Of a stretch of 64,000 nucleotides of DNA, positions 1 to 64,000 are shown piece after piece; the first letter of the stretch is position 1; each line of letters starts with the position of its first letter. The stretch comes from an uncultured Sphingorhabdus sp. (GTDB taxonomy: Bacteria; Pseudomonadota; Alphaproteobacteria; Sphingomonadales; Sphingomonadaceae), in the NCBI GenBank assembly GCA_947492905.1, contig CANLOL010000001.1, positions 186,001 through 250,000 of the forward strand. Direction: 5' to 3'. The notes under the pieces are model-generated. The model ran no database searches and was not told the DNA's origin. It saw nothing but the letters and a program-made list of their open reading frames with translations. Made by a program: the position numbers and the translations under genes.

Positions 1-68
1 AGGGCACAATATCGGGCTTTGGTGCCCATTCCTATGAACTTGCATTGGATGCAGTCAGCAAGTTTTGA
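1..68 (+). CDS. aroQ: 3-dehydroquinate dehydratase type II, C-terminal end (partial)
   Basis: The window opens inside a reading frame (frame starting at base 3) whose last residues are GTISGFGAHSYELALDAVSK followed by F and TGA at 66-68. The G-x-I-x-G-F-G-x-x-S-Y-x-L-A-L pattern is the usual C-terminal end of small type II dehydroquinases (shikimate pathway). In alphaproteobacteria aroQ commonly sits directly upstream of accB, as here. Only about 21 residues are visible, so the call rests on this short tail plus synteny. Confidence 0.7.
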   Translation, partial: GTISGFGAHSYELALDAVSKF

Positions 69-149
69 TTTATAAATAAAAATAGCGACTTTACGGCATG
101 CGCATTGCGCATCTATAAAGCGGTAAATGAAAAAGGAGTTTTTCGAAAA

Positions 150-626
150 GTGGCAACGAAACAATCAAAAGATTCTATGAATGTCGATACGAAATTGGTT
201 CGCGAATTGGCCAAATTGCTCAATGATAGCGGTTTAAGCGATATTGAAGTCGAAGATGGCGATCGCAAAATCAAAGTATCGCGCACCATGAGCGCCGCCG
301 TGCACGCAGCACCAGCAGCGCAAGCACCTGCACCATTAGCACCAGCTGCGCCAGCCGCACCGCAAGAAAGCGCACCAGCAGAGCCAGATCATCAAAATGC
401 TCTCAAATCCCCAATGGTAGGCACAGTCTATATGGCCGCAGAACCAGGGGCTGCGCCTTTCATTAGCGTTGGCCAAAAAGTAAGCGCGGGCGATACATTG
501 TTAATCGTCGAAGCCATGAAAGTGATGAACCCTATTGTCGCCGATAAGGGCGGCACTGTATCGGCTATATTGGTCGAAGACAGCCAACCCATAGAATTTG
601 ATCAACCATTGGTGGTGATTGATTAA
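150..626 (+). CDS. accB: Biotin carboxyl carrier protein of acetyl-CoA carboxylase
   Basis: Carries the biotin of acetyl-CoA carboxylase, shuttling CO2 from AccC to the carboxyltransferase for malonyl-CoA synthesis in the cytoplasm. The C-terminal biotinyl domain holds the EAMKVMN motif whose Lys is biotinylated. An Ala/Pro linker (roughly residues 45-75) separates it from the N-terminal region. The frame is open from TTG 105 and offers ATG 177, but AGGAG at 134-138 lies 11 bases before GTG 150, giving 158 residues, close to the 156 of E. coli AccB. It ends one base before accC, so the two are surely cotranscribed. Confidence 0.96.
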
Positions 627-627
627 G

Positions 628-1980
628 ATGAAAATAGAAAAAATCCTTATCGCAAATCGCGGTGAGATTGCCCTGCGCATTCACCGTGCTGCTCATGAGA
701 TGGGCATTAAGACCGTAGCCGTCCATTCAACTGCTGATGCTGATGCCATGCATGTGCGCTTGGCCGATGAAGCGATATGTATTGGGCCGCCAGCGGCTAA
801 CCTCAGCTATTTGAATATTCCCGCCATTATTTCCGCAGCGGAAATCAGCCAAGCCGATGCCATTCATCCTGGCTATGGCTTCCTCTCTGAAAATGCGCAA
901 TTTGCCGAAATAGTTGAGAGCCACGATATTAAATGGATTGGCCCTAAGCCTGAACATATCCATACGATGGGCGATAAGGTCGCCGCTAAAATATCCGCTG
1001 GGGAATTGGGACTGCCGCTAGTTCCCGGTTCGGATGGCGCGATTGAAGATATTGAAGAAGCCAAAAAAATCGCCAATGAAGTGGGCTATCCTGTCATCAT
1101 TAAAGCCGCATCAGGTGGCGGTGGACGCGGAATGAAAGTCGTCCAAAATGAAGAAGAATTAGAAAGCCAAATGCAACAAGCTGGCAGCGAAGCCAAAGCC
1201 GCATTTGGGGATGCGACCGTTTATTTGGAAAAATATCTGGGCAATCCGCGCCATATTGAATTTCAAGTTTTCGGTGATGGCGAAGGCAATGCCATCCATC
1301 TGGGGGAGCGCGATTGTTCGTTGCAACGCCGCCACCAAAAAGTTTTAGAAGAAGCTCCATCGCCGATTCTATCAACCGAAGAACGCAACCGTATGGGCGA
1401 AATTTGCTCTAAAGCAATGTCCGATATGGGCTATCGCGGTGCAGGTACGATTGAATTTCTATATGAAAATGGAGAATTTTATTTCATCGAAATGAACACA
1501 CGTTTGCAGGTTGAGCATCCCGTTACCGAGATGATTACCGGCATTGATTTGGTGCGCGAGCAAATTCGTATTGCCGCGGGCAAACCATTGACGTTTAAGC
1601 AGGATGAAATTCAATTCAAAGGCCATGCTATTGAATGCCGCATCAATGCAGAAGATCCTGAAACATTCATGCCATCGCCCGGCAAAGTGACTTGGTATCA
1701 CCCGCCCGGTGGTCTTTATGTGCGGGTCGATAGCGGCCTATATCATGGCTATAAAGTGCCGCCCAATTATGACAGCATGATTGCGAAATTGATCGTTTAT
1801 GGTCACACGCGCGAAGGATGTTTGATGCGTCTGCGCCGTGCCTTGGGCGAATTTGTCATAGAAGGTATGAAAACCACGATTCCGCTGCATCTAAAATTGC
1901 TCGATAATCCTGATGTCCAAAATGGCGATTATACCATCAAATGGCTAGAGGAATGGCTAGACGGTGATCACCAAAGCTAA
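628..1980 (+). CDS. accC: Biotin carboxylase subunit of acetyl-CoA carboxylase
   Basis: Carboxylates AccB-bound biotin with ATP and bicarbonate. The 450-residue product has the full ATP-grasp layout: N-terminal [23 protein letters not shown], the glycine-rich ATP loop SGGGGRGMK, and [14 protein letters not shown] with the catalytic and metal-binding Glu residues. The start is ATG 628 ([12 protein letters not shown]), one base after the accB stop. A TTG start at 619 inside accB is possible in frame but unnecessary. Length matches the family (about 449). Confidence 0.97.
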
Positions 1981-1984
1981 GCCG

Positions 1985-2938
1985 ATGGATAGAAGATTGT
2001 TCATGCAATCCTCTATAGCTTTGCTTGCGTCTCAAATATCTCTGTCCGCTTGCGATGATAATGCGGGCACGCATGATATAGCACAATCATTAGACCATAT
2101 AGATAAGAGCAATAATGGGCGATTGGGCCTGTCGGTTTATAGCAAAAACCTATCCTATGATATTCTGATGAAGGATAATAGCATCGCTTTTGGCCCTATG
2201 CGCACGGCCAAGGAGCGCTTTGGCATGTGCTCTACGTTCAAATTGCCTTTAGCTGCTATGATATTGCGCGCCATTGACCAAGGAGACATTAAAACCGACA
2301 CGCGCATTCCAATCAGCGAGTCTGATATTCTCAGCTATGCCCCTGTCACCAAAAAGCATCTTGAACAAGGCTATATGAGCGCAATAGCATTGGCAGAGGC
2401 AGCGCAAAAGACCAGCGATAATACAGCCGCTAATTTGCTATTACCCCTAATCGGCGGAACTGATGGGTTTACGCAAAATTTGCGTGCACTAGGGGATGAA
2501 ACAAGCCGCCTTGACCGTATAGAACCCACAATGAATTTGGTGCCCGCAGGAGAGATAAGAGATACAACGACACCGCATGCTATGGCGCGCCTATTATCTG
2601 TGATTTTGGAAACCGATTATCTAAGCGATGCATCTAAAGCGTTGCTCAAACAATGGATGATCGACACGACTACAGGATCAAGGCGCGTGCGCGCAGGCCT
2701 AACTGATGGTGGGCGCGATGATTGGTTAGCGGGCAATAAAACTGGCACAGGCATAGCGCCCTCTATGGCCAATATTTACGGGGATATTGGTGTGATATGG
2801 CCGCCCAATCAACCGCCAATATATTTTGCAGCCTATTTTCAAGCCGAACAATATTATGACTCAATTAGACCCGAAGATGAAAAAATCTTAGCGGATACAG
2901 GGAAAATCATAGCCATAAATAATACAAATTTGAAATAG
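1985..2938 (+). CDS. Class A serine beta-lactamase with Tat/lipoprotein-like signal
   Basis: Hydrolyses beta-lactams by an acyl-enzyme mechanism. From ATG 1985 the 317-residue protein has the class A set: CSTFK (active Ser and Lys of SxxK) near residue 83, SDN near 144, the omega-loop EPTMN near 180, and KTGTG near 252. The Cys preceding the active Ser resembles Cys69 of carbapenemases, but the partner position 238 is Gly, so the typical disulfide cannot form. The N-terminus has RRLFM (Tat-like) and LSAC (lipobox-like), suggesting export and perhaps lipid anchoring. A GTG at 1964 would overlap accC by 17 bases. It directly follows accC with no terminator. Spectrum cannot be predicted. Confidence 0.9.
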   Translation: MDRRLFMQSSIALLASQISLSACDDNAGTHDIAQSLDHIDKSNNGRLGLSVYSKNLSYDILMKDNSIAFGPMRTAKERFGMCSTFKLPLAAMILRAIDQGDIKTDTRIPISESDILSYAPVTKKHLEQGYMSAIALAEAAQKTSDNTAANLLLPLIGGTDGFTQNLRALGDETSRLDRIEPTMNLVPAGEIRDTTTPHAMARLLSVILETDYLSDASKALLKQWMIDTTTGSRRVRAGLTDGGRDDWLAGNKTGTGIAPSMANIYGDIGVIWPPNQPPIYFAAYFQAEQYYDSIRPEDEKILADTGKIIAINNTNLK

Positions 2939-3000
2939 TGATGTTCAAATTGATATTACTGATATAAACTCACCATATCTTCAGAGGAGAGGAACGCATT

Positions 3001-3531
3001 ATGCTTATGAAGAAGACGTCATTATTATCTGTGCTACCGATATTTTTGGTGACGCAAAATGCTAATGCTCAGAGTGAAACAAATAACCGACCTATAATCC
3101 TAGAAAATTTGGTCAATTGCGCGATCATCAAAAATGATAAAGACCGGCTAGCCTGTTACGATCAAAATATTATCACATTCCAAACGGCAGAAGAAAAAGG
3201 CGAAATCATAGTCGAAGATAAAGAAGTGATTCTTCAGTCTCGCGAGGAAGTGTTCGGTTTTAAATCCGTAGATAATCCAGTATTTAATGGCGACAATGAT
3301 GCCAATCTTAATTCAATAAATTCAACCATTACATCGGCGCGGCTTTCTGGTTCCAGAAAATGGCTGATTACACTAGGAAATGGATCGATTTGGCAACAAT
3401 CCGAACCAAAGCGCCTGAGATCAGGAGGTCCGAAAATAGGTTCAGATATCCTTATTAAAAAAGCAAGCCTTGGCGGCTTTATAGCAGAGATTGATGGTCA
3501 ACGACCATTTCGTGTGAAACGCTTAAAATAG
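3001..3531 (+). CDS. Putative periplasmic protein with CxxIxNDxxRLACYD motif
   Basis: Function unknown. The 176-residue product has a cleavable signal peptide (hydrophobic core, then ANAQ) and, at about residues 40-55, the motif CAIIKNDKDRLACYD, which recurs in short exported proteobacterial proteins and supplies two Cys that could form a disulfide. The C-terminal half (about 115-175) looks like a small beta-rich domain with GNGSIWQQ and a basic RPFRVKRL end. GAGGAGAGG at 2984-2992 is 8 bases from ATG 3001, fixing that start over ATG 3007. It stands alone between the beta-lactamase and the RcnB-like gene. Confidence 0.8.
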   Translation: MLMKKTSLLSVLPIFLVTQNANAQSETNNRPIILENLVNCAIIKNDKDRLACYDQNIITFQTAEEKGEIIVEDKEVILQSREEVFGFKSVDNPVFNGDNDANLNSINSTITSARLSGSRKWLITLGNGSIWQQSEPKRLRSGGPKIGSDILIKKASLGGFIAEIDGQRPFRVKRLK

Positions 3532-3677
3532 GGCATTAACCTTGATTTGTTCATAAAAATAGCATCTTTCCTGAATATTTATGCTTTGTTCAGCAATTAG
3601 TCAGATTGAGACCTCTATACCTAAATCAACATTAGGGCCGCGTTGAAATTCCTCATTTGGCTCATTAAGGATTGGAC

Positions 3678-4760
3678 ATGAATAAATTCTATATAGCCAG
3701 CCTGATCGCCGCTTTCAGCATCGCTCCGGCCACTGCAAATGCTGCCGAAATTAACACTGCTGTAAAAGCACAAATATCTGCACCTAATAATCTTTTGAAC
3801 GGTACTTCGCATATTGCCATTAATGGCGTTTTGGATGATCGCTCGTTCCAACGCCGTTCTGAAAATAGAGGCCAGCGCGCACGCGGTAATCGCGGACAGC
3901 GGGCCAGAGGTAACCGAGGTTTTCGCAGAAATGATCGAAGCAACCGTAACAATCGCGGACAAGTTCGCCGTGATCGGGTTCAGCGCGGTCAAGTTCGTCA
4001 AGAACGCCGTCAAAACAATAGACAAGCCGATACAAGACAGCGCGTAAGGCAAGAACGCCGTGATGTGCGTCAAGGCCAGCGCAATGTAAGCAATAACCGC
4101 CGTGATTTGCGCCAAGCGCGCCGTAACGATGGCAATGTACAGGCTGCTCGTCAAAATGTTCGTCAGGATCAGCGTAATGTGCGCAATCAGCGCAGAGATG
4201 TGCGCGGAGCACGCCAAGACAATAGGCAGGCAAGACGCGGTAATGTGCGCAATGATCGCGGTTTCCGCAACAATCGAAACGTAAGCAGCAACCGCGGTTT
4301 CCGCAATGATCGTGGTTTCCGCAACAATCGCAACGTAAGAAGCAACCGTGGTTTCCGCAATGACCGAGGCTTTAGAAATAATCGGGGTTTCAGAAACAAT
4401 CGTCGCTATAATAAAAACAACCAATATTTCTTTAATGGTCGCTTTCACAATCGTTGGAGAAATGATTGGAGACGTTTCAACCGCTATAATTTCCGTTCAT
4501 TCCGCAAACGCAATAGTAGCATCTTTCGTCTAGGGTTTTACTCTTCGCCATTCCGTTCGCATCGTTATACTAGGTTCGGCATTGGCGGGTTCTTAGGATC
4601 AGCATTTTTCCATAGCAATTATTGGATTTCGAACCCATCTTATTATCGTCTGCCACCTGCATATGGTGCATATCGTTGGGTAAGATATTATAATGATGTT
4701 TTCTTAGTAGATATTAGAGACGGCTATATCGCCGATGTCGAATATGGCTTCTTTTTCTAA
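3678..4760 (+). CDS. Exported RcnB-like protein with long Arg/Asn/Gly-rich repeat region
   Basis: Likely exported: an N-terminal signal peptide ends near ANAAE. About residues 55-245 are low-complexity, dominated by Arg, Asn, Gly and Gln, with repeats such as GQRARGNR, RQERR and an 18-residue NDRGFRNN-type unit. The C-terminus (about 300-360) has YRLPPAYGAYRWVRYYND and IADVEYGFFF, the pattern of the RcnB family (periplasmic proteins named for nickel/cobalt homeostasis). In sphingomonads such Arg-rich RcnB-like proteins are common and their role is not established. AAGGA at 3667-3671 sets the start at ATG 3678 rather than TTG 3672. A metal role is inference from the family name only. Confidence 0.8.
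   Translation: MNKFYIASLIAAFSIAPATANAAEINTAVKAQISAPNNLLNGTSHIAINGVLDDRSFQRRSENRGQRARGNRGQRARGNRGFRRNDRSNRNNRGQVRRDRVQRGQVRQERRQNNRQADTRQRVRQERRDVRQGQRNVSNNRRDLRQARRNDGNVQAARQNVRQDQRNVRNQRRDVRGARQDNRQARRGNVRNDRGFRNNRNVSSNRGFRNDRGFRNNRNVRSNRGFRNDRGFRNNRGFRNNRRYNKNNQYFFNGRFHNRWRNDWRRFNRYNFRSFRKRNSSIFRLGFYSSPFRSHRYTRFGIGGFLGSAFFHSNYWISNPSYYRLPPAYGAYRWVRYYNDVFLVDIRDGYIADVEYGFFF
4251..4358 (+). repeat. Two tandem 54-bp coding repeats in the RcnB-like gene
   Basis: Units at 4251-4304 and 4305-4358 each encode 18 residues of the form NDRGFRNNRNV(S/R)SNRGFR. A degenerate partial unit follows from 4359. The near identity of the two units at DNA level suggests recent expansion by slippage or unequal recombination. 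Confidence 0.85.
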
Positions 4761-4794
4761 ACGATAAAGACATTATATTAAGAGCTTAATATTG

Positions 4795-4823
4795 AGGGCT
4801 GGGATCATTCTCGGCCCTTTTTT
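4795..4823 (+). terminator. Rho-independent terminator after the RcnB-like gene
   Basis: AGGGCT (4795-4800) pairs with GGCCCT (4813-4818) across a 12-base loop, with the last pair a G-T wobble, and runs into T(6). It lies 35 bases after the stop of the RcnB-like gene. Confidence 0.75.
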
Positions 4824-4958
4824 ATGGTGCTGCCCAATATAATCATATTTGGATAATCATTCTCTGGTCTGAATCAAAAGATTTTGCCTTGTAAATATCT
4901 ATGATGCAAGTCACTATGGCGCGCTCAATCGGCAGCCATTAGCATAGGACATAAGGCT

Positions 4959-6251
4959 ATGAAATTTTCTAAGATCAAACATAAAAGCGCATATTTAGTC
5001 GCAGCCTCCTTATTCAGCGCACAGCCTTTATACGCCGAAACCACGCTAATATATGGCGGAAATGTTATCATTGATACGCAACAAGGGAGCATTGGCCCAG
5101 CCTATATCACCGTTGAGGATGGCATCATTGTCAATATCACCAAAGGCACATCAGCCCCCAAAATCAATGCCGATATTATGGTGGATCTGTCCGATAAAAC
5201 TATATTGCCTGGCCTGATTGATACCCACACCCATTTATCAGGAGACCCAGGCGGCGATTATTGGCGAGCGGCCGTTGACCCAGATGAATGGAGCACGGTA
5301 ATTGCAACCAAAAATGCGGCTATCACTGTGCGTTCTGGTTTTACTACGGTGCGTGATGTGGGGTCCTCTGCGCAAGTGATGCAATCCATAAGACGCGCTA
5401 CAGCAAGCGGGATTATCCAAGGGCCGCGCATTCAAACCGGTGGCAACAGCATCGCAATTATCGGCGGTCATGCCGATGTTAGCGGCTTTCGTCCCCACAT
5501 TAACGAGGCGCTAGCAACTGGCTTTACCTGTACGGGCGTTACCGAATGTGCAGCCACCGTTCGCAAAGCGTCTAAAAATGGTTCAGACCTTATCAAAATC
5601 ACAGCAACGGGCGGGGTATTATCCCAACAAGCACGCGGCCTAGATCAACATTTTACCAATGAAGAAATGAAATCCATCGCCGATACTGCGCACGGCCTTG
5701 GCATGAAAGTGGCGGCCCATGCGCACGGCCCACGCGGTATAGAGGGCGCGGCCAATGCGGGTATAGATTCGATTGAACATTGCACCTTTGCCGATGACAA
5801 ATCTATTGCCGCGATGAAGGCCAATGGCACCGCCTGTGTTCCCACATTATTAGCGTTTATCGGAGTCAAAGAAGGATTAGGAAAAGGCGTTTATACAGCG
5901 CCCGTAGAAGCCAAAATCCGCCAAACATTAGACAGTCTTGGCAAAGCGCCAACCGCCATGCGCAAAGCCGGCGTAGATATTGTTTTTGGCACCGATAGCG
6001 GCGTAACAAAACATGGGCGCAATGCCGAAGAATTTGCCTTAATGGTCGAATATATCGGCATGAGCCCGCGCGAAGCATTATCTAGCGCGACCATAAGCGC
6101 AGCCAAATTAATGGGATTAGAAAATGAAATAGGTCGTTTAAAAGTCGGCTTTGCAGCGGATATCATTGCCGTCGAGGGTGACCCGTTAAGCAATGTAAAA
6201 ACATTAGAAAAAGTTGATTGGGTGATGGCGCGCGGCCGCATCATTAAATAA
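4959..6251 (+). CDS. Exported metal-dependent amidohydrolase (peptidase/imidazolonepropionase-like)
   Basis: A 430-residue amidohydrolase-superfamily enzyme with an N-terminal signal peptide (cleavage near LYAE), so periplasmic. Metal ligands are visible in order: DTHTH, the Lys of LIKITATGG (candidate carboxylated lysine), AAHAHG, IEHC and the Asp of FGTDSGV. The closest groups are the Xaa-Pro dipeptidase or carboxypeptidase-like and organophosphate acid anhydrolase-like members, which often cleave N-acyl or dipeptide substrates. The exact substrate cannot be read from sequence. It is followed 30 bases later by the 2OG-oxygenase gene on the same strand. Confidence 0.88.
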   Translation: MKFSKIKHKSAYLVAASLFSAQPLYAETTLIYGGNVIIDTQQGSIGPAYITVEDGIIVNITKGTSAPKINADIMVDLSDKTILPGLIDTHTHLSGDPGGDYWRAAVDPDEWSTVIATKNAAITVRSGFTTVRDVGSSAQVMQSIRRATASGIIQGPRIQTGGNSIAIIGGHADVSGFRPHINEALATGFTCTGVTECAATVRKASKNGSDLIKITATGGVLSQQARGLDQHFTNEEMKSIADTAHGLGMKVAAHAHGPRGIEGAANAGIDSIEHCTFADDKSIAAMKANGTACVPTLLAFIGVKEGLGKGVYTAPVEAKIRQTLDSLGKAPTAMRKAGVDIVFGTDSGVTKHGRNAEEFALMVEYIGMSPREALSSATISAAKLMGLENEIGRLKVGFAADIIAVEGDPLSNVKTLEKVDWVMARGRIIK

Positions 6252-6281
6252 TGAACACCCTAATATTTCAAAGAGCATAAT

Positions 6282-6950
6282 ATGATTGATCCCCATAATA
6301 ACCCCAAAATATTATCAAAGATTGGTTCTTTAATAACCAAAAATTTAGACCGCAACAAACGGGCGCAAAAAATACCCAATGAACATTTACAAATGTATGT
6401 GGTTCAAAATTTCCTCAGCGTTGAGGAACGCGCGCAATTAATTGCCTTAATCGATGCCAATGCAAAGCCATCAACCCTCTATGCTGGCACCGAATTAGAG
6501 GATTTTCGCACCAGTTTTAGCTGTGATCTTGATCCGCATCACCCCCATGTCATTAGCGTTGATAAGAAAATATCCAATCTTTTGGGCGTAAAACCAGGCT
6601 ATAGCGAGATTATCCAAGGACAGCGTTATGATGTTGGACAGCAATTTAAAGAGCATCATGATTTTTTCCATACCACAGAGGATTATTGGCAGCGCGAGCG
6701 CACCAATGGTGGCCAAAGAAGCTGGACTGCTATGGTCTATTTGAACGATGATTTAGAAGGCGGTACAACCGAATTTTTCAAAGCCAAAGTCGGCGTTCGT
6801 CCCTTAGCGGGCATGTTGGTGGCTTGGAATAATATGAAGCCCGATGGTACACAAAATAATTTCAGCCTCCATTCGGGCAAGCCCGTCACCAAGGGCCGTA
6901 AATATATTATCACCAAATGGTTCCGTCAAAATAAATGGGCGCAACAATAA
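6282..6950 (+). CDS. 2-oxoglutarate/Fe(II)-dependent prolyl 4-hydroxylase-like oxygenase
   Basis: A 222-residue 2OG-Fe(II) dioxygenase. The double-stranded beta-helix core shows the HxD iron ligands in EHHDFF, the distal His in FSLHSGKP, and the 2OG-binding Lys/Arg in KGRKYIITKW. This matches bacterial prolyl 4-hydroxylase alpha-subunit homologues. The presence of GQRYDVGQQFKEHHD and the RSWTAMVYLN strand supports this subfamily. No signal peptide, so cytoplasmic. The substrate is unknown. It lies between the amidohydrolase and GST genes, probably one transcription unit (gaps of 30 and 26 bases). Confidence 0.88.
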   Translation: MIDPHNNPKILSKIGSLITKNLDRNKRAQKIPNEHLQMYVVQNFLSVEERAQLIALIDANAKPSTLYAGTELEDFRTSFSCDLDPHHPHVISVDKKISNLLGVKPGYSEIIQGQRYDVGQQFKEHHDFFHTTEDYWQRERTNGGQRSWTAMVYLNDDLEGGTTEFFKAKVGVRPLAGMLVAWNNMKPDGTQNNFSLHSGKPVTKGRKYIITKWFRQNKWAQQ

Positions 6951-6976
6951 TAGCATCAAATTGAGGGTAATCAGAT

Positions 6977-7618
6977 ATGGAAATAGCCGAAAATCCCGCA
7001 ATATCAACGCTCTATCATATGCCGCTGACCTGTTCATTGGCGGTGCGCATGGCCGCCGAATATGGGGGAATCGCGCTTGAGGTTATTCATGCCGACACGC
7101 TGCGCAGCCAAGACTATAAAGCCATTAATCCATTGGGATTGGTATGCACGCTGATTACCCCCGAAGGCGAGACTATCACCGAAACCAGCGCCGCGCTTAT
7201 GTGGGTGCAATCACAATCAAGTGATAATGATTTTCGCCGCGAACCGCAGAATGCGGATTATTATCAGTTGATCCGTTGGATAGTATTTGTTGCGACAGAG
7301 ATTCACAAACAAATTTACCGCATGGTATTTTATGATGAACTTAATGATAGCAGCAAAGACAATATCCGCGCCCTAGCCCCTGCGCGTTTCCAATTGCTCG
7401 ATGATCATTTAGCGCAGCATGAATATTTGCTTGGTGATCATTTCAGCGCCGCCGATGCCTATCTGTTTTGGGCGATGCGCCTTGCCGAGCGCGCAGGGCT
7501 TGATCCCGCTCCTTATCAGCATCTCAATGCCTATGCGCAAGCCGTCCAATCCATCCCCGCCATTGGCGCTACTCTCGCCGATGATTGGGAGAGAAAGCAA
7601 AAAGAAATGCGTAAATAG
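6977..7618 (+). CDS. Glutathione S-transferase family protein
   Basis: A 213-residue cytosolic GST. The thioredoxin-like N-terminal domain begins LYHMPLTCSLAVRMAAE, with a catalytic Ser/Cys candidate in the TCSLA turn, and contains the cis-Pro region near LVCTLITPEG and ETSAALMWV (the glutathione gamma-Glu-binding E-S/T motif reads ETS). The all-helical C-terminal domain has LLGDHFSAADAYLFW, the conserved hydrophobic-staple region. Substrate not predictable. Last gene of the run before the repeat-rich intergenic region. Confidence 0.88.
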   Translation: MEIAENPAISTLYHMPLTCSLAVRMAAEYGGIALEVIHADTLRSQDYKAINPLGLVCTLITPEGETITETSAALMWVQSQSSDNDFRREPQNADYYQLIRWIVFVATEIHKQIYRMVFYDELNDSSKDNIRALAPARFQLLDDHLAQHEYLLGDHFSAADAYLFWAMRLAERAGLDPAPYQHLNAYAQAVQSIPAIGATLADDWERKQKEMRK

Positions 7619-7673
7619 GCTTAGGTAAATCTCCAAACACCTTCACGCTGAACTTGTTTCAGTATGATGCATG

Positions 7674-7722
7674 CCCAATGATTTCCAATTTAGGGTTATC
7701 CTGAAATAAATTCAGGATGACG
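7674..7722. repeat. Dispersed intergenic repeat, copy A (49 bp, with inverted repeat)
   Basis: Nearly identical to 7836-7884 (two mismatches over 49 bases). Each copy contains an inverted repeat ATCCTGAA / TTCAGGAT with 5-base spacer (7698-7705 and 7711-7718). The core resembles the CATCCTGAATTTATTTCAGGAT-type intergenic repeats common in sphingomonads, which are not mobile-element genes. Confidence 0.85.
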
Positions 7723-7745
7723 AAAAGGTAATAAACCCAACACCG

Positions 7746-7769
7746 TTCGTCCTGAGCCTGTCGAAGGAC
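7746..7769. repeat. Intergenic repeat of the CCTGAGCCTGTCGAAGG type
   Basis: Contains CCTGAGCCTGTCGAAGG, a sequence that recurs in intergenic DNA of many sphingomonads and other alphaproteobacteria, with a short inverted repeat GTCCT/AGGAC (7749-7753, 7765-7769). Found between copies A and B of the other repeat. Confidence 0.7.
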
Positions 7770-7835
7770 AAAGAAGCCAACACCGTAATAAGAACCCAAC
7801 ATCGTCATGCTGGACTTGGTTTAGTATAAAATGCA

Positions 7836-7884
7836 CCCAATAATATCCAATTTAGGGTTATCCTGAAATAAATTCAGGATGACG
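7836..7884. repeat. Dispersed intergenic repeat, copy B (49 bp)
   Basis: Second copy of the 7674-7722 element in the same orientation, again with the ATCCTGAA/TTCAGGAT inverted repeat. Related half-elements (CTGAACTTGTTTCAG near 7648, CTGGACTTGGTTTAG near 7809) precede each copy at a similar distance, so the larger duplicated unit is about 80 bp or more. Confidence 0.85.
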
Positions 7885-7886
7885 TG

Positions 7887-7922
7887 CGGGGATAGGATGA
7901 CGAACGGGGATAGGATGACGAA
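7887..7922. repeat. Two tandem 18-bp repeats
   Basis: CGGGGATAGGATGACGAA occurs at 7887-7904 and 7905-7922 head to tail, immediately after repeat copy B and just upstream of argE. It looks like a degenerate extension of the GGATGACG edge of the 49-bp element. Confidence 0.85.
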
Positions 7923-7967
7923 TAAATTCGCCTTTCCATAGCGCCGAATAAACCCTAATATAGCCGC

Positions 7968-9167
7968 ATGAACATATCGTCACAAAAAACCGACATTTTG
8001 TCATCCGCGCTCGACATTTTGTCGACGCTCATCGCCTTTGACACAACATCGCGCCACAGCAATTTAGAGTTGATAAAATGGGTCGAGGATTATCTCATCA
8101 AGCATGGCGTAACATCGCAGCGCGTCCCCAATGCCGCTGGTACTAAGGCCAATTTATTCGCGAGCATCGGGGCATCGGACACGCCTTCGCAGGTCGAGGG
8201 CGGTATCATCCTATCGGGTCATAGCGATGTTGTGCCCGTCGATGGACAGGATTGGAAGAGCGATCCATTTGCGCTAACCCGCGGCCAGCATCAGGGCCAA
8301 GACGCGCTCTATGGGCGGGGTACATGCGATATGAAGGGTTTTATCGCGCTGGCTTTGGCGGCCATTCCGCGCTTTATTTCGTGCAACAAACCTGTGCATC
8401 TCGCGATTAGTTATGACGAAGAAGTGGGGTGTCAAGGCGCTCCTGAAATGATTGCAAGAATGGCGCAAAATATAGCCGCGCCGCGCGCTGCTATCATTGG
8501 TGAGCCGAGCATGATGAAGGTCATTAATGGGCATAAGGGCATATCGCTTTATGAGGTCGAAGTGTGCGGCCATGAAGCGCATAGCAGCCTGACGCATCTC
8601 GGTATTTCGGCGAATATGGTCGCGGTTGAATTAATGCATGATCTTGCTGTTTTAGCACGGAAATTATGGGAAGAGGCTGATCCGCAATCGTCTTTTATAC
8701 CGCCGCATGCGACGCTGACTATTGGCGAGATTCATGGCGGAACGGCGGCCAATATTTTGGCGCGTCATTGCAAATTTATCTTTGATTTGCGCTGTCCTCC
8801 TGGTCAAGATGCGGACAAAATTATTGCGCCTTTCGCAGCCAAAATTGATGCTCTCAATCACGAACTAAGCGCCGCATTTGACGGTGCAGGTGTCACCATG
8901 AAACGCCATAGCAACGCCCCCGCTCTCGCACCAAGCGCAGGTGCAGACATAGAGAATTTCGTGCGCGCTTTAACCGGTGATAATGGCGATAGCGGTGTGG
9001 TTTCTTATGCTACTGAGGGCGGGCAATTTGCTGCCGCTGGTTTCCCAACGCTAATCTGTGGCCCCGGTTCTATTGAACAAGCACATCAACCCAATGAATA
9101 TATATTGATGAGCGAAATGGAAAAGGGCGCGGCCTTTATGATGCGCCTTGCCAATGCCCTATCATAA
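7968..9167 (+). CDS. argE: Acetylornithine deacetylase (M20 metallopeptidase family)
   Basis: Removes the acetyl group from N-acetylornithine in arginine biosynthesis; cytoplasmic, binuclear zinc. The 399-residue protein has the M20 motifs: SGHSDVVPVDGQDW (first metal His and catalytic Asp), YGRGTCDMKGF (bridging Asp), DEEVGCQG (catalytic Glu-Glu) and the Glu of IGEPSMM. The dimerisation domain includes the HEAHSSLTHLG segment typical of ArgE. The end GPGSIEQAHQPNEY supplies the last metal His. It stands alone between the repeat patch and the desaturase gene. The upstream spacer holds no obvious terminator. Confidence 0.92.
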   Translation: MNISSQKTDILSSALDILSTLIAFDTTSRHSNLELIKWVEDYLIKHGVTSQRVPNAAGTKANLFASIGASDTPSQVEGGIILSGHSDVVPVDGQDWKSDPFALTRGQHQGQDALYGRGTCDMKGFIALALAAIPRFISCNKPVHLAISYDEEVGCQGAPEMIARMAQNIAAPRAAIIGEPSMMKVINGHKGISLYEVEVCGHEAHSSLTHLGISANMVAVELMHDLAVLARKLWEEADPQSSFIPPHATLTIGEIHGGTAANILARHCKFIFDLRCPPGQDADKIIAPFAAKIDALNHELSAAFDGAGVTMKRHSNAPALAPSAGADIENFVRALTGDNGDSGVVSYATEGGQFAAAGFPTLICGPGSIEQAHQPNEYILMSEMEKGAAFMMRLANALS

Positions 9168-9232
9168 AATAAGGCTGGGGTAATTGGCAAAGTGCTGATA
9201 ATCCGCTATTAAGCTGCCTAGAGGAGAGAAAA

Positions 9233-10276
9233 TTGCCAGCCGTAAAAGCGGTCAAACCGCTCGATATTTTTACCCGCGAACAATGGAGCATGCTGACCGC
9301 AGTATCGGCATGGAAGGGCGCTGCATTGATAGCACATGCTTGGGCAAGCATCATAATCATCGCATGGGGCGGCGCATTATTATGGCAATGGAATATGATA
9401 ATAGGGCTAATAGCCGCGCCTATCATCATCGCCTTATTGGGCGGGCGGCAATTGGGTTTAGCCATATTGATGCATGATGCAGCCCATGGCGCATTACATC
9501 CCAAGCGCAAGGTGAATAATTTTCTAGGACAATGGTTTGCGGGCGATGCAACGGGAGCTGATCTGCAATCCTATCGCGCCTATCATTTGACGCACCACCG
9601 CTTTACGCAGCAAGCGGAAGACCCTGATCTAGGCCTATCTGCGCCCTTTCCCACCAGCCGTGCTAGCATGCGCCGGAAAATCATTCGCGATTTAACAGGG
9701 CAAACATTTTTTAAGCAGCGCAGTTTCCAAATCAGCACTGCATGGGTTGGCATCAAGGCGATGCTATCGCGCAATATTTCAAAGAGCGATAAGCGCGATA
9801 CAAGCGCTGGCACGGTGTTTAACCAAAAGAGCCGCAGCGGCGTTGCAGCGCCAATCACCAATGTTGAGGGTGCGGTAGAAACCGCTAAAACAATGCTACG
9901 GTTCATGCTCATTCAGACAATTATATTAACCATCAGCCTAGCCACTGTGGGTTGGTTGCCGTTCCTATTTTGGATCATAGCCTTAGCAACGACATTTCAG
10001 CTATTTTTGCGCATCCGCAATATCGCCGAACATGCCTGTGCCCCAGTGGGCAGCGATGATCCGTTCAGCCATGCCCGTACCACAAGAGCGGGCCTATTGG
10101 CGCGCGCCACCGTTGCTCCCTATTATGTGAATTATCATTGCGAGCATCATCTGTTCATGGGTGTGCCATGCTATAATCTGCCCTTGGTGCATGATATATT
10201 AGGGCCGCATCATGATAAGATGAAGATTGAGAAAAATTATGCGGATGTCATGCGTATAATAACGCAAACATCATAG
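9233..10276 (+). CDS. Membrane fatty acid desaturase/hydroxylase family protein (TTG start)
   Basis: An integral-membrane di-iron desaturase of 347 residues. The three histidine boxes are present: HDAAH near residue 83, HLTHH near 119 and HCEHH near 302, with a further EHA before the last transmembrane hairpin. Four or so membrane segments flank them. The start is TTG 9233, supported by GAGGAGA at 9221-9227 with good spacing; no in-frame ATG is near. The substrate (fatty acyl chain, carotenoid or sphingolipid) cannot be decided. Its 3' end overlaps the convergent small gene by 6 bases. Confidence 0.88.
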   Translation: MPAVKAVKPLDIFTREQWSMLTAVSAWKGAALIAHAWASIIIIAWGGALLWQWNMIIGLIAAPIIIALLGGRQLGLAILMHDAAHGALHPKRKVNNFLGQWFAGDATGADLQSYRAYHLTHHRFTQQAEDPDLGLSAPFPTSRASMRRKIIRDLTGQTFFKQRSFQISTAWVGIKAMLSRNISKSDKRDTSAGTVFNQKSRSGVAAPITNVEGAVETAKTMLRFMLIQTIILTISLATVGWLPFLFWIIALATTFQLFLRIRNIAEHACAPVGSDDPFSHARTTRAGLLARATVAPYYVNYHCEHHLFMGVPCYNLPLVHDILGPHHDKMKIEKNYADVMRIITQTS

Positions 10277-10609
10277 CGGCATATGCAGTTTTAGCTTCAT
10301 ACCAAGCGGATTAAATGTACCGCGCAAGGGCCATGAACTTGGCGTAAACTCAATCTCTGTCGTAAAAACTGGCAGAGGCTTTGGCTTGCTCAGAAGAGGC
10401 CGTTCTGCAGTGATATTATAGCGCACAATATTATTAATAGGCTTTTGCTCTGCTATGGATAGGCTAGATTGCGCCAAGAGAGGAACGATGATTTTGCTCT
10501 CAATTATTTCCTTTGGAATATCATTATCACGCGCTGCATTGGGCGTCATAATGGGTGCGCTACAAACCGATAGCGACATACACATAATCAAAGGAGAGAC
10601 GATAGCCAT
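10271..10609 (-). CDS. Small hypothetical protein, possible signal peptide
   Basis: Not recognised. 112 residues beginning MAIVSPLIMCMSLSVC, a short hydrophobic segment that could be a signal peptide or a poor lipobox (S-V-C lacks the usual small residue before Cys). The rest is Pro- and Lys-rich with FTPSSWPLRG near the C-terminus. A GGAGGG sequence abuts the ATG with almost no spacing, which is unusual and leaves the start uncertain. It is convergent with the desaturase gene, overlapping its last 6 bases, and lies 50 bases downstream of the asparaginase gene on the same strand. Confidence 0.55.
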   Translation of the reverse strand: MAIVSPLIMCMSLSVCSAPIMTPNAARDNDIPKEIIESKIIVPLLAQSSLSIAEQKPINNIVRYNITAERPLLSKPKPLPVFTTEIEFTPSSWPLRGTFNPLGMKLKLHMPL

Positions 10610-10659
10610 CCCTCCAAGTAACGAATATTATTTAATATTATACTAAAGCATTGGTAATT

Positions 10660-11148
10660 TTATTTGGTTTCCAAAACCTTAAACCGTCCAGCATCACGAT
10701 CTTTCACCGTATGAAGCGGATCAAAAATCTGGCCATTCATCGCCACATAAACGCCGCTGCTCAGAGATTGCACCGCCGCCAATGCAAAGCCCACATTAAA
10801 TTCTGCATCGCTATTACGCAGGCGTGCAGGCTGCAACGCCCCTGTCAAAACAATGGTTTTATCTTTAATGTGCGACAGGATTTTGCCGGTATCCACCATC
10901 GTATCGGTGCCATGCGTAACCAATATCATACGCGCATCGCTGTTTTGCACAGCATCCAAAATCACGTCACGATCGGCATCAGTTAAATCCAAACTATCTT
11001 TGCGCATAAGCTGTGTCACGCGGTGCGGTGCATAGACATTATTCTCGCGCAACATATCGGTAAGCGTTGTCGGGCCGATTTGAAATTCGGACAAAGCATC
11101 AAAATAAACTTTGTCAATCGTTCCGCCCGTGGTGAAAATCTCAATCAT
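10660..11148 (-). CDS. Short asparaginase-like protein (N-terminal domain only)
   Basis: 162 residues corresponding to the N-terminal domain of type I/II L-asparaginases: TTGGTID at residues 6-12 (nucleophilic Thr) and THGTDTM near 79-85 (second catalytic Thr, Lys-Asp pair region), then LTGALQPARLRNSDAEFN. The roughly 150-residue C-terminal domain of full-length enzymes is absent, and the stop is clean with no continuing homologous frame visible downstream. Single-domain forms of this kind are known in proteobacteria. Its start ATG overlaps the lysK stop by 4 bases, so it is translationally coupled to lysK. Confidence 0.85.
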   Translation of the reverse strand: MIEIFTTGGTIDKVYFDALSEFQIGPTTLTDMLRENNVYAPHRVTQLMRKDSLDLTDADRDVILDAVQNSDARMILVTHGTDTMVDTGKILSHIKDKTIVLTGALQPARLRNSDAEFNVGFALAAVQSLSSGVYVAMNGQIFDPLHTVKDRDAGRFKVLETK

Positions 11149-12734
11149 TCTGCCAGAGCATCTGCGATCAATTTGCGGCTATTTTTGATACCATAAAGCG
11201 CGATAAAGCTGCCCATACGCGGCCCTTGAGAAGAGCCTAGCAATGTTTCATAGAGCGCCTGAAACCAATCGCGCAGATTTTCAAAACCACCTTCTTTGCC
11301 AATGGTAAAGACCAAAGTTTGAATATCCTCGGCTGCGCTCTCATCGCTCAGATTTTCAAGCTCTGCGTCCAATCGCTGCAATGCTGCTATCTCTATGCCT
11401 TGGGCTTTTCGGCGCTGCAAAGTAGGTGCAATAAAATCCTTATGATAGGCCATAGCATTGCCAATCAGCTCATCCATATCAGGATATTTTTCGGGTGAAA
11501 CATCGGGCGCATATTGGCTTAAATAGCTCCAAATTTGTTCCCGATTAGCATCGCCCATCACCCCAACTAGGTTTAATAACAACCCATAGGTCACGGGAAT
11601 GACATCGGATGGAACATCGCCATTATGAATATGATGTACGGGATTGCCAAGCTGCTTATCAGGCGCTTGGTCATGCCATGTTCCGCGAAATTGGAAATAT
11701 TCATCCACGGCTTTTGGGATGACACCCATATGCAATTGCTTGGCCGCTTTAGGGTCGCGATAGATATAAAAAGCAAGGCTATTTTGGCTGCCATAACGCA
11801 GCCATTCTTCCAGCGATAATCCATTGCCTTTGGATTTGGAAATCTTCTCACCTTTTTCATCAAGGAACATTTCATAGATTAAGCCTTCGGGTTTGCGCGC
11901 ACCCAAGACTTTGGCAATTTTACCCGATTGTATGCCGCTCTCGGTTAAGTCTTTGCCATACATTTCATAGTCAACGCCCAGCGCCGTCCAGCGCATGGCC
12001 CAATCAACCTTCCATTGCAGTTTTGCTCCGCCCGAGAGGATATTATGCTCTATCATTTCGCCATCATCTTCAAAGCGAACAAGACCATTTTGCGCATCGA
12101 CCACTTCAACGGGCACTTGCAAAACATGGCCGCTTTTAGGGCTAATCGGTAATATTGGCGAATAGGTAGCTTGGCGTTCCTTGCCCAAAGTGGGCAACAT
12201 AATATCCAATATTTGTTGGTTGCGCTCTAACACCAATTTCAATGTTTCATCAAATGCGCCGCTCTTATATTTATCGGAAGCAGAGACAAATTCATAATCA
12301 AAACCATATTGATCCAAGAAATCACAGAGCATCGCATTGTTATGATGGGCAAAGCTCTCATATTTCTCATAAGGATCTGGCACTTGGGTTAGCGGTTTGT
12401 GCAAATGCTCGGCGAGCATTTCTTGATTGGGAACATTGGTTGGTACTTTGCGAAACCCATCCATATCATCGCTAAAGGCGATAAGGCGGGTGCTATTTCC
12501 CGTAAGCACTTCATAGGCACGGCGCACCATTGTCGTGCGCAGCACTTCGTTAAATGTGCCAATATGCGGCAGGCCCGATGGGCCATATCCTGTTTCAAAC
12601 AGCATCGCTTCGCCGCCTGGCTTAGGCGCAGGCGAACCGCGTTCACCGCGATAACGTTTAAGCAATTTGCGCGCTTCTTCAAAAGGCCAAGCTTTAGAGT
12701 TCATCGCAAATTCGCTATAATCGGTCACGGACAT
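11145..12734 (-). CDS. lysK: Class I lysyl-tRNA synthetase
   Basis: Charges tRNA-Lys. This is the archaeal-type class I enzyme found in alphaproteobacteria and spirochaetes instead of class II LysS. The 529-residue protein has the HIGH equivalent in SGLPHIGTFNEV and the KMSKS equivalent KISKSKGNG, with a Rossmann catalytic core between and an alpha-helical anticodon-binding domain after about residue 350. It is transcribed divergently from the helicase gene (139 bases between) and ends in a 4-base overlap with the asparaginase gene. Confidence 0.95.
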   Translation of the reverse strand: MSVTDYSEFAMNSKAWPFEEARKLLKRYRGERGSPAPKPGGEAMLFETGYGPSGLPHIGTFNEVLRTTMVRRAYEVLTGNSTRLIAFSDDMDGFRKVPTNVPNQEMLAEHLHKPLTQVPDPYEKYESFAHHNNAMLCDFLDQYGFDYEFVSASDKYKSGAFDETLKLVLERNQQILDIMLPTLGKERQATYSPILPISPKSGHVLQVPVEVVDAQNGLVRFEDDGEMIEHNILSGGAKLQWKVDWAMRWTALGVDYEMYGKDLTESGIQSGKIAKVLGARKPEGLIYEMFLDEKGEKISKSKGNGLSLEEWLRYGSQNSLAFYIYRDPKAAKQLHMGVIPKAVDEYFQFRGTWHDQAPDKQLGNPVHHIHNGDVPSDVIPVTYGLLLNLVGVMGDANREQIWSYLSQYAPDVSPEKYPDMDELIGNAMAYHKDFIAPTLQRRKAQGIEIAALQRLDAELENLSDESAAEDIQTLVFTIGKEGGFENLRDWFQALYETLLGSSQGPRMGSFIALYGIKNSRKLIADALAE

Positions 12735-12873
12735 ATCTTTCTGATAAAATTCAAACTATAATCATCCCGCTTTAGAGTAATAGACGGGCAATTCCAACCC
12801 ATAGCGCGTGCAATATAAAAGAAACATGCGCAAATCTGTTGATTGGCATCTCTATAACAGTTAGTCGAAAAAT

Positions 12874-15606
12874 GTGAGCGATATAAACCTGCCTTTTCCA
12901 ACATTGCATGCTTGTCATAGCGGCATATGGGTTTGCGAATGCGATGGCTCGGTAAGCCCAGTTTCAAAAGGCGAAGCGATAGGCCGTGCTGCCGATACAC
13001 CTATGATAATGATGAATGCGCCATTGGTTGCACAGCGGCTTGGCTATGCAGAATTATCTGGTTTAGATTTATTAGAATTATTTGCATTTATCTATCCTGC
13101 ACAATTTATGGTCCCTACGCCAGCGGGCCTAGCCAAAACATTGGGTCTATCTTTGCCGCAAGAAGAGAGCGATATCGCTGCGCTCTACCGAGCGGCGGCA
13201 GTTAAATTACTGCAAGATGTGAAATCACCAGACTGGAAATATCGCACAGGGTCATGGGATAGCGCACAGAGCCTTTATTGTATGCGCTGGCCCTGGGCCT
13301 CTACGCTCAATCAATATTTACGCAAACCTTCCGAGGCTGAACCATGGTTATTTTCGCGGCTGAAAGAATGGGAAGAAAGCCCGCCGCGTGGTGCGCCGCG
13401 CAACATAGCGATTGAGCCAGAGACTATTTTGGGCAAGCTTGATAAATTAACCGGTGATGGTGCGGAAAAACGCCAAGGCCAGCGTGATTATGCGCAGGCC
13501 GCTGGCTATATATTTGCGCCGCGCAAAGCCGAACATTCGCCCAATATGCTGCTTGCAGAGGCTGGTACAGGCATCGGTAAAACGCTGGGATATTTGGCGC
13601 CGACGGCTCTATGGTCAAAGGCGGCTGATGGTGCAGTTTGGATATCGACTTACACCAAAGCATTGCAGCGCCAATTAACACAAGAAACACGGCGGCTCTA
13701 TCCCAATGACAATGATTTTCAGACCAAGGTTGTGGTGCGTAAAGGGCGCGAAAATTATCTTTGTCTACTCAATTTAGAAGATGCATTGCAAGGCGGCTTT
13801 GCGGGTCGGGCCGCAATATTGGCACAGCTTGTAGCGCGCTGGGCAGCCTATAGCAAAGATGGTGATATGGTCGGCGGCGATCTTCCCGGATGGCTTACGA
13901 CTTTATTTCGGCGCAATGGTTCCAATGCGCTCACCGATAGGCGCGGTGAATGTATTTATGCAGGTTGCCCGCATTATAAAAAATGCTTCATAGAACGTGC
14001 TAGTCGTGACAGCCAAAATGCCGATATTGTCATTGCCAATCATGCGCTTGTGATGGTCAATGCCGCCAGAGGCCGAGAGCATGAACATCGGCCAAGCCGT
14101 ATCATATTTGATGAAGGTCATCATTTATTTGATGCCGCCGATTCTATGTTTGGTGCCGCCTTAACGGGGCAAGAAACCATTGAATTGCGGCGCTGGATAA
14201 TAGGTCCAGAAGGCAAAGCAAGAGGACGCAGACGCGGCCTATCTGCACGGCTTGCCGATGTGGCTTCTTATGATGAAGCGGGCGCAATGGCCATTAATGC
14301 AGCATCAAATGCAGCAGAGGCCTTCCCATCAGAAGGCTGGCTTGGGCGTATTCAAGAAGGCACGCCCTTCGGCCCATTTGAGACATTATTCGCGGCGATA
14401 CGGCAAATGGTTTATACCCGCGATGAGAGCGCCGATAGCGGCTATAGCATGGAAACCGAATTGGTGCAGATTGATGCCCATGTTATCGAGGCCAGCGAAG
14501 AAGCCTTAAGCGCATTGGATGATATGTATAAAGCGCTCAATAAATTGGGTTTGCGTTTGGAATCCATGATTAGCGAACCGCCCGATTGGATGGATGGACA
14601 AGCCCGTGCGCGCATCGATGGCGCGATACAGAGCTTGGCTTGGCGGGTTGATACAATAGCGGGTTGGATGGCCTTATTATCGAGGCTCAATGGGGTGCTC
14701 GATCCAGATTTTGTCGATTGGATAGCGGTTGATCGCTTTGAAGGGCGCGAATATGATATGGGTCTGCACCGCCATTGGTTAGACCCAATGATACCCGTGA
14801 AAAAAACAGTATATGAACCAACGCAAGGCGTCATGGTGACATCAGCAACGCTCAAAAGCGGCGGGGATTGGAACAATGCGCAGCAAAGAACAGGCGCACA
14901 TCATCTCGATTATCCGCCCATTGAATTTGAAGCCGTCAGCCCGTTTGATTATGCCAATCAAGCGCAGGTTTTGATTGTTACCGATATTAAGCGCGGGGAT
15001 AATGCCGCTCTTGCTGGCGCCTATGCCCAATTAATCAGCGCATCGGGCGGCGGTGCGCTGGGTCTATTTACCGCCATTAAGAGATTGCGCTCTACCTATG
15101 CGCGGATTGCCGATAAAATGGCGCGTGATGGATTGCCATTATATGCGCAGCATGTTGACCCAATCGACACGGGAACTTTGGTTGATATTTTTCGCGATGA
15201 TCCCAATGCTTCATTATTGGGAACCGATGCTTTGCGCGATGGCGTGGATGTACCCGGTGATTCTTTGCGCCTTGTTATCATGGAACAAATCCCATGGCCG
15301 CGCCCTGATATTTTGCACAAAGCCAGACGCCTTGCCAATGGCGGAACAGACTATGATGATCGCATCATTCGTGCGCGTTTGGCACAAGCATTTGGGCGGC
15401 TGATAAGGCGCGCCGATGATGTGGGGCATTTCATATTATTATCAGCGGCAACGCCATCTAGATTATTAAATGCTTTTCCAGAAGGCACACTCATCAAACG
15501 CGTGACATTAGAGGAAGCAATAGAAACGGTAAAAACAAAGCTTTCATCGCAACCAAAATTGATGCAAAAGACTCAGAGCTTCGATATCGAAGATAATATA
15601 TTTTAG
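12874..15606 (+). CDS. DinG/XPD-type ATP-dependent DNA helicase
   Basis: A 910-residue superfamily 2 iron-sulfur helicase. After a 190-residue N-terminal region (about residues 1-190, not clearly a known nuclease), the helicase core shows Walker A AEAGTGIGKTLGY near 227-240, the DEAH-type box FDEGHHLF near 413, and C-terminal motifs TSATLKSGG and AFGRLIRRADD (motif VI). Cys residues in YLCLLNLED and GECIYAGCPHYKKC are placed as the 4Fe-4S ligands of XPD/DinG proteins. The start is GTG 12874. Such helicases are common in sphingomonads; substrate preference is unknown. Confidence 0.88.
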   Translation: MSDINLPFPTLHACHSGIWVCECDGSVSPVSKGEAIGRAADTPMIMMNAPLVAQRLGYAELSGLDLLELFAFIYPAQFMVPTPAGLAKTLGLSLPQEESDIAALYRAAAVKLLQDVKSPDWKYRTGSWDSAQSLYCMRWPWASTLNQYLRKPSEAEPWLFSRLKEWEESPPRGAPRNIAIEPETILGKLDKLTGDGAEKRQGQRDYAQAAGYIFAPRKAEHSPNMLLAEAGTGIGKTLGYLAPTALWSKAADGAVWISTYTKALQRQLTQETRRLYPNDNDFQTKVVVRKGRENYLCLLNLEDALQGGFAGRAAILAQLVARWAAYSKDGDMVGGDLPGWLTTLFRRNGSNALTDRRGECIYAGCPHYKKCFIERASRDSQNADIVIANHALVMVNAARGREHEHRPSRIIFDEGHHLFDAADSMFGAALTGQETIELRRWIIGPEGKARGRRRGLSARLADVASYDEAGAMAINAASNAAEAFPSEGWLGRIQEGTPFGPFETLFAAIRQMVYTRDESADSGYSMETELVQIDAHVIEASEEALSALDDMYKALNKLGLRLESMISEPPDWMDGQARARIDGAIQSLAWRVDTIAGWMALLSRLNGVLDPDFVDWIAVDRFEGREYDMGLHRHWLDPMIPVKKTVYEPTQGVMVTSATLKSGGDWNNAQQRTGAHHLDYPPIEFEAVSPFDYANQAQVLIVTDIKRGDNAALAGAYAQLISASGGGALGLFTAIKRLRSTYARIADKMARDGLPLYAQHVDPIDTGTLVDIFRDDPNASLLGTDALRDGVDVPGDSLRLVIMEQIPWPRPDILHKARRLANGGTDYDDRIIRARLAQAFGRLIRRADDVGHFILLSAATPSRLLNAFPEGTLIKRVTLEEAIETVKTKLSSQPKLMQKTQSFDIEDNIF

Positions 15607-15616
15607 GTTCCATATC

Positions 15617-16153
15617 ATGAAAAAACTCAGCCTCTTGCGGCATGCAAAATCTGATTGGCAAGACCCAGCCACACGCGATTTTGATCGTCCCTTGAACGAT
15701 AAAGGCAAACGTGTTTCGCGGGCTATGGGACATTGGGTAGCAAGTCAAAAAATTCGATTTGATCATATTATCGCTAGTCCAGCAGTGCGCGTGCAGGAGA
15801 CTATAGAGCATTTCATAGAAGGTTATGGCAAAAGATTTGATATAGATTGGGAACGCAAAATCTATTTAGCATCTTCGGCAACAATATTAGATGTAGTGCG
15901 CGAATGCGACGATCAATATGACCATATTTTAGTGGTTGGTCATAACCCAGGGATAGAGGATATTATATTTGATCTCGTCCCTGATGATGGATCAGAACAT
16001 CGCGACATGGTAGAGAAAAAATATCCCACGGGCGCTTTTTCAGAGCTGCATCTTAATTGTGAGCATTGGGCAGAACTCTCTAAGCCAGCGCAATTTCAAA
16101 CATTCATGCCGCCCAGAAATGTCGATCCAAATTTTGGCCCAGATATTATATAA
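15617..16153 (+). CDS. SixA-like histidine phosphatase
   Basis: A 178-residue histidine-phosphatase (phosphoglycerate-mutase-like) protein. LRHAKSDW near the N-terminus contains the phosphorylated His, RPLNDKGKR the conserved Arg/Gly region, and VVGHNPGIED the second catalytic His. The compact form matches SixA, which dephosphorylates phosphohistidine domains; the actual target here is unknown. It starts 11 bases after the helicase stop and is probably cotranscribed with it. It converges on the MerR gene (20 bases between). Confidence 0.85.
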   Translation: MKKLSLLRHAKSDWQDPATRDFDRPLNDKGKRVSRAMGHWVASQKIRFDHIIASPAVRVQETIEHFIEGYGKRFDIDWERKIYLASSATILDVVRECDDQYDHILVVGHNPGIEDIIFDLVPDDGSEHRDMVEKKYPTGAFSELHLNCEHWAELSKPAQFQTFMPPRNVDPNFGPDII

Positions 16154-16173
16154 GCTATAGAGATTATGCGCGT

Positions 16174-16548
16174 TTAAGACGCAAGAGCTTGACGCAAACC
16201 ATGGGCGATTTGAGACAATTTACGCTCTAAATCCTTATGCATCCCATCTTGAGAGGACAGAGCATAAGATGCGGTTTTATCTGCATTGGAGCTATCAATT
16301 GGTTTTTTATTGGCATCGCGCAAATATTTCTGCGCCCCTTTTATCGTATAGCCTTCGCCATAGATAAGCCGATGAATTTCATGCAATAATTGCGCATCTT
16401 CGCTACGGTAATAGCGCCTGCCACCAGCACGTTTCAGGGGGTTGAGCATAGAAAATTGCTCTTCCCAATAGCGCAATATATGCGGCTGAACGCCCAAATT
16501 TTTGGACATTTCACCAATGGTCTTAAGAGCGTCTTGCGATTTTTCCAA
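16174..16548 (-). CDS. MerR-family transcriptional regulator
   Basis: 124 residues. The N-terminal winged helix-turn-helix reads TIGEMSKNLGVQPHILRYWE, followed by GGRRYYRSED and the wing. There is no metal-binding Cys set, and the C-terminal helix region (about 85-124) is short. In sphingomonads and relatives a MerR-type gene of this kind regularly follows ihfA at the end of the plsX-fabH-ihfA block, as here. Target genes unknown. Confidence 0.88.
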   Translation of the reverse strand: MEKSQDALKTIGEMSKNLGVQPHILRYWEEQFSMLNPLKRAGGRRYYRSEDAQLLHEIHRLIYGEGYTIKGAQKYLRDANKKPIDSSNADKTASYALSSQDGMHKDLERKLSQIAHGLRQALAS

Positions 16549-16571
16549 AACTTATTCTCCTAAGATTAGAT

Positions 16572-16862
16572 TTAGCTAATGCGACTGCGCATTCCTTGGC
16601 TCGCACGAAAAGTGAGAACGCGGCGCTTTGAAATTTCAGCTTCGACGCCTGTTTTTGGATTGCGACCAATGCGTGGCGCTTTATCACGGATTACGAAGGT
16701 ACCGAATCCAGAAATTTTGACATTTTCACCTGATTCAGCTGCGGATAAAATATGTTCCATAATTGATTCAATGATGTTGGAAGAGTCAGAACGCGACAGG
16801 CCTACTTGTTGTTTAATGGTGTCCGCTAAGTCAGCGCGAGTTAGCGTTGTAGTATCAGTCAT
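16572..16862 (-). CDS. ihfA: Integration host factor subunit alpha
   Basis: A 96-residue DNA-bending protein that works as heterodimer with IhfB in recombination, replication and promoter architecture. It has the DNABII signature: [39 protein letters not shown] (intercalating Pro) and the C-terminal helix. AGGGGA lies directly against an upstream in-frame ATG at 16868 but six bases before ATG 16862, so the latter is chosen. An inverted repeat GTTAT-ACG-ATAAC lies about 65 bases upstream. Confidence 0.93.
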
Positions 16863-17017
16863 TTTCATCCCCTATATGCACATTTTGATCGTTATAATGT
16901 CTGCCAAAATGATTTGTTAGATTATCTGTTATACGATAACATATAATATCAATAAAGTAAAATAACGAAATGTTATAAAAGAGTAATATAAATCTAACGT
17001 CCCGTCATATTATATCA

Positions 17018-17986
17018 TCAATATTGAACGACCGAAGCCCCCCACGTGAAACCGCCGCCCATGGCCTCTAATATAATCATATCGCCTTCTTTTATTCGGC
17101 CATCGCGCACCGCAACATCCAACGCCAGCGGAACCGAAGCAGCAGAGGTATTGGCATGTTGATCCACTGTCTTTATCACCCTGTCTGGCGATAATTTTAA
17201 TTTTTTAGCAGTCGCATCAATTATCCGAGCATTGGCCTGATGCGGAACAACCCAGTCAACATCTTGGGGGGATATATTGGCAGCCTCTAATACTTCATTC
17301 AAAACATTGGTCAAATTGACAACGGCATGGCGAAATACTTCGCGCCCTTTCATCCGCAATTTACCAACAGTTTGCGTGGTTGATGGCCCGCCATCAACAT
17401 ACAGCAATTGATTATGCGCCCCATCGGCATGCAATTTAGTGGCGAGTGCACCTTTACCGCTGCTATCAGCGCTCAGCACAACAGCGCCAGCACCATCGCC
17501 AAATAAGACACAGGTTGTGCGGTCTTCCCAATCCAATATCCGGCTGAATGTTTCAGACCCAATGACGAGCGCATTTTTGGCGCTGCCTGCTCTAATCATG
17601 CTTTCGGCTACCGAAAATGCATAGAGGAAACCAGAGCATACAGCAGCCACATCAAATGCTACGCCGCCATTTGCGCCTATGGTATTTTGCACAATAGTGG
17701 CCGTTGCGGGGAATGTTTGATCGGGAGTCGCCGTTGCAACAATGATAAGATCAATATCGCTAGCGGCCATATTCGCGCTTTTGAGCGCTTCTAATGAGGC
17801 CTCAGCTGCCAATGATGCCGTTGTCTCATCATCACCAGCTATGTGCCGAAACTTAATGCCTGTGCGCTCCACAATCCATTCATCGGTTGTATCAACTTGC
17901 TCGGCCAATTGCGCGTTAGACACTCTGTTCTTCGGCAAAGCAGAGCCTGTTCCTTTAATGGCGGCTCTGATGGGAGAATTGCTCAT
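17018..17986 (-). CDS. fabH: 3-oxoacyl-ACP synthase III
   Basis: Condenses acetyl-CoA with malonyl-ACP to start fatty acid synthesis. The 322-residue thiolase-fold protein shows the catalytic triad Cys in [11 protein letters not shown], His in [10 protein letters not shown] and Asn in [10 protein letters not shown]. Its start overlaps the plsX stop by 4 bases (ATGA), indicating translational coupling. Length is standard. Confidence 0.96.
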
Positions 17987-19086
17987 GTACCTTTCTCCAT
18001 TTCATCTTTTTCCGCACCATCTTTATCAGTACTGAGATCAGGCAATAATCCATCAATAGATTTCATATCTTCTGCAATCCGATCGGTAATTTTATCCTCT
18101 ACCAGCCGAGCGGCAACTTCGATTGCATTGGCCACGCCTTTTTCATTCGCGCTGCCATGGCTTTTCACGACAACACCATTTAGCCCCATGAATACCGCGC
18201 CATTATGGTTGTTGGGATCAAGATGATGCTTCAACAATTCCGTTGCAGGGCGCGATACCAAAAATCCAAATTTAGAACGAATAGAGCTTGTGAAAGCACG
18301 TTTCAGCAAATCGGTAACAAAACGCGCAGCCCCCTCAACGGCCTTCAAAGCAATATTGCCCGAATATCCATCGCATACGATTACATCTGCATCACCGCTG
18401 TTGATTTTATCAGCCTCGGTATAGCCTTGGAAACTTAGCGGCAAGCTGTTCGCATCTGTTAAATAATTAGAGGCCTCACGAACGCTGTCTTTGCCTTTAA
18501 TTTCTTCGGTACCAATGTTGAGCAATTTTACGCTGGGCTTTTCAATACCATATATAACCCGCGAGTAAGCAGCGCCCATAACGGCAAATTGCACCAAATT
18601 ACGCGCATCACATTCTGTATTCGCCCCAAGATCGAGCATGACAACATCGCTATCTTTCATGGTCGGCAATAAAGCCGCCAGCGCAGGACGATCAATCCCA
18701 GCCATGGAGCGCAAAGAAAAATTAGCAATTGCCAATAATGCGCCTGTGTTACCAGCACTTACCGCAGCGCTTGCTCTGCCAGATTTCACTGCATCAATAG
18801 CGCTGCCCATTGATGTTTTTTTAGAACGGCGCAGCAAATCGCGGGATACTTTATCATCCGAAGACACAATGTCACTCGTATGTAATATTTCGCAATCGGC
18901 GCTTAAATTAGGATGTTTTTTGAGAGCATTATCAATGGCCTCTTTATCGCCAACCAATAAAAATCGAAAATCGGGGTGACGATGCCGCGCCAATGCAGCG
19001 CCTGCAATCATTACAGATACACCTTCGTCTCCACCCATCGCGTCGATGGCGATAAGCGGTTCGTTGGTCACTGTATAATACTCCAA
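17983..19086 (-). CDS. plsX: Phosphate acyltransferase PlsX
   Basis: Makes acyl-phosphate from acyl-ACP for phospholipid synthesis; peripheral membrane enzyme. The 367-residue protein opens with [14 protein letters not shown] and contains [11 protein letters not shown] and the [17 protein letters not shown] region, all typical of PlsX. A charged tail of about 20 residues follows the conserved domain. In the rpmF-plsX-fabH order found in many bacteria, coupled to fabH by a 4-base overlap. Confidence 0.95.
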
Positions 19087-19202
19087 TAAAAGGGGGTAAT
19101 TAGATTATATTTTGACATCATGGAATGATATATGACCTATAGCATCATATACAAGCTTAATATGTATATTCGCTTATTTCCGCATAGAAATTAGTCGCGG
19201 AA

Positions 19203-19379
19203 TTAGACGACTGAGAGTATCTCACGTCCGTTATAATGGCCACATTCACCGCACATATGATGAGGACGCTTTAATTCGCCGCAATTTGGGCATTCTTGAT
19301 ATGCTTCAACTTTTAACGCATCATGTGATCTACGCATTCCGCGCTTAGAAGGTGTGGTTTTTCTTTTAGGTACAGCCAT
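19203..19379 (-). CDS. rpmF: 50S ribosomal protein L32
   Basis: A 58-residue gene read directly from the reverse strand: it begins [18 protein letters not shown] and has the CPNC ... CGEC zinc-ribbon pairs (Cys 30, 33, 43, 46) before GHYNGREIL. It lies upstream of plsX with a 116-base spacer, the classical rpmF-plsX-fabH arrangement that links ribosome and membrane-lipid genes. Confidence 0.95.
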
Positions 19380-19606
19380 TTCGAGACCCGCTCTTTGTTT
19401 AAATCATTGATAGTAATGACAATCTTGTTAATGTATCAATATACTTTATCATAAAGCGATAAGAATCACAAAACACAATATTGCATTGGTAAGCGGTGCG
19501 CTATAGCGGGTTTTTAAGACTTTGCAATATGTCACGGGCCAGCTAAGGCAATTATTATCAAAAAATATCAGTTATTCACTGTTTAATTGAGCATCTGGGG
19601 GAAAAA

Positions 19607-19996
19607 ATGCAACTTACTATCACACTCACAATCGCGGCAGCCGCCGCTCTTTTGAATATTTGGCTTATGCTCCGCGTTGGCAAAGTGCGTATTGCCGATA
19701 ATGTTTTAGTGGGCGATGGCGGCAATGAAAATGTCATTCGCCGCATGAGAGCCCACAGCAATTTCATCGAAAGCGCACCATTAGTATTAATATTAATCGC
19801 CGCCATTGAATTAAGCATTGGCACAAATATAGCGCTTTGGATTGTATCGTCTCTTTATATTTTGGGACGCATCGGTCATGGTTTTGGCATGGATGGTGGA
19901 TCTCTTGAAAAAGGCCGCCTGATTGGAACAATAATTACATTATTAACGCTGCTTGGCCTTGCCGGTTGGGCGATTTATATAAGTTATACTCTATAA
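19607..19996 (+). CDS. MAPEG-family membrane protein
   Basis: 129 residues with four predicted membrane helices and the MAPEG pattern: NVLVGDGGNENVIRRMRAHSNF with glutathione-binding-type Arg/Asn/Glu residues, then SAPLVLI, and GRIGHGFGM. Related proteins are membrane-associated glutathione transferases or of unknown function. GGGGG just upstream of ATG 19607 serves as ribosome binding site. Divergent from rpmF. Confidence 0.88.
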   Translation: MQLTITLTIAAAAALLNIWLMLRVGKVRIADNVLVGDGGNENVIRRMRAHSNFIESAPLVLILIAAIELSIGTNIALWIVSSLYILGRIGHGFGMDGGSLEKGRLIGTIITLLTLLGLAGWAIYISYTL

Positions 19997-20020
19997 TTTT
20001 AGTATTTTGATGCTTGTTTT

Positions 20021-20830
20021 ATGGGTTTATTTGGTTCTAAAAAATTAATCGATGGCGATGAATGGGAATGGCAATTAGCCTGCTTCCAATGGTTGCTAAA
20101 AAATACTGGCGGGATTGAAGAGTTTCGTAAATATCTATTAATCAAACCGACAAGAGATTTTTTTCCTTCAACCTATGCCGACAAACCCAATCAAGCAGAA
20201 TTATTGTTTAACATAATTAAAACGCATGCCGCTATGACAGATTGGCCTGTAACTCTTCGCGCAGGAGAGAAAAGCAAACCAAACTCACTTCACCCCGCTA
20301 CAAATTTTGTTCATGAGAAAGCACCACCACTAGGCACTTTTCAAACAGTAAAAAATTCATCAGGCATGCATGATGTCATAATTAACTATAATCCAAATTT
20401 ATTAGAGAATATCGAAGGTTTTATAGCAACTATGGCGCATGAACTCAGTCATTATCTTATGCATAGTTTCAATACCTTACCTCCTGGCGGAAAAAAACTT
20501 GAAGAACATGCAACTGATTTATGTACTGTTTTTATCGGCTTTGGTATATTTTTATCCAACAATGCAAAAACCGCTGACGGCTTTACAGATTTTGATCAAC
20601 AAGGCTGGCAAGTTGGTTATGCTGGTTATCTAAGTGAAGCTGCTTTGATCACAGCTCTATCGATTACAGAAACTCTAGCAGGGCGTGATCCCATGATGGC
20701 TCAAAACTATCTAAAACCCTATCTTGCAAAAGACCTTAAAAAAGCTTGCAAATATCTTTCTAAAAGAGAGATATTAAATGATATAATGACTGTCGATCTG
20801 TCAGAATATGGTGATTATACTAAATTATAA
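20021..20830 (+). CDS. Orphan HExxH zincin-like protein of unknown function
   Basis: Family not recognised. The 269-residue, signal-less protein contains MAHELSHYLM near residue 145 (HExxH zinc-peptidase signature) and, 20-odd residues later, EEHATDLCT, which could supply the third zinc ligand (Glu, as in gluzincins, or the Asp). The N-terminal half has WLLKNTGGIEEFRK and a GTF...NSSGMHDVIINYNP strand region. Base usage is AT-richer than the neighbours. The start ATG lacks a clear ribosome-binding site (preceded by TTGTTTT). A proteolytic or toxin-like role is only inference from the motif. Confidence 0.75.
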   Translation: MGLFGSKKLIDGDEWEWQLACFQWLLKNTGGIEEFRKYLLIKPTRDFFPSTYADKPNQAELLFNIIKTHAAMTDWPVTLRAGEKSKPNSLHPATNFVHEKAPPLGTFQTVKNSSGMHDVIINYNPNLLENIEGFIATMAHELSHYLMHSFNTLPPGGKKLEEHATDLCTVFIGFGIFLSNNAKTADGFTDFDQQGWQVGYAGYLSEAALITALSITETLAGRDPMMAQNYLKPYLAKDLKKACKYLSKREILNDIMTVDLSEYGDYTKL

Positions 20831-20850
20831 CACTCATCTATAAGAGCCGT

Positions 20851-22289
20851 TTATCGCTTACCTTTGCCCTTACGCAGGCTCAATATACCGCTGAATAAGC
20901 CGCGCTTGCTAAATTTTTCGAACATTTCATCTGGCCCATTTGGGTCCATAATTTCATTATCCGCCAGCCATTTTTCGACATTGATTAATTCTGGTGGACT
21001 GTAAGGAACCAATGTTTTTCCATCTCCTCGTAGGGCCTCGATACAGGCAATTAACGAGCTATTTTCCGTCATATATTTGCTAATATCCTGAACATCGCAA
21101 TCCAAATGTTCGGCCAATAAATCATTACGAATATGCGTTATAGTGTCCCTATCATTGCGCCTATCAGGCATAATTGCAATGTCAGCCTCTGTATCAAGAC
21201 GCATCGATCTATTGTTCAAATTCGATGATCCTATATTTAATATTTTATCATCGATAATCATGATTTTAGCATGACAATAAATAGGATTCCTCAAGCGCGT
21301 AACAGGATGATAAATCCGCAGATGGTCCTGCTTATCTATTGTTTTGAGCGCTTTATAAACCCGCGCACGCGCTGTATCCATGAAAATAGGTCTAGCCAGC
21401 CATCAGCAGACACAGGGTTAATCACAACCACTTCTGGTCCAGCAGCTTCGGCCAAACGCAATGATATTGCCTCTGCTATTTTGCGCGAACAAAAATATTG
21501 GCTTTCAATATAAATATGATGCTTCGCCGAATTAATATGGTCGATATAAATATCTTCTATAGCATGTAATGCAGGTCGTTTATTGGTTAATTCGGGCAAA
21601 GTAAGCGCCAAATGAATATCTATATCGGTGAAATCAGGCTTTAATCCGACAGGCCAAATTTCTGCACTATTCTCTATTCTCTGAATAGTATCGCCGCCTG
21701 CATAATCCCATCGCTCGTAACAAGCATCTGCTATTTTCTCTACTATTGGGCCTTTAATAGCAGAAGCTGCATCATGCCAAGGCGGATAGGGTTGGTGATT
21801 TGGAAAAGTGCGATTGGGTTCATTATCCGCATGTTCGCGCGTATCCCACCGATAGCCAGTAACGTCAATTCCCCCGCAAAAGGCCATGATATCATCAATT
21901 AAGATTAATTTTTGATGATGCGAACTTCCCGTTGGATGCGCATTATCCAATTGGATATGGATGCGCGGGTGCATCATCCATTTGGTCAGTGTGAAAATAG
22001 TTTTGCCGCGAAACAAAGTGGTGAATGCGCCTGTCCCCCACCGCAATATGTAAACGTGCAAATCGGGATTTTGATTCACAATCCAATAGATAAAATCGCC
22101 GATAGTCTCGGGACCATCATCTTTTAGCGCTGGATTGCCAAATTTTACGCGCGCATCAAAGTCCCAACCGATCATCATGATGCGTTTTTTGGCTTGATGC
22201 ATAGCATTGCGAGCATGGGTGAAATAATCATCTGCATCAATGATGATAGCGGCATCATCACGGCTTGATTGCATCTGATTATCGCTCAT
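20851..22289 (-). pseudogene. Phospholipase D-like protein split by a frameshift
   Basis: Two overlapping reading frames together make one PLD-superfamily protein. The 5' part (22289 to about 21395) carries the first HKD motif, HHQKLILIDD; the 3' part (to 20851) carries the second, HAKIMIIDDKILNIGSSN. Between them the reading frame changes at a GGCTGGCT tandem four-mer (about 21394-21401). Adding one more GGCT would rejoin the frames as ...ADGWLARPIFMDTARAR, close to the usual sequence of intact homologues, so a 4-base slippage deletion is the simplest cause. If the read is correct the enzyme (likely a cardiolipin synthase or phosphodiesterase relative) lacks its second active-site half. A sequencing error is the alternative. 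Confidence 0.82.
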
Positions 22290-22311
22290 AAAATTTATGC
22301 AGTCACCCTAT

Positions 22312-22992
22312 TCAACGATTGGACAATACATCGTCGGCGACAAATGCATTATTTTTGCGCTCATAGCCAAATTGGCTGGTTGGGCCATGCCCGGGAACAA
22401 ATGTCACATCATTGCCCAGCGGCCATAATTTTTGCGTGATAGCATCAATCAAATCTTGGTGGTTACCGCGCGGAAAATCGGTTCTACCGATTGAACCTTG
22501 GAAAATAACGTCGCCAACTATGGCAAATTTGCTTGGCTCATGATAAAAAATAACATGCCCTGGCGTGTGACCGGGACAGTGAATAACATCTAATATCAGC
22601 TCTCCCACTGTCACTTGGTCGCCATCATCTAACCAACGATCTGGTTCAAACACCTGCCCATTCACGCCATATTTTGCGCCATCTTCGCCAAGCCGCTCTA
22701 TCCAGAATATATCATCTTTATGCGGGCCTTCGATGGGTATCCCCAATTCTTTGGCCAATATGCCCGCTTCACCGCAATGATCGATATGCCCATGGGTGAT
22801 GATGATTTTTTCCATCTCTACCCCTGTTTGCTTAATCGCTGCGCGTAATTTATCCAAATCACCCCCAGGGTCGCTTAAAGCGGCTTTGTTGGTTTTGGTG
22901 CACCAAATCAGCGTACAATTTTGCTGTAATGGGGTGACGGGTATGATAGCCGCCTTTAGAGGGGGCTGCGGGTTTGTTGTAACATTGCTCAT
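22312..22992 (-). CDS. MBL-fold hydrolase, GloB/YcbL-like
   Basis: A 226-residue metallo-beta-lactamase-fold hydrolase. THGHIDHCGEA is the HxHxDH dinuclear metal motif; CPGHTPGHV, VGDVIFQGSIGRTDF and VPGHGPTS supply the further ligands. The GRTDFPRGNH segment is typical of the glyoxalase II-related YcbL group, which hydrolyses S-glutathione thioesters or similar. Lies 22 bases downstream of the PLD-like gene start, but same-strand order means it is upstream in transcription. Confidence 0.88.
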   Translation of the reverse strand: MSNVTTNPQPPLKAAIIPVTPLQQNCTLIWCTKTNKAALSDPGGDLDKLRAAIKQTGVEMEKIIITHGHIDHCGEAGILAKELGIPIEGPHKDDIFWIERLGEDGAKYGVNGQVFEPDRWLDDGDQVTVGELILDVIHCPGHTPGHVIFYHEPSKFAIVGDVIFQGSIGRTDFPRGNHQDLIDAITQKLWPLGNDVTFVPGHGPTSQFGYERKNNAFVADDVLSNR

Positions 22993-23036
22993 AGCCTATA
23001 TTTGAAGCTATTTTAGAGATGAAGCAATAGTCTTTA

Positions 23037-23723
23037 TCATGCTATTTTGCGCCCTACCCAAATAACATGGCCGATAATGGTAATTGTATTAGCGTCAATA
23101 TTGCGCCAATCGCTATAAGATGGATTATCGCTGATAACATCTATCATACCGGTTGGGCCAAATGAAAGTCGTTTGACCATCAAACTATCCTCCATGCGCA
23201 ATACATAAATGCCATCTTTGCGCCGCGCTCCATCATAGCGCGCCACCATTATATCATCCCCGCTAGAAAGAGTGGGCATCATGCTGTCACCATCAACGCT
23301 CACAATCGATAATGTTTTTTTGTCATAGGGAAATTGCCGCAGCCATTTGGGATCAAAAGCAATTTTACCAGCAAGGCTCTCCATTTGATCCAAATTCCCC
23401 GCGCCAGCAGAGACACCAACAGAGAGTTTAGAGATAGTTTCAAGCCCTTGATTCGCAATTGCTTCGTCAGGAGCGCCCAATATTTTCTGATTCACACTAT
23501 AATAGCGCGCCAATATGATACGGTCTTTTTCAGCCAATATTTTTGGCGTTCCCCGTTCGATATATTGTTGGATATAGGACGGGTTTCGGCCAATAAGCTC
23601 TGAAATTCCTTTATAATCATCGCCATTGCTTTTTATTAATTCGCGCAATGTCTCGCGCGCATCTTCATTGCCCATAGTCTGTTTTATAATCTGTGATGGT
23701 GAGCGATTTGCGGTTTTTTTCAT
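23037..23723 (-). CDS. S24-family repressor (HTH + LexA-type autoprotease domain)
   Basis: 228 residues. The N-terminal part (about 20-70) includes a helix-turn-helix-like segment, GISELIGRNPSYIQQYIERG. The C-terminal domain (about 110-228) is a LexA/CI-type S24 domain with the Ser of VDGDSMMPT and the Lys of DSLMVKRLSF as catalytic dyad, ending HVIWVGRKIA. No Ala-Gly cleavage site is certain, though a SAGAGNL stretch precedes the domain. It faces two small genes across a 121-base gap filled with inverted repeats and probably represses both directions. Link to the SOS response is inference. Confidence 0.87.
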   Translation of the reverse strand: MKKTANRSPSQIIKQTMGNEDARETLRELIKSNGDDYKGISELIGRNPSYIQQYIERGTPKILAEKDRIILARYYSVNQKILGAPDEAIANQGLETISKLSVGVSAGAGNLDQMESLAGKIAFDPKWLRQFPYDKKTLSIVSVDGDSMMPTLSSGDDIMVARYDGARRKDGIYVLRMEDSLMVKRLSFGPTGMIDVISDNPSYSDWRNIDANTITIIGHVIWVGRKIA

Positions 23724-23739
23724 AAAAACTCTATAGCAA

Positions 23740-23811
23740 TAGGAATTTTCCTAGACAAGTAGGATTTTACCTATCATTTATGTTCCTACTTTGTTCCTAT
23801 CGATTCGATAG
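23740..23811. promoter_or_regulatory. Operator-like array between the S24 repressor and two small genes
   Basis: TAGGAATTTTCCTA (23740-23753) and TAGGATTTTACCTA (23760-23773) are inverted repeats with centres 20 bp apart, two helical turns. Two more TTCCTA half-sites (23783-23788, 23794-23799) follow with 11-bp spacing. A perfect 7-bp-arm palindrome CTATCGATTCGATAG lies at 23797-23811. Their place between divergent genes suggests autoregulation by the S24 protein; this is inferred, not shown. Confidence 0.65.
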
Positions 23812-23844
23812 ATTTAATCGCAGCGCAAACCAGAGGAGATAAAT

Positions 23845-24036
23845 ATGCATATGTTAAGGATTGTTGAGAAATTTCTGCGGGAAAATGACATAGCTCCGAC
23901 CAAATTTGGCCGCATAGTCGCAGGTGATCCGCGCTTAGTCCTCGATATGCGCTTAGGCCGCGAAGTGCGCCATCCTATGCAGAAAAAAATATTACAATAT
24001 ATAGAGGATTATGCTCCTGCCAAAGGGCATTTATGA
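23845..24036 (+). CDS. Small conserved protein (63 aa), DPR-LDMRLGRE type
   Basis: Function unknown. The sequence resembles short alphaproteobacterial proteins with an FGR-x-x-x-x-DPR...DMRxGRE pattern and looks helical throughout, like a minimal DNA-binding HTH, though no classical turn is clear. GAGGAG at 23833-23838 precedes ATG 23845 with normal spacing. Its stop overlaps the next start by 4 bases. Placed opposite the S24 repressor. Confidence 0.75.
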   Translation: MHMLRIVEKFLRENDIAPTKFGRIVAGDPRLVLDMRLGREVRHPMQKKILQYIEDYAPAKGHL

Positions 24037-24419
24037 TGACCGAGATACGCCATAACTTCACAAAGGATAATAGCCTCTCTGCGCAAATCACTACCTTATT
24101 AAGAGACATATTTGCGGTTCATTATGATCCAGAAACGCTCTTATTTCACAAAAAGAAATGGGCCGATAAACCATGGTATAGCTCTACATATGAAGGGCGG
24201 GTTCATAATTTAACATTTAGGGTATCGCGCAATGAAAGCTATGAGAGCTATGATTTCGCCCAGAAAATCATTGATCCAGCGCCCATTCGTCAAGCGTTAG
24301 AGGCGCATGAATTTATCATGCGAAAATCATTTGTCGCTTCTGCCAAAATCAAAAATATAGAACAAAAGCCATCCTATATTGATTTAGAGATAGAGGCGGT
24401 AATAATATTTGAAGAATAG
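24033..24419 (+). CDS. Hypothetical protein (128 aa) coupled to the 63-aa gene
   Basis: Not recognised. No signal peptide or membrane helix; mixed alpha/beta with KKWADKPWYSSTYEGRVHNL and a C-terminal acidic strand. The start ATG lies in an ATGATG overlapping the preceding stop, so translation is coupled. The pair is probably one operon under the S24 repressor. Converges on the acidic membrane protein gene with only 3 bases between stops. Confidence 0.75.
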   Translation: MMTEIRHNFTKDNSLSAQITTLLRDIFAVHYDPETLLFHKKKWADKPWYSSTYEGRVHNLTFRVSRNESYESYDFAQKIIDPAPIRQALEAHEFIMRKSFVASAKIKNIEQKPSYIDLEIEAVIIFEE

Positions 24420-24422
24420 AGC

Positions 24423-26000
24423 TTATGCGCTGCGTTCTGTCATTTTATGCAGCGTATCCAATGCAGATTTTAGCGCATTATCCATTTCAGCTTTCTGACT
24501 TTTGGTTACCACAGTATTGCCATCATCAGCTTCGCTATTATCAGTATCGCTATTATCAGTATCGGTTTCTTCTTGCTCGCTAGCAGGTACCAAAGTAGCT
24601 GCAGGACGCTTGCTATCGACTATTGCATCTTCATCTATAGCCTGTTTTTTATCATGCGCAGATTTTTCAGCCCGTTTAATTGCTGCATCATCAATAACAT
24701 CTGCATAATCATCCAACTGTGTTTCTTTTTTCACAATCTTATCGGTTTTGATATCAGCCGCTGCGACAGTCTCAGGCAGCGTATCAAATTCAGATGATGA
24801 ATCAAAATCAGCAGGTGTTTCACTTGCGGATTCTTCTTTTGCCTGCAATCTCTGAGCACGTTTTTCTACTAAAATTTCAAGGCGGCCCATTAAGCTATCG
24901 ATTGTCGGCAAATCATCATGAGAACTCGTAGCTTCTTTAGCTACTGGTTCCATTACATCGCTATTGTTATCGGCAGCAATATTATCTTCATTTTCGGCAG
25001 AGATAGAAATCTCAACCTCTTCATCATTCAAAGATTCAGTCTCGTCGATAACTTCTTCTATTTCTTCATTAATGATCTGTGGTTGAAGGAAAACTTCATC
25101 CTTGCTTTGTTCAGCTTCATTTTGATCGACATTATTTTCTTGCGCAGGCAATTCATCAATATCTGATAAATTACTATCTAAAGACTGATTATCATCGGTG
25201 TCTTTTTGATCCCATTCTTTATCCAAAATTCTCTCACCCAAATCTTCGTCCGCAGATAGCGGGCGTCTTGCTGGTGCATCTGGATGTTTGTCGGCGTTGC
25301 GTAATTTGGGTAAATCATCAAAGCTTTTGATGCTGTCATCCCCGCCCATGAACGGCAGTTTCTTAATCTTGGATTTAATAGTTGAACCCGCAGCAACTAA
25401 TCCGCCTGCCGCGGCCGCCATTGCGCCGCCAGCTATAGCGACAAATTTTTTCTTATCAGCTGGTTTACTCTCCACATCATCATCGTCTTGATCGATATGA
25501 TCTTGGTCGATATGATCTTGGTCGATTTGGTGCTGGTTTTGGATATTTCTCTCATCTTCTTGGTAAATACGCTCTGCCAATTCTGAATCATCTTCTGATA
25601 AAGCCATACGATTGCGCTCTTTCGCCATTTCATTGACATAATCATCATCAGAATAAACAGAATCTTCCTGTGGTGCCTTACGAAAGCTCAATAACAAAAC
25701 AAGCAATATAGAAGCCGCCAATATAGCCGTAAATACAACAAATAATGTTCTAGCACTGCTGCCTAGCGGAGCAGCTGTCGCCGGAATAATCTCTGAGAGT
25801 CCCGATGCACCAGTAAAGGCTTCCAAGGTTGAAATAGGAATTAGCATTGCAAATGCGGCGGTGATTAGACCGCCTATTATTGCAATAAGAAATACCATTT
25901 TATTACTAATACGAGCAAGAAACGCGCTAATGGGATTGTCCCACGCTTTCTTCTTTAATCGATCGGCAATTTCCATTTTCTGCTCCGTAATCATTCTCAA
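24423..26000 (-). CDS. Two-TM protein with long acidic, disordered cytoplasmic tail
   Basis: 525 residues, family not named. Two hydrophobic helices at about residues 34-55 and 80-105, preceded by a basic stretch, then several hundred residues rich in Asp, Glu, Ser and Asn with little predicted structure. A triplicated IDQDH unit (about residue 163-175) and an Ala/Gly-rich hydrophobic patch near 190-210 interrupt it. The C-terminal tip LKSALDTLHKMTERS looks like a short conserved amphipathic helix. Proteins of this layout occur in sphingomonads; function unknown. It ends 3 bases from the convergent small gene. The true start may be one of the later in-frame Met codons (e.g. MEIADRLKKKAW). Confidence 0.75.
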   Translation of the reverse strand: MRMITEQKMEIADRLKKKAWDNPISAFLARISNKMVFLIAIIGGLITAAFAMLIPISTLEAFTGASGLSEIIPATAAPLGSSARTLFVVFTAILAASILLVLLLSFRKAPQEDSVYSDDDYVNEMAKERNRMALSEDDSELAERIYQEDERNIQNQHQIDQDHIDQDHIDQDDDDVESKPADKKKFVAIAGGAMAAAAGGLVAAGSTIKSKIKKLPFMGGDDSIKSFDDLPKLRNADKHPDAPARRPLSADEDLGERILDKEWDQKDTDDNQSLDSNLSDIDELPAQENNVDQNEAEQSKDEVFLQPQIINEEIEEVIDETESLNDEEVEISISAENEDNIAADNNSDVMEPVAKEATSSHDDLPTIDSLMGRLEILVEKRAQRLQAKEESASETPADFDSSSEFDTLPETVAAADIKTDKIVKKETQLDDYADVIDDAAIKRAEKSAHDKKQAIDEDAIVDSKRPAATLVPASEQEETDTDNSDTDNSEADDGNTVVTKSQKAEMDNALKSALDTLHKMTERSA

Positions 26001-26021
26001 GGCTCGGCAAATATAGCCTAA

Positions 26022-27236
26022 TTATGAACCTTCTAGCAAAAAATGGTAAACAGGATCGTAACGACGAATATTTATTTCCCAATTTCGTTGTTTTTCAACA
26101 TATTGCTTAGCAATTTTGCGGCGTTTTGGCCATTCATCTTTACTATTTAGGACCTCAAAACAGGCATTGGCGATAGATTTTGGATCATCTGCAGCAAATA
26201 AAGAACCTGTAACGCCATCCTCTATTAATTCTTTATGCCCACCAACATCAGAAGCCACGACCAATTTGCTTTGCGCCATCGCTTCCAGAGGCTTAAGCGG
26301 GGTAACCAAGTCTGTTAACCGCATATTTTTGCGTGGATAGGCCAAAATATCGATAAGCGAATAATATTTCTCCACCTCTTCATGCGGAACACGCCCTAAA
26401 AAATGGATATGTTCAGCCGCAGAAGAAGCTTTGGCTTGCGCGCGCAACTTTTCTTCCATAGGCCCGCCGCCAACTAAGATAAGTGCTGCATTACTGCCTT
26501 TTTCGCGCAGCAATGGCATGGCAGTTATTAAATCATCCAATCCTTCATAATCATAAAAACTGCCGATAAAGCCCAATATATCTTTGCCTTGCAGATTTAA
26601 TTTTTCATATAATTCGGTATCGCGCGGTTTGGCTTTGCCGAAAACACCCATATCAACCCCATTAGGCGATATGGTGATTTTATCTTCAGCCACGCCGCGC
26701 ACGATAAGATCTTTTTTCAAACCCTCACAAATTACGGCAACATGATCGGCCTTACTAATCACATAATCTTCTAAGGCACGGGTCAATTTATATTTCAAAC
26801 TGCCTTCAGTTCCGGTTCCATTGCCAACCGCTGCATCTTCCCAAAATGCTCTGATTTCATATAGAAATGGTATTTTGAGGTGCGCTGCTGCTTGCGCGGC
26901 GGCTAGGCCGTTAAGCGCAGGAGAATGGGCATGGATAATCTTAAATGGTAATTTTTTGTGCGTCGCGATGATAGCATCACGAAGGGCTTTAACTTCATTC
27001 CATTCACGCCATAGGAATGGACCACTCGCCTCTTCCATAGTGCGGTAAAAATGCAATCCTTCGACCATTTGCTCTGTATCAGATAATGTCTGGCCGCCTT
27101 GATATTGGCGCACACCCGTGATGCCCGCGACCTTCCAACCCGCATTTACCTGTGCTTTCATAATAGCACGCGTTCTGAAAGTATAACCGCTGTGAAGAGG
27201 CAGACTATGGTCTAATACATGTAAAACATCATTCAT
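26022..27236 (-). CDS. Exosortase A system-associated GT4 glycosyltransferase
   Basis: A 404-residue GT-B glycosyltransferase. The N-terminus VLHVLDHSLPLHSGYTFRTR is characteristic of the exosortase A-associated transferase group seen in sphingomonad and betaproteobacterial exopolysaccharide loci. Downstream come the UDP-sugar-binding signs SPNGVDMGVF, GFIGSFYDYEGLDDL and the DLVTPLKPLEAMA E/K region. The neighbour across a short gap is the O-ligase of the same system, supporting a role in surface polysaccharide assembly at the inner membrane. Confidence 0.9.
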   Translation of the reverse strand: MNDVLHVLDHSLPLHSGYTFRTRAIMKAQVNAGWKVAGITGVRQYQGGQTLSDTEQMVEGLHFYRTMEEASGPFLWREWNEVKALRDAIIATHKKLPFKIIHAHSPALNGLAAAQAAAHLKIPFLYEIRAFWEDAAVGNGTGTEGSLKYKLTRALEDYVISKADHVAVICEGLKKDLIVRGVAEDKITISPNGVDMGVFGKAKPRDTELYEKLNLQGKDILGFIGSFYDYEGLDDLITAMPLLREKGSNAALILVGGGPMEEKLRAQAKASSAAEHIHFLGRVPHEEVEKYYSLIDILAYPRKNMRLTDLVTPLKPLEAMAQSKLVVASDVGGHKELIEDGVTGSLFAADDPKSIANACFEVLNSKDEWPKRRKIAKQYVEKQRNWEINIRRYDPVYHFLLEGS

Positions 27237-27397
27237 ACTTACTATTAACCATAAAAATATTAACGCAACGTCAACTCAACTAGGTTATGGGGGAATTTCT
27301 TACAAGCTATGAAATTTGTTTTGAATCTGTAAGACAGTATATATTCATAGTTGATATATCAGTATGATTGAAAATTTTAGACGATGAAGGGCATGAT

Positions 27398-27628
27398 ATG
27401 ATTGATAATTTTTCTATATTGCTCAGCCATGCCCTAATCGTTTTGATGTTTTATCTTCTTTTGAACCGCGATGATTTGGATGTTGAGGAACCACCCGTTC
27501 CAGATAAAGACAAAGAAGGTTTTGCAGCTAAGCCCTCGGCTTCGCTCAAAAAACAAAAAGAAGATCGCATGCCAACTAATCCAATGCGTCCCATCAAAAA
27601 AACCAATGCAGAGAAATATCGTGCGTGA
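27398..27628 (+). CDS. Small single-TM protein preceding the O-ligase gene
   Basis: 76 residues from ATG 27398, chosen because GAAGG at 27386-27390 is 7 bases upstream; TTG 27368 is in frame but has no ribosome-binding site. One membrane helix (about residues 6-22, SHALIVLMFYLLL) and then a charged, Pro/Lys-rich cytoplasmic tail. Its stop overlaps the GTG start of the O-ligase, so the two are coupled. Function unknown; it may belong to the exosortase-linked locus. Confidence 0.75.
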   Translation: MIDNFSILLSHALIVLMFYLLLNRDDLDVEEPPVPDKDKEGFAAKPSASLKKQKEDRMPTNPMRPIKKTNAEKYRA

Positions 27629-29003
27629 TTTGGTGTTTGTTGGATATTTGGGGCTTATAGCATTATTGGCATTCAAACGGCCTTTTTTGTTTACCCTTAT
27701 CTATGCTTATATCGACATAGTAGCGCCGCAACGTCTCAGCTATTTTTTGCTAAATTCTGTTCCTTTATCGCTCATCATGTTTGGTTTAGCGGTGGCCGGA
27801 TATTTGGTAAATGATACTAAAACAGACAGCCGAATATCACCCCGACATTTTGTGATTGTCCTGCTGCTCATCTATTGCGGATATACGACCTCTATGGCCG
27901 ATGAACCTATTGCCGCCGCAGAGAAATGGGCCTGGGTATGGAAAGCGCTGGTATTTGCGGCATTCCTACCGCTGCTGCTTAAGACCAAATTGCGCTTAGA
28001 AGCGCTCGCCTTAATGCTCGTATTATGCGCATCAACATTGATCGTAACCGGCGGTATAAAAACCGCCGCTGGCGGAGGCGGATATGGTGTGCTTGTTTTG
28101 CTAGTAGACAATAATAGCGGCCTGTATGAGAGTAGCATCATATCTTGCGTAGCGATCATGATAATTCCGCTCATTCTGTGGCTACGAAAACATGGAACAA
28201 TATTCAAACCTGATTGGCGTGTTAATCTTTACAGTGCAGCATTGATATTCTCATGTTTGCTTATCCCTATTGGAACGCAAGCGCGCACTGGTTTAGTCTG
28301 TATCGTTGTACTGGCCATATTACAGCTGCGTTTTGTCAGGTTTAGATTCATATTATTATATGTATTTGGCGTAATTTTTATCGGCATAGCGTCTATCCCA
28401 TTTTTACCCCAATCCTTTATTGAGCGTATGGAAACCATCGAAAATTACGAAGCCGATGAATCCGCATCGACCCGCATCGCTGTGTGGAAATGGACATTGG
28501 ATTATGTTGATAAAAACCCATTGGGCGGCGGCTTTGATGCTTATCGCCAAAATAAAGTAGTTTATGATATTGATATAGTTGATGATAATGGTTTCATTAC
28601 CGGCCAAGACGAACGCGAAGTCGTGGACGAAGGGCGCGCTTATCATAGCAGCTATTTTGAAATGCTCGGTGAAAATGGCTGGCCTGGCCTCATCATGTGG
28701 CTCATCATCCATGTCGGCGGTGTTTGGCGCATGGAAGTTATTCGGCGACTCTATAATAAACGCAATCGAGAGGATGAAGAATGGGTCGCTCCATTGGCCG
28801 TAGCCTTGCAAAATGGACAGATCATATTTTTGGTCGGCTCTTTATTTGTTGGCATAGCTTTTCAGCCTTTTGTTTATATGCTTATCGCTATGCAGCTTGG
28901 GCTGGATACATATTTGGCGCGCCGCAGAAAAGAAGCGGCCTTTATTCCAATTACAAAAGGGCGATTGAAATTAGCACAAAAGCCTAATTTGGTGAGCAAA
29001 TAA
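27621..29003 (+). CDS. Putative O-glycosylation ligase, exosortase A system-associated
   Basis: About 460 residues with ten or so membrane segments. The start RDLVFVGYLGLIALLAFKRPFLF and IVAPQRLSYFLLN agree with the exosortase-A-associated O-ligase family, related to Wzy/WaaL ligases; the large periplasmic loop lies near residues 245-335 (RMETIENYEADESASTRIA, GGGFDAYRQ). Start chosen at GTG 27621 because the open frame from 27471 is an extension that overlaps the previous gene; overlap with that stop is 8 bases. Exosortase itself and PEP-CTERM substrates are not in this window. Confidence 0.85.
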   Translation: MRDLVFVGYLGLIALLAFKRPFLFTLIYAYIDIVAPQRLSYFLLNSVPLSLIMFGLAVAGYLVNDTKTDSRISPRHFVIVLLLIYCGYTTSMADEPIAAAEKWAWVWKALVFAAFLPLLLKTKLRLEALALMLVLCASTLIVTGGIKTAAGGGGYGVLVLLVDNNSGLYESSIISCVAIMIIPLILWLRKHGTIFKPDWRVNLYSAALIFSCLLIPIGTQARTGLVCIVVLAILQLRFVRFRFILLYVFGVIFIGIASIPFLPQSFIERMETIENYEADESASTRIAVWKWTLDYVDKNPLGGGFDAYRQNKVVYDIDIVDDNGFITGQDEREVVDEGRAYHSSYFEMLGENGWPGLIMWLIIHVGGVWRMEVIRRLYNKRNREDEEWVAPLAVALQNGQIIFLVGSLFVGIAFQPFVYMLIAMQLGLDTYLARRRKEAAFIPITKGRLKLAQKPNLVSK

Positions 29004-29084
29004 TCACGCCATAGCAATAGTTTCCGCGACTGGTGCCTGTTACAATTGCCTTGTAATGTTCCCAAAACCGCCTAATTAGTCCTT

Positions 29085-30266
29085 ATGATAGATAAGCTTA
29101 TACCTTTTTTAAACGCATCTGCTTCTGCTAAAGAAAATAACGCTGAACCCATTACAAAGATTATAACAGGAAAATTCCCAGACAATTGGGAGCAATATTT
29201 TGATCTAATATTGGAATGGTTTCAGGACAATATATTATTATTATGCGCGGCGGCTATAGCGGCTGTTGCTCTTTTCTTATTGCTGAATCTCATTCAAAGA
29301 AAAGCCAGCCAATTTTCAGTAAAATCCAATAGTGCATTGGATTTCCGCTCTATTGTTGGCCGCACCATTGGCAAGATGAGCCTATTCTTTCGGATCATGG
29401 TCGCACTAGAATTGGTCAATCATTTCACCAATCCTCCTGAGCAATTAGCATCTGTCATTGATTTTTTATTCACCGTAGCCGCTGTGTTCCAAGTCGCCAT
29501 TTGGGTGCGCCAGATATTATTTGGTATGGTCGAATATCGCTCAGAGCGCGATGATGAAGATAGCGAAACTATCAATAATGCAATGACCATCATTCAGCTG
29601 TTCATCAGCTTTGCAGTCTTTGCCATAGCATCCATAGTGATTTTGGACAATTTGGGCGTCAATATCACCGGCCTTATCGCTGGTTTTGGTATTGGCGGTA
29701 TTGCCATTGGTCTGGCCGCACAGGGTATTTTTGCAGATTTATTTGCCACTATATCCATCATATTTGATCGCCCTTTTCAACGCGGCGATACGATAGAATA
29801 TGATGGTACTATAGGTACTGTGGACAAAATCGGAATGCGTTCAACCCGCATAACCAGCGTAATGGGCGAGCGCAAAATCATGTCCAATGTGAATTTGCTC
29901 AATATAGAGATTACCAATTATGCGCGTCTCAACCGTCGCCGTACCCGCCATATCATTGGCGTTACTTATCAAACTCCACCAGAAGTGGCGCTGAAAATTC
30001 CTGAAATGCTCGAAAAATTGGTGGTCGATGCTGGACATAAATTTCTGCGCTGTGGTTTTACCGATTTTGCCGATAGCTCGCTAAACTTTCAATTGGACTA
30101 CGATATTTTAAGCGCCGATTATGAAGTTGTATTTAACGAGCGTCACAGAATTGGTTTGGAAATTTTGAAACTATTCAATGATGAAGGCATTGATTTTGCC
30201 TATCCAACCAACACGCAATTCTCAGCAGGCCCTGATGGGAAATTGGTGATGCCCGGAGCACAATAA
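29085..30266 (+). CDS. MscS-family mechanosensitive channel
   Basis: 393 residues. Several membrane helices, with the pore-lining segment LIAGFGIGGIAIGLAAQGI followed by the conserved DLFATISIIFDRPFQRGD and the beta domain (TIEYDGTIGTVDKIGMRSTRI). The C-terminal domain ends near DFAYPTNTQF. Role is turgor release at the inner membrane. Starts 81 bases after the O-ligase. Confidence 0.88.
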   Translation: MIDKLIPFLNASASAKENNAEPITKIITGKFPDNWEQYFDLILEWFQDNILLLCAAAIAAVALFLLLNLIQRKASQFSVKSNSALDFRSIVGRTIGKMSLFFRIMVALELVNHFTNPPEQLASVIDFLFTVAAVFQVAIWVRQILFGMVEYRSERDDEDSETINNAMTIIQLFISFAVFAIASIVILDNLGVNITGLIAGFGIGGIAIGLAAQGIFADLFATISIIFDRPFQRGDTIEYDGTIGTVDKIGMRSTRITSVMGERKIMSNVNLLNIEITNYARLNRRRTRHIIGVTYQTPPEVALKIPEMLEKLVVDAGHKFLRCGFTDFADSSLNFQLDYDILSADYEVVFNERHRIGLEILKLFNDEGIDFAYPTNTQFSAGPDGKLVMPGAQ

Positions 30267-30429
30267 ACGCGCACAATAAGCGTTCACAATAATGTTGCGA
30301 AATAATAGGCTATTCATGTCTAAATATCGCAGGCGATTCTCCGTATTTATTGTATGATTCATTATCGCTGATGGCGAAATAATGACCAATATAATTATTA
30401 AGAGCATTGGCGATGGCATGAATCCGTAA

Positions 30430-30452
30430 CGACAAGCGTAAAACACTTGTCG
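30430..30452. promoter_or_regulatory. Inverted repeat upstream of the MaoC-thiolase operon
   Basis: CGACAAG (30430-30436) and CTTGTCG (30446-30452) form a perfect 7-bp inverted repeat separated by 9 bases, about 57 bases before the MaoC start. No T-run follows, so it is more likely an operator than a terminator. Confidence 0.45.
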
Positions 30453-30508
30453 CAAGGGGAAATAACCGCCACATTGCGCTATATATGCGAATGAAGAGGA
30501 GAAAATAT

Positions 30509-30970
30509 ATGCCACGCGTTTCAACCGATGATATGCTTGCAAAAGTAGGCGAAGTTATTGGCACATCCGAATGGGTTGCCGTTGAACAAGACCGTATCAA
30601 TCAATTTGCCGATGCTACAGGCGATCATCAATTCATTCATTTAGATGCTGAAAAAGCCAAAATGACACCCTTTGGCGGTACAATTGCGCATGGGTTTCTT
30701 ACCCTCTCATTATTGCCCTATCTTATGGCGCAATCCAATGATTTGCTGTCAATTGACGGCGTAAAAATGGGCGTCAATTATGGCATTGATAAATTGCGTT
30801 TCTTATCACCGGTAAAGAGCGGCAAGCGCGTGCGCGGTGTTTTCACATTGGGCGCATTAATCGAAAAACGTCCCGGCCAATGGCAACAAACATTAGAATG
30901 TAGCGTGGAAATAGAAGGCGAAGACAAACCTGCTCTTATCGCCAGCTGGATCAACCAAGTTTTTATATAA
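30509..30970 (+). CDS. MaoC-like dehydratase domain protein
   Basis: 153 residues from ATG 30509, preceded by GAGGAGA at 30495-30501; an in-frame ATG at 30485 lies within the ribosome-binding region. The hot-dog fold hydratase motif ADATGDHQFIHLD carries the catalytic Asp and His of (R)-specific enoyl-CoA hydratases. FGGTIAHGFLTLSLLPYLM is the usual second block. First gene of an operon with thiolase, suggesting acyl-CoA metabolism. Confidence 0.9.
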   Translation: MPRVSTDDMLAKVGEVIGTSEWVAVEQDRINQFADATGDHQFIHLDAEKAKMTPFGGTIAHGFLTLSLLPYLMAQSNDLLSIDGVKMGVNYGIDKLRFLSPVKSGKRVRGVFTLGALIEKRPGQWQQTLECSVEIEGEDKPALIASWINQVFI

Positions 30971-30997
30971 TAATAATCATATTTTAGGAGAATGAAC

Positions 30998-32176
30998 ATG
31001 CGTGATGCCGTCATCGTTTCGACCGCTCGTACCCCCATTGGCAAAGCCTATCGCGGAGCCTTTAACAATACCGCTGGCCCAACATTGGGCAGCTTTTCAG
31101 CGAAAGCCGCTGTTGAGCGTGCTGGCATTGATCCAGCGGAAATAGCGGATTGCGTATGGGGCAGCGCCCTTCAACAAGGCACACAAGGCGGCAATTTGGC
31201 CCGCAATGTTGCGCTGCGCTCTGGTTTTCCTATCAGTACGCCCGGCATGACGTTGGATCGTCAATGTTCCTCTGGCCTGATGGCGATTGCAACTGCCGCG
31301 AAACAAGTGATTGTTGATAATATGGATGTTGTACTGGCAGGCGGCCAAGAATCCATCTCAATGGTGCAAACCAAAGAGATGCGCATTTCACCCGACAAAG
31401 AATTGGTGGCGATGCATGATGATATTTACATGCCTATGCTGCAAACCGCCGAAGTGGTTGCCAAGCGCTATGGCATCAGCCGCGATGTGATGGATGAATA
31501 TTCGTTAGAATCGCAAATGCGCACAGCCAAAGCCCAAGAAGCTGGCTATTTTGATGATGAGATTGTTCCCACAACAACCATTATGAACGTGATGGATAAA
31601 GAGACAAAAGAAGTCTCTCAAAAAGAAGTCACCCTGACCAAAGACGAAGGCAATCGCCCGCAAACAACGCTTGAAGGCTTGCAATCACTCAACCCTGTGC
31701 TTGGCCCTGATATGACCATTACAGCCGGTAATGCTAGCCAGCTTTCCGATGGTTCATCAGCATCCGTCGTGATGGAAGCCAAATTAGCGGAGCAACGCGG
31801 ATTAACGCCGCTTGGCCGTTATGTTGGTATGGCCGTTGCGGGAACAAAACCCGATGAAATGGGCATTGGCCCTGTCTATGCAATCCCTACATTGCTGGAA
31901 CGTTTCAACCTTAATATAGATGATATTGGTTTGTGGGAACTAAACGAAGCTTTTGCAGTACAAGTTCTTTATTGCCGCGATAAATTGGGTATTCCCAATG
32001 AGCTGCTTAATGTGAATGGCGGTTCAATCTCTGTTGGTCACCCTTATGGCATGACGGGCGCACGCTGCACAGGGCATGCCTTAATAGAGGGCAAACGTCG
32101 CGGCGCGAAATATGCTGTTGTCACCATGTGTGTTGGCGGCGGTATGGGCGCGGCTGGCTTGTTCGAAATTTTATAA
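30998..32176 (+). CDS. Acetyl-CoA acyltransferase/acetyltransferase (thiolase)
   Basis: 392 residues. The active-site Cys sits in [11 protein letters not shown], the His in [16 protein letters not shown] and the second Cys in [13 protein letters not shown]. It joins or splits acyl-CoA in fatty acid turnover or PHA precursor supply. ATG 30998 lies 7 bases after AGGAG (30986-30990), better than the ATG at 30992. Placed between MaoC and ABM genes on one transcript. Confidence 0.93.
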
Positions 32177-32187
32177 AGGAAATCATT

Positions 32188-32478
32188 ATGAGCATTGGTG
32201 TTATCGCAACATTGACGATCCAAGACGGTAAAAATGCTGAGTTTGAATTAATTTTCGCTGAATTGGCAGAACAAGTGAATGCAAATGAAGATGGGTGTTT
32301 ATATTATGCGCTGTTCCAAACAAAGGACAGCGATACCGTCTATAAAGTATTGGAAAGCTATACCGACAAGGCCGCATTAGAGGCCCATGGCGCAACGGAT
32401 TATTTCAAAGCAGCAGGCGCAAAATTAGCACCTTGCATGGCGGGTGCACCGCATTTGGAAATTCTTGACGGCAAATAA
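32188..32478 (+). CDS. Antibiotic biosynthesis monooxygenase (ABM) domain protein
   Basis: 96 residues of the dimeric alpha/beta-barrel ABM fold: IATLTIQDGKNAEFELIF, NEDGCLYYALFQ and VYKVLESYTDKAALEAHGA. Such small proteins act as cofactor-free monooxygenases or have no known role. AAAGGA at 32175-32180 precedes ATG 32188. Last gene of the operon, followed by a strong terminator. Confidence 0.88.
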   Translation: MSIGVIATLTIQDGKNAEFELIFAELAEQVNANEDGCLYYALFQTKDSDTVYKVLESYTDKAALEAHGATDYFKAAGAKLAPCMAGAPHLEILDGK

Positions 32479-32504
32479 AATCGGCTAATAAACTATGAAT
32501 ATAG

Positions 32505-32538
32505 ACCCTGCTCCAAAATTTGGGGCGGGGTTTATTTT
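32505..32538. terminator. Terminator shared by the ABM and epimerase genes
   Basis: ACCCTGCTCC (32505-32514) pairs over ten positions, two of them wobble, with GGGGCGGGGT (32522-32531) around an AAAATTT loop, and is followed by TTTATTTTT. It lies between convergent genes and overlaps the epimerase stop at 32532. Confidence 0.75.
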
Positions 32539-33521
32539 TGCATAATCATTCCATTTTCGAAAACAAATCCATCCTCGCGGTCTTTGGCGAGCAATGCTGG
32601 CCCATCCAAATCAACCCATTGGGCGTATTGCGCCACTAAATAAGCGGGCTTAATCCCAAGGCTAGTCGATAGCATGCAACCCACCATGATTTTCAAATCA
32701 TGGTCTTGCGCAGACTTCACTATCTTTAACGCCTCTGTCAGCCCTCCAGATTTATCAAGCTTGATATTCACCGCATCATAATAGCGCGCGCACATTTCGA
32801 CGTCGGCGGCGCTATGACAGCTTTCATCGGCGCATAGAGGCACTGGCGATTGCACCCCTAATAGCAAATCATCTTGGCCATGCGGCACAGGTTGCTCAAT
32901 CAATTCAACGCCCAGAGCGGCCAATTCAGAAGCTTGCTGCGCAATGTCCAATGATAATTTCCCATCCTTGGCCCAGCTCTCATTCGCATCGACAATCAAA
33001 CGTGCATTGGGCGCGCCTTCGCGCACTGCCGCAACGCGCTGTGTGTCCCCTTCACCCGTCAATTTTAATTTTAGCAGTCCATAGCCCTTTGCCGCAGCAT
33101 CAGCCGCATCACGGCGCATCTTATCATGATCATTCAGCGAAATCGTAAAGGCGGTCACCAATGATCTTGGTGCATCTAATCCTGCCAGAGCAGCAACGCT
33201 TTGCCCGCTTAATTGCGATTGCAAGCTCCAAAGAGCAGCATCTATCGCATTTCGCGCGCTGCCTGCGGGTAATAATTTCTGAACCTCTTCACGCGCAGCC
33301 AGCGGCGATAAAGAGCTAATCTTTGGGATGATAGCTTCAATTTGTGCTTTTGCGCTCTCTGCGCTTTCGCCTTCATAATAAATGGCTGTGCTTTCCCCCA
33401 TAGCAGAGGCAGCACCATCGCTGACACGCGCCACAACGACATCAACAAATGTCTTGGCCCCGCGCGATATGTTAAAAGAACCCGCTACTGGAAATCGTTC
33501 AATTACAGCAGAAATTTGCAT
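32532..33521 (-). CDS. L-Ala-D/L-Glu epimerase (enolase superfamily dipeptide epimerase)
   Basis: A 329-residue MLE-subgroup enolase-superfamily enzyme that interconverts epimers of dipeptides, probably muropeptide-derived L-Ala-D-Glu. Visible: the first catalytic Lys in LLKLKL, metal ligands in VDANESW, IEQPVP and ADESCH, and the second Lys in NIKLDKSGG. Start taken at 33521 because AAGGGG is six bases upstream and abuts the other ATG (33527). Substrate within the family is inferred. Confidence 0.88.
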   Translation of the reverse strand: MQISAVIERFPVAGSFNISRGAKTFVDVVVARVSDGAASAMGESTAIYYEGESAESAKAQIEAIIPKISSLSPLAAREEVQKLLPAGSARNAIDAALWSLQSQLSGQSVAALAGLDAPRSLVTAFTISLNDHDKMRRDAADAAAKGYGLLKLKLTGEGDTQRVAAVREGAPNARLIVDANESWAKDGKLSLDIAQQASELAALGVELIEQPVPHGQDDLLLGVQSPVPLCADESCHSAADVEMCARYYDAVNIKLDKSGGLTEALKIVKSAQDHDLKIMVGCMLSTSLGIKPAYLVAQYAQWVDLDGPALLAKDREDGFVFENGMIMQK

Positions 33522-33588
33522 CGCCATCCCCTTATGGCCAATGGCTATGATAAATTAGACAAATAATCAATGATAAGAAACCAGCCTA

Positions 33589-34830
33589 TTATGCCGCATC
33601 ATTATGATCTAATATCCATTGCTCAACAACGGGAGCAATATTGTTGCGCCATTTTTTACCGTTGAAAATACCATAATGGCCCGCACCCTCGGCAAGCAAA
33701 TATTTCTTATGCTTTTCATCCAAAGATGTTGTGATCTCAAGCGCAGCTTTTGTCTGGCCAATTCCGCTAATATCATCGCGCTCGCCCTCTATGGCCAAGA
33801 TCGCCGTATCTGTAATATCGCTCATTTTAACCAAGCGGCCTTCATGTTCAAATTTTGAATCAGGCAGCAAATGACGCTGGAATACAACATCAACCGTTTG
33901 CAGATAAAATTCAGATGTCATGTCGCATACGCTGCGATATTCATCATAAAAATCTTTTGTAGCATCGGCGCTTTCTTCGTCGCCGCTGACCAAATGTTTG
34001 AACATTTCCCAATGGCTTTTCATATGATTGCCAAGGTTCATCGACATGAAACTGGCAAGCTGCATAAAGCCAGGGTAAACGCTTCTACCCGCGCCAGAAT
34101 AATGCGCAGGTACAGTCGCAATTACGGTATTTTTGAACCAGCTATGCGGTCTATCCACGGCCATAGTGTTAACCGCAGTTGGGCATTTGCGCGTATCGAT
34201 TGGCCCGCCCATCATGGTCAGCGTCTTGGGCCGGCATGCATTCTTATCGCGGCCCATTATAGCGGCCGCCGCCAATGCAGGAACCGATGGCTGGCAAACC
34301 GCTAGCAAATGCGTATTGGGCCCTAAATATTCCAAAAATTCGATGATATAATTGACATAATCATTCAGATCAAAAGTCCCATCGCTGGTGGGAACATCGC
34401 GGGCATCGCGCCAATCGGTAATCCATACATCATGCGATGGTATCATACGTTCGACAGTCCCGCGTAAAAGCGTAGCAAAATGGCCCGACATAGGCGCAAT
34501 AATCAGCAGCTTAGGGTCACCCTCTATGGCTGTACCATCAGGCGCTGAGCGTTTAAAATGTTTCAATTGGCCAAAGGCTTTGCGCGCTTCAATCGCTTCT
34601 TCTACTTGATGCGCAACATCATTGATAAAACATTGCTTTATCCCAAATTCAGGCTTGCCTCTTGGCTCTGCACTGTGCGCAAATACTTCTAGTGCTGATG
34701 ACAACATGTCCATATTGGGAATATAACCCGCTGGATTCATAGGGTTAGTGAGCCATTTTGATTGTTGATTTGCAATCATACCAGCGCCAGTAAGCATTAA
34801 TTTTTGAAATTCATACGCGTGATATAACAT
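33589..34830 (-). CDS. phaZ: Intracellular polyhydroxyalkanoate depolymerase
   Basis: 413 residues from ATG 34830 (AAGGAT upstream); the frame is open to 34884. An alpha/beta hydrolase with the Cys nucleophile in LAVCQPSVPAL, as in intracellular PHB depolymerases (Cys instead of Ser), the catalytic Asp in EGERDDISG and His in AGHYGIF. It degrades stored polyester granules. The MaoC and thiolase genes nearby fit carbon-storage metabolism, though they form a separate unit. Confidence 0.9.
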   Translation of the reverse strand: MLYHAYEFQKLMLTGAGMIANQQSKWLTNPMNPAGYIPNMDMLSSALEVFAHSAEPRGKPEFGIKQCFINDVAHQVEEAIEARKAFGQLKHFKRSAPDGTAIEGDPKLLIIAPMSGHFATLLRGTVERMIPSHDVWITDWRDARDVPTSDGTFDLNDYVNYIIEFLEYLGPNTHLLAVCQPSVPALAAAAIMGRDKNACRPKTLTMMGGPIDTRKCPTAVNTMAVDRPHSWFKNTVIATVPAHYSGAGRSVYPGFMQLASFMSMNLGNHMKSHWEMFKHLVSGDEESADATKDFYDEYRSVCDMTSEFYLQTVDVVFQRHLLPDSKFEHEGRLVKMSDITDTAILAIEGERDDISGIGQTKAALEITTSLDEKHKKYLLAEGAGHYGIFNGKKWRNNIAPVVEQWILDHNDAA

Positions 34831-34968
34831 GGATAATATCCTTAGAGACTTAGTTTCAATCTCTAATAGCCTATTATGTTGCACTGCACCATATAATTTA
34901 TAATTTTTGTTCCAATAGCGATTTTTGTCCCATTGTGGGAGTGCATCTAGGCTGCTAGACGGATCAGT

Positions 34969-36768
34969 ATGAACGATACAATAATAGCAGAATCAAACGA
35001 AGAACAAAGCGAACAAACCGCAAAGCCTATAAAAAAGAAATTGGGCAATCTTCGTATGATTTGGGCGAGCGCGAAACAATATCCCAAACAAATATTAGCC
35101 GCCGCCATTGCATTGGTGATAGCGGCGCTGGCAACGCTCTCCATTCCTGTCACTTTGCGCTATGTCGTTGATGAGGGATTTAGCCAAAATGGGGGTGATA
35201 TTGATTCCTATTTTTACGCTCTATATGGCGTTACAATCATATTGGCGCTAGCGACGGCGGCCCGTTTTTACTTTGTCAGCTGGCTTGGGGAGCGCGTTGT
35301 TGCAGATATTAGGATGCAGGTTCACGAAAATCTATTGCGTCTTGCTCCGCGTTTCTTTGAGGAAAACCGCCCATCCGAAATTGCATCGCGCATGACATCC
35401 GATACCGCGATAATCGAACAAGTTGTTGGCACAACCGTATCTGTTGCTCTGCGTAATATCATATTGGGTTTGGGCGGCATCATCACATTATTCATATTAG
35501 CGCCAAAATTAACCGCAGGATTGCTAATTGGTATTCCCGCTGTCATTTTGCCGATTGTATATATTGGCCGACGGCTTGAGACAATATCGCGCACCAGTCA
35601 GGACCGCGTGGCTGATGTCGGAACGATTATCTCGGAAACATTAGGGGCTATGAAAATTGTTCAATCTTTCGGCCAAGAAAGACGTGAATATGAACGTTTT
35701 GGTGAGAAAGTTGATGAAACCTTTGAAACGGCCAAAAAACGTATCCGTTTGCGCGCTTTTCTAACATCTGTCGTGATAGGGTTGATATTTGGCGGCATCA
35801 TCAGCCTGATGTGGGGCGGTGCTAATGCCGTATCCAGCGGCGCAATGACGGGGGGGACTATATTATCATTCGTTCTCGTTGGCGGTATGGTTGCTGGCTC
35901 TTTTGGCGCGCTTATCGAGGTTTATGGCGACTTAGTGCGCGGATCTGGTGCGGCGGGGCGTTTGGCGGAATTGCTGCGCGAAATACCTGAGATTGCAGCT
36001 CCTGATAATCCTATAACTTTGCCAAGCCCACCGCGCGGTCAGATTAGTTTTAACAATATTAATTTCCGCTATCCCACACGCCCTGAAACATTGGCGCTTA
36101 AGGATTTTTCTTTGAAAGTCACACCAGGGGAAACTGTGGCTGTTGTTGGGCCATCGGGTGCTGGTAAATCGACATTGTTTCAATTGGCGCAGCGGTTTTA
36201 TGATCCAGAGAGTGGCTCTGTGCGTTTGGATGGCGTATCTTTGCCCTCTACTGATCCTGCTGAGATACGCAAGCGCATGGCTTTTGTGCCACAAGACACT
36301 ATCCTATTTGCTGCGTCCGCCCGCGATAATTTACGCTATGGCAATTGGAATGCGAGCGATGATCAAATTTGGGAGGCGGCCAATCAAGCCAATGCTACCG
36401 AATTTTTGGAAACATTGACCGAAGGCCTGAATACATTTTTGGGCGAAGATGGGGCAAGGCTTTCTGGCGGGCAGCGTCAACGCATAGCCATAGCGCGCGC
36501 CATATTGCGCGATGCGCCTATATTATTGCTCGATGAAGCCACATCAGCCCTAGATGCTAAGAGCGAGAAGCTCGTCCAAGATGCGCTAGACAAGTTGATG
36601 CTAAACCGCACAACAATCGTTATTGCGCACAGATTAGCCACGGTTAGAAGCGCGGACCGCATCATCGTTATGGAAGAAGGTCAAATAGTCGAACAAGGCA
36701 CCCATGAGCAGCTCAATGCCGCCAATGGCCTTTATGCGAGCCTCGCCAAATTGCAATTCAACCAATGA
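34969..36768 (+). CDS. ABC exporter, permease and ATPase fused (MsbA/ABCB-like)
   Basis: 599 residues. Six membrane helices in the first 320 residues (ABC transporter type 1 domain), then a nucleotide-binding domain with Walker A VGPSGAGKSTLF near 383, signature LSGGQRQRIAIARAI, Walker B ILLLDEATSALD and H-loop IVIAHRLATV. Homodimeric exporter; lipid or drug-like substrate unknown. The stop codon lies in a hairpin. Confidence 0.93.
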   Translation: MNDTIIAESNEEQSEQTAKPIKKKLGNLRMIWASAKQYPKQILAAAIALVIAALATLSIPVTLRYVVDEGFSQNGGDIDSYFYALYGVTIILALATAARFYFVSWLGERVVADIRMQVHENLLRLAPRFFEENRPSEIASRMTSDTAIIEQVVGTTVSVALRNIILGLGGIITLFILAPKLTAGLLIGIPAVILPIVYIGRRLETISRTSQDRVADVGTIISETLGAMKIVQSFGQERREYERFGEKVDETFETAKKRIRLRAFLTSVVIGLIFGGIISLMWGGANAVSSGAMTGGTILSFVLVGGMVAGSFGALIEVYGDLVRGSGAAGRLAELLREIPEIAAPDNPITLPSPPRGQISFNNINFRYPTRPETLALKDFSLKVTPGETVAVVGPSGAGKSTLFQLAQRFYDPESGSVRLDGVSLPSTDPAEIRKRMAFVPQDTILFAASARDNLRYGNWNASDDQIWEAANQANATEFLETLTEGLNTFLGEDGARLSGGQRQRIAIARAILRDAPILLLDEATSALDAKSEKLVQDALDKLMLNRTTIVIAHRLATVRSADRIIVMEEGQIVEQGTHEQLNAANGLYASLAKLQFNQ

Positions 36769-36793
36769 TAGAGAGGCGATAACCCCTCTATCA
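36766..36793. terminator. Hairpin after the ABC exporter (terminator-like, no T-run)
   Basis: TGATAGAGAGG (36766-36776, including the stop codon) pairs with CCCCTCTATCA (36783-36793), with one mismatch, around a CGATAA loop. No poly-T follows on either strand, so termination is likely but not certain. It sits between convergent genes. Confidence 0.5.
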
Positions 36794-36866
36794 TCATTTC
36801 ACATTATTATTAGATTAACTGGATTTGTCCGATATTGGCTTTATCCAATATAGGCTTTATCCGGCA

Positions 36867-38636
36867 CTAGCTTTGTTTGTTGCTGGCTTTGCTAATCTTC
36901 TTTGGCGCCGCTTTTGGTGTGGCTGCCTTAACATTTGATGGTGCATTGTCAGTCTCAATCTGAGGCTCATCCTCTGTTACTTCAGATATATCGACCCCAG
37001 TTGCATCCTCTGTAACGCCCGATACTAATGAGTCCAAAGAGCCGCCTTTCAGACCAAGCTCTTGCATCAAACCATCAATTACGGGTGCTTGAGCACGGTA
37101 AGATAATGCCGCAGCAACGGCATCATTAGCAAGGTTTCCACTACCCCCATTTGGCGCAGATGATCCATTACCATTACTGCTACCATTATTGGTAATACCA
37201 TCAACTTGAACGATTTTAATCGAATCTATCGATTCCATAGGTTTGACAGATTCTTTCACAACATCGGGCAGCACATTTAACAATGCCATTTTGGTTTGTA
37301 ATGAAATTTGGTCATTAGAGAGAATATTGGCGGCTTCATTGATAGCCCGTTGACCAGCAGCCTCTACCTCAAATCTGATACGAGCAGCTTCTGCGCTCAA
37401 TTTTTCAGCTTCGGCTTTACCCTCGGCTTCCATACGAACAGCCTCTGCACGATTGGCAGCAGCAGATTTTTCAGCTTCGGCTTCCACCTTCACGCTAATC
37501 GCTTGACGCTCAGCCACTTTGCTTGCCTCAATAAGCTCGATATTTTTCTCACGTTCCGCAACTTCTGTCTCTCTAGCGGTTGAAACCTGCTCTTCCGCTG
37601 CGACAGCTTTTGCACGGGCTTCATCAGCTTCTGCGCTGGCTTGGCTTTCTTCGCGTGATTTATTTTGAATAGCAATTTGTTGTTCTTGTCGGGCTATTTC
37701 AATGGCCTGCTCTTGCGCTATTTGAGCCTCTTTAATAGCACGATCTGCTTCAATTTGCGTGCTATCAATCTGCTGCTTTGCCTTAATTTTGGCATCCTCG
37801 GCTTCTTGATTGCGCAACGCTTGTTCCCGCGCCACTTCTGACATTTGGCTAGCACGGCGCACTTCCACTTCTCGCTCTTGCTCTAAACGGGCAAATTCAT
37901 TGTCACGGCTGATTTGGAATGACCGTTGATCGGCATCCAGATTTTTCATTTCAATCTGAACACGCGTTTCTTGTTCAATATCGTTACGTGCTTTTTTACG
38001 CAGTTCGATTTGCTCGGTTAATTTGGTCAAACCTTCGGCATCAAAGGCATTATTTGCGTTAAAATGCTCTATGCTCGTTTGGTCGAGACCCGTTAAAGAA
38101 ACCGACTCTAATTCCAAACCATTCATAGCCAAATCTGCAGAAGAAGCTTGTTGCACTTTTTGCACAAAATCGGCACGCTGTTCGTGCAATTCATTCATTG
38201 TCATTCCCGCAGCAACGCTGCGCAATGCATCAACAAATTTACCTTCAACCAAATCTTTGAGCGATTCTGGCTGCATGGTTCGTAGACCCAATGTCTGTGC
38301 TGCCATTGCCAAAGAACCAGCATCCGGACGCACACGAACATAAAATTCAGCCTTCACATCAATACGAAGCCTGTCGAGTGTAATGAGAGCATCAACATTA
38401 TTGCGCTCTACCGCCAAGCGTACAGTATTCATATTAACGGGCATTGTTTCATGGAGAACCGGTAAGACCATAGCGCCACCGTTCATCACCACTTTTTCAC
38501 CGCCTAGGCCCGTTCTTACAAATGCTATTTCTTTGGTAGCACGATGATAAAGCCGCGTTATTATAAAACCAAAAAATATGATGGCCGCTAATATTATGCC
38601 GACATAGACGGCTAATGAAATAAGATTGTCTGTCAT
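36867..38636 (-). CDS. Flotillin/YqiK-like membrane scaffold protein
   Basis: 589 residues: an N-terminal membrane helix (about 5-27), an SPFH/band-7 domain (about 35-200), a long coiled coil rich in Glu, Ala, Gln and Arg (about 205-440) and a Ser/Asn/Gly-rich tail. This layout is that of bacterial flotillins (YqiK), which organise membrane microdomains. A YqiJ-type gene lies directly upstream, the usual partner. The last ~100 residues are low complexity, ending with a Lys-rich run. Confidence 0.9.
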   Translation of the reverse strand: MTDNLISLAVYVGIILAAIIFFGFIITRLYHRATKEIAFVRTGLGGEKVVMNGGAMVLPVLHETMPVNMNTVRLAVERNNVDALITLDRLRIDVKAEFYVRVRPDAGSLAMAAQTLGLRTMQPESLKDLVEGKFVDALRSVAAGMTMNELHEQRADFVQKVQQASSADLAMNGLELESVSLTGLDQTSIEHFNANNAFDAEGLTKLTEQIELRKKARNDIEQETRVQIEMKNLDADQRSFQISRDNEFARLEQEREVEVRRASQMSEVAREQALRNQEAEDAKIKAKQQIDSTQIEADRAIKEAQIAQEQAIEIARQEQQIAIQNKSREESQASAEADEARAKAVAAEEQVSTARETEVAEREKNIELIEASKVAERQAISVKVEAEAEKSAAANRAEAVRMEAEGKAEAEKLSAEAARIRFEVEAAGQRAINEAANILSNDQISLQTKMALLNVLPDVVKESVKPMESIDSIKIVQVDGITNNGSSNGNGSSAPNGGSGNLANDAVAAALSYRAQAPVIDGLMQELGLKGGSLDSLVSGVTEDATGVDISEVTEDEPQIETDNAPSNVKAATPKAAPKKISKASNKQS

Positions 38637-38755
38637 TTATTATTTTCTTCCTCTTGAAACCCATAGGGGCATTATTTTTATGTGTAGCAGCATCATGGTT
38701 TAGGATATTACGCGCTTTTGCGTTCGCGCAATAAACTGATAGGCTATTAGCTTAA

Positions 38756-39397
38756 TTAGAGATGAGGCAGATGCTGCTCACCTTGGGAAATAGCCTTAAA
38801 GACATTGCCCTCTCGCCTCACTAATAATAATTTTTCACCCGTTACGAATGTTTGACCTGCATTATCAGGCTCCACCATGATATAATGGTTATGGCCATAT
38901 ATATCACTCACCTTAGCTCTAGCAGATGACCCTTGCACTGCCTTACCAATTTCCAATGTTGCAAAGCGGCCTACCAATGTATCCAATGATACTGCAGTTG
39001 TTTCATCTTTTGGGATGACTTGCTCTAATGGTATCGCCAAGACAGAAGATAGGAATAATGCTAAAGTTGCAGCTATGGGTGCGGCAATTATAGCGGGCAG
39101 TAAAGCCCCTGTCATTGCGGCCAATATTTGTTGGCCCAAATATCCCGATATTGTGAATAGCATTAGAAATAATCCAAGCCATATCATGAAGGGCAAACGT
39201 TTTAATCCAAGTACAGACAGCAACCCATCTATAAATGATGGGCCGGATATGTCCGTATCAATATCTGTATCTAGATCGGCATCCACATCGGAACCAAAAT
39301 CCCCAACGCCTATAATTTGAAGAATGATAAGTGCGAATAATAAACATCCAGAAGCAGCAAAAATGATATTTTCATCAGCCAACCAAAATTCTATCAC
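38756..39397 (-). CDS. YqiJ-like (OB-fold, NfeD-related) membrane protein
   Basis: 213 residues with several membrane segments, an Asp-rich loop (DVDADLDTDIDTDIS near 38-52) and a C-terminal OB-fold (GRFATLEIG ... VSDIYGHNHYIMVEPD). This is the YqiJ partner of flotillins; the pair is implicated in membrane stress and microdomain function. It starts the two-gene unit, 119 bases before the flotillin gene. Confidence 0.85.
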   Translation of the reverse strand: MIEFWLADENIIFAASGCLLFALIILQIIGVGDFGSDVDADLDTDIDTDISGPSFIDGLLSVLGLKRLPFMIWLGLFLMLFTISGYLGQQILAAMTGALLPAIIAAPIAATLALFLSSVLAIPLEQVIPKDETTAVSLDTLVGRFATLEIGKAVQGSSARAKVSDIYGHNHYIMVEPDNAGQTFVTGEKLLLVRREGNVFKAISQGEQHLPHL

Positions 39398-39708
39398 ACA
39401 TATCCCTTTTCTATTATATCTATCTAATTATCACAACTTCTGATAAAAGTCAAATAGATAGCATTTATAAATAATGAATATATCTTTATGTTTAACATAG
39501 ATACTATATTTAATATTTCACAAAGCCTATTACAGTATCGGCTTATGGTTACATCGAATTAGCCATAGGCTGAGTTAGTAGTTGAGGCATTAATTATGCC
39601 ATAAGCAAAGCCGCAAGTGTAAGGATATAGCTACTAATAATGACATATGAAGCATAGGAATAATTCGTTTTAAACTCTGTTGAGGCCTATGCCCAATTTT
39701 CAGAATAG
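39398..39708. other. AT-rich gap without a gene
   Basis: 311 bases with no credible CDS on either strand. A hairpin with arms GCTTATGG (39541-39548) and CCATAGGC (39563-39570), 8 pairs with one wobble, and no T-run is the only clear structure. It holds the yqiJ promoter region and the exbD3 3' end. Confidence 0.6.
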
Positions 39709-40140
39709 TTAATTATCTGCTTTATCAAATTGATAATATTGTTCGTTACCGACAAAACCAAATTTACTGATTTCCGATTTTTTAATACGCGCCAAAGCAA
39801 AGTCTACAATATCATAGCGCGCCGTTGGGGCAGGTTGAAATTGTAATTCTGGTTGCGGTGCATAAGTTTTAGTCTGCTCTAAAAATTGTGTCATTTGATC
39901 CAATGATACAGGCTCGCCATTCCATAATATTTGACTATCAGGCAATATCACCACCTTATTAATAACAGGATCTGGTCTAAGGTTTGGTATGCTGGGGCCG
40001 CTGGGCAGATCAATTTTCACGGCATGATTGATCGGCGGAATTGTGATGATAAACATGATGAGCAATACAAGCATCACATCTATTAAGGGTGTCGTATTCA
40101 TCTCACCCATTGGGAGTTTTACTTTTGATATATTATTCAT
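39709..40140 (-). CDS. ExbD-family protein, third copy (after the terminator)
   Basis: 143 residues with the ExbD layout: NTTPLIDVMLVLLIMFIIT transmembrane segment with the conserved Asp of the proton path, then a periplasmic domain ending QYYQFDKADN. It is strikingly like the 40430 copy (shared LILP, LDQMTQ, QFQPAP, FGFVGNEQYY), so it arose by tandem duplication. A reverse-strand terminator at 40370-40405 separates it from the upstream genes, so it may have its own promoter or be read through. Confidence 0.9.
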   Translation of the reverse strand: MNNISKVKLPMGEMNTTPLIDVMLVLLIMFIITIPPINHAVKIDLPSGPSIPNLRPDPVINKVVILPDSQILWNGEPVSLDQMTQFLEQTKTYAPQPELQFQPAPTARYDIVDFALARIKKSEISKFGFVGNEQYYQFDKADN

Positions 40141-40369
40141 AATAGTCTCTCCTTTGAGATATATTATGTTATAACATTACAAATTTGTCAAATATGGGCT
40201 TGAACTCTATATCTTGTCCCTATGATTGGGGTATTTATGTTGCACCTTAGATTGGGGTATATTTATTGCTGATTTTAAGAAACTCAAAAGTAATTTTAAA
40301 CGCCAAAATCTAGGGTTATGCATGTATAGGAATTTAAAATGAAGGAGCGAAAAATAAACGACCAATATT

Positions 40370-40405
40370 AAAAAAACAAAAAAAAGGGCGGTCCGAAGAC
40401 CACCC
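40370..40405 (-). terminator. Rho-independent terminator after exbD2
   Basis: Read on the reverse strand, GGGTGGTC (40405-40398) pairs with GACCGCCC (40393-40386) around TTCG, with one mismatch, and is followed by a run of eight T and more. It lies 25 bases past the stop of the 40430 gene. Confidence 0.85.
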
Positions 40406-40429
40406 ACATTTCTGAGATATTAGAACCTA

Positions 40430-40879
40430 TCAAGGTTCATTGTCAGCTTTATCAAAATTATAATATTGTTCATTGCCAACAAAGCCAAATTTTTCAACTT
40501 CCGCTCTTTTGATCCGTGCTAGAGCAAAATCAACAATTTCATAGCCTGTTGTAGGCGCGGGTTGAAACTGTAATTCTGGCTCAGGACTCATTGCCTTAGT
40601 CTGTTCCAGATATTGTGTCATTTGATCCAATGAAATCGGCGTGCCATTCCACAATAGTTCATTTGTTGGCAAAATCAAAATTTTGTTAATAACTGGATCA
40701 ACAATAGGCTCATTAGACGGTTCATTATTAGGGATTGGCAAGTCAATCTTCACCGCGTGTGTCACGGGTGGTATGGTAATGATGAACATGATGAGAAGAA
40801 CCAACATAACGTCAATCAACGGTGTTGAATTCATTTCTCCCATCGGCGAGCCATCGTCTTTGCCGCCACTCATAGCCAT
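40430..40879 (-). CDS. ExbD-family protein, second copy
   Basis: 149 residues: a TonB-energising channel subunit with MNSTPLIDVMLVLLIMFIIT (TM helix with the functional Asp) and a periplasmic domain. Near-duplicate of the 39709 copy (about half or more identical by eye), differing mainly in the PNNEPSNEPIVDP linker. Ends just before a strong terminator. Confidence 0.92.
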   Translation of the reverse strand: MAMSGGKDDGSPMGEMNSTPLIDVMLVLLIMFIITIPPVTHAVKIDLPIPNNEPSNEPIVDPVINKILILPTNELLWNGTPISLDQMTQYLEQTKAMSPEPELQFQPAPTTGYEIVDFALARIKRAEVEKFGFVGNEQYYNFDKADNEP

Positions 40880-40948
40880 AATATTTACTCCTAAAAAAAT
40901 TCTTATCTATTGATCGTGGCTTATTGGCCTGAAAAATAGATATAATGA

Positions 40949-41473
40949 TTAACGAACGGGATCAGAAACAAATCCAATCTTAAAGAAACCAGCACGCTGC
41001 ATCACTGTGATAGCACCACCAATACATTTGTAAGGTGTGTTAATATCACCGCGAATATGCGCTTCGGGAAGATCTTCAATTTCAATCAGACCTGATGTGA
41101 ATGCTTCTTCACCGCCCAATGCTTCTATTTCGGTTTCCATATGCTTTTGCGACCATTCCAACAATTCAGCAGTATTCACTGGTGTTGTGTTGCGGTAGAT
41201 ACGGCAATCGCCATTTGGATTTGCGCCTGCATAACCCGCATCACCAGGATCATTTCCTGCTGCATCTGTGGTTGTAACTGATAATAAAACATTAGACGCC
41301 TTATTATCGTTTGGATCGAATGTTTGCACTGGAATTTCCAAATCTACTGCCTGCAAAGCAACTGGAACTGCGATCAGGAAGATGATAAGCAACACAAGCA
41401 TAACATCCACGAGTGGCGTTGTGTTAATATCTGCTAGCGGTGTGTCATCGCCGCCTGCCATAGTAAATGCCAT
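40949..41473 (-). CDS. exbD: ExbD-family protein, first copy
   Basis: 174 residues, the most diverged of three. TM segment NTTPLVDVMLVLLIIFLI with the conserved Asp, then a longer periplasmic part including two Cys (GDCRIYRN and YKCIGG) that could form a disulfide. Works with ExbB to power TonB. Same operon as exbB and tonB. Confidence 0.92.
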   Translation of the reverse strand: MAFTMAGGDDTPLADINTTPLVDVMLVLLIIFLIAVPVALQAVDLEIPVQTFDPNDNKASNVLLSVTTTDAAGNDPGDAGYAGANPNGDCRIYRNTTPVNTAELLEWSQKHMETEIEALGGEEAFTSGLIEIEDLPEAHIRGDINTPYKCIGGAITVMQRAGFFKIGFVSDPVR

Positions 41474-41562
41474 TGGATAACCTCTCTTTACATTACCTCA
41501 ACCAATTAGTGGCTATGCCAATAATGGTCAGTGGTTGCCCGGACTATGCCGGGCAGTACCTA

Positions 41563-42318
41563 TTACTTACGTGCTGCTGGAGCAGCTGGTTTAGCAGTTG
41601 CTTTAGCAGGAGCAGCAGCTTTTACGGCTGGCTTAACTTTACCATCTGACGTGATATAGCCCAAAACATCGTTAGAGAATTTTGAAAGATCACGGCCGAT
41701 AGCTTTGTTGCGAGCTTGTAACCAGTTGTACGCCATCACAGCAGGCACAGCCACAAACAGACCAATAGCAGTCATGATAAGCGCCTCACCAACAGGACCA
41801 GCAACATTCTCAATAGAAGCATCGCCTTGGATACCAATTTTAATAAGAGCGTTGTAGATACCGATAACCGTACCAAGCAGACCAACGAACGGCGCTGTAG
41901 CACCAACCGTAGCTAGGAATGATAATCCACCGTTCAATTTCGTGTTGATTGAATCTTCAGAACGATTCATCGCGCTGTGCAACCAATCATGTGCTTCAAC
42001 TGGATCTGATAATTGACCATGCTTTTCACGAGCATCAATGCCATCATCAACCAATTGGCGATAAGCACTATTTTTATCAAGCTTAGAAGCGCCTTCTTTT
42101 AGACCGCCAGCTTGCCAAAATTTGGCTTTCACTTCGTCAAATTGCTTATTCACTTTATTTTGTTCAAATAATTTTGTGAACAAAATGTAGAATGAGAAGA
42201 TAGACATAATCACAAGACTACCGAAAATCGCCCATGAAATCGGACCACCTTCTTCAAGTGCGGCAATCAAGCCAAAGTTTTTAGCAGAAACTGCTTCGTT
42301 TAAAATTACAAAAGACAT
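41563..42318 (-). CDS. exbB: ExbB/TolQ-family proton channel protein
   Basis: 251 residues with three membrane helices, the last two forming the conserved proton-channel region FLATVGATAPFVGLLGTVIG and GPVGEALIMTAIGLFVAVPAV. An Ala/Pro/Lys-rich tail of about 25 residues extends past the usual end. Pairs with ExbD to energise TonB-dependent outer-membrane transport. Confidence 0.93.
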   Translation of the reverse strand: MSFVILNEAVSAKNFGLIAALEEGGPISWAIFGSLVIMSIFSFYILFTKLFEQNKVNKQFDEVKAKFWQAGGLKEGASKLDKNSAYRQLVDDGIDAREKHGQLSDPVEAHDWLHSAMNRSEDSINTKLNGGLSFLATVGATAPFVGLLGTVIGIYNALIKIGIQGDASIENVAGPVGEALIMTAIGLFVAVPAVMAYNWLQARNKAIGRDLSKFSNDVLGYITSDGKVKPAVKAAAPAKATAKPAAPAARK

Positions 42319-42364
42319 TTAATATTCCCTCTCAGAAAAGATATATATAATAAGTTAAAATAGA

Positions 42365-43066
42365 TTATTTCGGTATTTCCCAGCGTACGGTACTAGAATA
42401 AGACCCAGAAATTGGATTGCCGCTTGTATCTAATGCCGGACGAAAGCGTGCGCGCCTTCTGACATTATCACAAGTTTCTTTATCCAGATCAGCATGACCG
42501 CTTGAGCCAGTGATTGAGCAACTTTCCACCCTACCCCTAGCATTCACAACAACTCTGAAACGGGTCGATCCTTCTCGCTCGTCACGAAGTGCTCTAGTTG
42601 GGTAATCATTTTGCGTAACCCATCTATTCCTATTGTTTCTTGGCACCGGATTTGGACGCTCTGATACCGCTGGAGGCGGTGGAGGCGGTGGCGGTGGCGC
42701 TGGCGGTGGTGCCGGTGGTGGCACAGGTGCCGGAGGCGCAGCCTTTGGTGTTGGTGGAGCCGCTGGTGGCGGTTCATTTGTCGTTGTTGCCTGATTAGGC
42801 TGCGGAGGCGGCGCAATCGGTGGGTCCGGCACGAATACCGGCGGCGGCACTATCTCTACTTCTTCCTCTGGAGGTGGCGGTGGCTCTTCCTCTTCGGGAA
42901 TTTCCTCTTCCACTTCAACGGCAGTAATAGTTTTAGCAACTTTCTCAATAGCCTCATGTGCGAGACCGGTTACAAGCGCATATCCTAAAAATACGTGCAA
43001 AGCGACAACCAGTATGATCGAAGTCAATCGACCTTTGGACATCTCATTTGAATCAGCATAAGCCAT
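42365..43066 (-). CDS. tonB: TonB energy-transducing protein
   Basis: 233 residues: one N-terminal membrane anchor (about 14-37), then a Glu- and Pro-rich periplasmic spacer (about 48-140) and the TonB C-terminal domain (about 150-233) with YPTRALRDEREGSTRFRV and a terminal WEIPK strand. The two Cys, at SCSITGSS and ETCDNV, are typical of alpha-type TonB. First gene of the tonB-exbB-exbD unit. Confidence 0.93.
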   Translation of the reverse strand: MAYADSNEMSKGRLTSIILVVALHVFLGYALVTGLAHEAIEKVAKTITAVEVEEEIPEEEEPPPPPEEEVEIVPPPVFVPDPPIAPPPQPNQATTTNEPPPAAPPTPKAAPPAPVPPPAPPPAPPPPPPPPPAVSERPNPVPRNNRNRWVTQNDYPTRALRDEREGSTRFRVVVNARGRVESCSITGSSGHADLDKETCDNVRRRARFRPALDTSGNPISGSYSSTVRWEIPK

Positions 43067-43116
43067 GCAGAAACAACTCTCCTTACTTTCCTCTTATCAC
43101 AACGGCCGTTTATAAA

Positions 43117-43132
43117 GATTATTTTCATAATC
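43117..43132. promoter_or_regulatory. Inverted repeat in the tonB promoter region
   Basis: GATTAT-TTTC-ATAATC, 51 bases upstream of the tonB start, is a palindrome of Fur-box-like AT-rich character. Iron control of tonB is common, but the match to a Fur or Irr consensus is only partial. Confidence 0.35.
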
Positions 43133-43291
43133 TATGCAACCATTATGATTGTTAACTCCAAATCAGCCTATTCACTTAGCGGCCCACTTCTTAGCAGGCA
43201 ATGGCATTTTTAACCTTGACGTAAAAATTCATGGAAAATTCATATCCACTATGTGTATTAATGACGGCTGAAAAATTTAGGAGTTATGTTC

Positions 43292-43384
43292 ATGATATGC
43301 AAGCGCATTCTAAATTGCATATTAAAACCTAAGAACTATACACTGCAATCTAACCAAGAGGCCCACGCGCATGTTGTCTATTAA
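43292..43384 (+). CDS. Possible small upstream ORF (30 aa)
   Basis: ATG 43292 has AGGAG at 43279-43283, 8 bases upstream, and the frame runs 30 codons (MICKRILNC...HVVY) to TAA at 43382-43384, overlapping the start of the 43371 gene by 14 bases in another frame. It could be a leader peptide coupled to that gene. No family is recognised, and coding potential is unproven. Confidence 0.3.
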   Translation: MICKRILNCILKPKNYTLQSNQEAHAHVVY

Positions 43385-44246
43385 TAAATCATTAATATTA
43401 AAGTATTTATTCCTATTATTCATCCTATTTATCATAGCCACAAAATCTTTTGCGCAGCCAAAACAAATATCAAATAATGTCGCGAATGGTCAAAATTCAG
43501 CAAGTTATGATGATATAATGAGCATCACGCTCGAATCGGAATTGGTGGTTGATATAGTTGCCAGAAAAATTAAAAAATTACCTGCTAGCCAGAGTGTCGG
43601 AGTGCGTCCTGACCGAAAAAGAGTGTTAATAATAGGCGAAGTTCAATCATTGATTCGGGGTAAATCTGGCCTAAACAGCGAAGTGAGATTTCTATTTGAC
43701 GCTCCAATTGATTCGCGCGGCAAAATACCCAAGCTAAAAAAATTACGATTTATCGCTTTCGGACGCCATGTATCTGGACGTAATGACTTCATCCGTCTTA
43801 CCCATACCGCCTCGATGTTGCGATATAGTGATAGTTTGAACAGCAGAGTTCGTAATAGTATCAGAGAAGCAATTGCAGATAACGCCCCTCAAAAGATAAC
43901 ATCTATCAGCAGCGCATTTCACTCGCCTGGCACAATCATTGGCGAAGGTGAAACACAAATATTCTTAAACACTGAATTTGGCCAACCTATGGCGATATCC
44001 GTGACCAGCAAGCGCGGGCAAAATCGCAGATGGTCTGTTTCGACGAGCGAAGTCATTGATATTAATGCAACCGAACCCAGACGTTCTAGCCTATTAGGAT
44101 ATAGGCTGGCTTGCTCATTACCGCGATCTTTAAGCCCGTCTCTTATCGAATCAAGCAATCAAAATAATCGTGAGAAGCTATTATCTGATTATAAATTAGT
44201 GATAGATTCGATTGGTCCTTGCCTGCGCAAACTCACATGGCAATAA
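43371..44246 (+). CDS. Exported hypothetical protein
   Basis: 291 residues, family unnamed. An N-terminal membrane segment and probable signal peptide (cleavage near SFAQ) point to export. The body has RVLIIGEVQSLIRG, RFIAFGRHVSG and HTASMLRYSDS, then a Cys pair (LACSLPRSL, IGPCLRKL) that could form a disulfide. AGAGG at 43357-43361 precedes ATG 43371. It converges on egtD with 5 bases between. Confidence 0.75.
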   Translation: MLSINKSLILKYLFLLFILFIIATKSFAQPKQISNNVANGQNSASYDDIMSITLESELVVDIVARKIKKLPASQSVGVRPDRKRVLIIGEVQSLIRGKSGLNSEVRFLFDAPIDSRGKIPKLKKLRFIAFGRHVSGRNDFIRLTHTASMLRYSDSLNSRVRNSIREAIADNAPQKITSISSAFHSPGTIIGEGETQIFLNTEFGQPMAISVTSKRGQNRRWSVSTSEVIDINATEPRRSSLLGYRLACSLPRSLSPSLIESSNQNNREKLLSDYKLVIDSIGPCLRKLTWQ

Positions 44247-44251
44247 TTTTG

Positions 44252-45232
44252 CTATGGCGCATAAGGCGTTGGTTTTGCTTGCGCTAAGATGATAGAAAAA
44301 TAATCATTATCATCGCTCCAAGCTTCAACGGGTGTCCATCCAGCACCGCGCAATAATGTCTGTGCATCTGAAATGCCGTATTTATGGCTATTTTCTGTAT
44401 GGATGGTTTCGCCTTCATGCATTGAGAAAACCTCTCCAGCGATAGAAAATTGCATATCGCTGAGGGCTTCTAAATGCATTTCAATGCGATTTTCTGATTC
44501 ATTCCATAATGCTAAATGACGAAATTGCTCCACATCAATATCACTATCTAGCTCGCGCTTAATGCGCTTGAGCAAATTAAGATTAAAATCAGCCGTCACA
44601 CCTGCGCTATCATCATAGGCCGCAACCAAAACATCTTTATCCTTAATACGGTCAAAGCCAATCATCAACATAGCATCATCGCCCAGCGTGGCGCGCATTG
44701 AGCGCAATAAATCTGTGGCCGCCATTGGGATCATATTGCCAATAGTCGAACCGGGGAAGAACCCAAGATTGTTTGACGCATTCAGAGCCTCTGGCAGCAC
44801 CACAGTTTTCATAAAGTCGGCTTCAATCGGCATTATCGGCAATTGCGGAAATAGCTGCTGAAGCGTTTCTACCGATGAGCGTAAAAAATCCCCCGATATA
44901 TCAATGGGAATGAAATGCGCAGGATTAGTGGCTTCTATCAGCAATGGAGTCTTCGTCACACTGCCAGCGCCAAATTCGACAATATTTCTCTTAGGGCCAA
45001 TGATGCCCGCGGCTTCATCCAAACAATCTTTTAATAATGCTGTTTCTGTGCGGGTCGGATAATATTCGGGCAATTGCGTAATCGCATCAAATAATTCTGA
45101 CCCTGCATAATCATAAAGCCAGCGCGCAGGAATGGCGCGTTTCTCTGATTGAAAACAATTTATGACATCATGCTTAAATTGTGGATCAACTGCGCGTTCG
45201 TCATTAGACGCGCTTGTCGCTGAGATTGTCAT
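44252..45232 (-). CDS. egtD: L-histidine N(alpha)-methyltransferase, ergothioneine synthesis
   Basis: Trimethylates histidine to hercynine using SAM, the first step of ergothioneine formation. 326 residues with SAM-binding NIVEFGAGSVTKTPLLI, PAHFIPIDISGD, and GNMIPMAATDLL. It follows egtB by 15 bases in the same direction, so the two form the pathway pair; EgtC and EgtE are not seen in the window. Confidence 0.93.
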   Translation of the reverse strand: MTISATSASNDERAVDPQFKHDVINCFQSEKRAIPARWLYDYAGSELFDAITQLPEYYPTRTETALLKDCLDEAAGIIGPKRNIVEFGAGSVTKTPLLIEATNPAHFIPIDISGDFLRSSVETLQQLFPQLPIMPIEADFMKTVVLPEALNASNNLGFFPGSTIGNMIPMAATDLLRSMRATLGDDAMLMIGFDRIKDKDVLVAAYDDSAGVTADFNLNLLKRIKRELDSDIDVEQFRHLALWNESENRIEMHLEALSDMQFSIAGEVFSMHEGETIHTENSHKYGISDAQTLLRGAGWTPVEAWSDDNDYFSIILAQAKPTPYAP

Positions 45233-45247
45233 ACTATGTCCTTGAAT

Positions 45248-46540
45248 TTATATATATTTAGCGAGCCTTAAACCCGTAAATTGCCATCTTTGATGCGGAT
45301 AAAAGAAATTACGGTAACTGTTACGCAAATGACCTTGTGGCGTAACGCAACTCCCACCCTTTAGAACAAACTGACCACTCATAAATTTGCCATTATATTC
45401 GCCAACCGCCCCTTCGGTTGCCCTGAATTTGGGATAGGGCCGATAGGCACTGCCTGTCCATTCCCAGCGTCTATTCTCGGGGTTTTTACCAAAAAAATCG
45501 GCGTTCCCATCAATAGTGTCACTATCAAGACTTAACTGCATTGTTTGCGAAATATTTAAACTATCACATTGTTTATTAACAAGCGCCTCCCACTCACCTT
45601 CTGTCGGCAGTCGGGCATCGCTATATTCACTTAAATTTTGCACCGCCCAACTCGCAAAAGCATCGGCTTCATAGAGGCTGATATGCGTCGCAGGGGCATT
45701 CAAATCGAGGGGGTTCAAACCCTGTAATGAAAATTCATACCATTCATCATCGCGCTTCACCCAATATAATGGCGTTGTAATTTGTTCTGATTGCACCCAT
45801 GCCCATCCATCGGAAAGCCAATATTCGGGGCGTGTATAGCCGCCATCATGTATGAATTTCAGCCATTCACCATTGGTAATTGTGCGATTAGCAATGGCAT
45901 AAGGTTCCAATAAAATATCATGAACCGGCCCTTCGCAATCAAAAGCAAAACCATGACCATCATGCCCAATGGTAGATATACCCGATGGCCCCTCTACCCA
46001 TGCAATAGGCGCAGCATCTTTGGTGATGGCGGGCTTATCACTATTATAGGCAGGATAAAGTGGATTGCAGGAAAAAAGATGCAATATATCGGTAAGCAGC
46101 AATTCTTGATGTTGTTGCTCATGATTAATACCAAGCTCTATCAATTGCAGAGCATCTTCGTTCAAATCATCAAAATTCTCTGCAATGGCCTGCGTCACAT
46201 AATGTCTATATTCGCTTATTTCATCCAGCGAAGGCCGCGTGATTAAGCCTCGCGCATGACGGCTATGACGTTTGCCTTCCGCTTCATAATAGCTGTTGAA
46301 CAAATAGGGATAATCATCATTAAATAATGTGTAACCAGCCAAATCGCGTAAGATGAAAGTTTCAAAAAACCAACTGGTATGCGCCAAATGCCATTTAGCG
46401 GGTGATGCGTCTTCCATAGATTGTACCGTAGCATCCGCATCGCTGAGCGGAGCGCACAGAGATTCGCTATGGGCCCGGCAATCCATAAATCTATTGCGCA
46501 GATCATCAGCATTAACAGTGATATGGCTATGCTGATTCAA
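45248..46540 (-). CDS. egtB: Ergothioneine biosynthesis sulfoxide synthase EgtB
   Basis: Iron-dependent C-S bond-forming enzyme that joins a thiol to hercynine. 430 residues: an N-terminal DinB-like domain with WHLAHTSWFFE and HEQQHQE (His iron ligands), then an FGE-sulfatase-type C-terminal domain with DARLPTEGEWEAL and GGSCVTPQGHLRNSYRNFF. GGAGG at 46547-46551 lies 6 bases before TTG 46540; this start overlaps the adenosyltransferase stop. GTG 46561 is a weaker alternative. Confidence 0.93.
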   Translation of the reverse strand: MNQHSHITVNADDLRNRFMDCRAHSESLCAPLSDADATVQSMEDASPAKWHLAHTSWFFETFILRDLAGYTLFNDDYPYLFNSYYEAEGKRHSRHARGLITRPSLDEISEYRHYVTQAIAENFDDLNEDALQLIELGINHEQQHQELLLTDILHLFSCNPLYPAYNSDKPAITKDAAPIAWVEGPSGISTIGHDGHGFAFDCEGPVHDILLEPYAIANRTITNGEWLKFIHDGGYTRPEYWLSDGWAWVQSEQITTPLYWVKRDDEWYEFSLQGLNPLDLNAPATHISLYEADAFASWAVQNLSEYSDARLPTEGEWEALVNKQCDSLNISQTMQLSLDSDTIDGNADFFGKNPENRRWEWTGSAYRPYPKFRATEGAVGEYNGKFMSGQFVLKGGSCVTPQGHLRNSYRNFFYPHQRWQFTGLRLAKYI

Positions 46541-47139
46541 CGCGCGCCTCCGGGTACCCACAATATATCATCTTTGCCGTCATTGTTCATCACACGGCAT
46601 AGGGTGAATAATAAATCAGACAGGCGATTAATATAGGTGAGCGCGGCGGGGTTTAATCCATATTCATTATGGGCAGCAACCATTGAACGCTCTGCTCTGC
46701 GCGTAATGGCGCGCGCCAGATGAAGTGCAGACGATGCAGAGCTTCCGCCGGGCAATATAAAGCTTGTAAGCGGCTCTAGCGCATCATTGGAGTCATCAAT
46801 AAGGCCCTCTAACCAAATTGTTCGTTCGGCCGTAACGCGCAACACCATTTCGCTTGGCGTATAATCATTTTGGCCGCTATCATCTAGCTGTGCTGGCGTC
46901 GCAATATCTGCTCCAAGATCGAAAAGATCATTTTGAATAGCGCGCAAAGCCGAGACAATATTCTCTGACTCTATGCTATCTTCAACTGCAGTAATGGCCA
47001 AACCCAATGCACTGTTGCATTCATCAACATCGCCTATGGCTTGCATGCGGCTATCATATTTAGAAACGCGCGAACCATCAACTAGGCCGCTTGTGCCATC
47101 ATCGCCGGTGCGCGTATAAATTTTGTTTATTTTTACCAT
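46537..47139 (-). CDS. Cob(I)alamin adenosyltransferase, PduO/ATR type
   Basis: 200 residues. Transfers adenosyl from ATP to cob(I)alamin. Motifs: YTRTGDDGTSGLVDGSRVSK (ATP loop), GDVDECNSALG, and ARAITRRAERSMVA. Its stop overlaps the egtB TTG start, and the two appear translationally coupled. Why it precedes ergothioneine genes is not clear from sequence. Confidence 0.9.
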   Translation of the reverse strand: MVKINKIYTRTGDDGTSGLVDGSRVSKYDSRMQAIGDVDECNSALGLAITAVEDSIESENIVSALRAIQNDLFDLGADIATPAQLDDSGQNDYTPSEMVLRVTAERTIWLEGLIDDSNDALEPLTSFILPGGSSASSALHLARAITRRAERSMVAAHNEYGLNPAALTYINRLSDLLFTLCRVMNNDGKDDILWVPGGAR

Positions 47140-47178
47140 ATGGCAAGAGACTAGAGCAGCTTTACGCGATAATCTAGC

Positions 47179-47406
47179 TTAACCTGCATTCGCAATAATC
47201 ATGAGCAGTGCCAGCAATACCACAGCGATAGCCTGCCACTTAACGCGCGCGAACATCATTTTATTTTGAACGCCCAAAGATTTAGGCACACCATTTTCAT
47301 CAACCTCATTGGGTTTCATATTGGCAAATGCAACCAATCCTCTTGCAAGCGCGAATACCACCAAAGCGATGGCTATTATAATGGCAATGGTAACGACATA
47401 TCCCAT
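47179..47406 (-). CDS. HIG1-domain twin-transmembrane protein
   Basis: 75 residues with two membrane helices (about 3-24 and 56-73) flanking a loop with PKSLGVQNKMMFARVKWQA, the HIG1 signature. Small HIG1 proteins of alphaproteobacteria are linked to cytochrome oxidase assembly or stability. Placed 39 bases upstream of the adenosyltransferase start, perhaps in one unit. Confidence 0.85.
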   Translation of the reverse strand: MGYVVTIAIIIAIALVVFALARGLVAFANMKPNEVDENGVPKSLGVQNKMMFARVKWQAIAVVLLALLMIIANAG

Positions 47407-47474
47407 GACTGCTCCTAAGCATCATATTGCACCGCCCAATAGCGTGCAATGGTGAGGCTAAAATAGGCATTATA

Positions 47475-48437
47475 TTATGAATTTCCAGTGCTGATTTGAT
47501 TAAATATTATAAATTTTAGAATTTCTTGCGGTTCAACTCCTGATTTTCTCATCTGCATTAACGAGATTGAATCGCTGCTTTTTGATAATTTATCGCCATT
47601 GGAATCGGTCAATAGCCCATGATGCCAATAGCGTGGTGTCGGCAGATCCAATAAATGCTGCAAAAGCCTATGCACAGCGCTATAAGCAAATAAGTCCATC
47701 CCCCTTATGACATGGCTGATAGCATCAGCTGCATCATCGCAAGTCGCAGCCAAATGATAGCTTGCAGGCGCATCTTTGCGCCAGATTACGACATCGCCAA
47801 AAATCGAAGCATCGGCATATTGCTCTCCATGCTCCATATCATTCCACTTTAAAATAGGCATATTGTGCAATGCTTTGGCCATATCTAATCGCCAAGCATG
47901 CGGTTCATTCTTGATGCGCTCTTCATCATATTGAAGGCTACGGCACGTCCCAGGATAATGAGGGCCATCAGGACCATGCTGTACTGGATTCCCAATCAAC
48001 ACATTGGCAATATCACTGCGCGAGCAGAAACAAGGATATAATAGTCCAAGCGCTTTTAAGCGATTGAAAGCAGACCGATAGGTATCGATTCGAGAGGATT
48101 GATAAATAATTGCATCATCCCAATTCAGCCCCAGCCATTGAATATCGGCAATAATAGAATCGCAAAATTCTGGCCGGCTGCGCGTGGCATCAATATCCTC
48201 TATACGCAGCATGAAAGCACCGTCAAAATGATGCGCAAATTGCCTATTAAGCGCAGCAGACAGCGCATGCCCTTGGTGCAAATAGCCATTAGGACTAGGC
48301 GCAAAGCGCGTACGGACATTATCTGTATCACCCAGATTTTTAGAAAGCCCCTCGATAAGAGCCTTTATATCCATATTTTTCATATCGCTATTTGACGTCA
48401 TATTTTTATTCATTAGGGTAGTTTGAAATGCTATCAA
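47475..48437 (-). CDS. gluQ: Glutamyl-Q tRNA(Asp) synthetase
   Basis: 320 residues, resembling the catalytic half of glutamyl-tRNA synthetase; attaches glutamate to queuosine in tRNA-Asp. HIGH equivalent in APSPNGYLHQGHALSA, KMSKS equivalent DKLSKSSDS, zinc ligands CFC ... YPGTC. About 40 residues precede the HIGH region; the start is uncertain among several Met codons because none has a clear ribosome-binding site. Confidence 0.9.
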   Translation of the reverse strand: MIAFQTTLMNKNMTSNSDMKNMDIKALIEGLSKNLGDTDNVRTRFAPSPNGYLHQGHALSAALNRQFAHHFDGAFMLRIEDIDATRSRPEFCDSIIADIQWLGLNWDDAIIYQSSRIDTYRSAFNRLKALGLLYPCFCSRSDIANVLIGNPVQHGPDGPHYPGTCRSLQYDEERIKNEPHAWRLDMAKALHNMPILKWNDMEHGEQYADASIFGDVVIWRKDAPASYHLAATCDDAADAISHVIRGMDLFAYSAVHRLLQHLLDLPTPRYWHHGLLTDSNGDKLSKSSDSISLMQMRKSGVEPQEILKFIIFNQISTGNS

Positions 48438-48566
48438 ACCATTTGATAGAAATATTATTGGTCGGAGAGAATTAAGTCATATCATTGTTACCATGCGCAC
48501 CATGATTGCTGGGCCAATGAAAATATAAAATGATATTATAGAGTGCTATAATAAAAGGAGTCAGAA

Positions 48567-49154
48567 ATGTTGCTTGAGGCAGATACGCTTGATTATGATG
48601 AAAGTGATAGTCATCCAGAAAGCTGTCCTGCACTTGTCCTCAATGCTGATTATACGCCTTTAAGCTATTATCCGCTCAGCCTATGGCCTTGGCAAACCGC
48701 TATTAAAGCTGTGTTTTTGGACAAGGTCGATGTGATTGAAAGCTATGATAGGCAAGTTCACAGCCCTAGCCTTGATATGCAAATCCCATCGGTCATTGCG
48801 CTTAAACAATATGTAAAGCCAAATGAATATCCGGCTTTCACTCGTTTTAATCTATTTTTGCGCGATCGATTTCAGTGCCAATATTGCGGCTCGCCTGAGA
48901 ATCTAACCTTTGACCATGTTATTCCCCGCCGCGCTGGCGGTATCACTAGCTGGGAAAATGTGGCGGCGGCTTGTTTGAAATGTAATCTCAAAAAAGGCGG
49001 GCGCGACCCAAAACAAGCGCATATGCAATTGGCCAAAAAGCCTATTAAACCAACCAATTGGCAGCTCCAAGATTGCGGGCGCGCTTTTCCGCCCAACCAT
49101 TTGCACGAAACATGGCGCGATTGGCTCTATTGGGATTTGGAATTAGAAAGCTAG
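48567..49154 (+). CDS. HNH endonuclease
   Basis: 195 residues. The HNH core is CQYCGSPENLTFDHVIPRR then SWENVAAACLKCNLKKGG, with two Cys pairs for zinc and the catalytic His of FDHV. This widely conserved alphaproteobacterial form has a PALVLNADYTPLSYYPL N-terminus. AAGGAG precedes ATG 48567 and a TATAAT lies just before it. Biological role not established. Confidence 0.9.
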   Translation: MLLEADTLDYDESDSHPESCPALVLNADYTPLSYYPLSLWPWQTAIKAVFLDKVDVIESYDRQVHSPSLDMQIPSVIALKQYVKPNEYPAFTRFNLFLRDRFQCQYCGSPENLTFDHVIPRRAGGITSWENVAAACLKCNLKKGGRDPKQAHMQLAKKPIKPTNWQLQDCGRAFPPNHLHETWRDWLYWDLELES

Positions 49155-49201
49155 CCTCTTATAGAGCAGCTTGTCTTGACTGGCTTTGATTCCGAAGCTT
49201 T

Positions 49202-49804
49202 TTACTCAGAATCATCCGCACCACTATCACTTGATTTACCAACATTGAGCGACGGCACAGCCTTAGCAGCATCTTCGGGCGTTATACCCGGCGGCGGCGC
49301 AGCCGAGATGGTTTCTAATTTGCGCATCACCCGCCCTGCTCTCTTTATCGCGCCGCGCATGGCATTATAACCTCCGCAGCGGCAAATATTGGTAATCGCT
49401 TCATCAATATCCTTATCGCTTGGATCAGGGTTTTTGCGCAATAATGCCGATGCAGCCATTATAAAACCGGGTGTACAAAATCCGCATTGCGGTACATTGG
49501 CCGCCACAAATGATTGTTGCAAAGGATGCGATCGATCATTGCTCAAACCCTCAATAGTACGCACAAATCGGCCTTCGACCTCTGTTATGGTGACAAGGCA
49601 AGAGCGGATAGCCTCTCCATCGATTTCCACCATACAGGCCCCGCAGTCCCCATTGCCGCAGCCAAATTTCGTACCTGTTAGATTTGATGCATCGCGCAGC
49701 GCCCACAAAAGCGGCGTTTCTGGATCCATAATATATTGCACGGGGCGATCATTGACGGTGAATTTTGTAATGGCTCTGCCCTTTCGTTGCGGTAATATGG
49801 TCAA
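49202..49804 (-). CDS. 2Fe-2S subunit of a xanthine-oxidase-family dehydrogenase (orphan)
   Basis: 200 residues. FGCGNGDCGACMVEIDGE and later CGFCTPGFIM with CRCGGY carry the eight Cys for two 2Fe-2S clusters, as in IorA or aldehyde dehydrogenase small subunits. A C-terminal tail of ~45 residues is extra. No molybdopterin-binding large subunit is adjacent. The frame begins at TTG 49804; MTKFTVNDRP-like homologues suggest the true start may be the ATT in front of TKFTVN, with AAAGGG just upstream. Confidence 0.87.
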   Translation of the reverse strand: MTILPQRKGRAITKFTVNDRPVQYIMDPETPLLWALRDASNLTGTKFGCGNGDCGACMVEIDGEAIRSCLVTITEVEGRFVRTIEGLSNDRSHPLQQSFVAANVPQCGFCTPGFIMAASALLRKNPDPSDKDIDEAITNICRCGGYNAMRGAIKRAGRVMRKLETISAAPPPGITPEDAAKAVPSLNVGKSSDSGADDSE

Positions 49805-50119
49805 TAATATTGATTATCGCAAGCCAAATAGATGAGATACTATGCTTGCGAAACGCGCATTAGAATCATGCTAAAGTGGCTAGATTCGCTTTTTCCTCTG
49901 AAATATGCTATCCGTTAGGGATTAACAGCCTAAGAAAAGGGCGCATAATCGGCTAAAATCTCTCTTATTTATGAGAATGTAGCGAATATTGCTTTATCTT
50001 CTTGAATTATTCATAAAGCGAGTCTAATGCACCCTCAACCATGCCGCAGCGATGCGGCTATTTTTGTTTGCCTATGCTATATGGCTGACATTTATTAAAG
50101 AATTCGGAGTGTAATTTAT
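49805..50119. other. 315-bp gap upstream of rpsU with a + strand terminator
   Basis: No CDS. Contains a perfect hairpin GCCGCA-GCGA-TGCGGC followed by TATTTTT at 50043-50065, a + strand Rho-independent terminator with no + strand gene upstream of it for about 890 bases. It may end an unannotated small RNA starting in this gap, or act as an rpsU leader attenuator. Confidence 0.5.
50043..50065 (+). terminator. Terminator upstream of rpsU
   Basis: GCCGCA (50043-50048), loop GCGA, TGCGGC (50053-50058), then TATTTTT. Located 55 bases before the rpsU start. Confidence 0.7.
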
Positions 50120-50332
50120 ATGCAAATTTTAGTACGCGATAACAATGTTGACCAAGCGCTACGCGCGCTGAAAAAGAAACTACAACGCGAAGGCGTTTAT
50201 CGTGAAATGAAATTGCGTCGTCACTTTGAAAAACCATCTGAAAAACGTGCACGCGAAAAAGCCGCTGCTGTTCGCCGCGCTCGTAAATTAGAGCGCAAGC
50301 GTATGGAACGTGATGGCGTAAAGCCCGCGTAA
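50120..50332 (+). CDS. rpsU: 30S ribosomal protein S21
   Basis: 70 residues: [20 protein letters not shown] then [19 protein letters not shown] and a basic C-terminus, the S21 signature. Binds the 30S platform near the anti-Shine-Dalgarno. GGAGTG upstream of ATG 50120. Followed by a strong terminator. Confidence 0.97.
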
Positions 50333-50383
50333 ATACTGTAATAATGATGAGCATCTATTGCTTGTCTGCTGAATGTTTAAAAT

Positions 50384-50411
50384 GAGCGCCCACTAATGGC
50401 GCTCTTTTTTT
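50384..50411 (+). terminator. Rho-independent terminator after rpsU
   Basis: GAGCGCC (50384-50390), loop CACTAAT, perfect complement GGCGCTC (50398-50404), then seven further T. Confidence 0.92.
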
Positions 50412-50484
50412 GTCCAAGCCCCTCATCATCCATTGTTCATATAGAGGCTGTTAAGTGCTGTTTTGAACAATAAAAGGCCATCAT

Positions 50485-51456
50485 ATGCTTACCAATCTCT
50501 CAATCGTACAAATTTTAACCCAGAAATTGCGCAGCAGCCGATTCATCTTATTATTATCTCTCATCATGAGTGCAGGAGCGTCTCATGCGTTGGCACAAGA
50601 CCCTTCATATGCGCAAAAAAATGCGGATTTTCTGATACAAAATGCCAATAAAGATGGCGTAGAAACCACCACAAGCGGCCTGCAATTTCAAACCATTACA
50701 GCTGGCGAAGGCGCATCACCTACCGCCACAGATATAGCCCTTGTCGGCTATAAAGGCATGTTAATCGACGGCACTGTTTTTGATGAAATTGCGCAAGCAC
50801 CGCTGCCCATAGGTCAACTTGTTCCCGGATTTGCCGAAGCTTTGCAAAAAATGCAAATAGGCGGCCAATATAAAATCTGGATACCTTCGAATATTGGTTA
50901 TGGCCCCGATGATCAAATCAATCCGCAAACGGGCGAGATTGGGATTCCCGGCGGATCTGTCATCATATTTGAAGTCAATTTAATCGATTTTAAATCGCAA
51001 GCAGAGATTGATGAATTGCGCCGTCAAGCAGCAGCAGAGCAATCCGCCCTTCAAGCCCCGCCCCAAAAAAGCTTCGAAGAGGTTGAAAAATTATTGGGCT
51101 TTGAAACTATAAAGGCTGGGGCAGGAGAATCGCCATCAAAAAATGACACCGTCTTGGTCAGCTATCGCGGCATGTTATCCGATGGCACGGTTTTTGATCA
51201 AAATGCTTATGCCACATTTCCTGTTGATCAAGTCATCCCCGGATTTTCAGTGGGTTTACAGAAAATGCAAGTCGGCGGGCGCTATAAAATAGAGATACCA
51301 TCAGAAATTGGCTATGGTCCGAATGACCGCACTAACCCGCGAACAGGGGAAGTCTCTATACCGGGCGGATCGACCTTGATTTTCGAGGTGCATTTGCTGC
51401 ATTTCATATCACAAGCCGAAATCACCGCATTTAACAATAGTAGCACTGCTGAATAA
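50485..51456 (+). CDS. Exported FKBP-type peptidyl-prolyl isomerase, two domains
   Basis: 323 residues. Signal peptide ends near HALAQ. Two FKBP domains (about 55-170 and 200-310), each with VGYKGMLIDGTVFDE-type FD motif, IPxxIGYGPxD and IPGGSxxIFEV, plus an NPQTGE insert. Catalyses proline isomerisation in the envelope. The first domain is almost identical at DNA level to the next gene's domain, pointing to recent duplication. AAAGG precedes ATG 50485. Confidence 0.9.
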   Translation: MLTNLSIVQILTQKLRSSRFILLLSLIMSAGASHALAQDPSYAQKNADFLIQNANKDGVETTTSGLQFQTITAGEGASPTATDIALVGYKGMLIDGTVFDEIAQAPLPIGQLVPGFAEALQKMQIGGQYKIWIPSNIGYGPDDQINPQTGEIGIPGGSVIIFEVNLIDFKSQAEIDELRRQAAAEQSALQAPPQKSFEEVEKLLGFETIKAGAGESPSKNDTVLVSYRGMLSDGTVFDQNAYATFPVDQVIPGFSVGLQKMQVGGRYKIEIPSEIGYGPNDRTNPRTGEVSIPGGSTLIFEVHLLHFISQAEITAFNNSSTAE

Positions 51457-51539
51457 TCATTTTTATCTTTATTTTTGCAGCAATATTCTCAATAAGGCTG
51501 AAAATAATATTAGAGCCTCTAGATGATTAAGGTATATAT

Positions 51540-52193
51540 ATGTCAGCAACATCCGTTCCCATTCGCCCCATTGCAAAAGGCACACTTGTCAAATTATGGG
51601 TTGGCATCATCCTTTTGATAATAGCGGCTGCGGCCATAGCCTATGTAGGTGTTTCCAGCATTAATGACAAATTTCAATCATCCGATGCATTCTTAGCCAA
51701 AAACGCCAAAAATGATGGCATTGAAACCACAGAGAGCGGATTGCAATTTCAAACCATCAAAGCTGGCGAAGGCCCATCACCCACCGCCACAGATATAGCC
51801 CTTGTCGGATATAAAGGCATGTTAATCGATGGCACTGTATTTGATGAAGCCCCGCAAGCACCATTCCCTGTTGGACAAGTGGTTCCTGGTTTTTCAGAAG
51901 CTCTGCAAAAAATGCAAAAAGGCGGCGAATATAAAATCTGGATTCCATCCGATTTGGGTTATGGTCCAGACGATCAAACCAACCCGCAAACGGGTGAAGT
52001 CGCAATTCCGGGCGGCTCTGTGCTGGTTTTTGAAGTGAATTTGCTAGATTTTAGAACACAGGCTGAAGTCGAAGAATTCCGCAAACAAGCCGAACAAGCA
52101 CAGGGCGGCCCCCAAGCTCCAGGCGGTGTTCCGCAAGGCCTGCCCCCTGAGCTACAAGCGCAATTAGAAGCACAATTGCGCGGCGGGCAATAA
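51540..52193 (+). CDS. Membrane-anchored FKBP-type peptidyl-prolyl isomerase
   Basis: 217 residues: one N-terminal membrane helix (about 20-42, LWVGIILLIIAAAAIAYVG), a single FKBP domain (about 65-175) very like the first domain of the preceding gene, and a Gln/Pro/Gly-rich tail. Probably anchored with its domain in the periplasm. TAAGG upstream of ATG 51540. Confidence 0.9.
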   Translation: MSATSVPIRPIAKGTLVKLWVGIILLIIAAAAIAYVGVSSINDKFQSSDAFLAKNAKNDGIETTESGLQFQTIKAGEGPSPTATDIALVGYKGMLIDGTVFDEAPQAPFPVGQVVPGFSEALQKMQKGGEYKIWIPSDLGYGPDDQTNPQTGEVAIPGGSVLVFEVNLLDFRTQAEVEEFRKQAEQAQGGPQAPGGVPQGLPPELQAQLEAQLRGGQ

Positions 52194-52245
52194 TTCGCTT
52201 TAGCCTGAACAATGCCTCTGTTAAGCAAAAACAGAGGAGCAGATC

Positions 52246-53049
52246 ATGGATTTCAAAGATAAATGCGTCGTCATAACTGGCGGAGCAACGGGTATCGGCC
52301 TATCTCTCGCCAAAAAATTTGGCAGCGATGGCGCGAACATCATATTATTTGAACCGCGCGAAGCAGTGCTCAAAGAAGCGCTCTCAACCCTTCAATCTTT
52401 GGGCATAGAGGCGCAATATAAGGCTGGCGATGTTACCAATGCGGATGATGTTGAAACCTTAGCTAAATTTGCATGGGCACAATATGGCCGCTGTGATGTG
52501 CTGATTAATAATGCTGGTATCGGCGGAACGCGTGACACTATATTTGATATGGATATGAGCGATGCTCGCGCCCTTTATGATGTGAATTTTTTTGGCGTTT
52601 GGCATGGTATAAAAAGCTTTGGTAGACGAATGCGTGATGATGGTTTGCCCAGCGCTATATATAGCGTAGCATCTGAAAATGCCCTGTTTAATGCTCTGCC
52701 CAAAGGTGGCAGTGCTTATGTGTCGAGCAAGCATGCAGTGCATGGATTGATGGAAGTATTCCGCCGCGATGCCCCCGATAATATCCATTGCGGTGTCATA
52801 ATGCCCGGTTGGGTTTCCACTGATTTAAGCGGCCATAAAGGCATGGATGTGGATGCTTTTGCCAATATCATCTATCCGCAAATCTGCGATAATCAATATT
52901 ATGTCATCAGCCATGCCTATAATAAGGTTCGCATTACCGAACGCTATGATGAAATTTGCCAATCATTAGATAATTATGCACCGCGCTATGATAGAGATGA
53001 TGAATATGATGTGCAGCTCTATGTCGAACGCCTAAAACGCGACAAATAA
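52246..53049 (+). CDS. Short-chain dehydrogenase/reductase
   Basis: 267 residues. Rossmann motif TGGATGIG near residue 11, LINNAGIGG, and the catalytic Tyr-Lys in YVSSKHA; catalytic Ser in IYSVASEN. Substrate unknown. AGAGGAG precedes ATG 52246. The last 12 bases (CGCGACAAATAA) are repeated directly after the stop. Confidence 0.9.
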   Translation: MDFKDKCVVITGGATGIGLSLAKKFGSDGANIILFEPREAVLKEALSTLQSLGIEAQYKAGDVTNADDVETLAKFAWAQYGRCDVLINNAGIGGTRDTIFDMDMSDARALYDVNFFGVWHGIKSFGRRMRDDGLPSAIYSVASENALFNALPKGGSAYVSSKHAVHGLMEVFRRDAPDNIHCGVIMPGWVSTDLSGHKGMDVDAFANIIYPQICDNQYYVISHAYNKVRITERYDEICQSLDNYAPRYDRDDEYDVQLYVERLKRDK

Positions 53050-53100
53050 CGCGACAAATAATGATAAGATTTTATTAAGTTTTTATGCTATAATATCCCT

Positions 53101-53829
53101 ATGAGTGCGGTATCCATCATAGTCCCTATATTGAATGAAGAGAGCGTCTTAACCGATGTTCTTACCAATCTTATGGACTTAACACCGCAGCCCGATGAAA
53201 TTTTATTCATTGATGGCGGTAGCACCGATAAATCTGTGGAGATTGTCCAAAAAGCCGGCTTCAAGCTGATAATATCAGAGAAAAAAGGCCGCGGCACACA
53301 GATTAATAAAGGCGTGTTGATGGCGAAACATGATATTGTTTGCGTGCTACATGCGGATACCAAATTGCCCAGCGATGCAGTCACTATCATAAAAGATACT
53401 ATGGCTGATCGTGCTATATCTCTGGCCAGTTTTATGCCGCGCATCATGGGTGATAATGGCACGCGGTGGGGGACCAGTTTTCACAATTGGATCAAAACTT
53501 GGTACACGCCAATAGTGTTTAGACCGCATTTATTTCTGCGCGGTGTACGATTATTATTTGGCGATCATGCCATGTTTTTTCGGCGCGATGATTTTCATCA
53601 TATTGGCGGATTGGATGAGAGGCTTACCATCATGGAAGAAGCCGATTTATGCATCGCTATGGCGCGGCTTGGTAAGATTAAAATGGTGCGCCGATGGGTG
53701 CAGACCTCGGATCGCCGCATTGTCAAATGGGGTGCGCTAAAGGCGAATCTTATCTATTTCAAAGTCGGTATCATGTGGGCCTTTGGTGCGCGCGAGCGGC
53801 TAACCAAACATTATCCCGATATACGCTGA
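53101..53829 (+). CDS. Family 2 glycosyltransferase (TIGR04283-like)
   Basis: 242 residues. GT-A fold: [31 protein letters not shown] (metal-binding DxD equivalent), GDHAMFFRR and [14 protein letters not shown]. Similar short transferases often sit beside a second transferase; sugar and acceptor unknown. Ends a few bases before the DUF2256 gene. Confidence 0.88.
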
Positions 53830-53834
53830 TTGTC

Positions 53835-53972
53835 ATGGCGCATAAAAAATTAAACTTGCCCAGCAAGACATGCCCCGTTTGCGAACGTCCGTTCAATTGG
53901 CGCAAGAAATGGGCGCGCGATTGGGATAATGTCATCTATTGCTCAGAACGGTGTAGGCGCAGTAAATCATAG
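53835..53972 (+). CDS. DUF2256 zinc-ribbon-like protein (45 aa)
   Basis: 45 residues: [18 protein letters not shown] then [10 protein letters not shown], matching the DUF2256 pattern of two Cys pairs that probably bind zinc. The ATG lies 5 bases after the glycosyltransferase stop. Function unknown. Confidence 0.88.
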
Positions 53973-53984
53973 TGTTAATTATAA

Positions 53985-54010
53985 TTATTGTTGTGTTAAC
54001 ACAACAATAA
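53985..54010. promoter_or_regulatory. 26-bp perfect palindrome over the XRE gene promoter
   Basis: A perfect palindrome, TTATTGTTGTG|TTAA|CACAACAATAA by halves, with centre in GTTAAC. A GTGTTAA half-like sequence also occurs at about 53972. It covers the -35 element of the XRE promoter, so it is a likely autorepression operator. Confidence 0.75.
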
Positions 54011-54020
54011 CGCATATATA
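53991..54020 (+). promoter_or_regulatory. Predicted promoter of the XRE operon, leaderless mRNA
   Basis: TTGTGT (53991-53996) and TATATA (54015-54020) with an 18-base spacer. The ATG at 54026 lies five bases past the -10, so transcription would start at or close to the first codon and give a leaderless message. This fits the absence of any ribosome-binding site there. Confidence 0.55.
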
Positions 54021-54025
54021 CACAT

Positions 54026-54253
54026 ATGTACAACCGAATCGCTTTATTCAGAACCGAAGCTGGATTATCACGCAAAGACCTTGCAGAGGCGGTCGATGTT
54101 AACCCGCAGACCATCGGCTATTTGGAACGGGGCGATTATAAACCGAGCTTAGAATTGGCTATGAAAATCGCTGCGCAATTTGATGTGCCGATTGAATTGA
54201 TATTTTCTTTCACCCCGTTTGAGAGCGTCGCCGATGCGCTGCGTAGGAGTTAG
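54026..54253 (+). CDS. XRE-family HTH regulator (YozG-like size)
   Basis: 75 residues. The N-terminal helix-turn-helix reads GLSRKDLAEAVDVNPQTIGY with LERGDYKPSLELAMKIA behind it. No sensor domain. It resembles the small XRE regulators that are paired with small membrane proteins in other bacteria, and it precedes three such genes here. Probable autorepressor acting at the palindrome. Confidence 0.9.
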   Translation: MYNRIALFRTEAGLSRKDLAEAVDVNPQTIGYLERGDYKPSLELAMKIAAQFDVPIELIFSFTPFESVADALRRS

Positions 54254-54254
54254 T

Positions 54255-54773
54255 ATGAGTATTTTAAAACCTACATCCGAGGAAAATCGAAAAAAACAAA
54301 AAGAAGTTGCGTCTCGCAAACGCATCCCCATCTTACGATGGATACAAATGTTTCTCGCTATCACTGCTGTTTTATCTGTAATTGCTATGATTATATTTGC
54401 GGATGATATAATGGATCTCAGTTGGCAGAACTGGTTTGATCGCTCTTTTCCTGCAATTGCATTATTTTGTATGTCGGCTGTCACTCCAATGTCTAGAGGT
54501 TTCATGTCTTTTGGTTTACACTATCCTCATTATGATGAATTTGAGGTGGCTACCCTAAACCAATCACGCCATATCAGCTTGTGGATCATCATCGCCCTCA
54601 CATGGCTATTATGTCTGTGGTGCGGCCTTGGTACGGCTTATAAATTTGTACATCCGCAAACGACCCTAGATTGGTTGAGCATTGGTACAGTGTTACTAAT
54701 TTTGACACCCATGTTGCCTTATATCATCGCCGAATGGATAACCCTCCTTCCACCAGAAGGAGACAAAGCATGA
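54255..54773 (+). CDS. Four-TM membrane protein, paralogue 1 of 3
   Basis: 172 residues, family unnamed. About four membrane helices; between helices 2 and 3 a conserved HYDEFEVATLNQSRHIS segment. Ends IAEWITLLPPEGDKA. AGGAG at 54245-54249 precedes ATG 54255, 1 base after the XRE stop. The C-terminal PPEGD codons contain the ribosome-binding site of the next gene. Confidence 0.82.
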   Translation: MSILKPTSEENRKKQKEVASRKRIPILRWIQMFLAITAVLSVIAMIIFADDIMDLSWQNWFDRSFPAIALFCMSAVTPMSRGFMSFGLHYPHYDEFEVATLNQSRHISLWIIIALTWLLCLWCGLGTAYKFVHPQTTLDWLSIGTVLLILTPMLPYIIAEWITLLPPEGDKA

Positions 54774-55276
54774 GCTTCCTTGATCCACTCCCCGAAACGC
54801 ACAAAGAGAATATGCAAGAGATTGCATGGCGTCCACGTAATAAATATGTGAAATGGAGCATGTTATTTGCGATCATAGCTACTGGTATCATAACATCTAT
54901 AAATGCTGTTAATTCAGACCAATCCATTAGCATATTTCAAATTATCGTAATGCCATTTTCAATCATGTTGGTGAACTGCATGATATCACCATTTTCGCGC
55001 GGCATGTTCTTAGGAATGTTCATCAATCCCCATTATGATGAGTGTGAAATCGCGGCGCTTAACCGAGCAAGGCACATCAGCCTATGGATTATAAATGGCT
55101 TGGCCATCTCGCTCTGCGCTTGGTGTTATTTTGGCGCGGTCATTGATATTCCTCATCCCATCACAGTGCGCAATTGGATAAGTGTGGCTATGTTCTTTCT
55201 GGTCATTCCTCCATTATTGCCAGCCGTGATCGCCGAATGGATAATCCCCCTTCCACCAGAAGGAGACGAAAAATGA
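54770..55276 (+). CDS. Four-TM membrane protein, paralogue 2 of 3
   Basis: 168 residues, aligning throughout with paralogue 1: SRGMFLGMF, NPHYDECEIAALNRARHIS, WII and IAEWIIPLPPEGDEK. Starts at ATG 54770 overlapping the previous stop by 4 bases; AAGGAG (54757-54762) lies in the PPEGD codons of paralogue 1. Coupled translation. Confidence 0.82.
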   Translation: MSFLDPLPETHKENMQEIAWRPRNKYVKWSMLFAIIATGIITSINAVNSDQSISIFQIIVMPFSIMLVNCMISPFSRGMFLGMFINPHYDECEIAALNRARHISLWIINGLAISLCAWCYFGAVIDIPHPITVRNWISVAMFFLVIPPLLPAVIAEWIIPLPPEGDEK

Positions 55277-55767
55277 ACGGACAAAATATGAACGATGGGC
55301 CTCCAGAATATATCCAACCATTAAGAAAGCGTAGCCAAATTCACCGCTGGTTGTTTTTAATCAGCTTCATCTTTTTAGCTTTTGGTTTTTATATAACCAT
55401 GACAAATCAATCTATCAGTAGGCTAATTACTATATTTCTCGCTCTTTCACCGGCATTTTACGCTATGATTCGCAGTCCTTTTGCACGTAGTATTTATTTT
55501 GGAGTTATCGATGAAGATGATTATGACGAGTTTGAAATTAGATTCTTACATCGTTCGACCAAGATTGCTTATTGCTTCTTACTAATCACTATGATGGTCT
55601 TCAGCATATGGATGTGGATAGGCACATCAACATCAAATGTTGTTATTCCCAATACATCTGACCATTGGAAATTCATAATCTACGCTATTTCATTTATTGG
55701 TAGTATGTTACCTGTTGCAATCGCTGAATGGACCATTCCATTTCCACCAGAAGGTGACGAAGAATGA
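55273..55767 (+). CDS. Four-TM membrane protein, paralogue 3 of 3
   Basis: 164 residues, more diverged: RSIYFGVIDEDDYDEFEIRFLH and AEWTIPFPPEGDEE. Four membrane helices. ATG 55273 overlaps the previous stop by 4 bases, with AGGAG in the preceding PPEGD codons. The tail again has AAGGTG followed by ATGA leading into a remnant. Confidence 0.82.
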   Translation: MNGQNMNDGPPEYIQPLRKRSQIHRWLFLISFIFLAFGFYITMTNQSISRLITIFLALSPAFYAMIRSPFARSIYFGVIDEDDYDEFEIRFLHRSTKIAYCFLLITMMVFSIWMWIGTSTSNVVIPNTSDHWKFIIYAISFIGSMLPVAIAEWTIPFPPEGDEE

Positions 55768-55829
55768 ACGTACAAAATATATTTGTGGTATTACCTTACC
55801 AAGCTAATCCATATGGCGGTGAAAAATGA
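55764..55829 (+). pseudogene. Remnant of a fourth paralogue (21 codons)
   Basis: ATG 55764 overlaps the third paralogue's stop exactly as the earlier pairs do and opens with MNVQN, nearly identical to the start of paralogue 3 (ATGAACG-ACAAAATAT). The frame stops after 21 residues, ending GGEK. It overlaps the end of the hemolysin III gene. A decayed copy is the simplest reading. Confidence 0.5.
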
Positions 55830-56423
55830 TGCGCCGCCCAAAAAGCCAAAGAAATGCCAAGTCGCATAGCGATAAGCCATAGTTTTGCGCGTATAGAAAA
55901 ATGTCCCAATTGTATAAGATGCTCCGCCGCAGCAAATGGCTACAAGAGCAGCTTTCGGCAAATATTCGATAAAGTCTGGTAGCGCTATTAACCCCATCCA
56001 ACCCAATCCTAAATAGGACCATAAGGACCATTTGGGTTCGATCTGACTGCCGAAAATTTTATAGAGCAATGCGGGTATTGCAAGCGCCCAAACAGCGATC
56101 AATATATAGTGCGAATAATCTGTACCAATATAGATGAGCAGCGGCGTGAATGTCCCAGCGATGAAGGGATATATTGCGGCATGGTCAATACGGCGCAGCG
56201 GCACGCGCCAATCATGTTGCGGTAGAAAATGATAGGCCAAAGACGCCAAAAAAGAAATAGCCACACAGGGCAAATAAATCGCAACCGCAATCACAACCGA
56301 TGGAGATTGTATCGCCGAAATATTAAGCAAAAGCGCAATACCGCCAATGATAGTGGCGGCCAAACCGATTAAGTGGACGATAAAATCGGCGATACGATGT
56401 TTTTTAATGATGCTAGGATACAT
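55791..56423 (-). CDS. Hemolysin III family (PAQR/TrhA) membrane protein
   Basis: 210 residues (from ATG 56423; TTG 56441 also open). Seven membrane helices with the PAQR metal-site residues LAYHFLP, RIDHAAIY and ATWHFFG. Members include membrane-energetics and lipid-sensing proteins; haemolysis is not implied. It converges on the paralogue operon and overlaps its remnant. Confidence 0.88.
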   Translation of the reverse strand: MYPSIIKKHRIADFIVHLIGLAATIIGGIALLLNISAIQSPSVVIAVAIYLPCVAISFLASLAYHFLPQHDWRVPLRRIDHAAIYPFIAGTFTPLLIYIGTDYSHYILIAVWALAIPALLYKIFGSQIEPKWSLWSYLGLGWMGLIALPDFIEYLPKAALVAICCGGASYTIGTFFYTRKTMAYRYATWHFFGFLGGASFFTAIWISLVR

Positions 56424-56503
56424 TAAATATCCATGCTGCAATCAATTATAATATTCAACAGTCTTTAGCGTATTAGTCTATTGTTATTTTCAACGAAAAA
56501 ACA

Positions 56504-56914
56504 TTATGCCATTGTAAAACCATCCACCGGACGTTTTTCTCTATGTTTTGGATGATACATATCAAGATAAATAGATGTAGATTCTGGTTGAGCATTCTCA
56601 CAAACAACGCTGTAAATATCCATGATATTGCCAAATGGACTCAGTCCTGCGCTACCTTGGCGATGAAATTTTGGCGCATTACCATCGCTGCATCGTAATT
56701 TTGACAAATAGGCACGTTGGCCTTGTGGCATATTAACGCGAACTGGATTTTCAGCACTACCTAATGGGCTTTGATCAGCCTTTTCAATCGCTTTTTTCAA
56801 TTCTTTCTTTGACATTGATGGGCCAAATAAACCCCCAAAGTCTTGAGATATTGAAGCAGTTGGAACAGCCGCAACTAATAGTGCTGTGCAAATAACCTTA
56901 TTAATTTTAATCAT
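56504..56914 (-). CDS. Exported small hypothetical protein
   Basis: 136 residues with a signal peptide (cleavage near SISQ). The body has GSAENPVRVNMPQGQRAYLS, RCSDGNAPKF and GSAGLSPFGNIMDIYSVVC, a pattern recurring in sphingomonad secreted proteins; two Cys likely form a disulfide. Function unknown. Confidence 0.75.
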   Translation of the reverse strand: MIKINKVICTALLVAAVPTASISQDFGGLFGPSMSKKELKKAIEKADQSPLGSAENPVRVNMPQGQRAYLSKLRCSDGNAPKFHRQGSAGLSPFGNIMDIYSVVCENAQPESTSIYLDMYHPKHREKRPVDGFTMA

Positions 56915-57060
56915 ATTATACCCCCTTACTCCAAGTAATAAACCATAATATATTATGTATTACAACAAAATTGAAATGATTTAATATTTGGAATGATTAT
57001 TTTGGGTCTATAATTTCGTTATACTATCTCAGCAGCTTTTCTTTCTCTGATTCTGTTATG

Positions 57061-57387
57061 TTAGAAATTAATTGGTTCAAAAACAGCTAATCTATTATTT
57101 GACTGAAATCTCAATTGATGCGTGGCTCCATCATTACGTGATGCTTCGAGCCATATTGTAATTTTATCGTCATATTGGCAGAAATATCCTTTTCCAGGAT
57201 AAAATTTCCATTTTAAACCATCCTCACTGGTAAATGTTGAACTACTCTCTTTCTCGTCATAACATCTATCGTTAGAAGAAGTTGAGTCATGCAGTAAAAA
57301 TATAGCAGAGCCATTAACCACCCTTTGACTATCCCAGTAGATAATGGCGATGAATAGCAATGCCGCCAATATTTTAAGTCTCCTCAT
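57061..57387 (-). CDS. Small exported/anchored hypothetical protein
   Basis: 108 residues from ATG 57387, preceded by GGGAG six bases upstream; the longer frame to 57576 overlaps fumarase and is rejected. An N-terminal hydrophobic helix (LKILAALLFIAIIYW) and then a Ser/Asp-rich part with two Cys (DRCYDE, YFCQYD). Starts 10 bases after the fumarase stop and may be coupled. Not recognised. Confidence 0.65.
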   Translation of the reverse strand: MRRLKILAALLFIAIIYWDSQRVVNGSAIFLLHDSTSSNDRCYDEKESSSTFTSEDGLKWKFYPGKGYFCQYDDKITIWLEASRNDGATHQLRFQSNNRLAVFEPINF

Positions 57388-57397
57388 TCTTAGCTCC

Positions 57398-58912
57398 CTA
57401 TCCCAGCAGCTTTTCTTTCTTGATCTTTTCTTGCCATACAAGCGGCGCAAGATGATGGACGCTATCGCCATTGCTATCAACGGCAACGGTGACGGGCATA
57501 TCTTCAACCTCAAATTCGTAAATCGCTTCCATACCCAAATCTTCAAAGCCAACGACTTTGCTGCCTTTAATCGCACGGCTGACCAAATAAGCGCTTCCGC
57601 CCACTGCCATTAAATAAGCACTGCCATGTTTCTTAATCGCCTCAATCGCCATAGGGCCGCGCTCGGCCTTGCCCACCATAGCAAGCAGCCCCTCGTCCAG
57701 CATCATATCGGTAAATTTGTCCATGCGCGTAGCGGTCGTTGGACCAGCCGGCCCGACCACTTCTTCGCCAACAGGATCAACAGGGCCAACATAATAAATG
57801 ACGCGGTCTTTGAACTGCACGGGCAATTCTTCGCCTTTATCGAGCATATCCTTAATCCGTTTATGCGCAGCATCGCGCCCCGTCAGCATTTTACCATTAA
57901 GCAAAATTCGATCGCCATGTTTCCATGTCTTCACTTCGGCATCGTCTAGCTTATCCAGATAAACACGCTTAGCTTCTGATGATGGTTTCCACTGCACATC
58001 GGGCCATTCGGATAATTTGGGTTGCTCTAAATAGCTTGGCCCGCTGCCATCCAAATCAAAATGCGCATGGCGCGTTGCCGCGCAATTGGGAATCATCGCC
58101 ACAGGTTTGGATGCGGCATGGGTTGGATAATCCATGATTTTAACATCCAATATCGTTGATAGGCCGCCAAGCCCCTGCGCCCCAATACCCAGCGCATTGA
58201 CCTTATCGAACAATTCAATCCGCAATTCTTCTATATCGGTTTTTGCACCGCGCTGTTTCAGCTGCGCCATATCGATACTGCCCATCAGCGATTCTTTCGC
58301 CATTACCATCGCTTTTTCGGCAGTGCCGCCAATACCAATGCCCAGCATCCCCGGCGGGCACCAACCAGCGCCCATTTGCGGGATCATCTCTAATACCCAA
58401 TCAACAATATTATCGGATGGATTCATCATCTTAAATTTTGATTTATTCTCGCTGCCGCCGCCCTTGGCCGCGACATCGAAACGCACGCTTTTACCGGGAA
58501 CCATATCAATATGAATCACCGATGGCGTATTGTCTTTGGTGTTGCGGCGCGTAAATGCTGGATCGGCCAAAATGGAAGCCCGCAATTTATTCTCTGGGTG
58601 CAAATAGGCACGGCGCACACCTTCATCGACCACCTCTTGCAAACTCATATCCGATTCGAGCACGCAATCTTGGCCCCATTTCACAATCACGGTCACAATG
58701 CCTGTATCTTGGCAAATAGGGCGATGCCCCTCTGCGCACATGCGGCTGTTGGTCAAAATTTGCGCAATCGCATCTTTGGCGGCGGGGGATTGTTCCGCTT
58801 TATAGGCCTCCCCAAGCGCGCGAATATAATCCATCGGGTGATAATAGCTGATGAATTGCAGGCTATCCGCCACGCTCTCAATAACATCGGCTTCTTTAAT
58901 GATGGTCGGCAT
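57398..58912 (-). CDS. Fumarate hydratase class I (4Fe-4S)
   Basis: 504 residues. Interconverts fumarate and malate in the TCA cycle. Cluster Cys in PICQDTGIV, GAGWCPPGMLG and IPNCAATRH. ENKSKFKMMNP and GPTTATRMDKF are the usual other blocks. Single-chain class I form. Confidence 0.94.
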   Translation of the reverse strand: MPTIIKEADVIESVADSLQFISYYHPMDYIRALGEAYKAEQSPAAKDAIAQILTNSRMCAEGHRPICQDTGIVTVIVKWGQDCVLESDMSLQEVVDEGVRRAYLHPENKLRASILADPAFTRRNTKDNTPSVIHIDMVPGKSVRFDVAAKGGGSENKSKFKMMNPSDNIVDWVLEMIPQMGAGWCPPGMLGIGIGGTAEKAMVMAKESLMGSIDMAQLKQRGAKTDIEELRIELFDKVNALGIGAQGLGGLSTILDVKIMDYPTHAASKPVAMIPNCAATRHAHFDLDGSGPSYLEQPKLSEWPDVQWKPSSEAKRVYLDKLDDAEVKTWKHGDRILLNGKMLTGRDAAHKRIKDMLDKGEELPVQFKDRVIYYVGPVDPVGEEVVGPAGPTTATRMDKFTDMMLDEGLLAMVGKAERGPMAIEAIKKHGSAYLMAVGGSAYLVSRAIKGSKVVGFEDLGMEAIYEFEVEDMPVTVAVDSNGDSVHHLAPLVWQEKIKKEKLLG

Positions 58913-59071
58913 AATGTGCTCCGTTGTGCAGGATTAAATTTTAGGATTTTCATTCTGCAATAATTTGCAGACGAAAGCACGAATTATTGAACATAAATTC
59001 AGAATCATTTTCCAATAATTAATGTTAGCATTCAAAAAAGAATCACTAAGATTGGATTCTCAATGAAATTT

Positions 59072-59307
59072 TTGTGCATAACTTCGGGATAAAAAAAATC
59101 GGGAAAAATTGAGTTTTACCCTTGAAAAATGCTCTAACGCCAGAACATAGGCGAGTCCTTGCTTTAATCACTATTATGTAGTGCGATGAAGAGAATCGTA
59201 GATAAGACGAGTTGAGTCAGGTTTTTAGCGGAAAATCGCATTTACCCTCTTGCGTACGAGTCAAAATAAGCCACAATAGTTTTAGTTGGCCGAAGGGACA
59301 TACCCAG
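59072..59307. repeat. Long direct repeat upstream of nrdA, copy 1
   Basis: About 236 bases matching copy 2 at 59579-59816, offset 507. Opens with TTGTGCATAACTTCGGGATA and ends near GGCC-GA-GGG-CATACC. Highly similar in the first 40 and last 120 bases, diverged in the middle. Bounds are approximate. Confidence 0.8.
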
Positions 59308-59346
59308 TGGTTAATACTGTCGTTACCGAGTCCAACAGTCGGCAGT

Positions 59347-59431
59347 GGAGAAGAGAACAGCTGTGATCTGTCTCAAAAGGTATCAAGGCCCCTTCCAGAA
59401 GGGCCTAGATCTTGCAGCTAATCTCTTCTCC
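59347..59431. other. Long imperfect hairpin between the direct repeats
   Basis: Arms 59347-59363 (GGAGAAGAGAACAGCTG) and 59415-59431 pair at 15 of 17 positions; inside are a 5-bp GATCT/AGATC helix and a 6-bp AGGCCC/GGGCCT hairpin with a 9-base loop. No T-run follows, so not a terminator. A structured RNA or a DNA recombination/regulatory site. Confidence 0.55.
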
Positions 59432-59578
59432 ATCTTTATCGCAATTACGATATTCGTAATATGCACACATATAGGATTTATCCAATATGATTTTTCTCAA
59501 TTCATCGTTTTTATATATCGTTGTGTGATTTTTCACACTCGGTAAAAGCATCATCGTTATTCATCCACAGCCAAAAAA

Positions 59579-59816
59579 TTGTGCATAACTTCGGGATAAA
59601 AAAAATCGCAAAAAATTTTATTTACCCCTTGCAAAATGCCGCGCACTTAGAGCTTCCACGCGTCGCTTACCATTACGCCCTAAAGTGGTGCGGTGAAGCG
59701 AATCGTGCATAAGACGAGTCGAGTCCTATTTTTAGGGTTAATGTGCATTTACCCTCTTGCGTTAAATTTAAAATAAGCCACTATAGATAGCGGTTGGCCG
59801 ATGGGGGCATACCACA
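59579..59816. repeat. Long direct repeat upstream of nrdA, copy 2
   Basis: About 238 bases, same order of elements as copy 1: DnaA-box-like TGTGCATAA, an A-rich tract, TTTACCC, AATCG-ATAAGACGAGT-GAGTC, CATTTACCCTCTTGCGT, AAAATAAGCCAC and CATACC. It also has a near-DnaA-box CGTGCATAA at 59704-59712. Confidence 0.8.
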
Positions 59817-60072
59817 GATAGTATGGTTGATTTTTAACCGCAATTCCGCGGACACGCTCTTTTGCGCTAAATTAATTAGATTTAATGCTATTTTTTACCC
59901 CCTGCGATCAACTAAAAATGCTATGAGGGAAGTATTAAGCCCTGAGTCGAGTGAACAATTTTTGCGTATCAGCTTTATAAGCGGCTGACATTATACAGCA
60001 TTGCACCGACACATAGTATTACAGATGAGTGCATTCAGATGAGTGTAATACAGGCCAGTTTGGCTGGCACAT

Positions 60073-62091
60073 ATGAGAAATAATTTTGGGGCCGAGAATA
60101 TTATGGATTTTAGAGACACAGACCAAGGTACAATCGACATGTTGGATAACGATGTTACAGAAAAAGCAAATGCGAAAGAAGCTGTTGATGAATCCAAAGC
60201 AGCTGAATCCCAAAAAATTGATTCGCCCAACAGCGACAGCAAAACTGTAAACCCACAGCGTTTCAATGTTCAAAAAGACGATAGCCGTGATGATCTGCTA
60301 ACCGAATTTGGCAAAGAAACACTGACCGATCGTTATTTATTACCGGGTGAGAGCTATCAAGATTTATTCGCTCGCGTTGCCGATGCTTATGCGGATGATG
60401 CACAGCATGCACAGCGCCTTTATGATTATATTTCGAAACTATGGTTCATGCCCGCAACGCCCGTTCTTTCAAACGGCGGTACAGGACGCGGATTGCCCAT
60501 CTCATGCTATTTGAACAGCGTCGATGACAGCCTTGGCGGTATCGTCAACACATGGAATGAAAATGTATGGCTCGCATCGCGCGGCGGCGGCATTGGCACC
60601 TATTGGGGCAGCGTGCGCGGCATTGGCGAGCCTGTTGGTCTGAATGGCAAAACATCGGGTATCATCCCCTTTGTTCGCGTGATGGATTCGCTCACCCTCG
60701 CCATTTCACAAGGGTCATTGCGCCGTGGTAGCGCCGCTTGCTATCTCGACATTCATCACCCTGAGATTGAAGAATTTCTCGAAATTCGCAAACCATCGGG
60801 CGATTTCAACCGTAAAGCGCTTAACCTGCATCATGGCGTATTGCTATCCGATGAATTTATGGAAGCGGTGCGATCTGGCAGCGAATTTGATCTAAAATCA
60901 CCCAAAACCGGTGAAGTGCGCGGCCAAGTCGATGCACGTAGCCTGTTCCAGAAATTGGTAGAAACACGCCTAGCAACGGGCGAACCTTACATCATCTTCT
61001 CTGACACGGTGAACCGCAACATGCCAAAACATCACCGCGATGTTGGCCTGAAAGTTTCCACATCCAATCTATGCAGTGAAATCACCCTTCCCACTGGGTT
61101 CGACCATCTGGGCGAAGACCGTACCGCCGTATGCTGCCTATCCTCGCTCAATATTGAGAAATGGGATGAATGGAATGGCGAGAAACAATTTATCGAAGAT
61201 GTGATGCGGATGCTCGATAATGTTCTGCAAGACTTTATCGACCGCGCACCCGATGAGATGAAACGCGCGCGTTACAGCGCAATGCGCGAGCGCAGCGTTG
61301 GTCTTGGTGTGATGGGTTATCACAGCTTCCTCCAAGCGCGCGGCCTAGGTTTTGAAAGCGCGATGGCGAAAAGCTGGAATATGAAAATATTCAAACATAT
61401 CCGCGCGCAAGCCGATGAAGCATCGATGATGCTGGCCAAAGAGCGCGGCCCATGCCCCGATGCTGCTGACCAAGGCGCGATGGAGCGTTTCAGCTGTAAA
61501 ATGGCGATTGCGCCAACTGCATCTATTTCGATCATTTGCGGCGGTACTTCGGCCTGTATTGAGCCTGTGCCAGCCAATATTTACACACACAAAACCCTGT
61601 CGGGCAGCTTTATCGTTAAGAACCCGCATCTGGAAAAAATCCTGCGCGAGAAATCAAAAGACAGCAATAATGTATGGAATAGCATTCTTGAAAAAGGCGG
61701 CAGCGTACAGCATCTTGATTTCCTCTCGCCCGAGGAAAAAGACAGCTTCAAAACCAGCTTTGAAATTGACCAACGTTGGTTGATTGAATTGGCGGCAGAC
61801 CGTGCGCCCTATATTGACCAAGCGCAGAGCCTCAACCTATTTATCCCTGCGGATGTAGAGAAATGGGATCTATTGATGCTGCATTTCCGCGCATGGGAAC
61901 TTGGCGTGAAATCGCTATATTATCTGCGTTCTAAATCCATCCAACGCGCTGGATTCGCGGGCAGCGATGAAATGGGCGATGGCAGCGATAATGGCAGCGG
62001 TGTCGAAGGCGACAATACGCTCGACCCGAAAAAGGTTGAGCTAATGACCGCCGAAACCACCGATTATGATGAATGTTTATCGTGTCAATAG
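60073..62091 (+). CDS. nrdA: Ribonucleotide reductase class Ia, alpha subunit
   Basis: 672 residues (start ATG 60073; ATG 60103, MDFRDTDQ, is an alternative). Reduces ribonucleotides to dNTPs. Redox/active-site residues: ISCYLNSV, STSNLCSEI, APTASISIICGG and the C-terminal CLSC thiol pair. Shorter than E. coli NrdA (761): the N-terminal ATP-cone that senses dATP is absent and replaced by a ~70-residue charged leader. A small membrane-protein gene separates it from nrdB. Confidence 0.93.
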   Translation: MRNNFGAENIMDFRDTDQGTIDMLDNDVTEKANAKEAVDESKAAESQKIDSPNSDSKTVNPQRFNVQKDDSRDDLLTEFGKETLTDRYLLPGESYQDLFARVADAYADDAQHAQRLYDYISKLWFMPATPVLSNGGTGRGLPISCYLNSVDDSLGGIVNTWNENVWLASRGGGIGTYWGSVRGIGEPVGLNGKTSGIIPFVRVMDSLTLAISQGSLRRGSAACYLDIHHPEIEEFLEIRKPSGDFNRKALNLHHGVLLSDEFMEAVRSGSEFDLKSPKTGEVRGQVDARSLFQKLVETRLATGEPYIIFSDTVNRNMPKHHRDVGLKVSTSNLCSEITLPTGFDHLGEDRTAVCCLSSLNIEKWDEWNGEKQFIEDVMRMLDNVLQDFIDRAPDEMKRARYSAMRERSVGLGVMGYHSFLQARGLGFESAMAKSWNMKIFKHIRAQADEASMMLAKERGPCPDAADQGAMERFSCKMAIAPTASISIICGGTSACIEPVPANIYTHKTLSGSFIVKNPHLEKILREKSKDSNNVWNSILEKGGSVQHLDFLSPEEKDSFKTSFEIDQRWLIELAADRAPYIDQAQSLNLFIPADVEKWDLLMLHFRAWELGVKSLYYLRSKSIQRAGFAGSDEMGDGSDNGSGVEGDNTLDPKKVELMTAETTDYDECLSCQ

Positions 62092-62100
62092 AAGCAACCA

Positions 62101-62379
62101 ATGGTTCACTGGAGTGTTTACATCGGTTTAGTGATAATCTGGTTAACTCTTGGTTACTATGCAATCAGCATTATACGAACGCCATATGAAAAAAGATGGG
62201 ATAAATTTGTAAGTTATGACGGAAAAGATGAAAAACCAGATTTTGATTCATCAAAATGGTCGCACCGCATTAATGTTTGGTGGCTTAAATTTTGGTCTTA
62301 TTGGGTCTTAATTTTATTAACAATTGGCACTGTTATCACACTGTTATTAACGATTGGGGTTCTTAAACCCATCGAATAA
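62101..62379 (+). CDS. Two-TM small membrane protein between nrdA and nrdB
   Basis: 92 residues, not recognised. Membrane helices at about 5-25 and 64-88 flank a charged loop (YEKRWDKFVSYDGKDEKPD). Starts 9 bases after nrdA and ends 26 before nrdB, so it is probably cotranscribed. AT-richer than nrdA and nrdB by eye. No clear ribosome-binding site ahead of the ATG. Confidence 0.7.
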   Translation: MVHWSVYIGLVIIWLTLGYYAISIIRTPYEKRWDKFVSYDGKDEKPDFDSSKWSHRINVWWLKFWSYWVLILLTIGTVITLLLTIGVLKPIE

Positions 62380-62405
62380 GAAGAAGCGAAGAGGAAGAAG
62401 AAAAA

Positions 62406-63458
62406 ATGTCATTATTAGAAGCCCGTAAAACCTATAAACCATTTCAATATCCATGGGCCTATGACTTTTGGAAACGCCAACAGCAAATCCATTGGATGCC
62501 CGAAGAAGTTCCCTTGGGCGAAGATTGCCGCGATTGGGCGCAAAAGCTTACCGATCATGAACGCAACCTGCTGACGCAAATTTTCCGTTTCTTCACCCAA
62601 GCCGATGTTGAAGTGCAAGATTGCTATCATGACAAATATGGCCGCGTGTTCAAGCCGACCGAGGTCAAAATGATGCTCACCGCGTTTTCGAATATGGAAA
62701 CCGTGCATATCGCCGCTTATTCGCATTTGCTCGACACCATCGGCATGCCAGAGAGCGAATATTCAATGTTCCTCGAATATGATGCGATGCGCGACAAGCA
62801 TGATTATATGCAGCAATTTGGCGTCGATAATGACGAAGACATCGCCAAGACTTTGGCTATGTTCGGCGGCTTTACCGAAGGGCTACAGCTATTTGCCAGC
62901 TTTGCGATGCTGATGAATTTCCCGCGCTTCAACAAGATGAAGGGCATGGGGCAGATTGTGTCATGGTCTGTGCGTGATGAAAGCTTGCACTGCGAAGGCA
63001 TTATCAAAATGTTCCACACATTCTGTGCCGAGCGTGATTGCCTGACCAAATCTGTGCGCGAAGATATTATTGATTGCTGTCAAAAAACCGTGCGCCTCGA
63101 AGATGCCTTCATTGATCTGGCGTTCCAAGATGGCCCTGTGCATGGCATGACCGCGAAAGAGATTAAACGCTATATCCGCTATATCGCCGATTGGCGTTTG
63201 GGACAGCTTGGCTTCTCGCCCATTTATATGGTCGAAGATCACCCGCTGCCGTGGCTTGCTCCGCTGCTCAATGGTGTTGAACATGCGAACTTCTTTGAAG
63301 CGCGTGCGACCGAATATAGTAAGGGCGCGACCAAGGGCGAATGGAACAATGTTTGGGACAGCTTTGACCAGCGCAAAAAGAAAACGGCGAATGACATTGA
63401 GGCCGCTGCGCATGACGAAGATGGCGCCGATATGTTCGAGGGTGTTGCCGCTGAGTGA
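62406..63458 (+). CDS. nrdB: Ribonucleotide reductase class Ia, beta subunit
   Basis: 350 residues. Holds the diiron-tyrosyl radical: ETVHIAAYSHLL gives the iron-ligand His and the radical Tyr at the E. coli Y122 position; further ligands in FTEGLQLFASFA and RDESLHCEG. GAGGAAG precedes ATG 62406. No ATP-cone at either end. The stop overlaps the start of the next gene by one base (TGATG). Confidence 0.95.
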   Translation: MSLLEARKTYKPFQYPWAYDFWKRQQQIHWMPEEVPLGEDCRDWAQKLTDHERNLLTQIFRFFTQADVEVQDCYHDKYGRVFKPTEVKMMLTAFSNMETVHIAAYSHLLDTIGMPESEYSMFLEYDAMRDKHDYMQQFGVDNDEDIAKTLAMFGGFTEGLQLFASFAMLMNFPRFNKMKGMGQIVSWSVRDESLHCEGIIKMFHTFCAERDCLTKSVREDIIDCCQKTVRLEDAFIDLAFQDGPVHGMTAKEIKRYIRYIADWRLGQLGFSPIYMVEDHPLPWLAPLLNGVEHANFFEARATEYSKGATKGEWNNVWDSFDQRKKKTANDIEAAAHDEDGADMFEGVAAE

Positions 63459-64000
63459 TGATGGCTGAAGGTATTATAATTGAGCTTCAGCGCGATTGTA
63501 TTGATGCAGCTGTTCAAGTCAGTAATATCTTACGTAAAGCCAAGTTAATTGCTAAAAAGTTAGATTTAGAAACCTTACAAGCATGGATGAATTCTGAATT
63601 AAACGGATATTCTTGTTCACCACTAGATTTACCTGATTATAGAAAAGGAGTTGGTCAACCGAAATTCAAAAATCCATATCATGGCTGGTGTCCATTAATG
63701 ACCGAAAATAACAGCTTTGGTAATACTATTAAGACAGTTTTCTTTATGCAGCCAATCGCCGAATTAGAAGATCTCAGTCGTGGTAAAGGCAATTTAATAA
63801 TGCAATATAACTCTGGAATCGAAGAAGTTATTCAAAAACAATTACCAATGCCAATGGAATGCGGTCTCGAGTTTTCTAAAGCGCAAATAACTATAGTGCT
63901 AGATCATGTTCGTAATACAATACTTGATTGGTCTGCCGAATTAGAATTACAAGGAATCATTGGAGAGGGTATGACTTTCAATTCAGAAGATAGGAGAGAG
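63458..64000 (+). CDS. AbiTii-domain-like protein, partial
   Basis: Open to the window edge (181 codons seen). The N-terminus IIIELQRDCIDAAVQVSNIL then RKAKLIAKKLDLETLQAWMNSEL and NGY fits the AbiTii domain, found in abortive-infection phage-defence proteins and other conflict systems. ATG 63458 shares a base with the nrdB stop; ATG 63461 follows. AT-richer than nrdB. The C-terminal domain, which would decide its role, is outside the window. Confidence 0.6.
   Translation, partial: MMAEGIIIELQRDCIDAAVQVSNILRKAKLIAKKLDLETLQAWMNSELNGYSCSPLDLPDYRKGVGQPKFKNPYHGWCPLMTENNSFGNTIKTVFFMQPIAELEDLSRGKGNLIMQYNSGIEEVIQKQLPMPMECGLEFSKAQITIVLDHVRNTILDWSAELELQGIIGEGMTFNSEDRRE

Follow-up and report, generated by a model that had tools for sequence, protein, structure and literature searches.

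DnaA regulates nrdAB in Escherichia coli, and excerpts of PMC8203912 propose that it does likewise in Caulobacter. Among the genes listed for the latter, nrdA is a member of the DnaA regulon, is lowered in a ccrM mutant, retains its GANTC in five of five species and is placed outside the GcrA regulon (PMC3973325, of which Table 1 is drawn on here); PMC3667746 makes no mention of 'nrd'. NrdR adds a second layer. Its published binding sites are 16-bp palindromes, commonly separated by a spacer of 15–16 bp and overlapping the polymerase site, and it binds them with dATP plus ATP (excerpts of PMC12176259, PMC12051234 and PMC9110341). The NrdR boxes of E. coli have a central AT in all cases but one, according to PMC12176259.

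The control region described here lies upstream of nrdA in a 64,000-nt stretch, the window, which spans positions 186001–250000 of contig C1 in a Sphingorhabdus-type genome of 2.59 Mb. Its control sites are of known kinds, but their combination is new; a family-level architecture of this sort, with NrdR-like boxes, GANTC and LexA sites, was not found described in the open-access literature searched. On one side the region is flanked by a fumarase gene (57398–58912, minus strand), and on the other by nrdA, for the large subunit of class I ribonucleotide reductase (60073–62091, plus strand). The longest open reading frame of nrdA begins at 60073, 30 nt upstream of the start that is conserved in the genus (MDFRDT..., at about 60103). 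Between the two genes are two direct repeats, copy 1 (59072–59307) and copy 2 (59579–59816), offset by 507 nt with an internal shift of 1 nt. They have diverged to 71% identity over 236 aligned columns, and their opening 30 bases are identical. The motif TTTACCC starts at 59115, 59241, 59621, 59748 and 59894. An earlier, sequence-only reading of this DNA had described the two repeats, the TTTACCC pairs 126–127 bases apart and the fifth copy at 59894, and all of these are present in the sequence as it said. Two observations on the neighborhood, made by eye from the list of open reading frames, may be recorded in passing: the nrdA–nrdB interval holds, on the same strand, a gene for a small hydrophobic, probably membrane, protein (62101–62379), and at 54026–55767 an HTH-regulator-like frame is followed by three similar, tandem, membrane-protein-like frames ending ...PPEGD.

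We consider it quite likely, from the comparisons set out below, that copy 2 is the orthologous Sphingorhabdus nrdA control region—a promoter, P1, with probable NrdR boxes, with GANTC and in some lineages DnaA-like sites upstream of it, and a probable second promoter, P2—and that copy 1 is an extra. The core of copy 2 was matched in 38 of 44 other genomes of the genus (23 of 24 in a first set, 15 of 20 further ones), and in none of 16 genomes from other families of the order. The first search covered 41 genomes—the window's own, the 24 other genus members and these 16—and the second set gave matches in 19 of 25, of which 5 repeat the first set. Six of the 44 had no core match at the thresholds used, two of them being 99–100% complete. 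Within the genome collection 30 stretches contain the exact core, ACWATAGRTAGCGGTTGGYC; their titles name Sphingorhabdus or unassigned Sphingomonadales/Sphingomonadaceae and, in one case, Sphingopyxis. Because nrdA follows the core in 29 of the 30, 232–366 bases on, and the thirtieth is a piece without nrdA but with fumarase, copy 2 is taken as an orthologous nrdA control block. When the block of a relative was used to search the family, 13 of 149 genomes matched, 3 of them of the genus. An extra, weak match to the core (23 bases, E 0.0017) falls in L084, at a site without nrdA.

Wider comparisons drew on 142 loci with nrdA, from which 47 near-duplicates were dropped to leave 95 non-redundant regions, 38 from the genus and 57 from other genera, with the genus name resting on record titles and, for regions from the 30 stretches with the exact core, membership counted by core match and title. 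All 38 genus regions were found by similarity to the nrdA control region or its core, and conservation of the core among them is therefore partly ascertained. Four of the 57 (L088, L089, L092 and L093) were likewise found by similarity alone, and the rest came by way of the nrdA protein from 59 family genomes. Protein hits were obtained in 58 genomes, of which three with broken or cut genes (G067, G070 and G094) were left out; one fetched piece (L141) gave no nrdA match. Alignment of the window with these related upstream regions shows the core to be conserved, and the earlier proposal of a doubled control region for nrdA, and hence for dNTP supply, has stood up well. A dispersed or mobile element, with copies at unrelated loci, was the outcome that the sequence-only reading had named as counting against its interpretation. 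This candidate was rejected: the copies lie in one place of their own genome, and there is no match to a plasmid or phage.

P1 of copy 2 would be the main promoter of nrdA. Its probable –35, CTTGCG at 59756–59761, lies together with a conserved flank in TTTACCCTCTTGCG (59748–59761; this and the other features of the region are on the plus strand unless noted). When 25 regions are aligned, TTTACCC..CTTGCG and, after it, CACTATAG.TAGCGGTTGGCC...GGGGGCA prove almost invariant. A scan with the sigma-70 consensus did not flag P1, and by the anchor rule P1 is absent from 27 of the 57 other-genus regions. Across the 2.59-Mb genome TTTACCCTCTTGCG has two exact matches, both of them in these repeats, and four with one mismatch (a reversed control pattern gave three in all). 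TTWACC stands at –40 to –20 of the first of the NrdR-like boxes in 35 of 38 genus regions and in 14 of 30 anchored regions from other genera. Since the two exact matches are both here, and TTWACC is fixed near that box, TTTACCC is, by its placement, the flank of the probable nrdA –35 and no separate regulon motif. The sequence-only reading had thought a new element possible; the motif is real, but its separateness has not survived the comparison.

What that reading left out is the strongest conservation of all, which lies just downstream. The invariant part beyond the –35 is probably a pair of NrdR boxes. Putative box 1, CACTATAGATAGCG (59779–59792), picked out both by conservation and by a matrix, overlaps the –10-like part of P1, CACTATAG in the alignment; putative box 2, TACCACAGATAGTA (59810–59823), starts 31 bp after it, although a 33-bp register scores nearly as well. 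Other genera have, at the place of box 1, sequences such as CACTATAGGTTGTG or CACTATAGGTAGTG, and a second loose palindrome, for example CCCAAGAGATAGTG, 32 bases further on. Of the 38 genus regions, 33 have a loose CAC-N8-GTG-like pair at 32 bp, where shuffling gives 3.1; of the 57 others, 26 have one, where shuffling gives 8.2. Among the other genera 32 comes top of the 30 spacings tested, but 29 to 34 are all raised; within the genus further spacings are also high (29, 33/38; 35, 28/38), on account of the looseness of the rule and the relatedness of the regions. A matrix made from 30 regions of other genera scores 59779 above every other site of the 64 kb, and the pair that begins there above every other pair, with the caveat that columns 1–6 of box 1 were fixed by the picking rule and that box 2 carries little information. 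The start-to-start distance of 31 in the window agrees with the 31–32 by which such pairs were to be recognized. Both window boxes have a central AG and keep CAC; box 1 ends in GCG in the genus, and in GTG in many other genera. The genome has an nrdR gene, which reaches its family cut-off.

The DNA upstream of P1 has GANTC sites at fixed positions and GCGACGAA repeats, joined in some lineages by DnaA-like boxes; by analogy with Caulobacter, these may tie activation of nrdA to the cell cycle. A GANTC site lies precisely at –69 from box 1 in 33 of the 38 genus regions and in 11 of the 30 anchored others, and in the latter its middle base varies (A7 G3 T1). The window's counterpart by alignment, GAATC at 59700–59704, has come to lie at –79 through a 10-base insertion, and further sites follow at 59716 and 59721; altogether there are 12 in 58990–60072, compared with 1.8 per kb across the window. 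A conserved GANTC with a free N, situated in a promoter, is the pattern looked for in promoters controlled by CcrM and GcrA, and this one displays it. A gcrA gene is present and reaches its family cut-off. So is a homologue of CcrM, which combines methylase and RAMA domains and matches solved CcrM (6pbd) at 5e-156; its best NCBIfam match is CcrM, at 601 bits, which is below the 830 cut-off of that model, a Caulobacter one. GCGTCGC (59660–59666), conserved in the alignment, is the inverse of the GCGACGAA repeats of relatives. These repeats are found in 32 of 38 genus regions, where shuffles give 1.0, and in 9 of 57 regions from other genera, where shuffles give 1.3. CtrA-like TTAACCAT is present in 11 of 38 and 5 of 57, respectively (0.8 and 0.7 in shuffles). 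The upstream TTTACCCCTTGC motif of copy 2 (59621–59632), seen in the sequence and in the alignment, corresponds to a TTTTCCATCTTGCG-like site that many relatives have about 118 bp before the main one. We note also that at 59660–59725, and at the equivalent places in relatives, GCGTCGC and GCGACGAA-type repeats stand 22 bp apart, beside GANTC.

Downstream of P1 the alignment reveals TGCTATGAG (59919–59927), the extended –10 of a probable second promoter, P2. Beyond it come GAGTC, a GANTC site (59944–59948) of the kind that abuts a LexA box in relatives, and what looks like the remnant of that box, GAAC-N7-GCGT (59953–59967), where relatives have GAAC-N7-GAAC. Their layout, about 170–217 nt past box 1, consists of TGNTA as an extended –10, followed by a short stem and by a GANTC that is fused to GANTCGAAC-N7-GAAC. 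We take GAAC-N7-GAAC to be the alphaproteobacterial LexA motif (a GTTC/GAAC-N7 direct repeat). The genus has it in 34 of its 38 regions, and other genera in 31 of 57; shuffles give 0.3 and 0.9. GANTC abuts it in all 34 genus sites and in 23 of 30 sites from other genera, where its N is G12 A5 T5 C1, and TGNTA comes before all 34 of the joined sites in the genus (2.7 expected) and before 17 of the 23 in other genera (1.6 expected). The four genus regions without the LexA box are those of the window, L002, L003 and L004; between 58900 and 60100 of the window there is no GAAC-N7-GAAC, either exact or with one mismatch. The genome's own lexA has GTTC-N7-GTTC just upstream, and its LexA scores above the family cut-off. 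In most relatives within the genus the GANTC–LexA composite at P2 would serve damage induction; in the clade of the window the LexA half of it is decayed. No nrdA under LexA was found in the consulted portions of two papers on LexA (PMC6472365 and PMC4211646).

The DnaA-like boxes suggest a different emphasis: an nrdA promoter mainly under DnaA control, as in E. coli, with the duplicated boxes as the chief regulatory feature. The box-like TTATGCACA lies on the minus strand of each copy, and TGTGCATAA at these two places, 59073–59081 and 59580–59588, provides the sole matches to TTATNCACA in the 64 kb. About two matches per 64 kb are expected (0.034 per kb, the rate in an 800-kb sample of this genome), so the count is within chance, and the notable thing about the boxes is their placement, in the 30-bp block that is identical in both copies. 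A near box with one mismatch, TCATCCACA, is located at 59561–59569, just before copy 2. At the place of the copy 2 box the two nearest relatives also have a strict box, and it is these two and the window that make up the 3 of 38 genus regions in which a strict TTATNCACA falls between –330 and –100 relative to box 1, the count in other genera being 0 of 30. With up to one mismatch allowed, TTATCCACA is found there in 11 of the 38 genus regions (shuffles gave 1.6) and in 5 of the 30 others (shuffles gave 0.8), and in 15 of the 16 the site falls between –177 and –218. The dnaA gene itself reaches its family cut-off. Together with the E. coli precedent, and the proposal for Caulobacter (PMC8203912, in excerpt), this makes DnaA control of nrdA plausible in those lineages that have boxes. 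As the main form of control it fares less well: no such site appears within that interval in 27 of the 38 genus regions or in 25 of the 30 anchored ones from other genera; of the 11 genus regions with near boxes, 7 have the very same sites, a pattern to be expected of a single clade; and conservation of the promoter part reaches much further than that of the boxes. The DnaA idea of the sequence-only reading has thus gained partial support, strict boxes being retained in the window and its two nearest relatives and most regions being without boxes; that DnaA is the principal regulator we regard as possible, while leaning against it. The same reading had also suggested an origin-like site. The boxes do lie in a stretch of 39% GC, as against 45% for the window, but the locus is at 245 kb of contig C1, 235–295 kb from the minimum of the cumulative GC skew (480–540 kb, with the maximum near 1.9 Mb, from 40 sampled 20-kb stretches); dnaA is at 852 kb; and conservation is centered on the promoter. 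We attach next to no weight to a replication origin or an origin-like DnaA site here. The dnaA gene, for its part, is roughly 310–370 kb from the sampled skew minimum, and so apparently off the origin.

A structured leader RNA or riboswitch before nrdA would offer another account of the conservation, which does run beyond the probable start, and stems of at least 5 precede the LexA box in 13 of 34 and 15 of 23 cases, a modest excess over the 9.1 and 7.1 of shuffles. But Rfam has no match at gathering score, and four at chance level (E 1.2–4.8); the interval between P1 and P2 is the less conserved part, and the most highly conserved piece is consistent with a pair of operators. We think a leader RNA improbable, and prefer the control region outlined above, with its probable NrdR boxes at P1. 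More evenly poised is the matter of copy 1, which could be simply a decaying duplicate without a role. It is so far known from the window's genome alone. What it retains is the DnaA-like 30-mer, an upstream TTTACCCTTG motif (59115–59124), GANTC sites (59193–59218, GAATC at 59193 and GAGTC at 59214) and, at 59241–59254, TTTACCCTCTTGCG, the –35 side of a promoter-like site. Downstream of this, box 1 has decayed to CACAATAGTTTTAG (59272–59285; matrix score 4.0, against 16.6 at 59779), and the NrdR-like half-sites are lost. A second CTTGCG-N15-19-CACWATAG core occurs in one of 38 genus regions, the window: in these regions of about 900 bases, the window has two, L083 none by the strict pattern, and the other 36 one each. 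Used as query, copy 1 matched 4 of 44 other genus genomes, each at its single orthologous block; this is a weak test of absence, because the known block was missed in most of the other genomes. Its solitary occurrence, the length of its branch (0.47; copy 2, 0.03) and the departed NrdR-like boxes all point to a relic. Yet columns conserved in the genus have changed less than others (75/94 kept versus 93/144, P = 0.013), the –35 part is kept at 19 of 19 such columns compared with 22 of 32 for the NrdR part (P = 0.008, the split being chosen post hoc), and the opening 30 bp are identical, although recent duplication or gene conversion could partly explain this. On the timing of the duplication the informative sites are divided, 7 (with the copies together), 8 and 4, and support is 70. 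We put the chance of a mere relic at a little short of even. Copy 1 leads into about 270 bases that hold a strong hairpin (59345–59432; z = –5.55 for 59340–59440 against mononucleotide shuffles). It has no second copy in this genome, and is possibly a small RNA, a terminator or an inserted palindrome.

To judge by what it has kept and lost, copy 1 looks like the activator side of the control region without the repressor side. If it is not a decaying duplicate, it would be an NrdR-blind module, contributing further expression or providing sites for activators. Taking the family as a whole, one can imagine that nrdA of Sphingomonadaceae has two promoters, one of them NrdR-repressed and the other a fusion of CcrM site and LexA box, in which methylation after the fork gates the damage-induced supply of dNTPs, and that the lineage of the window has dropped the LexA arm and gained an NrdR-blind DnaA/GANTC module. 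We offer this as a speculation, and one that is unlikely to be right in every part. The identities of the proteins that bind, and the direction in which they regulate, we infer from sequences, positions, conservation, enrichment and the presence of regulator genes. Unless we are mistaken about these, the nrdA region brings together on one gene signals that tend to be investigated separately: dNTP level (by way of NrdR), methylation in the cell cycle, and DNA damage (by way of LexA). The analysis names the bases to mutate. The fixed GANTC with its free middle base, and the GANTC–LexA junction, lead directly to the prediction that dNTP supply is gated by methylation across a large family of bacteria, and the lone duplicate, whose losses fall mainly in the NrdR part, is a natural promoter experiment.

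Set beside the systems with which we began, the locus shows a mixture of the familiar and the novel. With Caulobacter crescentus nrdA it shares a conserved upstream GANTC and a link to DnaA (PMC3973325, Table 1), but GANTC has a fixed position in Sphingomonadaceae, at –69, and, in addition, abuts a LexA box at the second promoter, a junction not found in those parts of the Caulobacter nrdA literature that were examined. Like alphaproteobacterial LexA operators, the genus regions have an exact GAAC-N7-GAAC (34 of 38) and the genome's own lexA has GTTC-N7-GTTC; unlike them, the box is decayed in the window's clade. As in NrdR-regulated ribonucleotide reductase promoters, a pair of loose palindromes, spaced by about three turns of the helix, would overlap a –10-like part before nrdA, and the genome has a gene for NrdR; the window differs in its central AG in place of AT, in the fixed TTTACCC–CTTGCG flank and in the probable second promoter downstream. 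Like the E. coli nrdAB promoter, finally, it has DnaA boxes and NrdR boxes at the promoter, both putative in the window, and it departs from that promoter in its duplicated block and GANTC sites and, in its relatives, in the LexA box.
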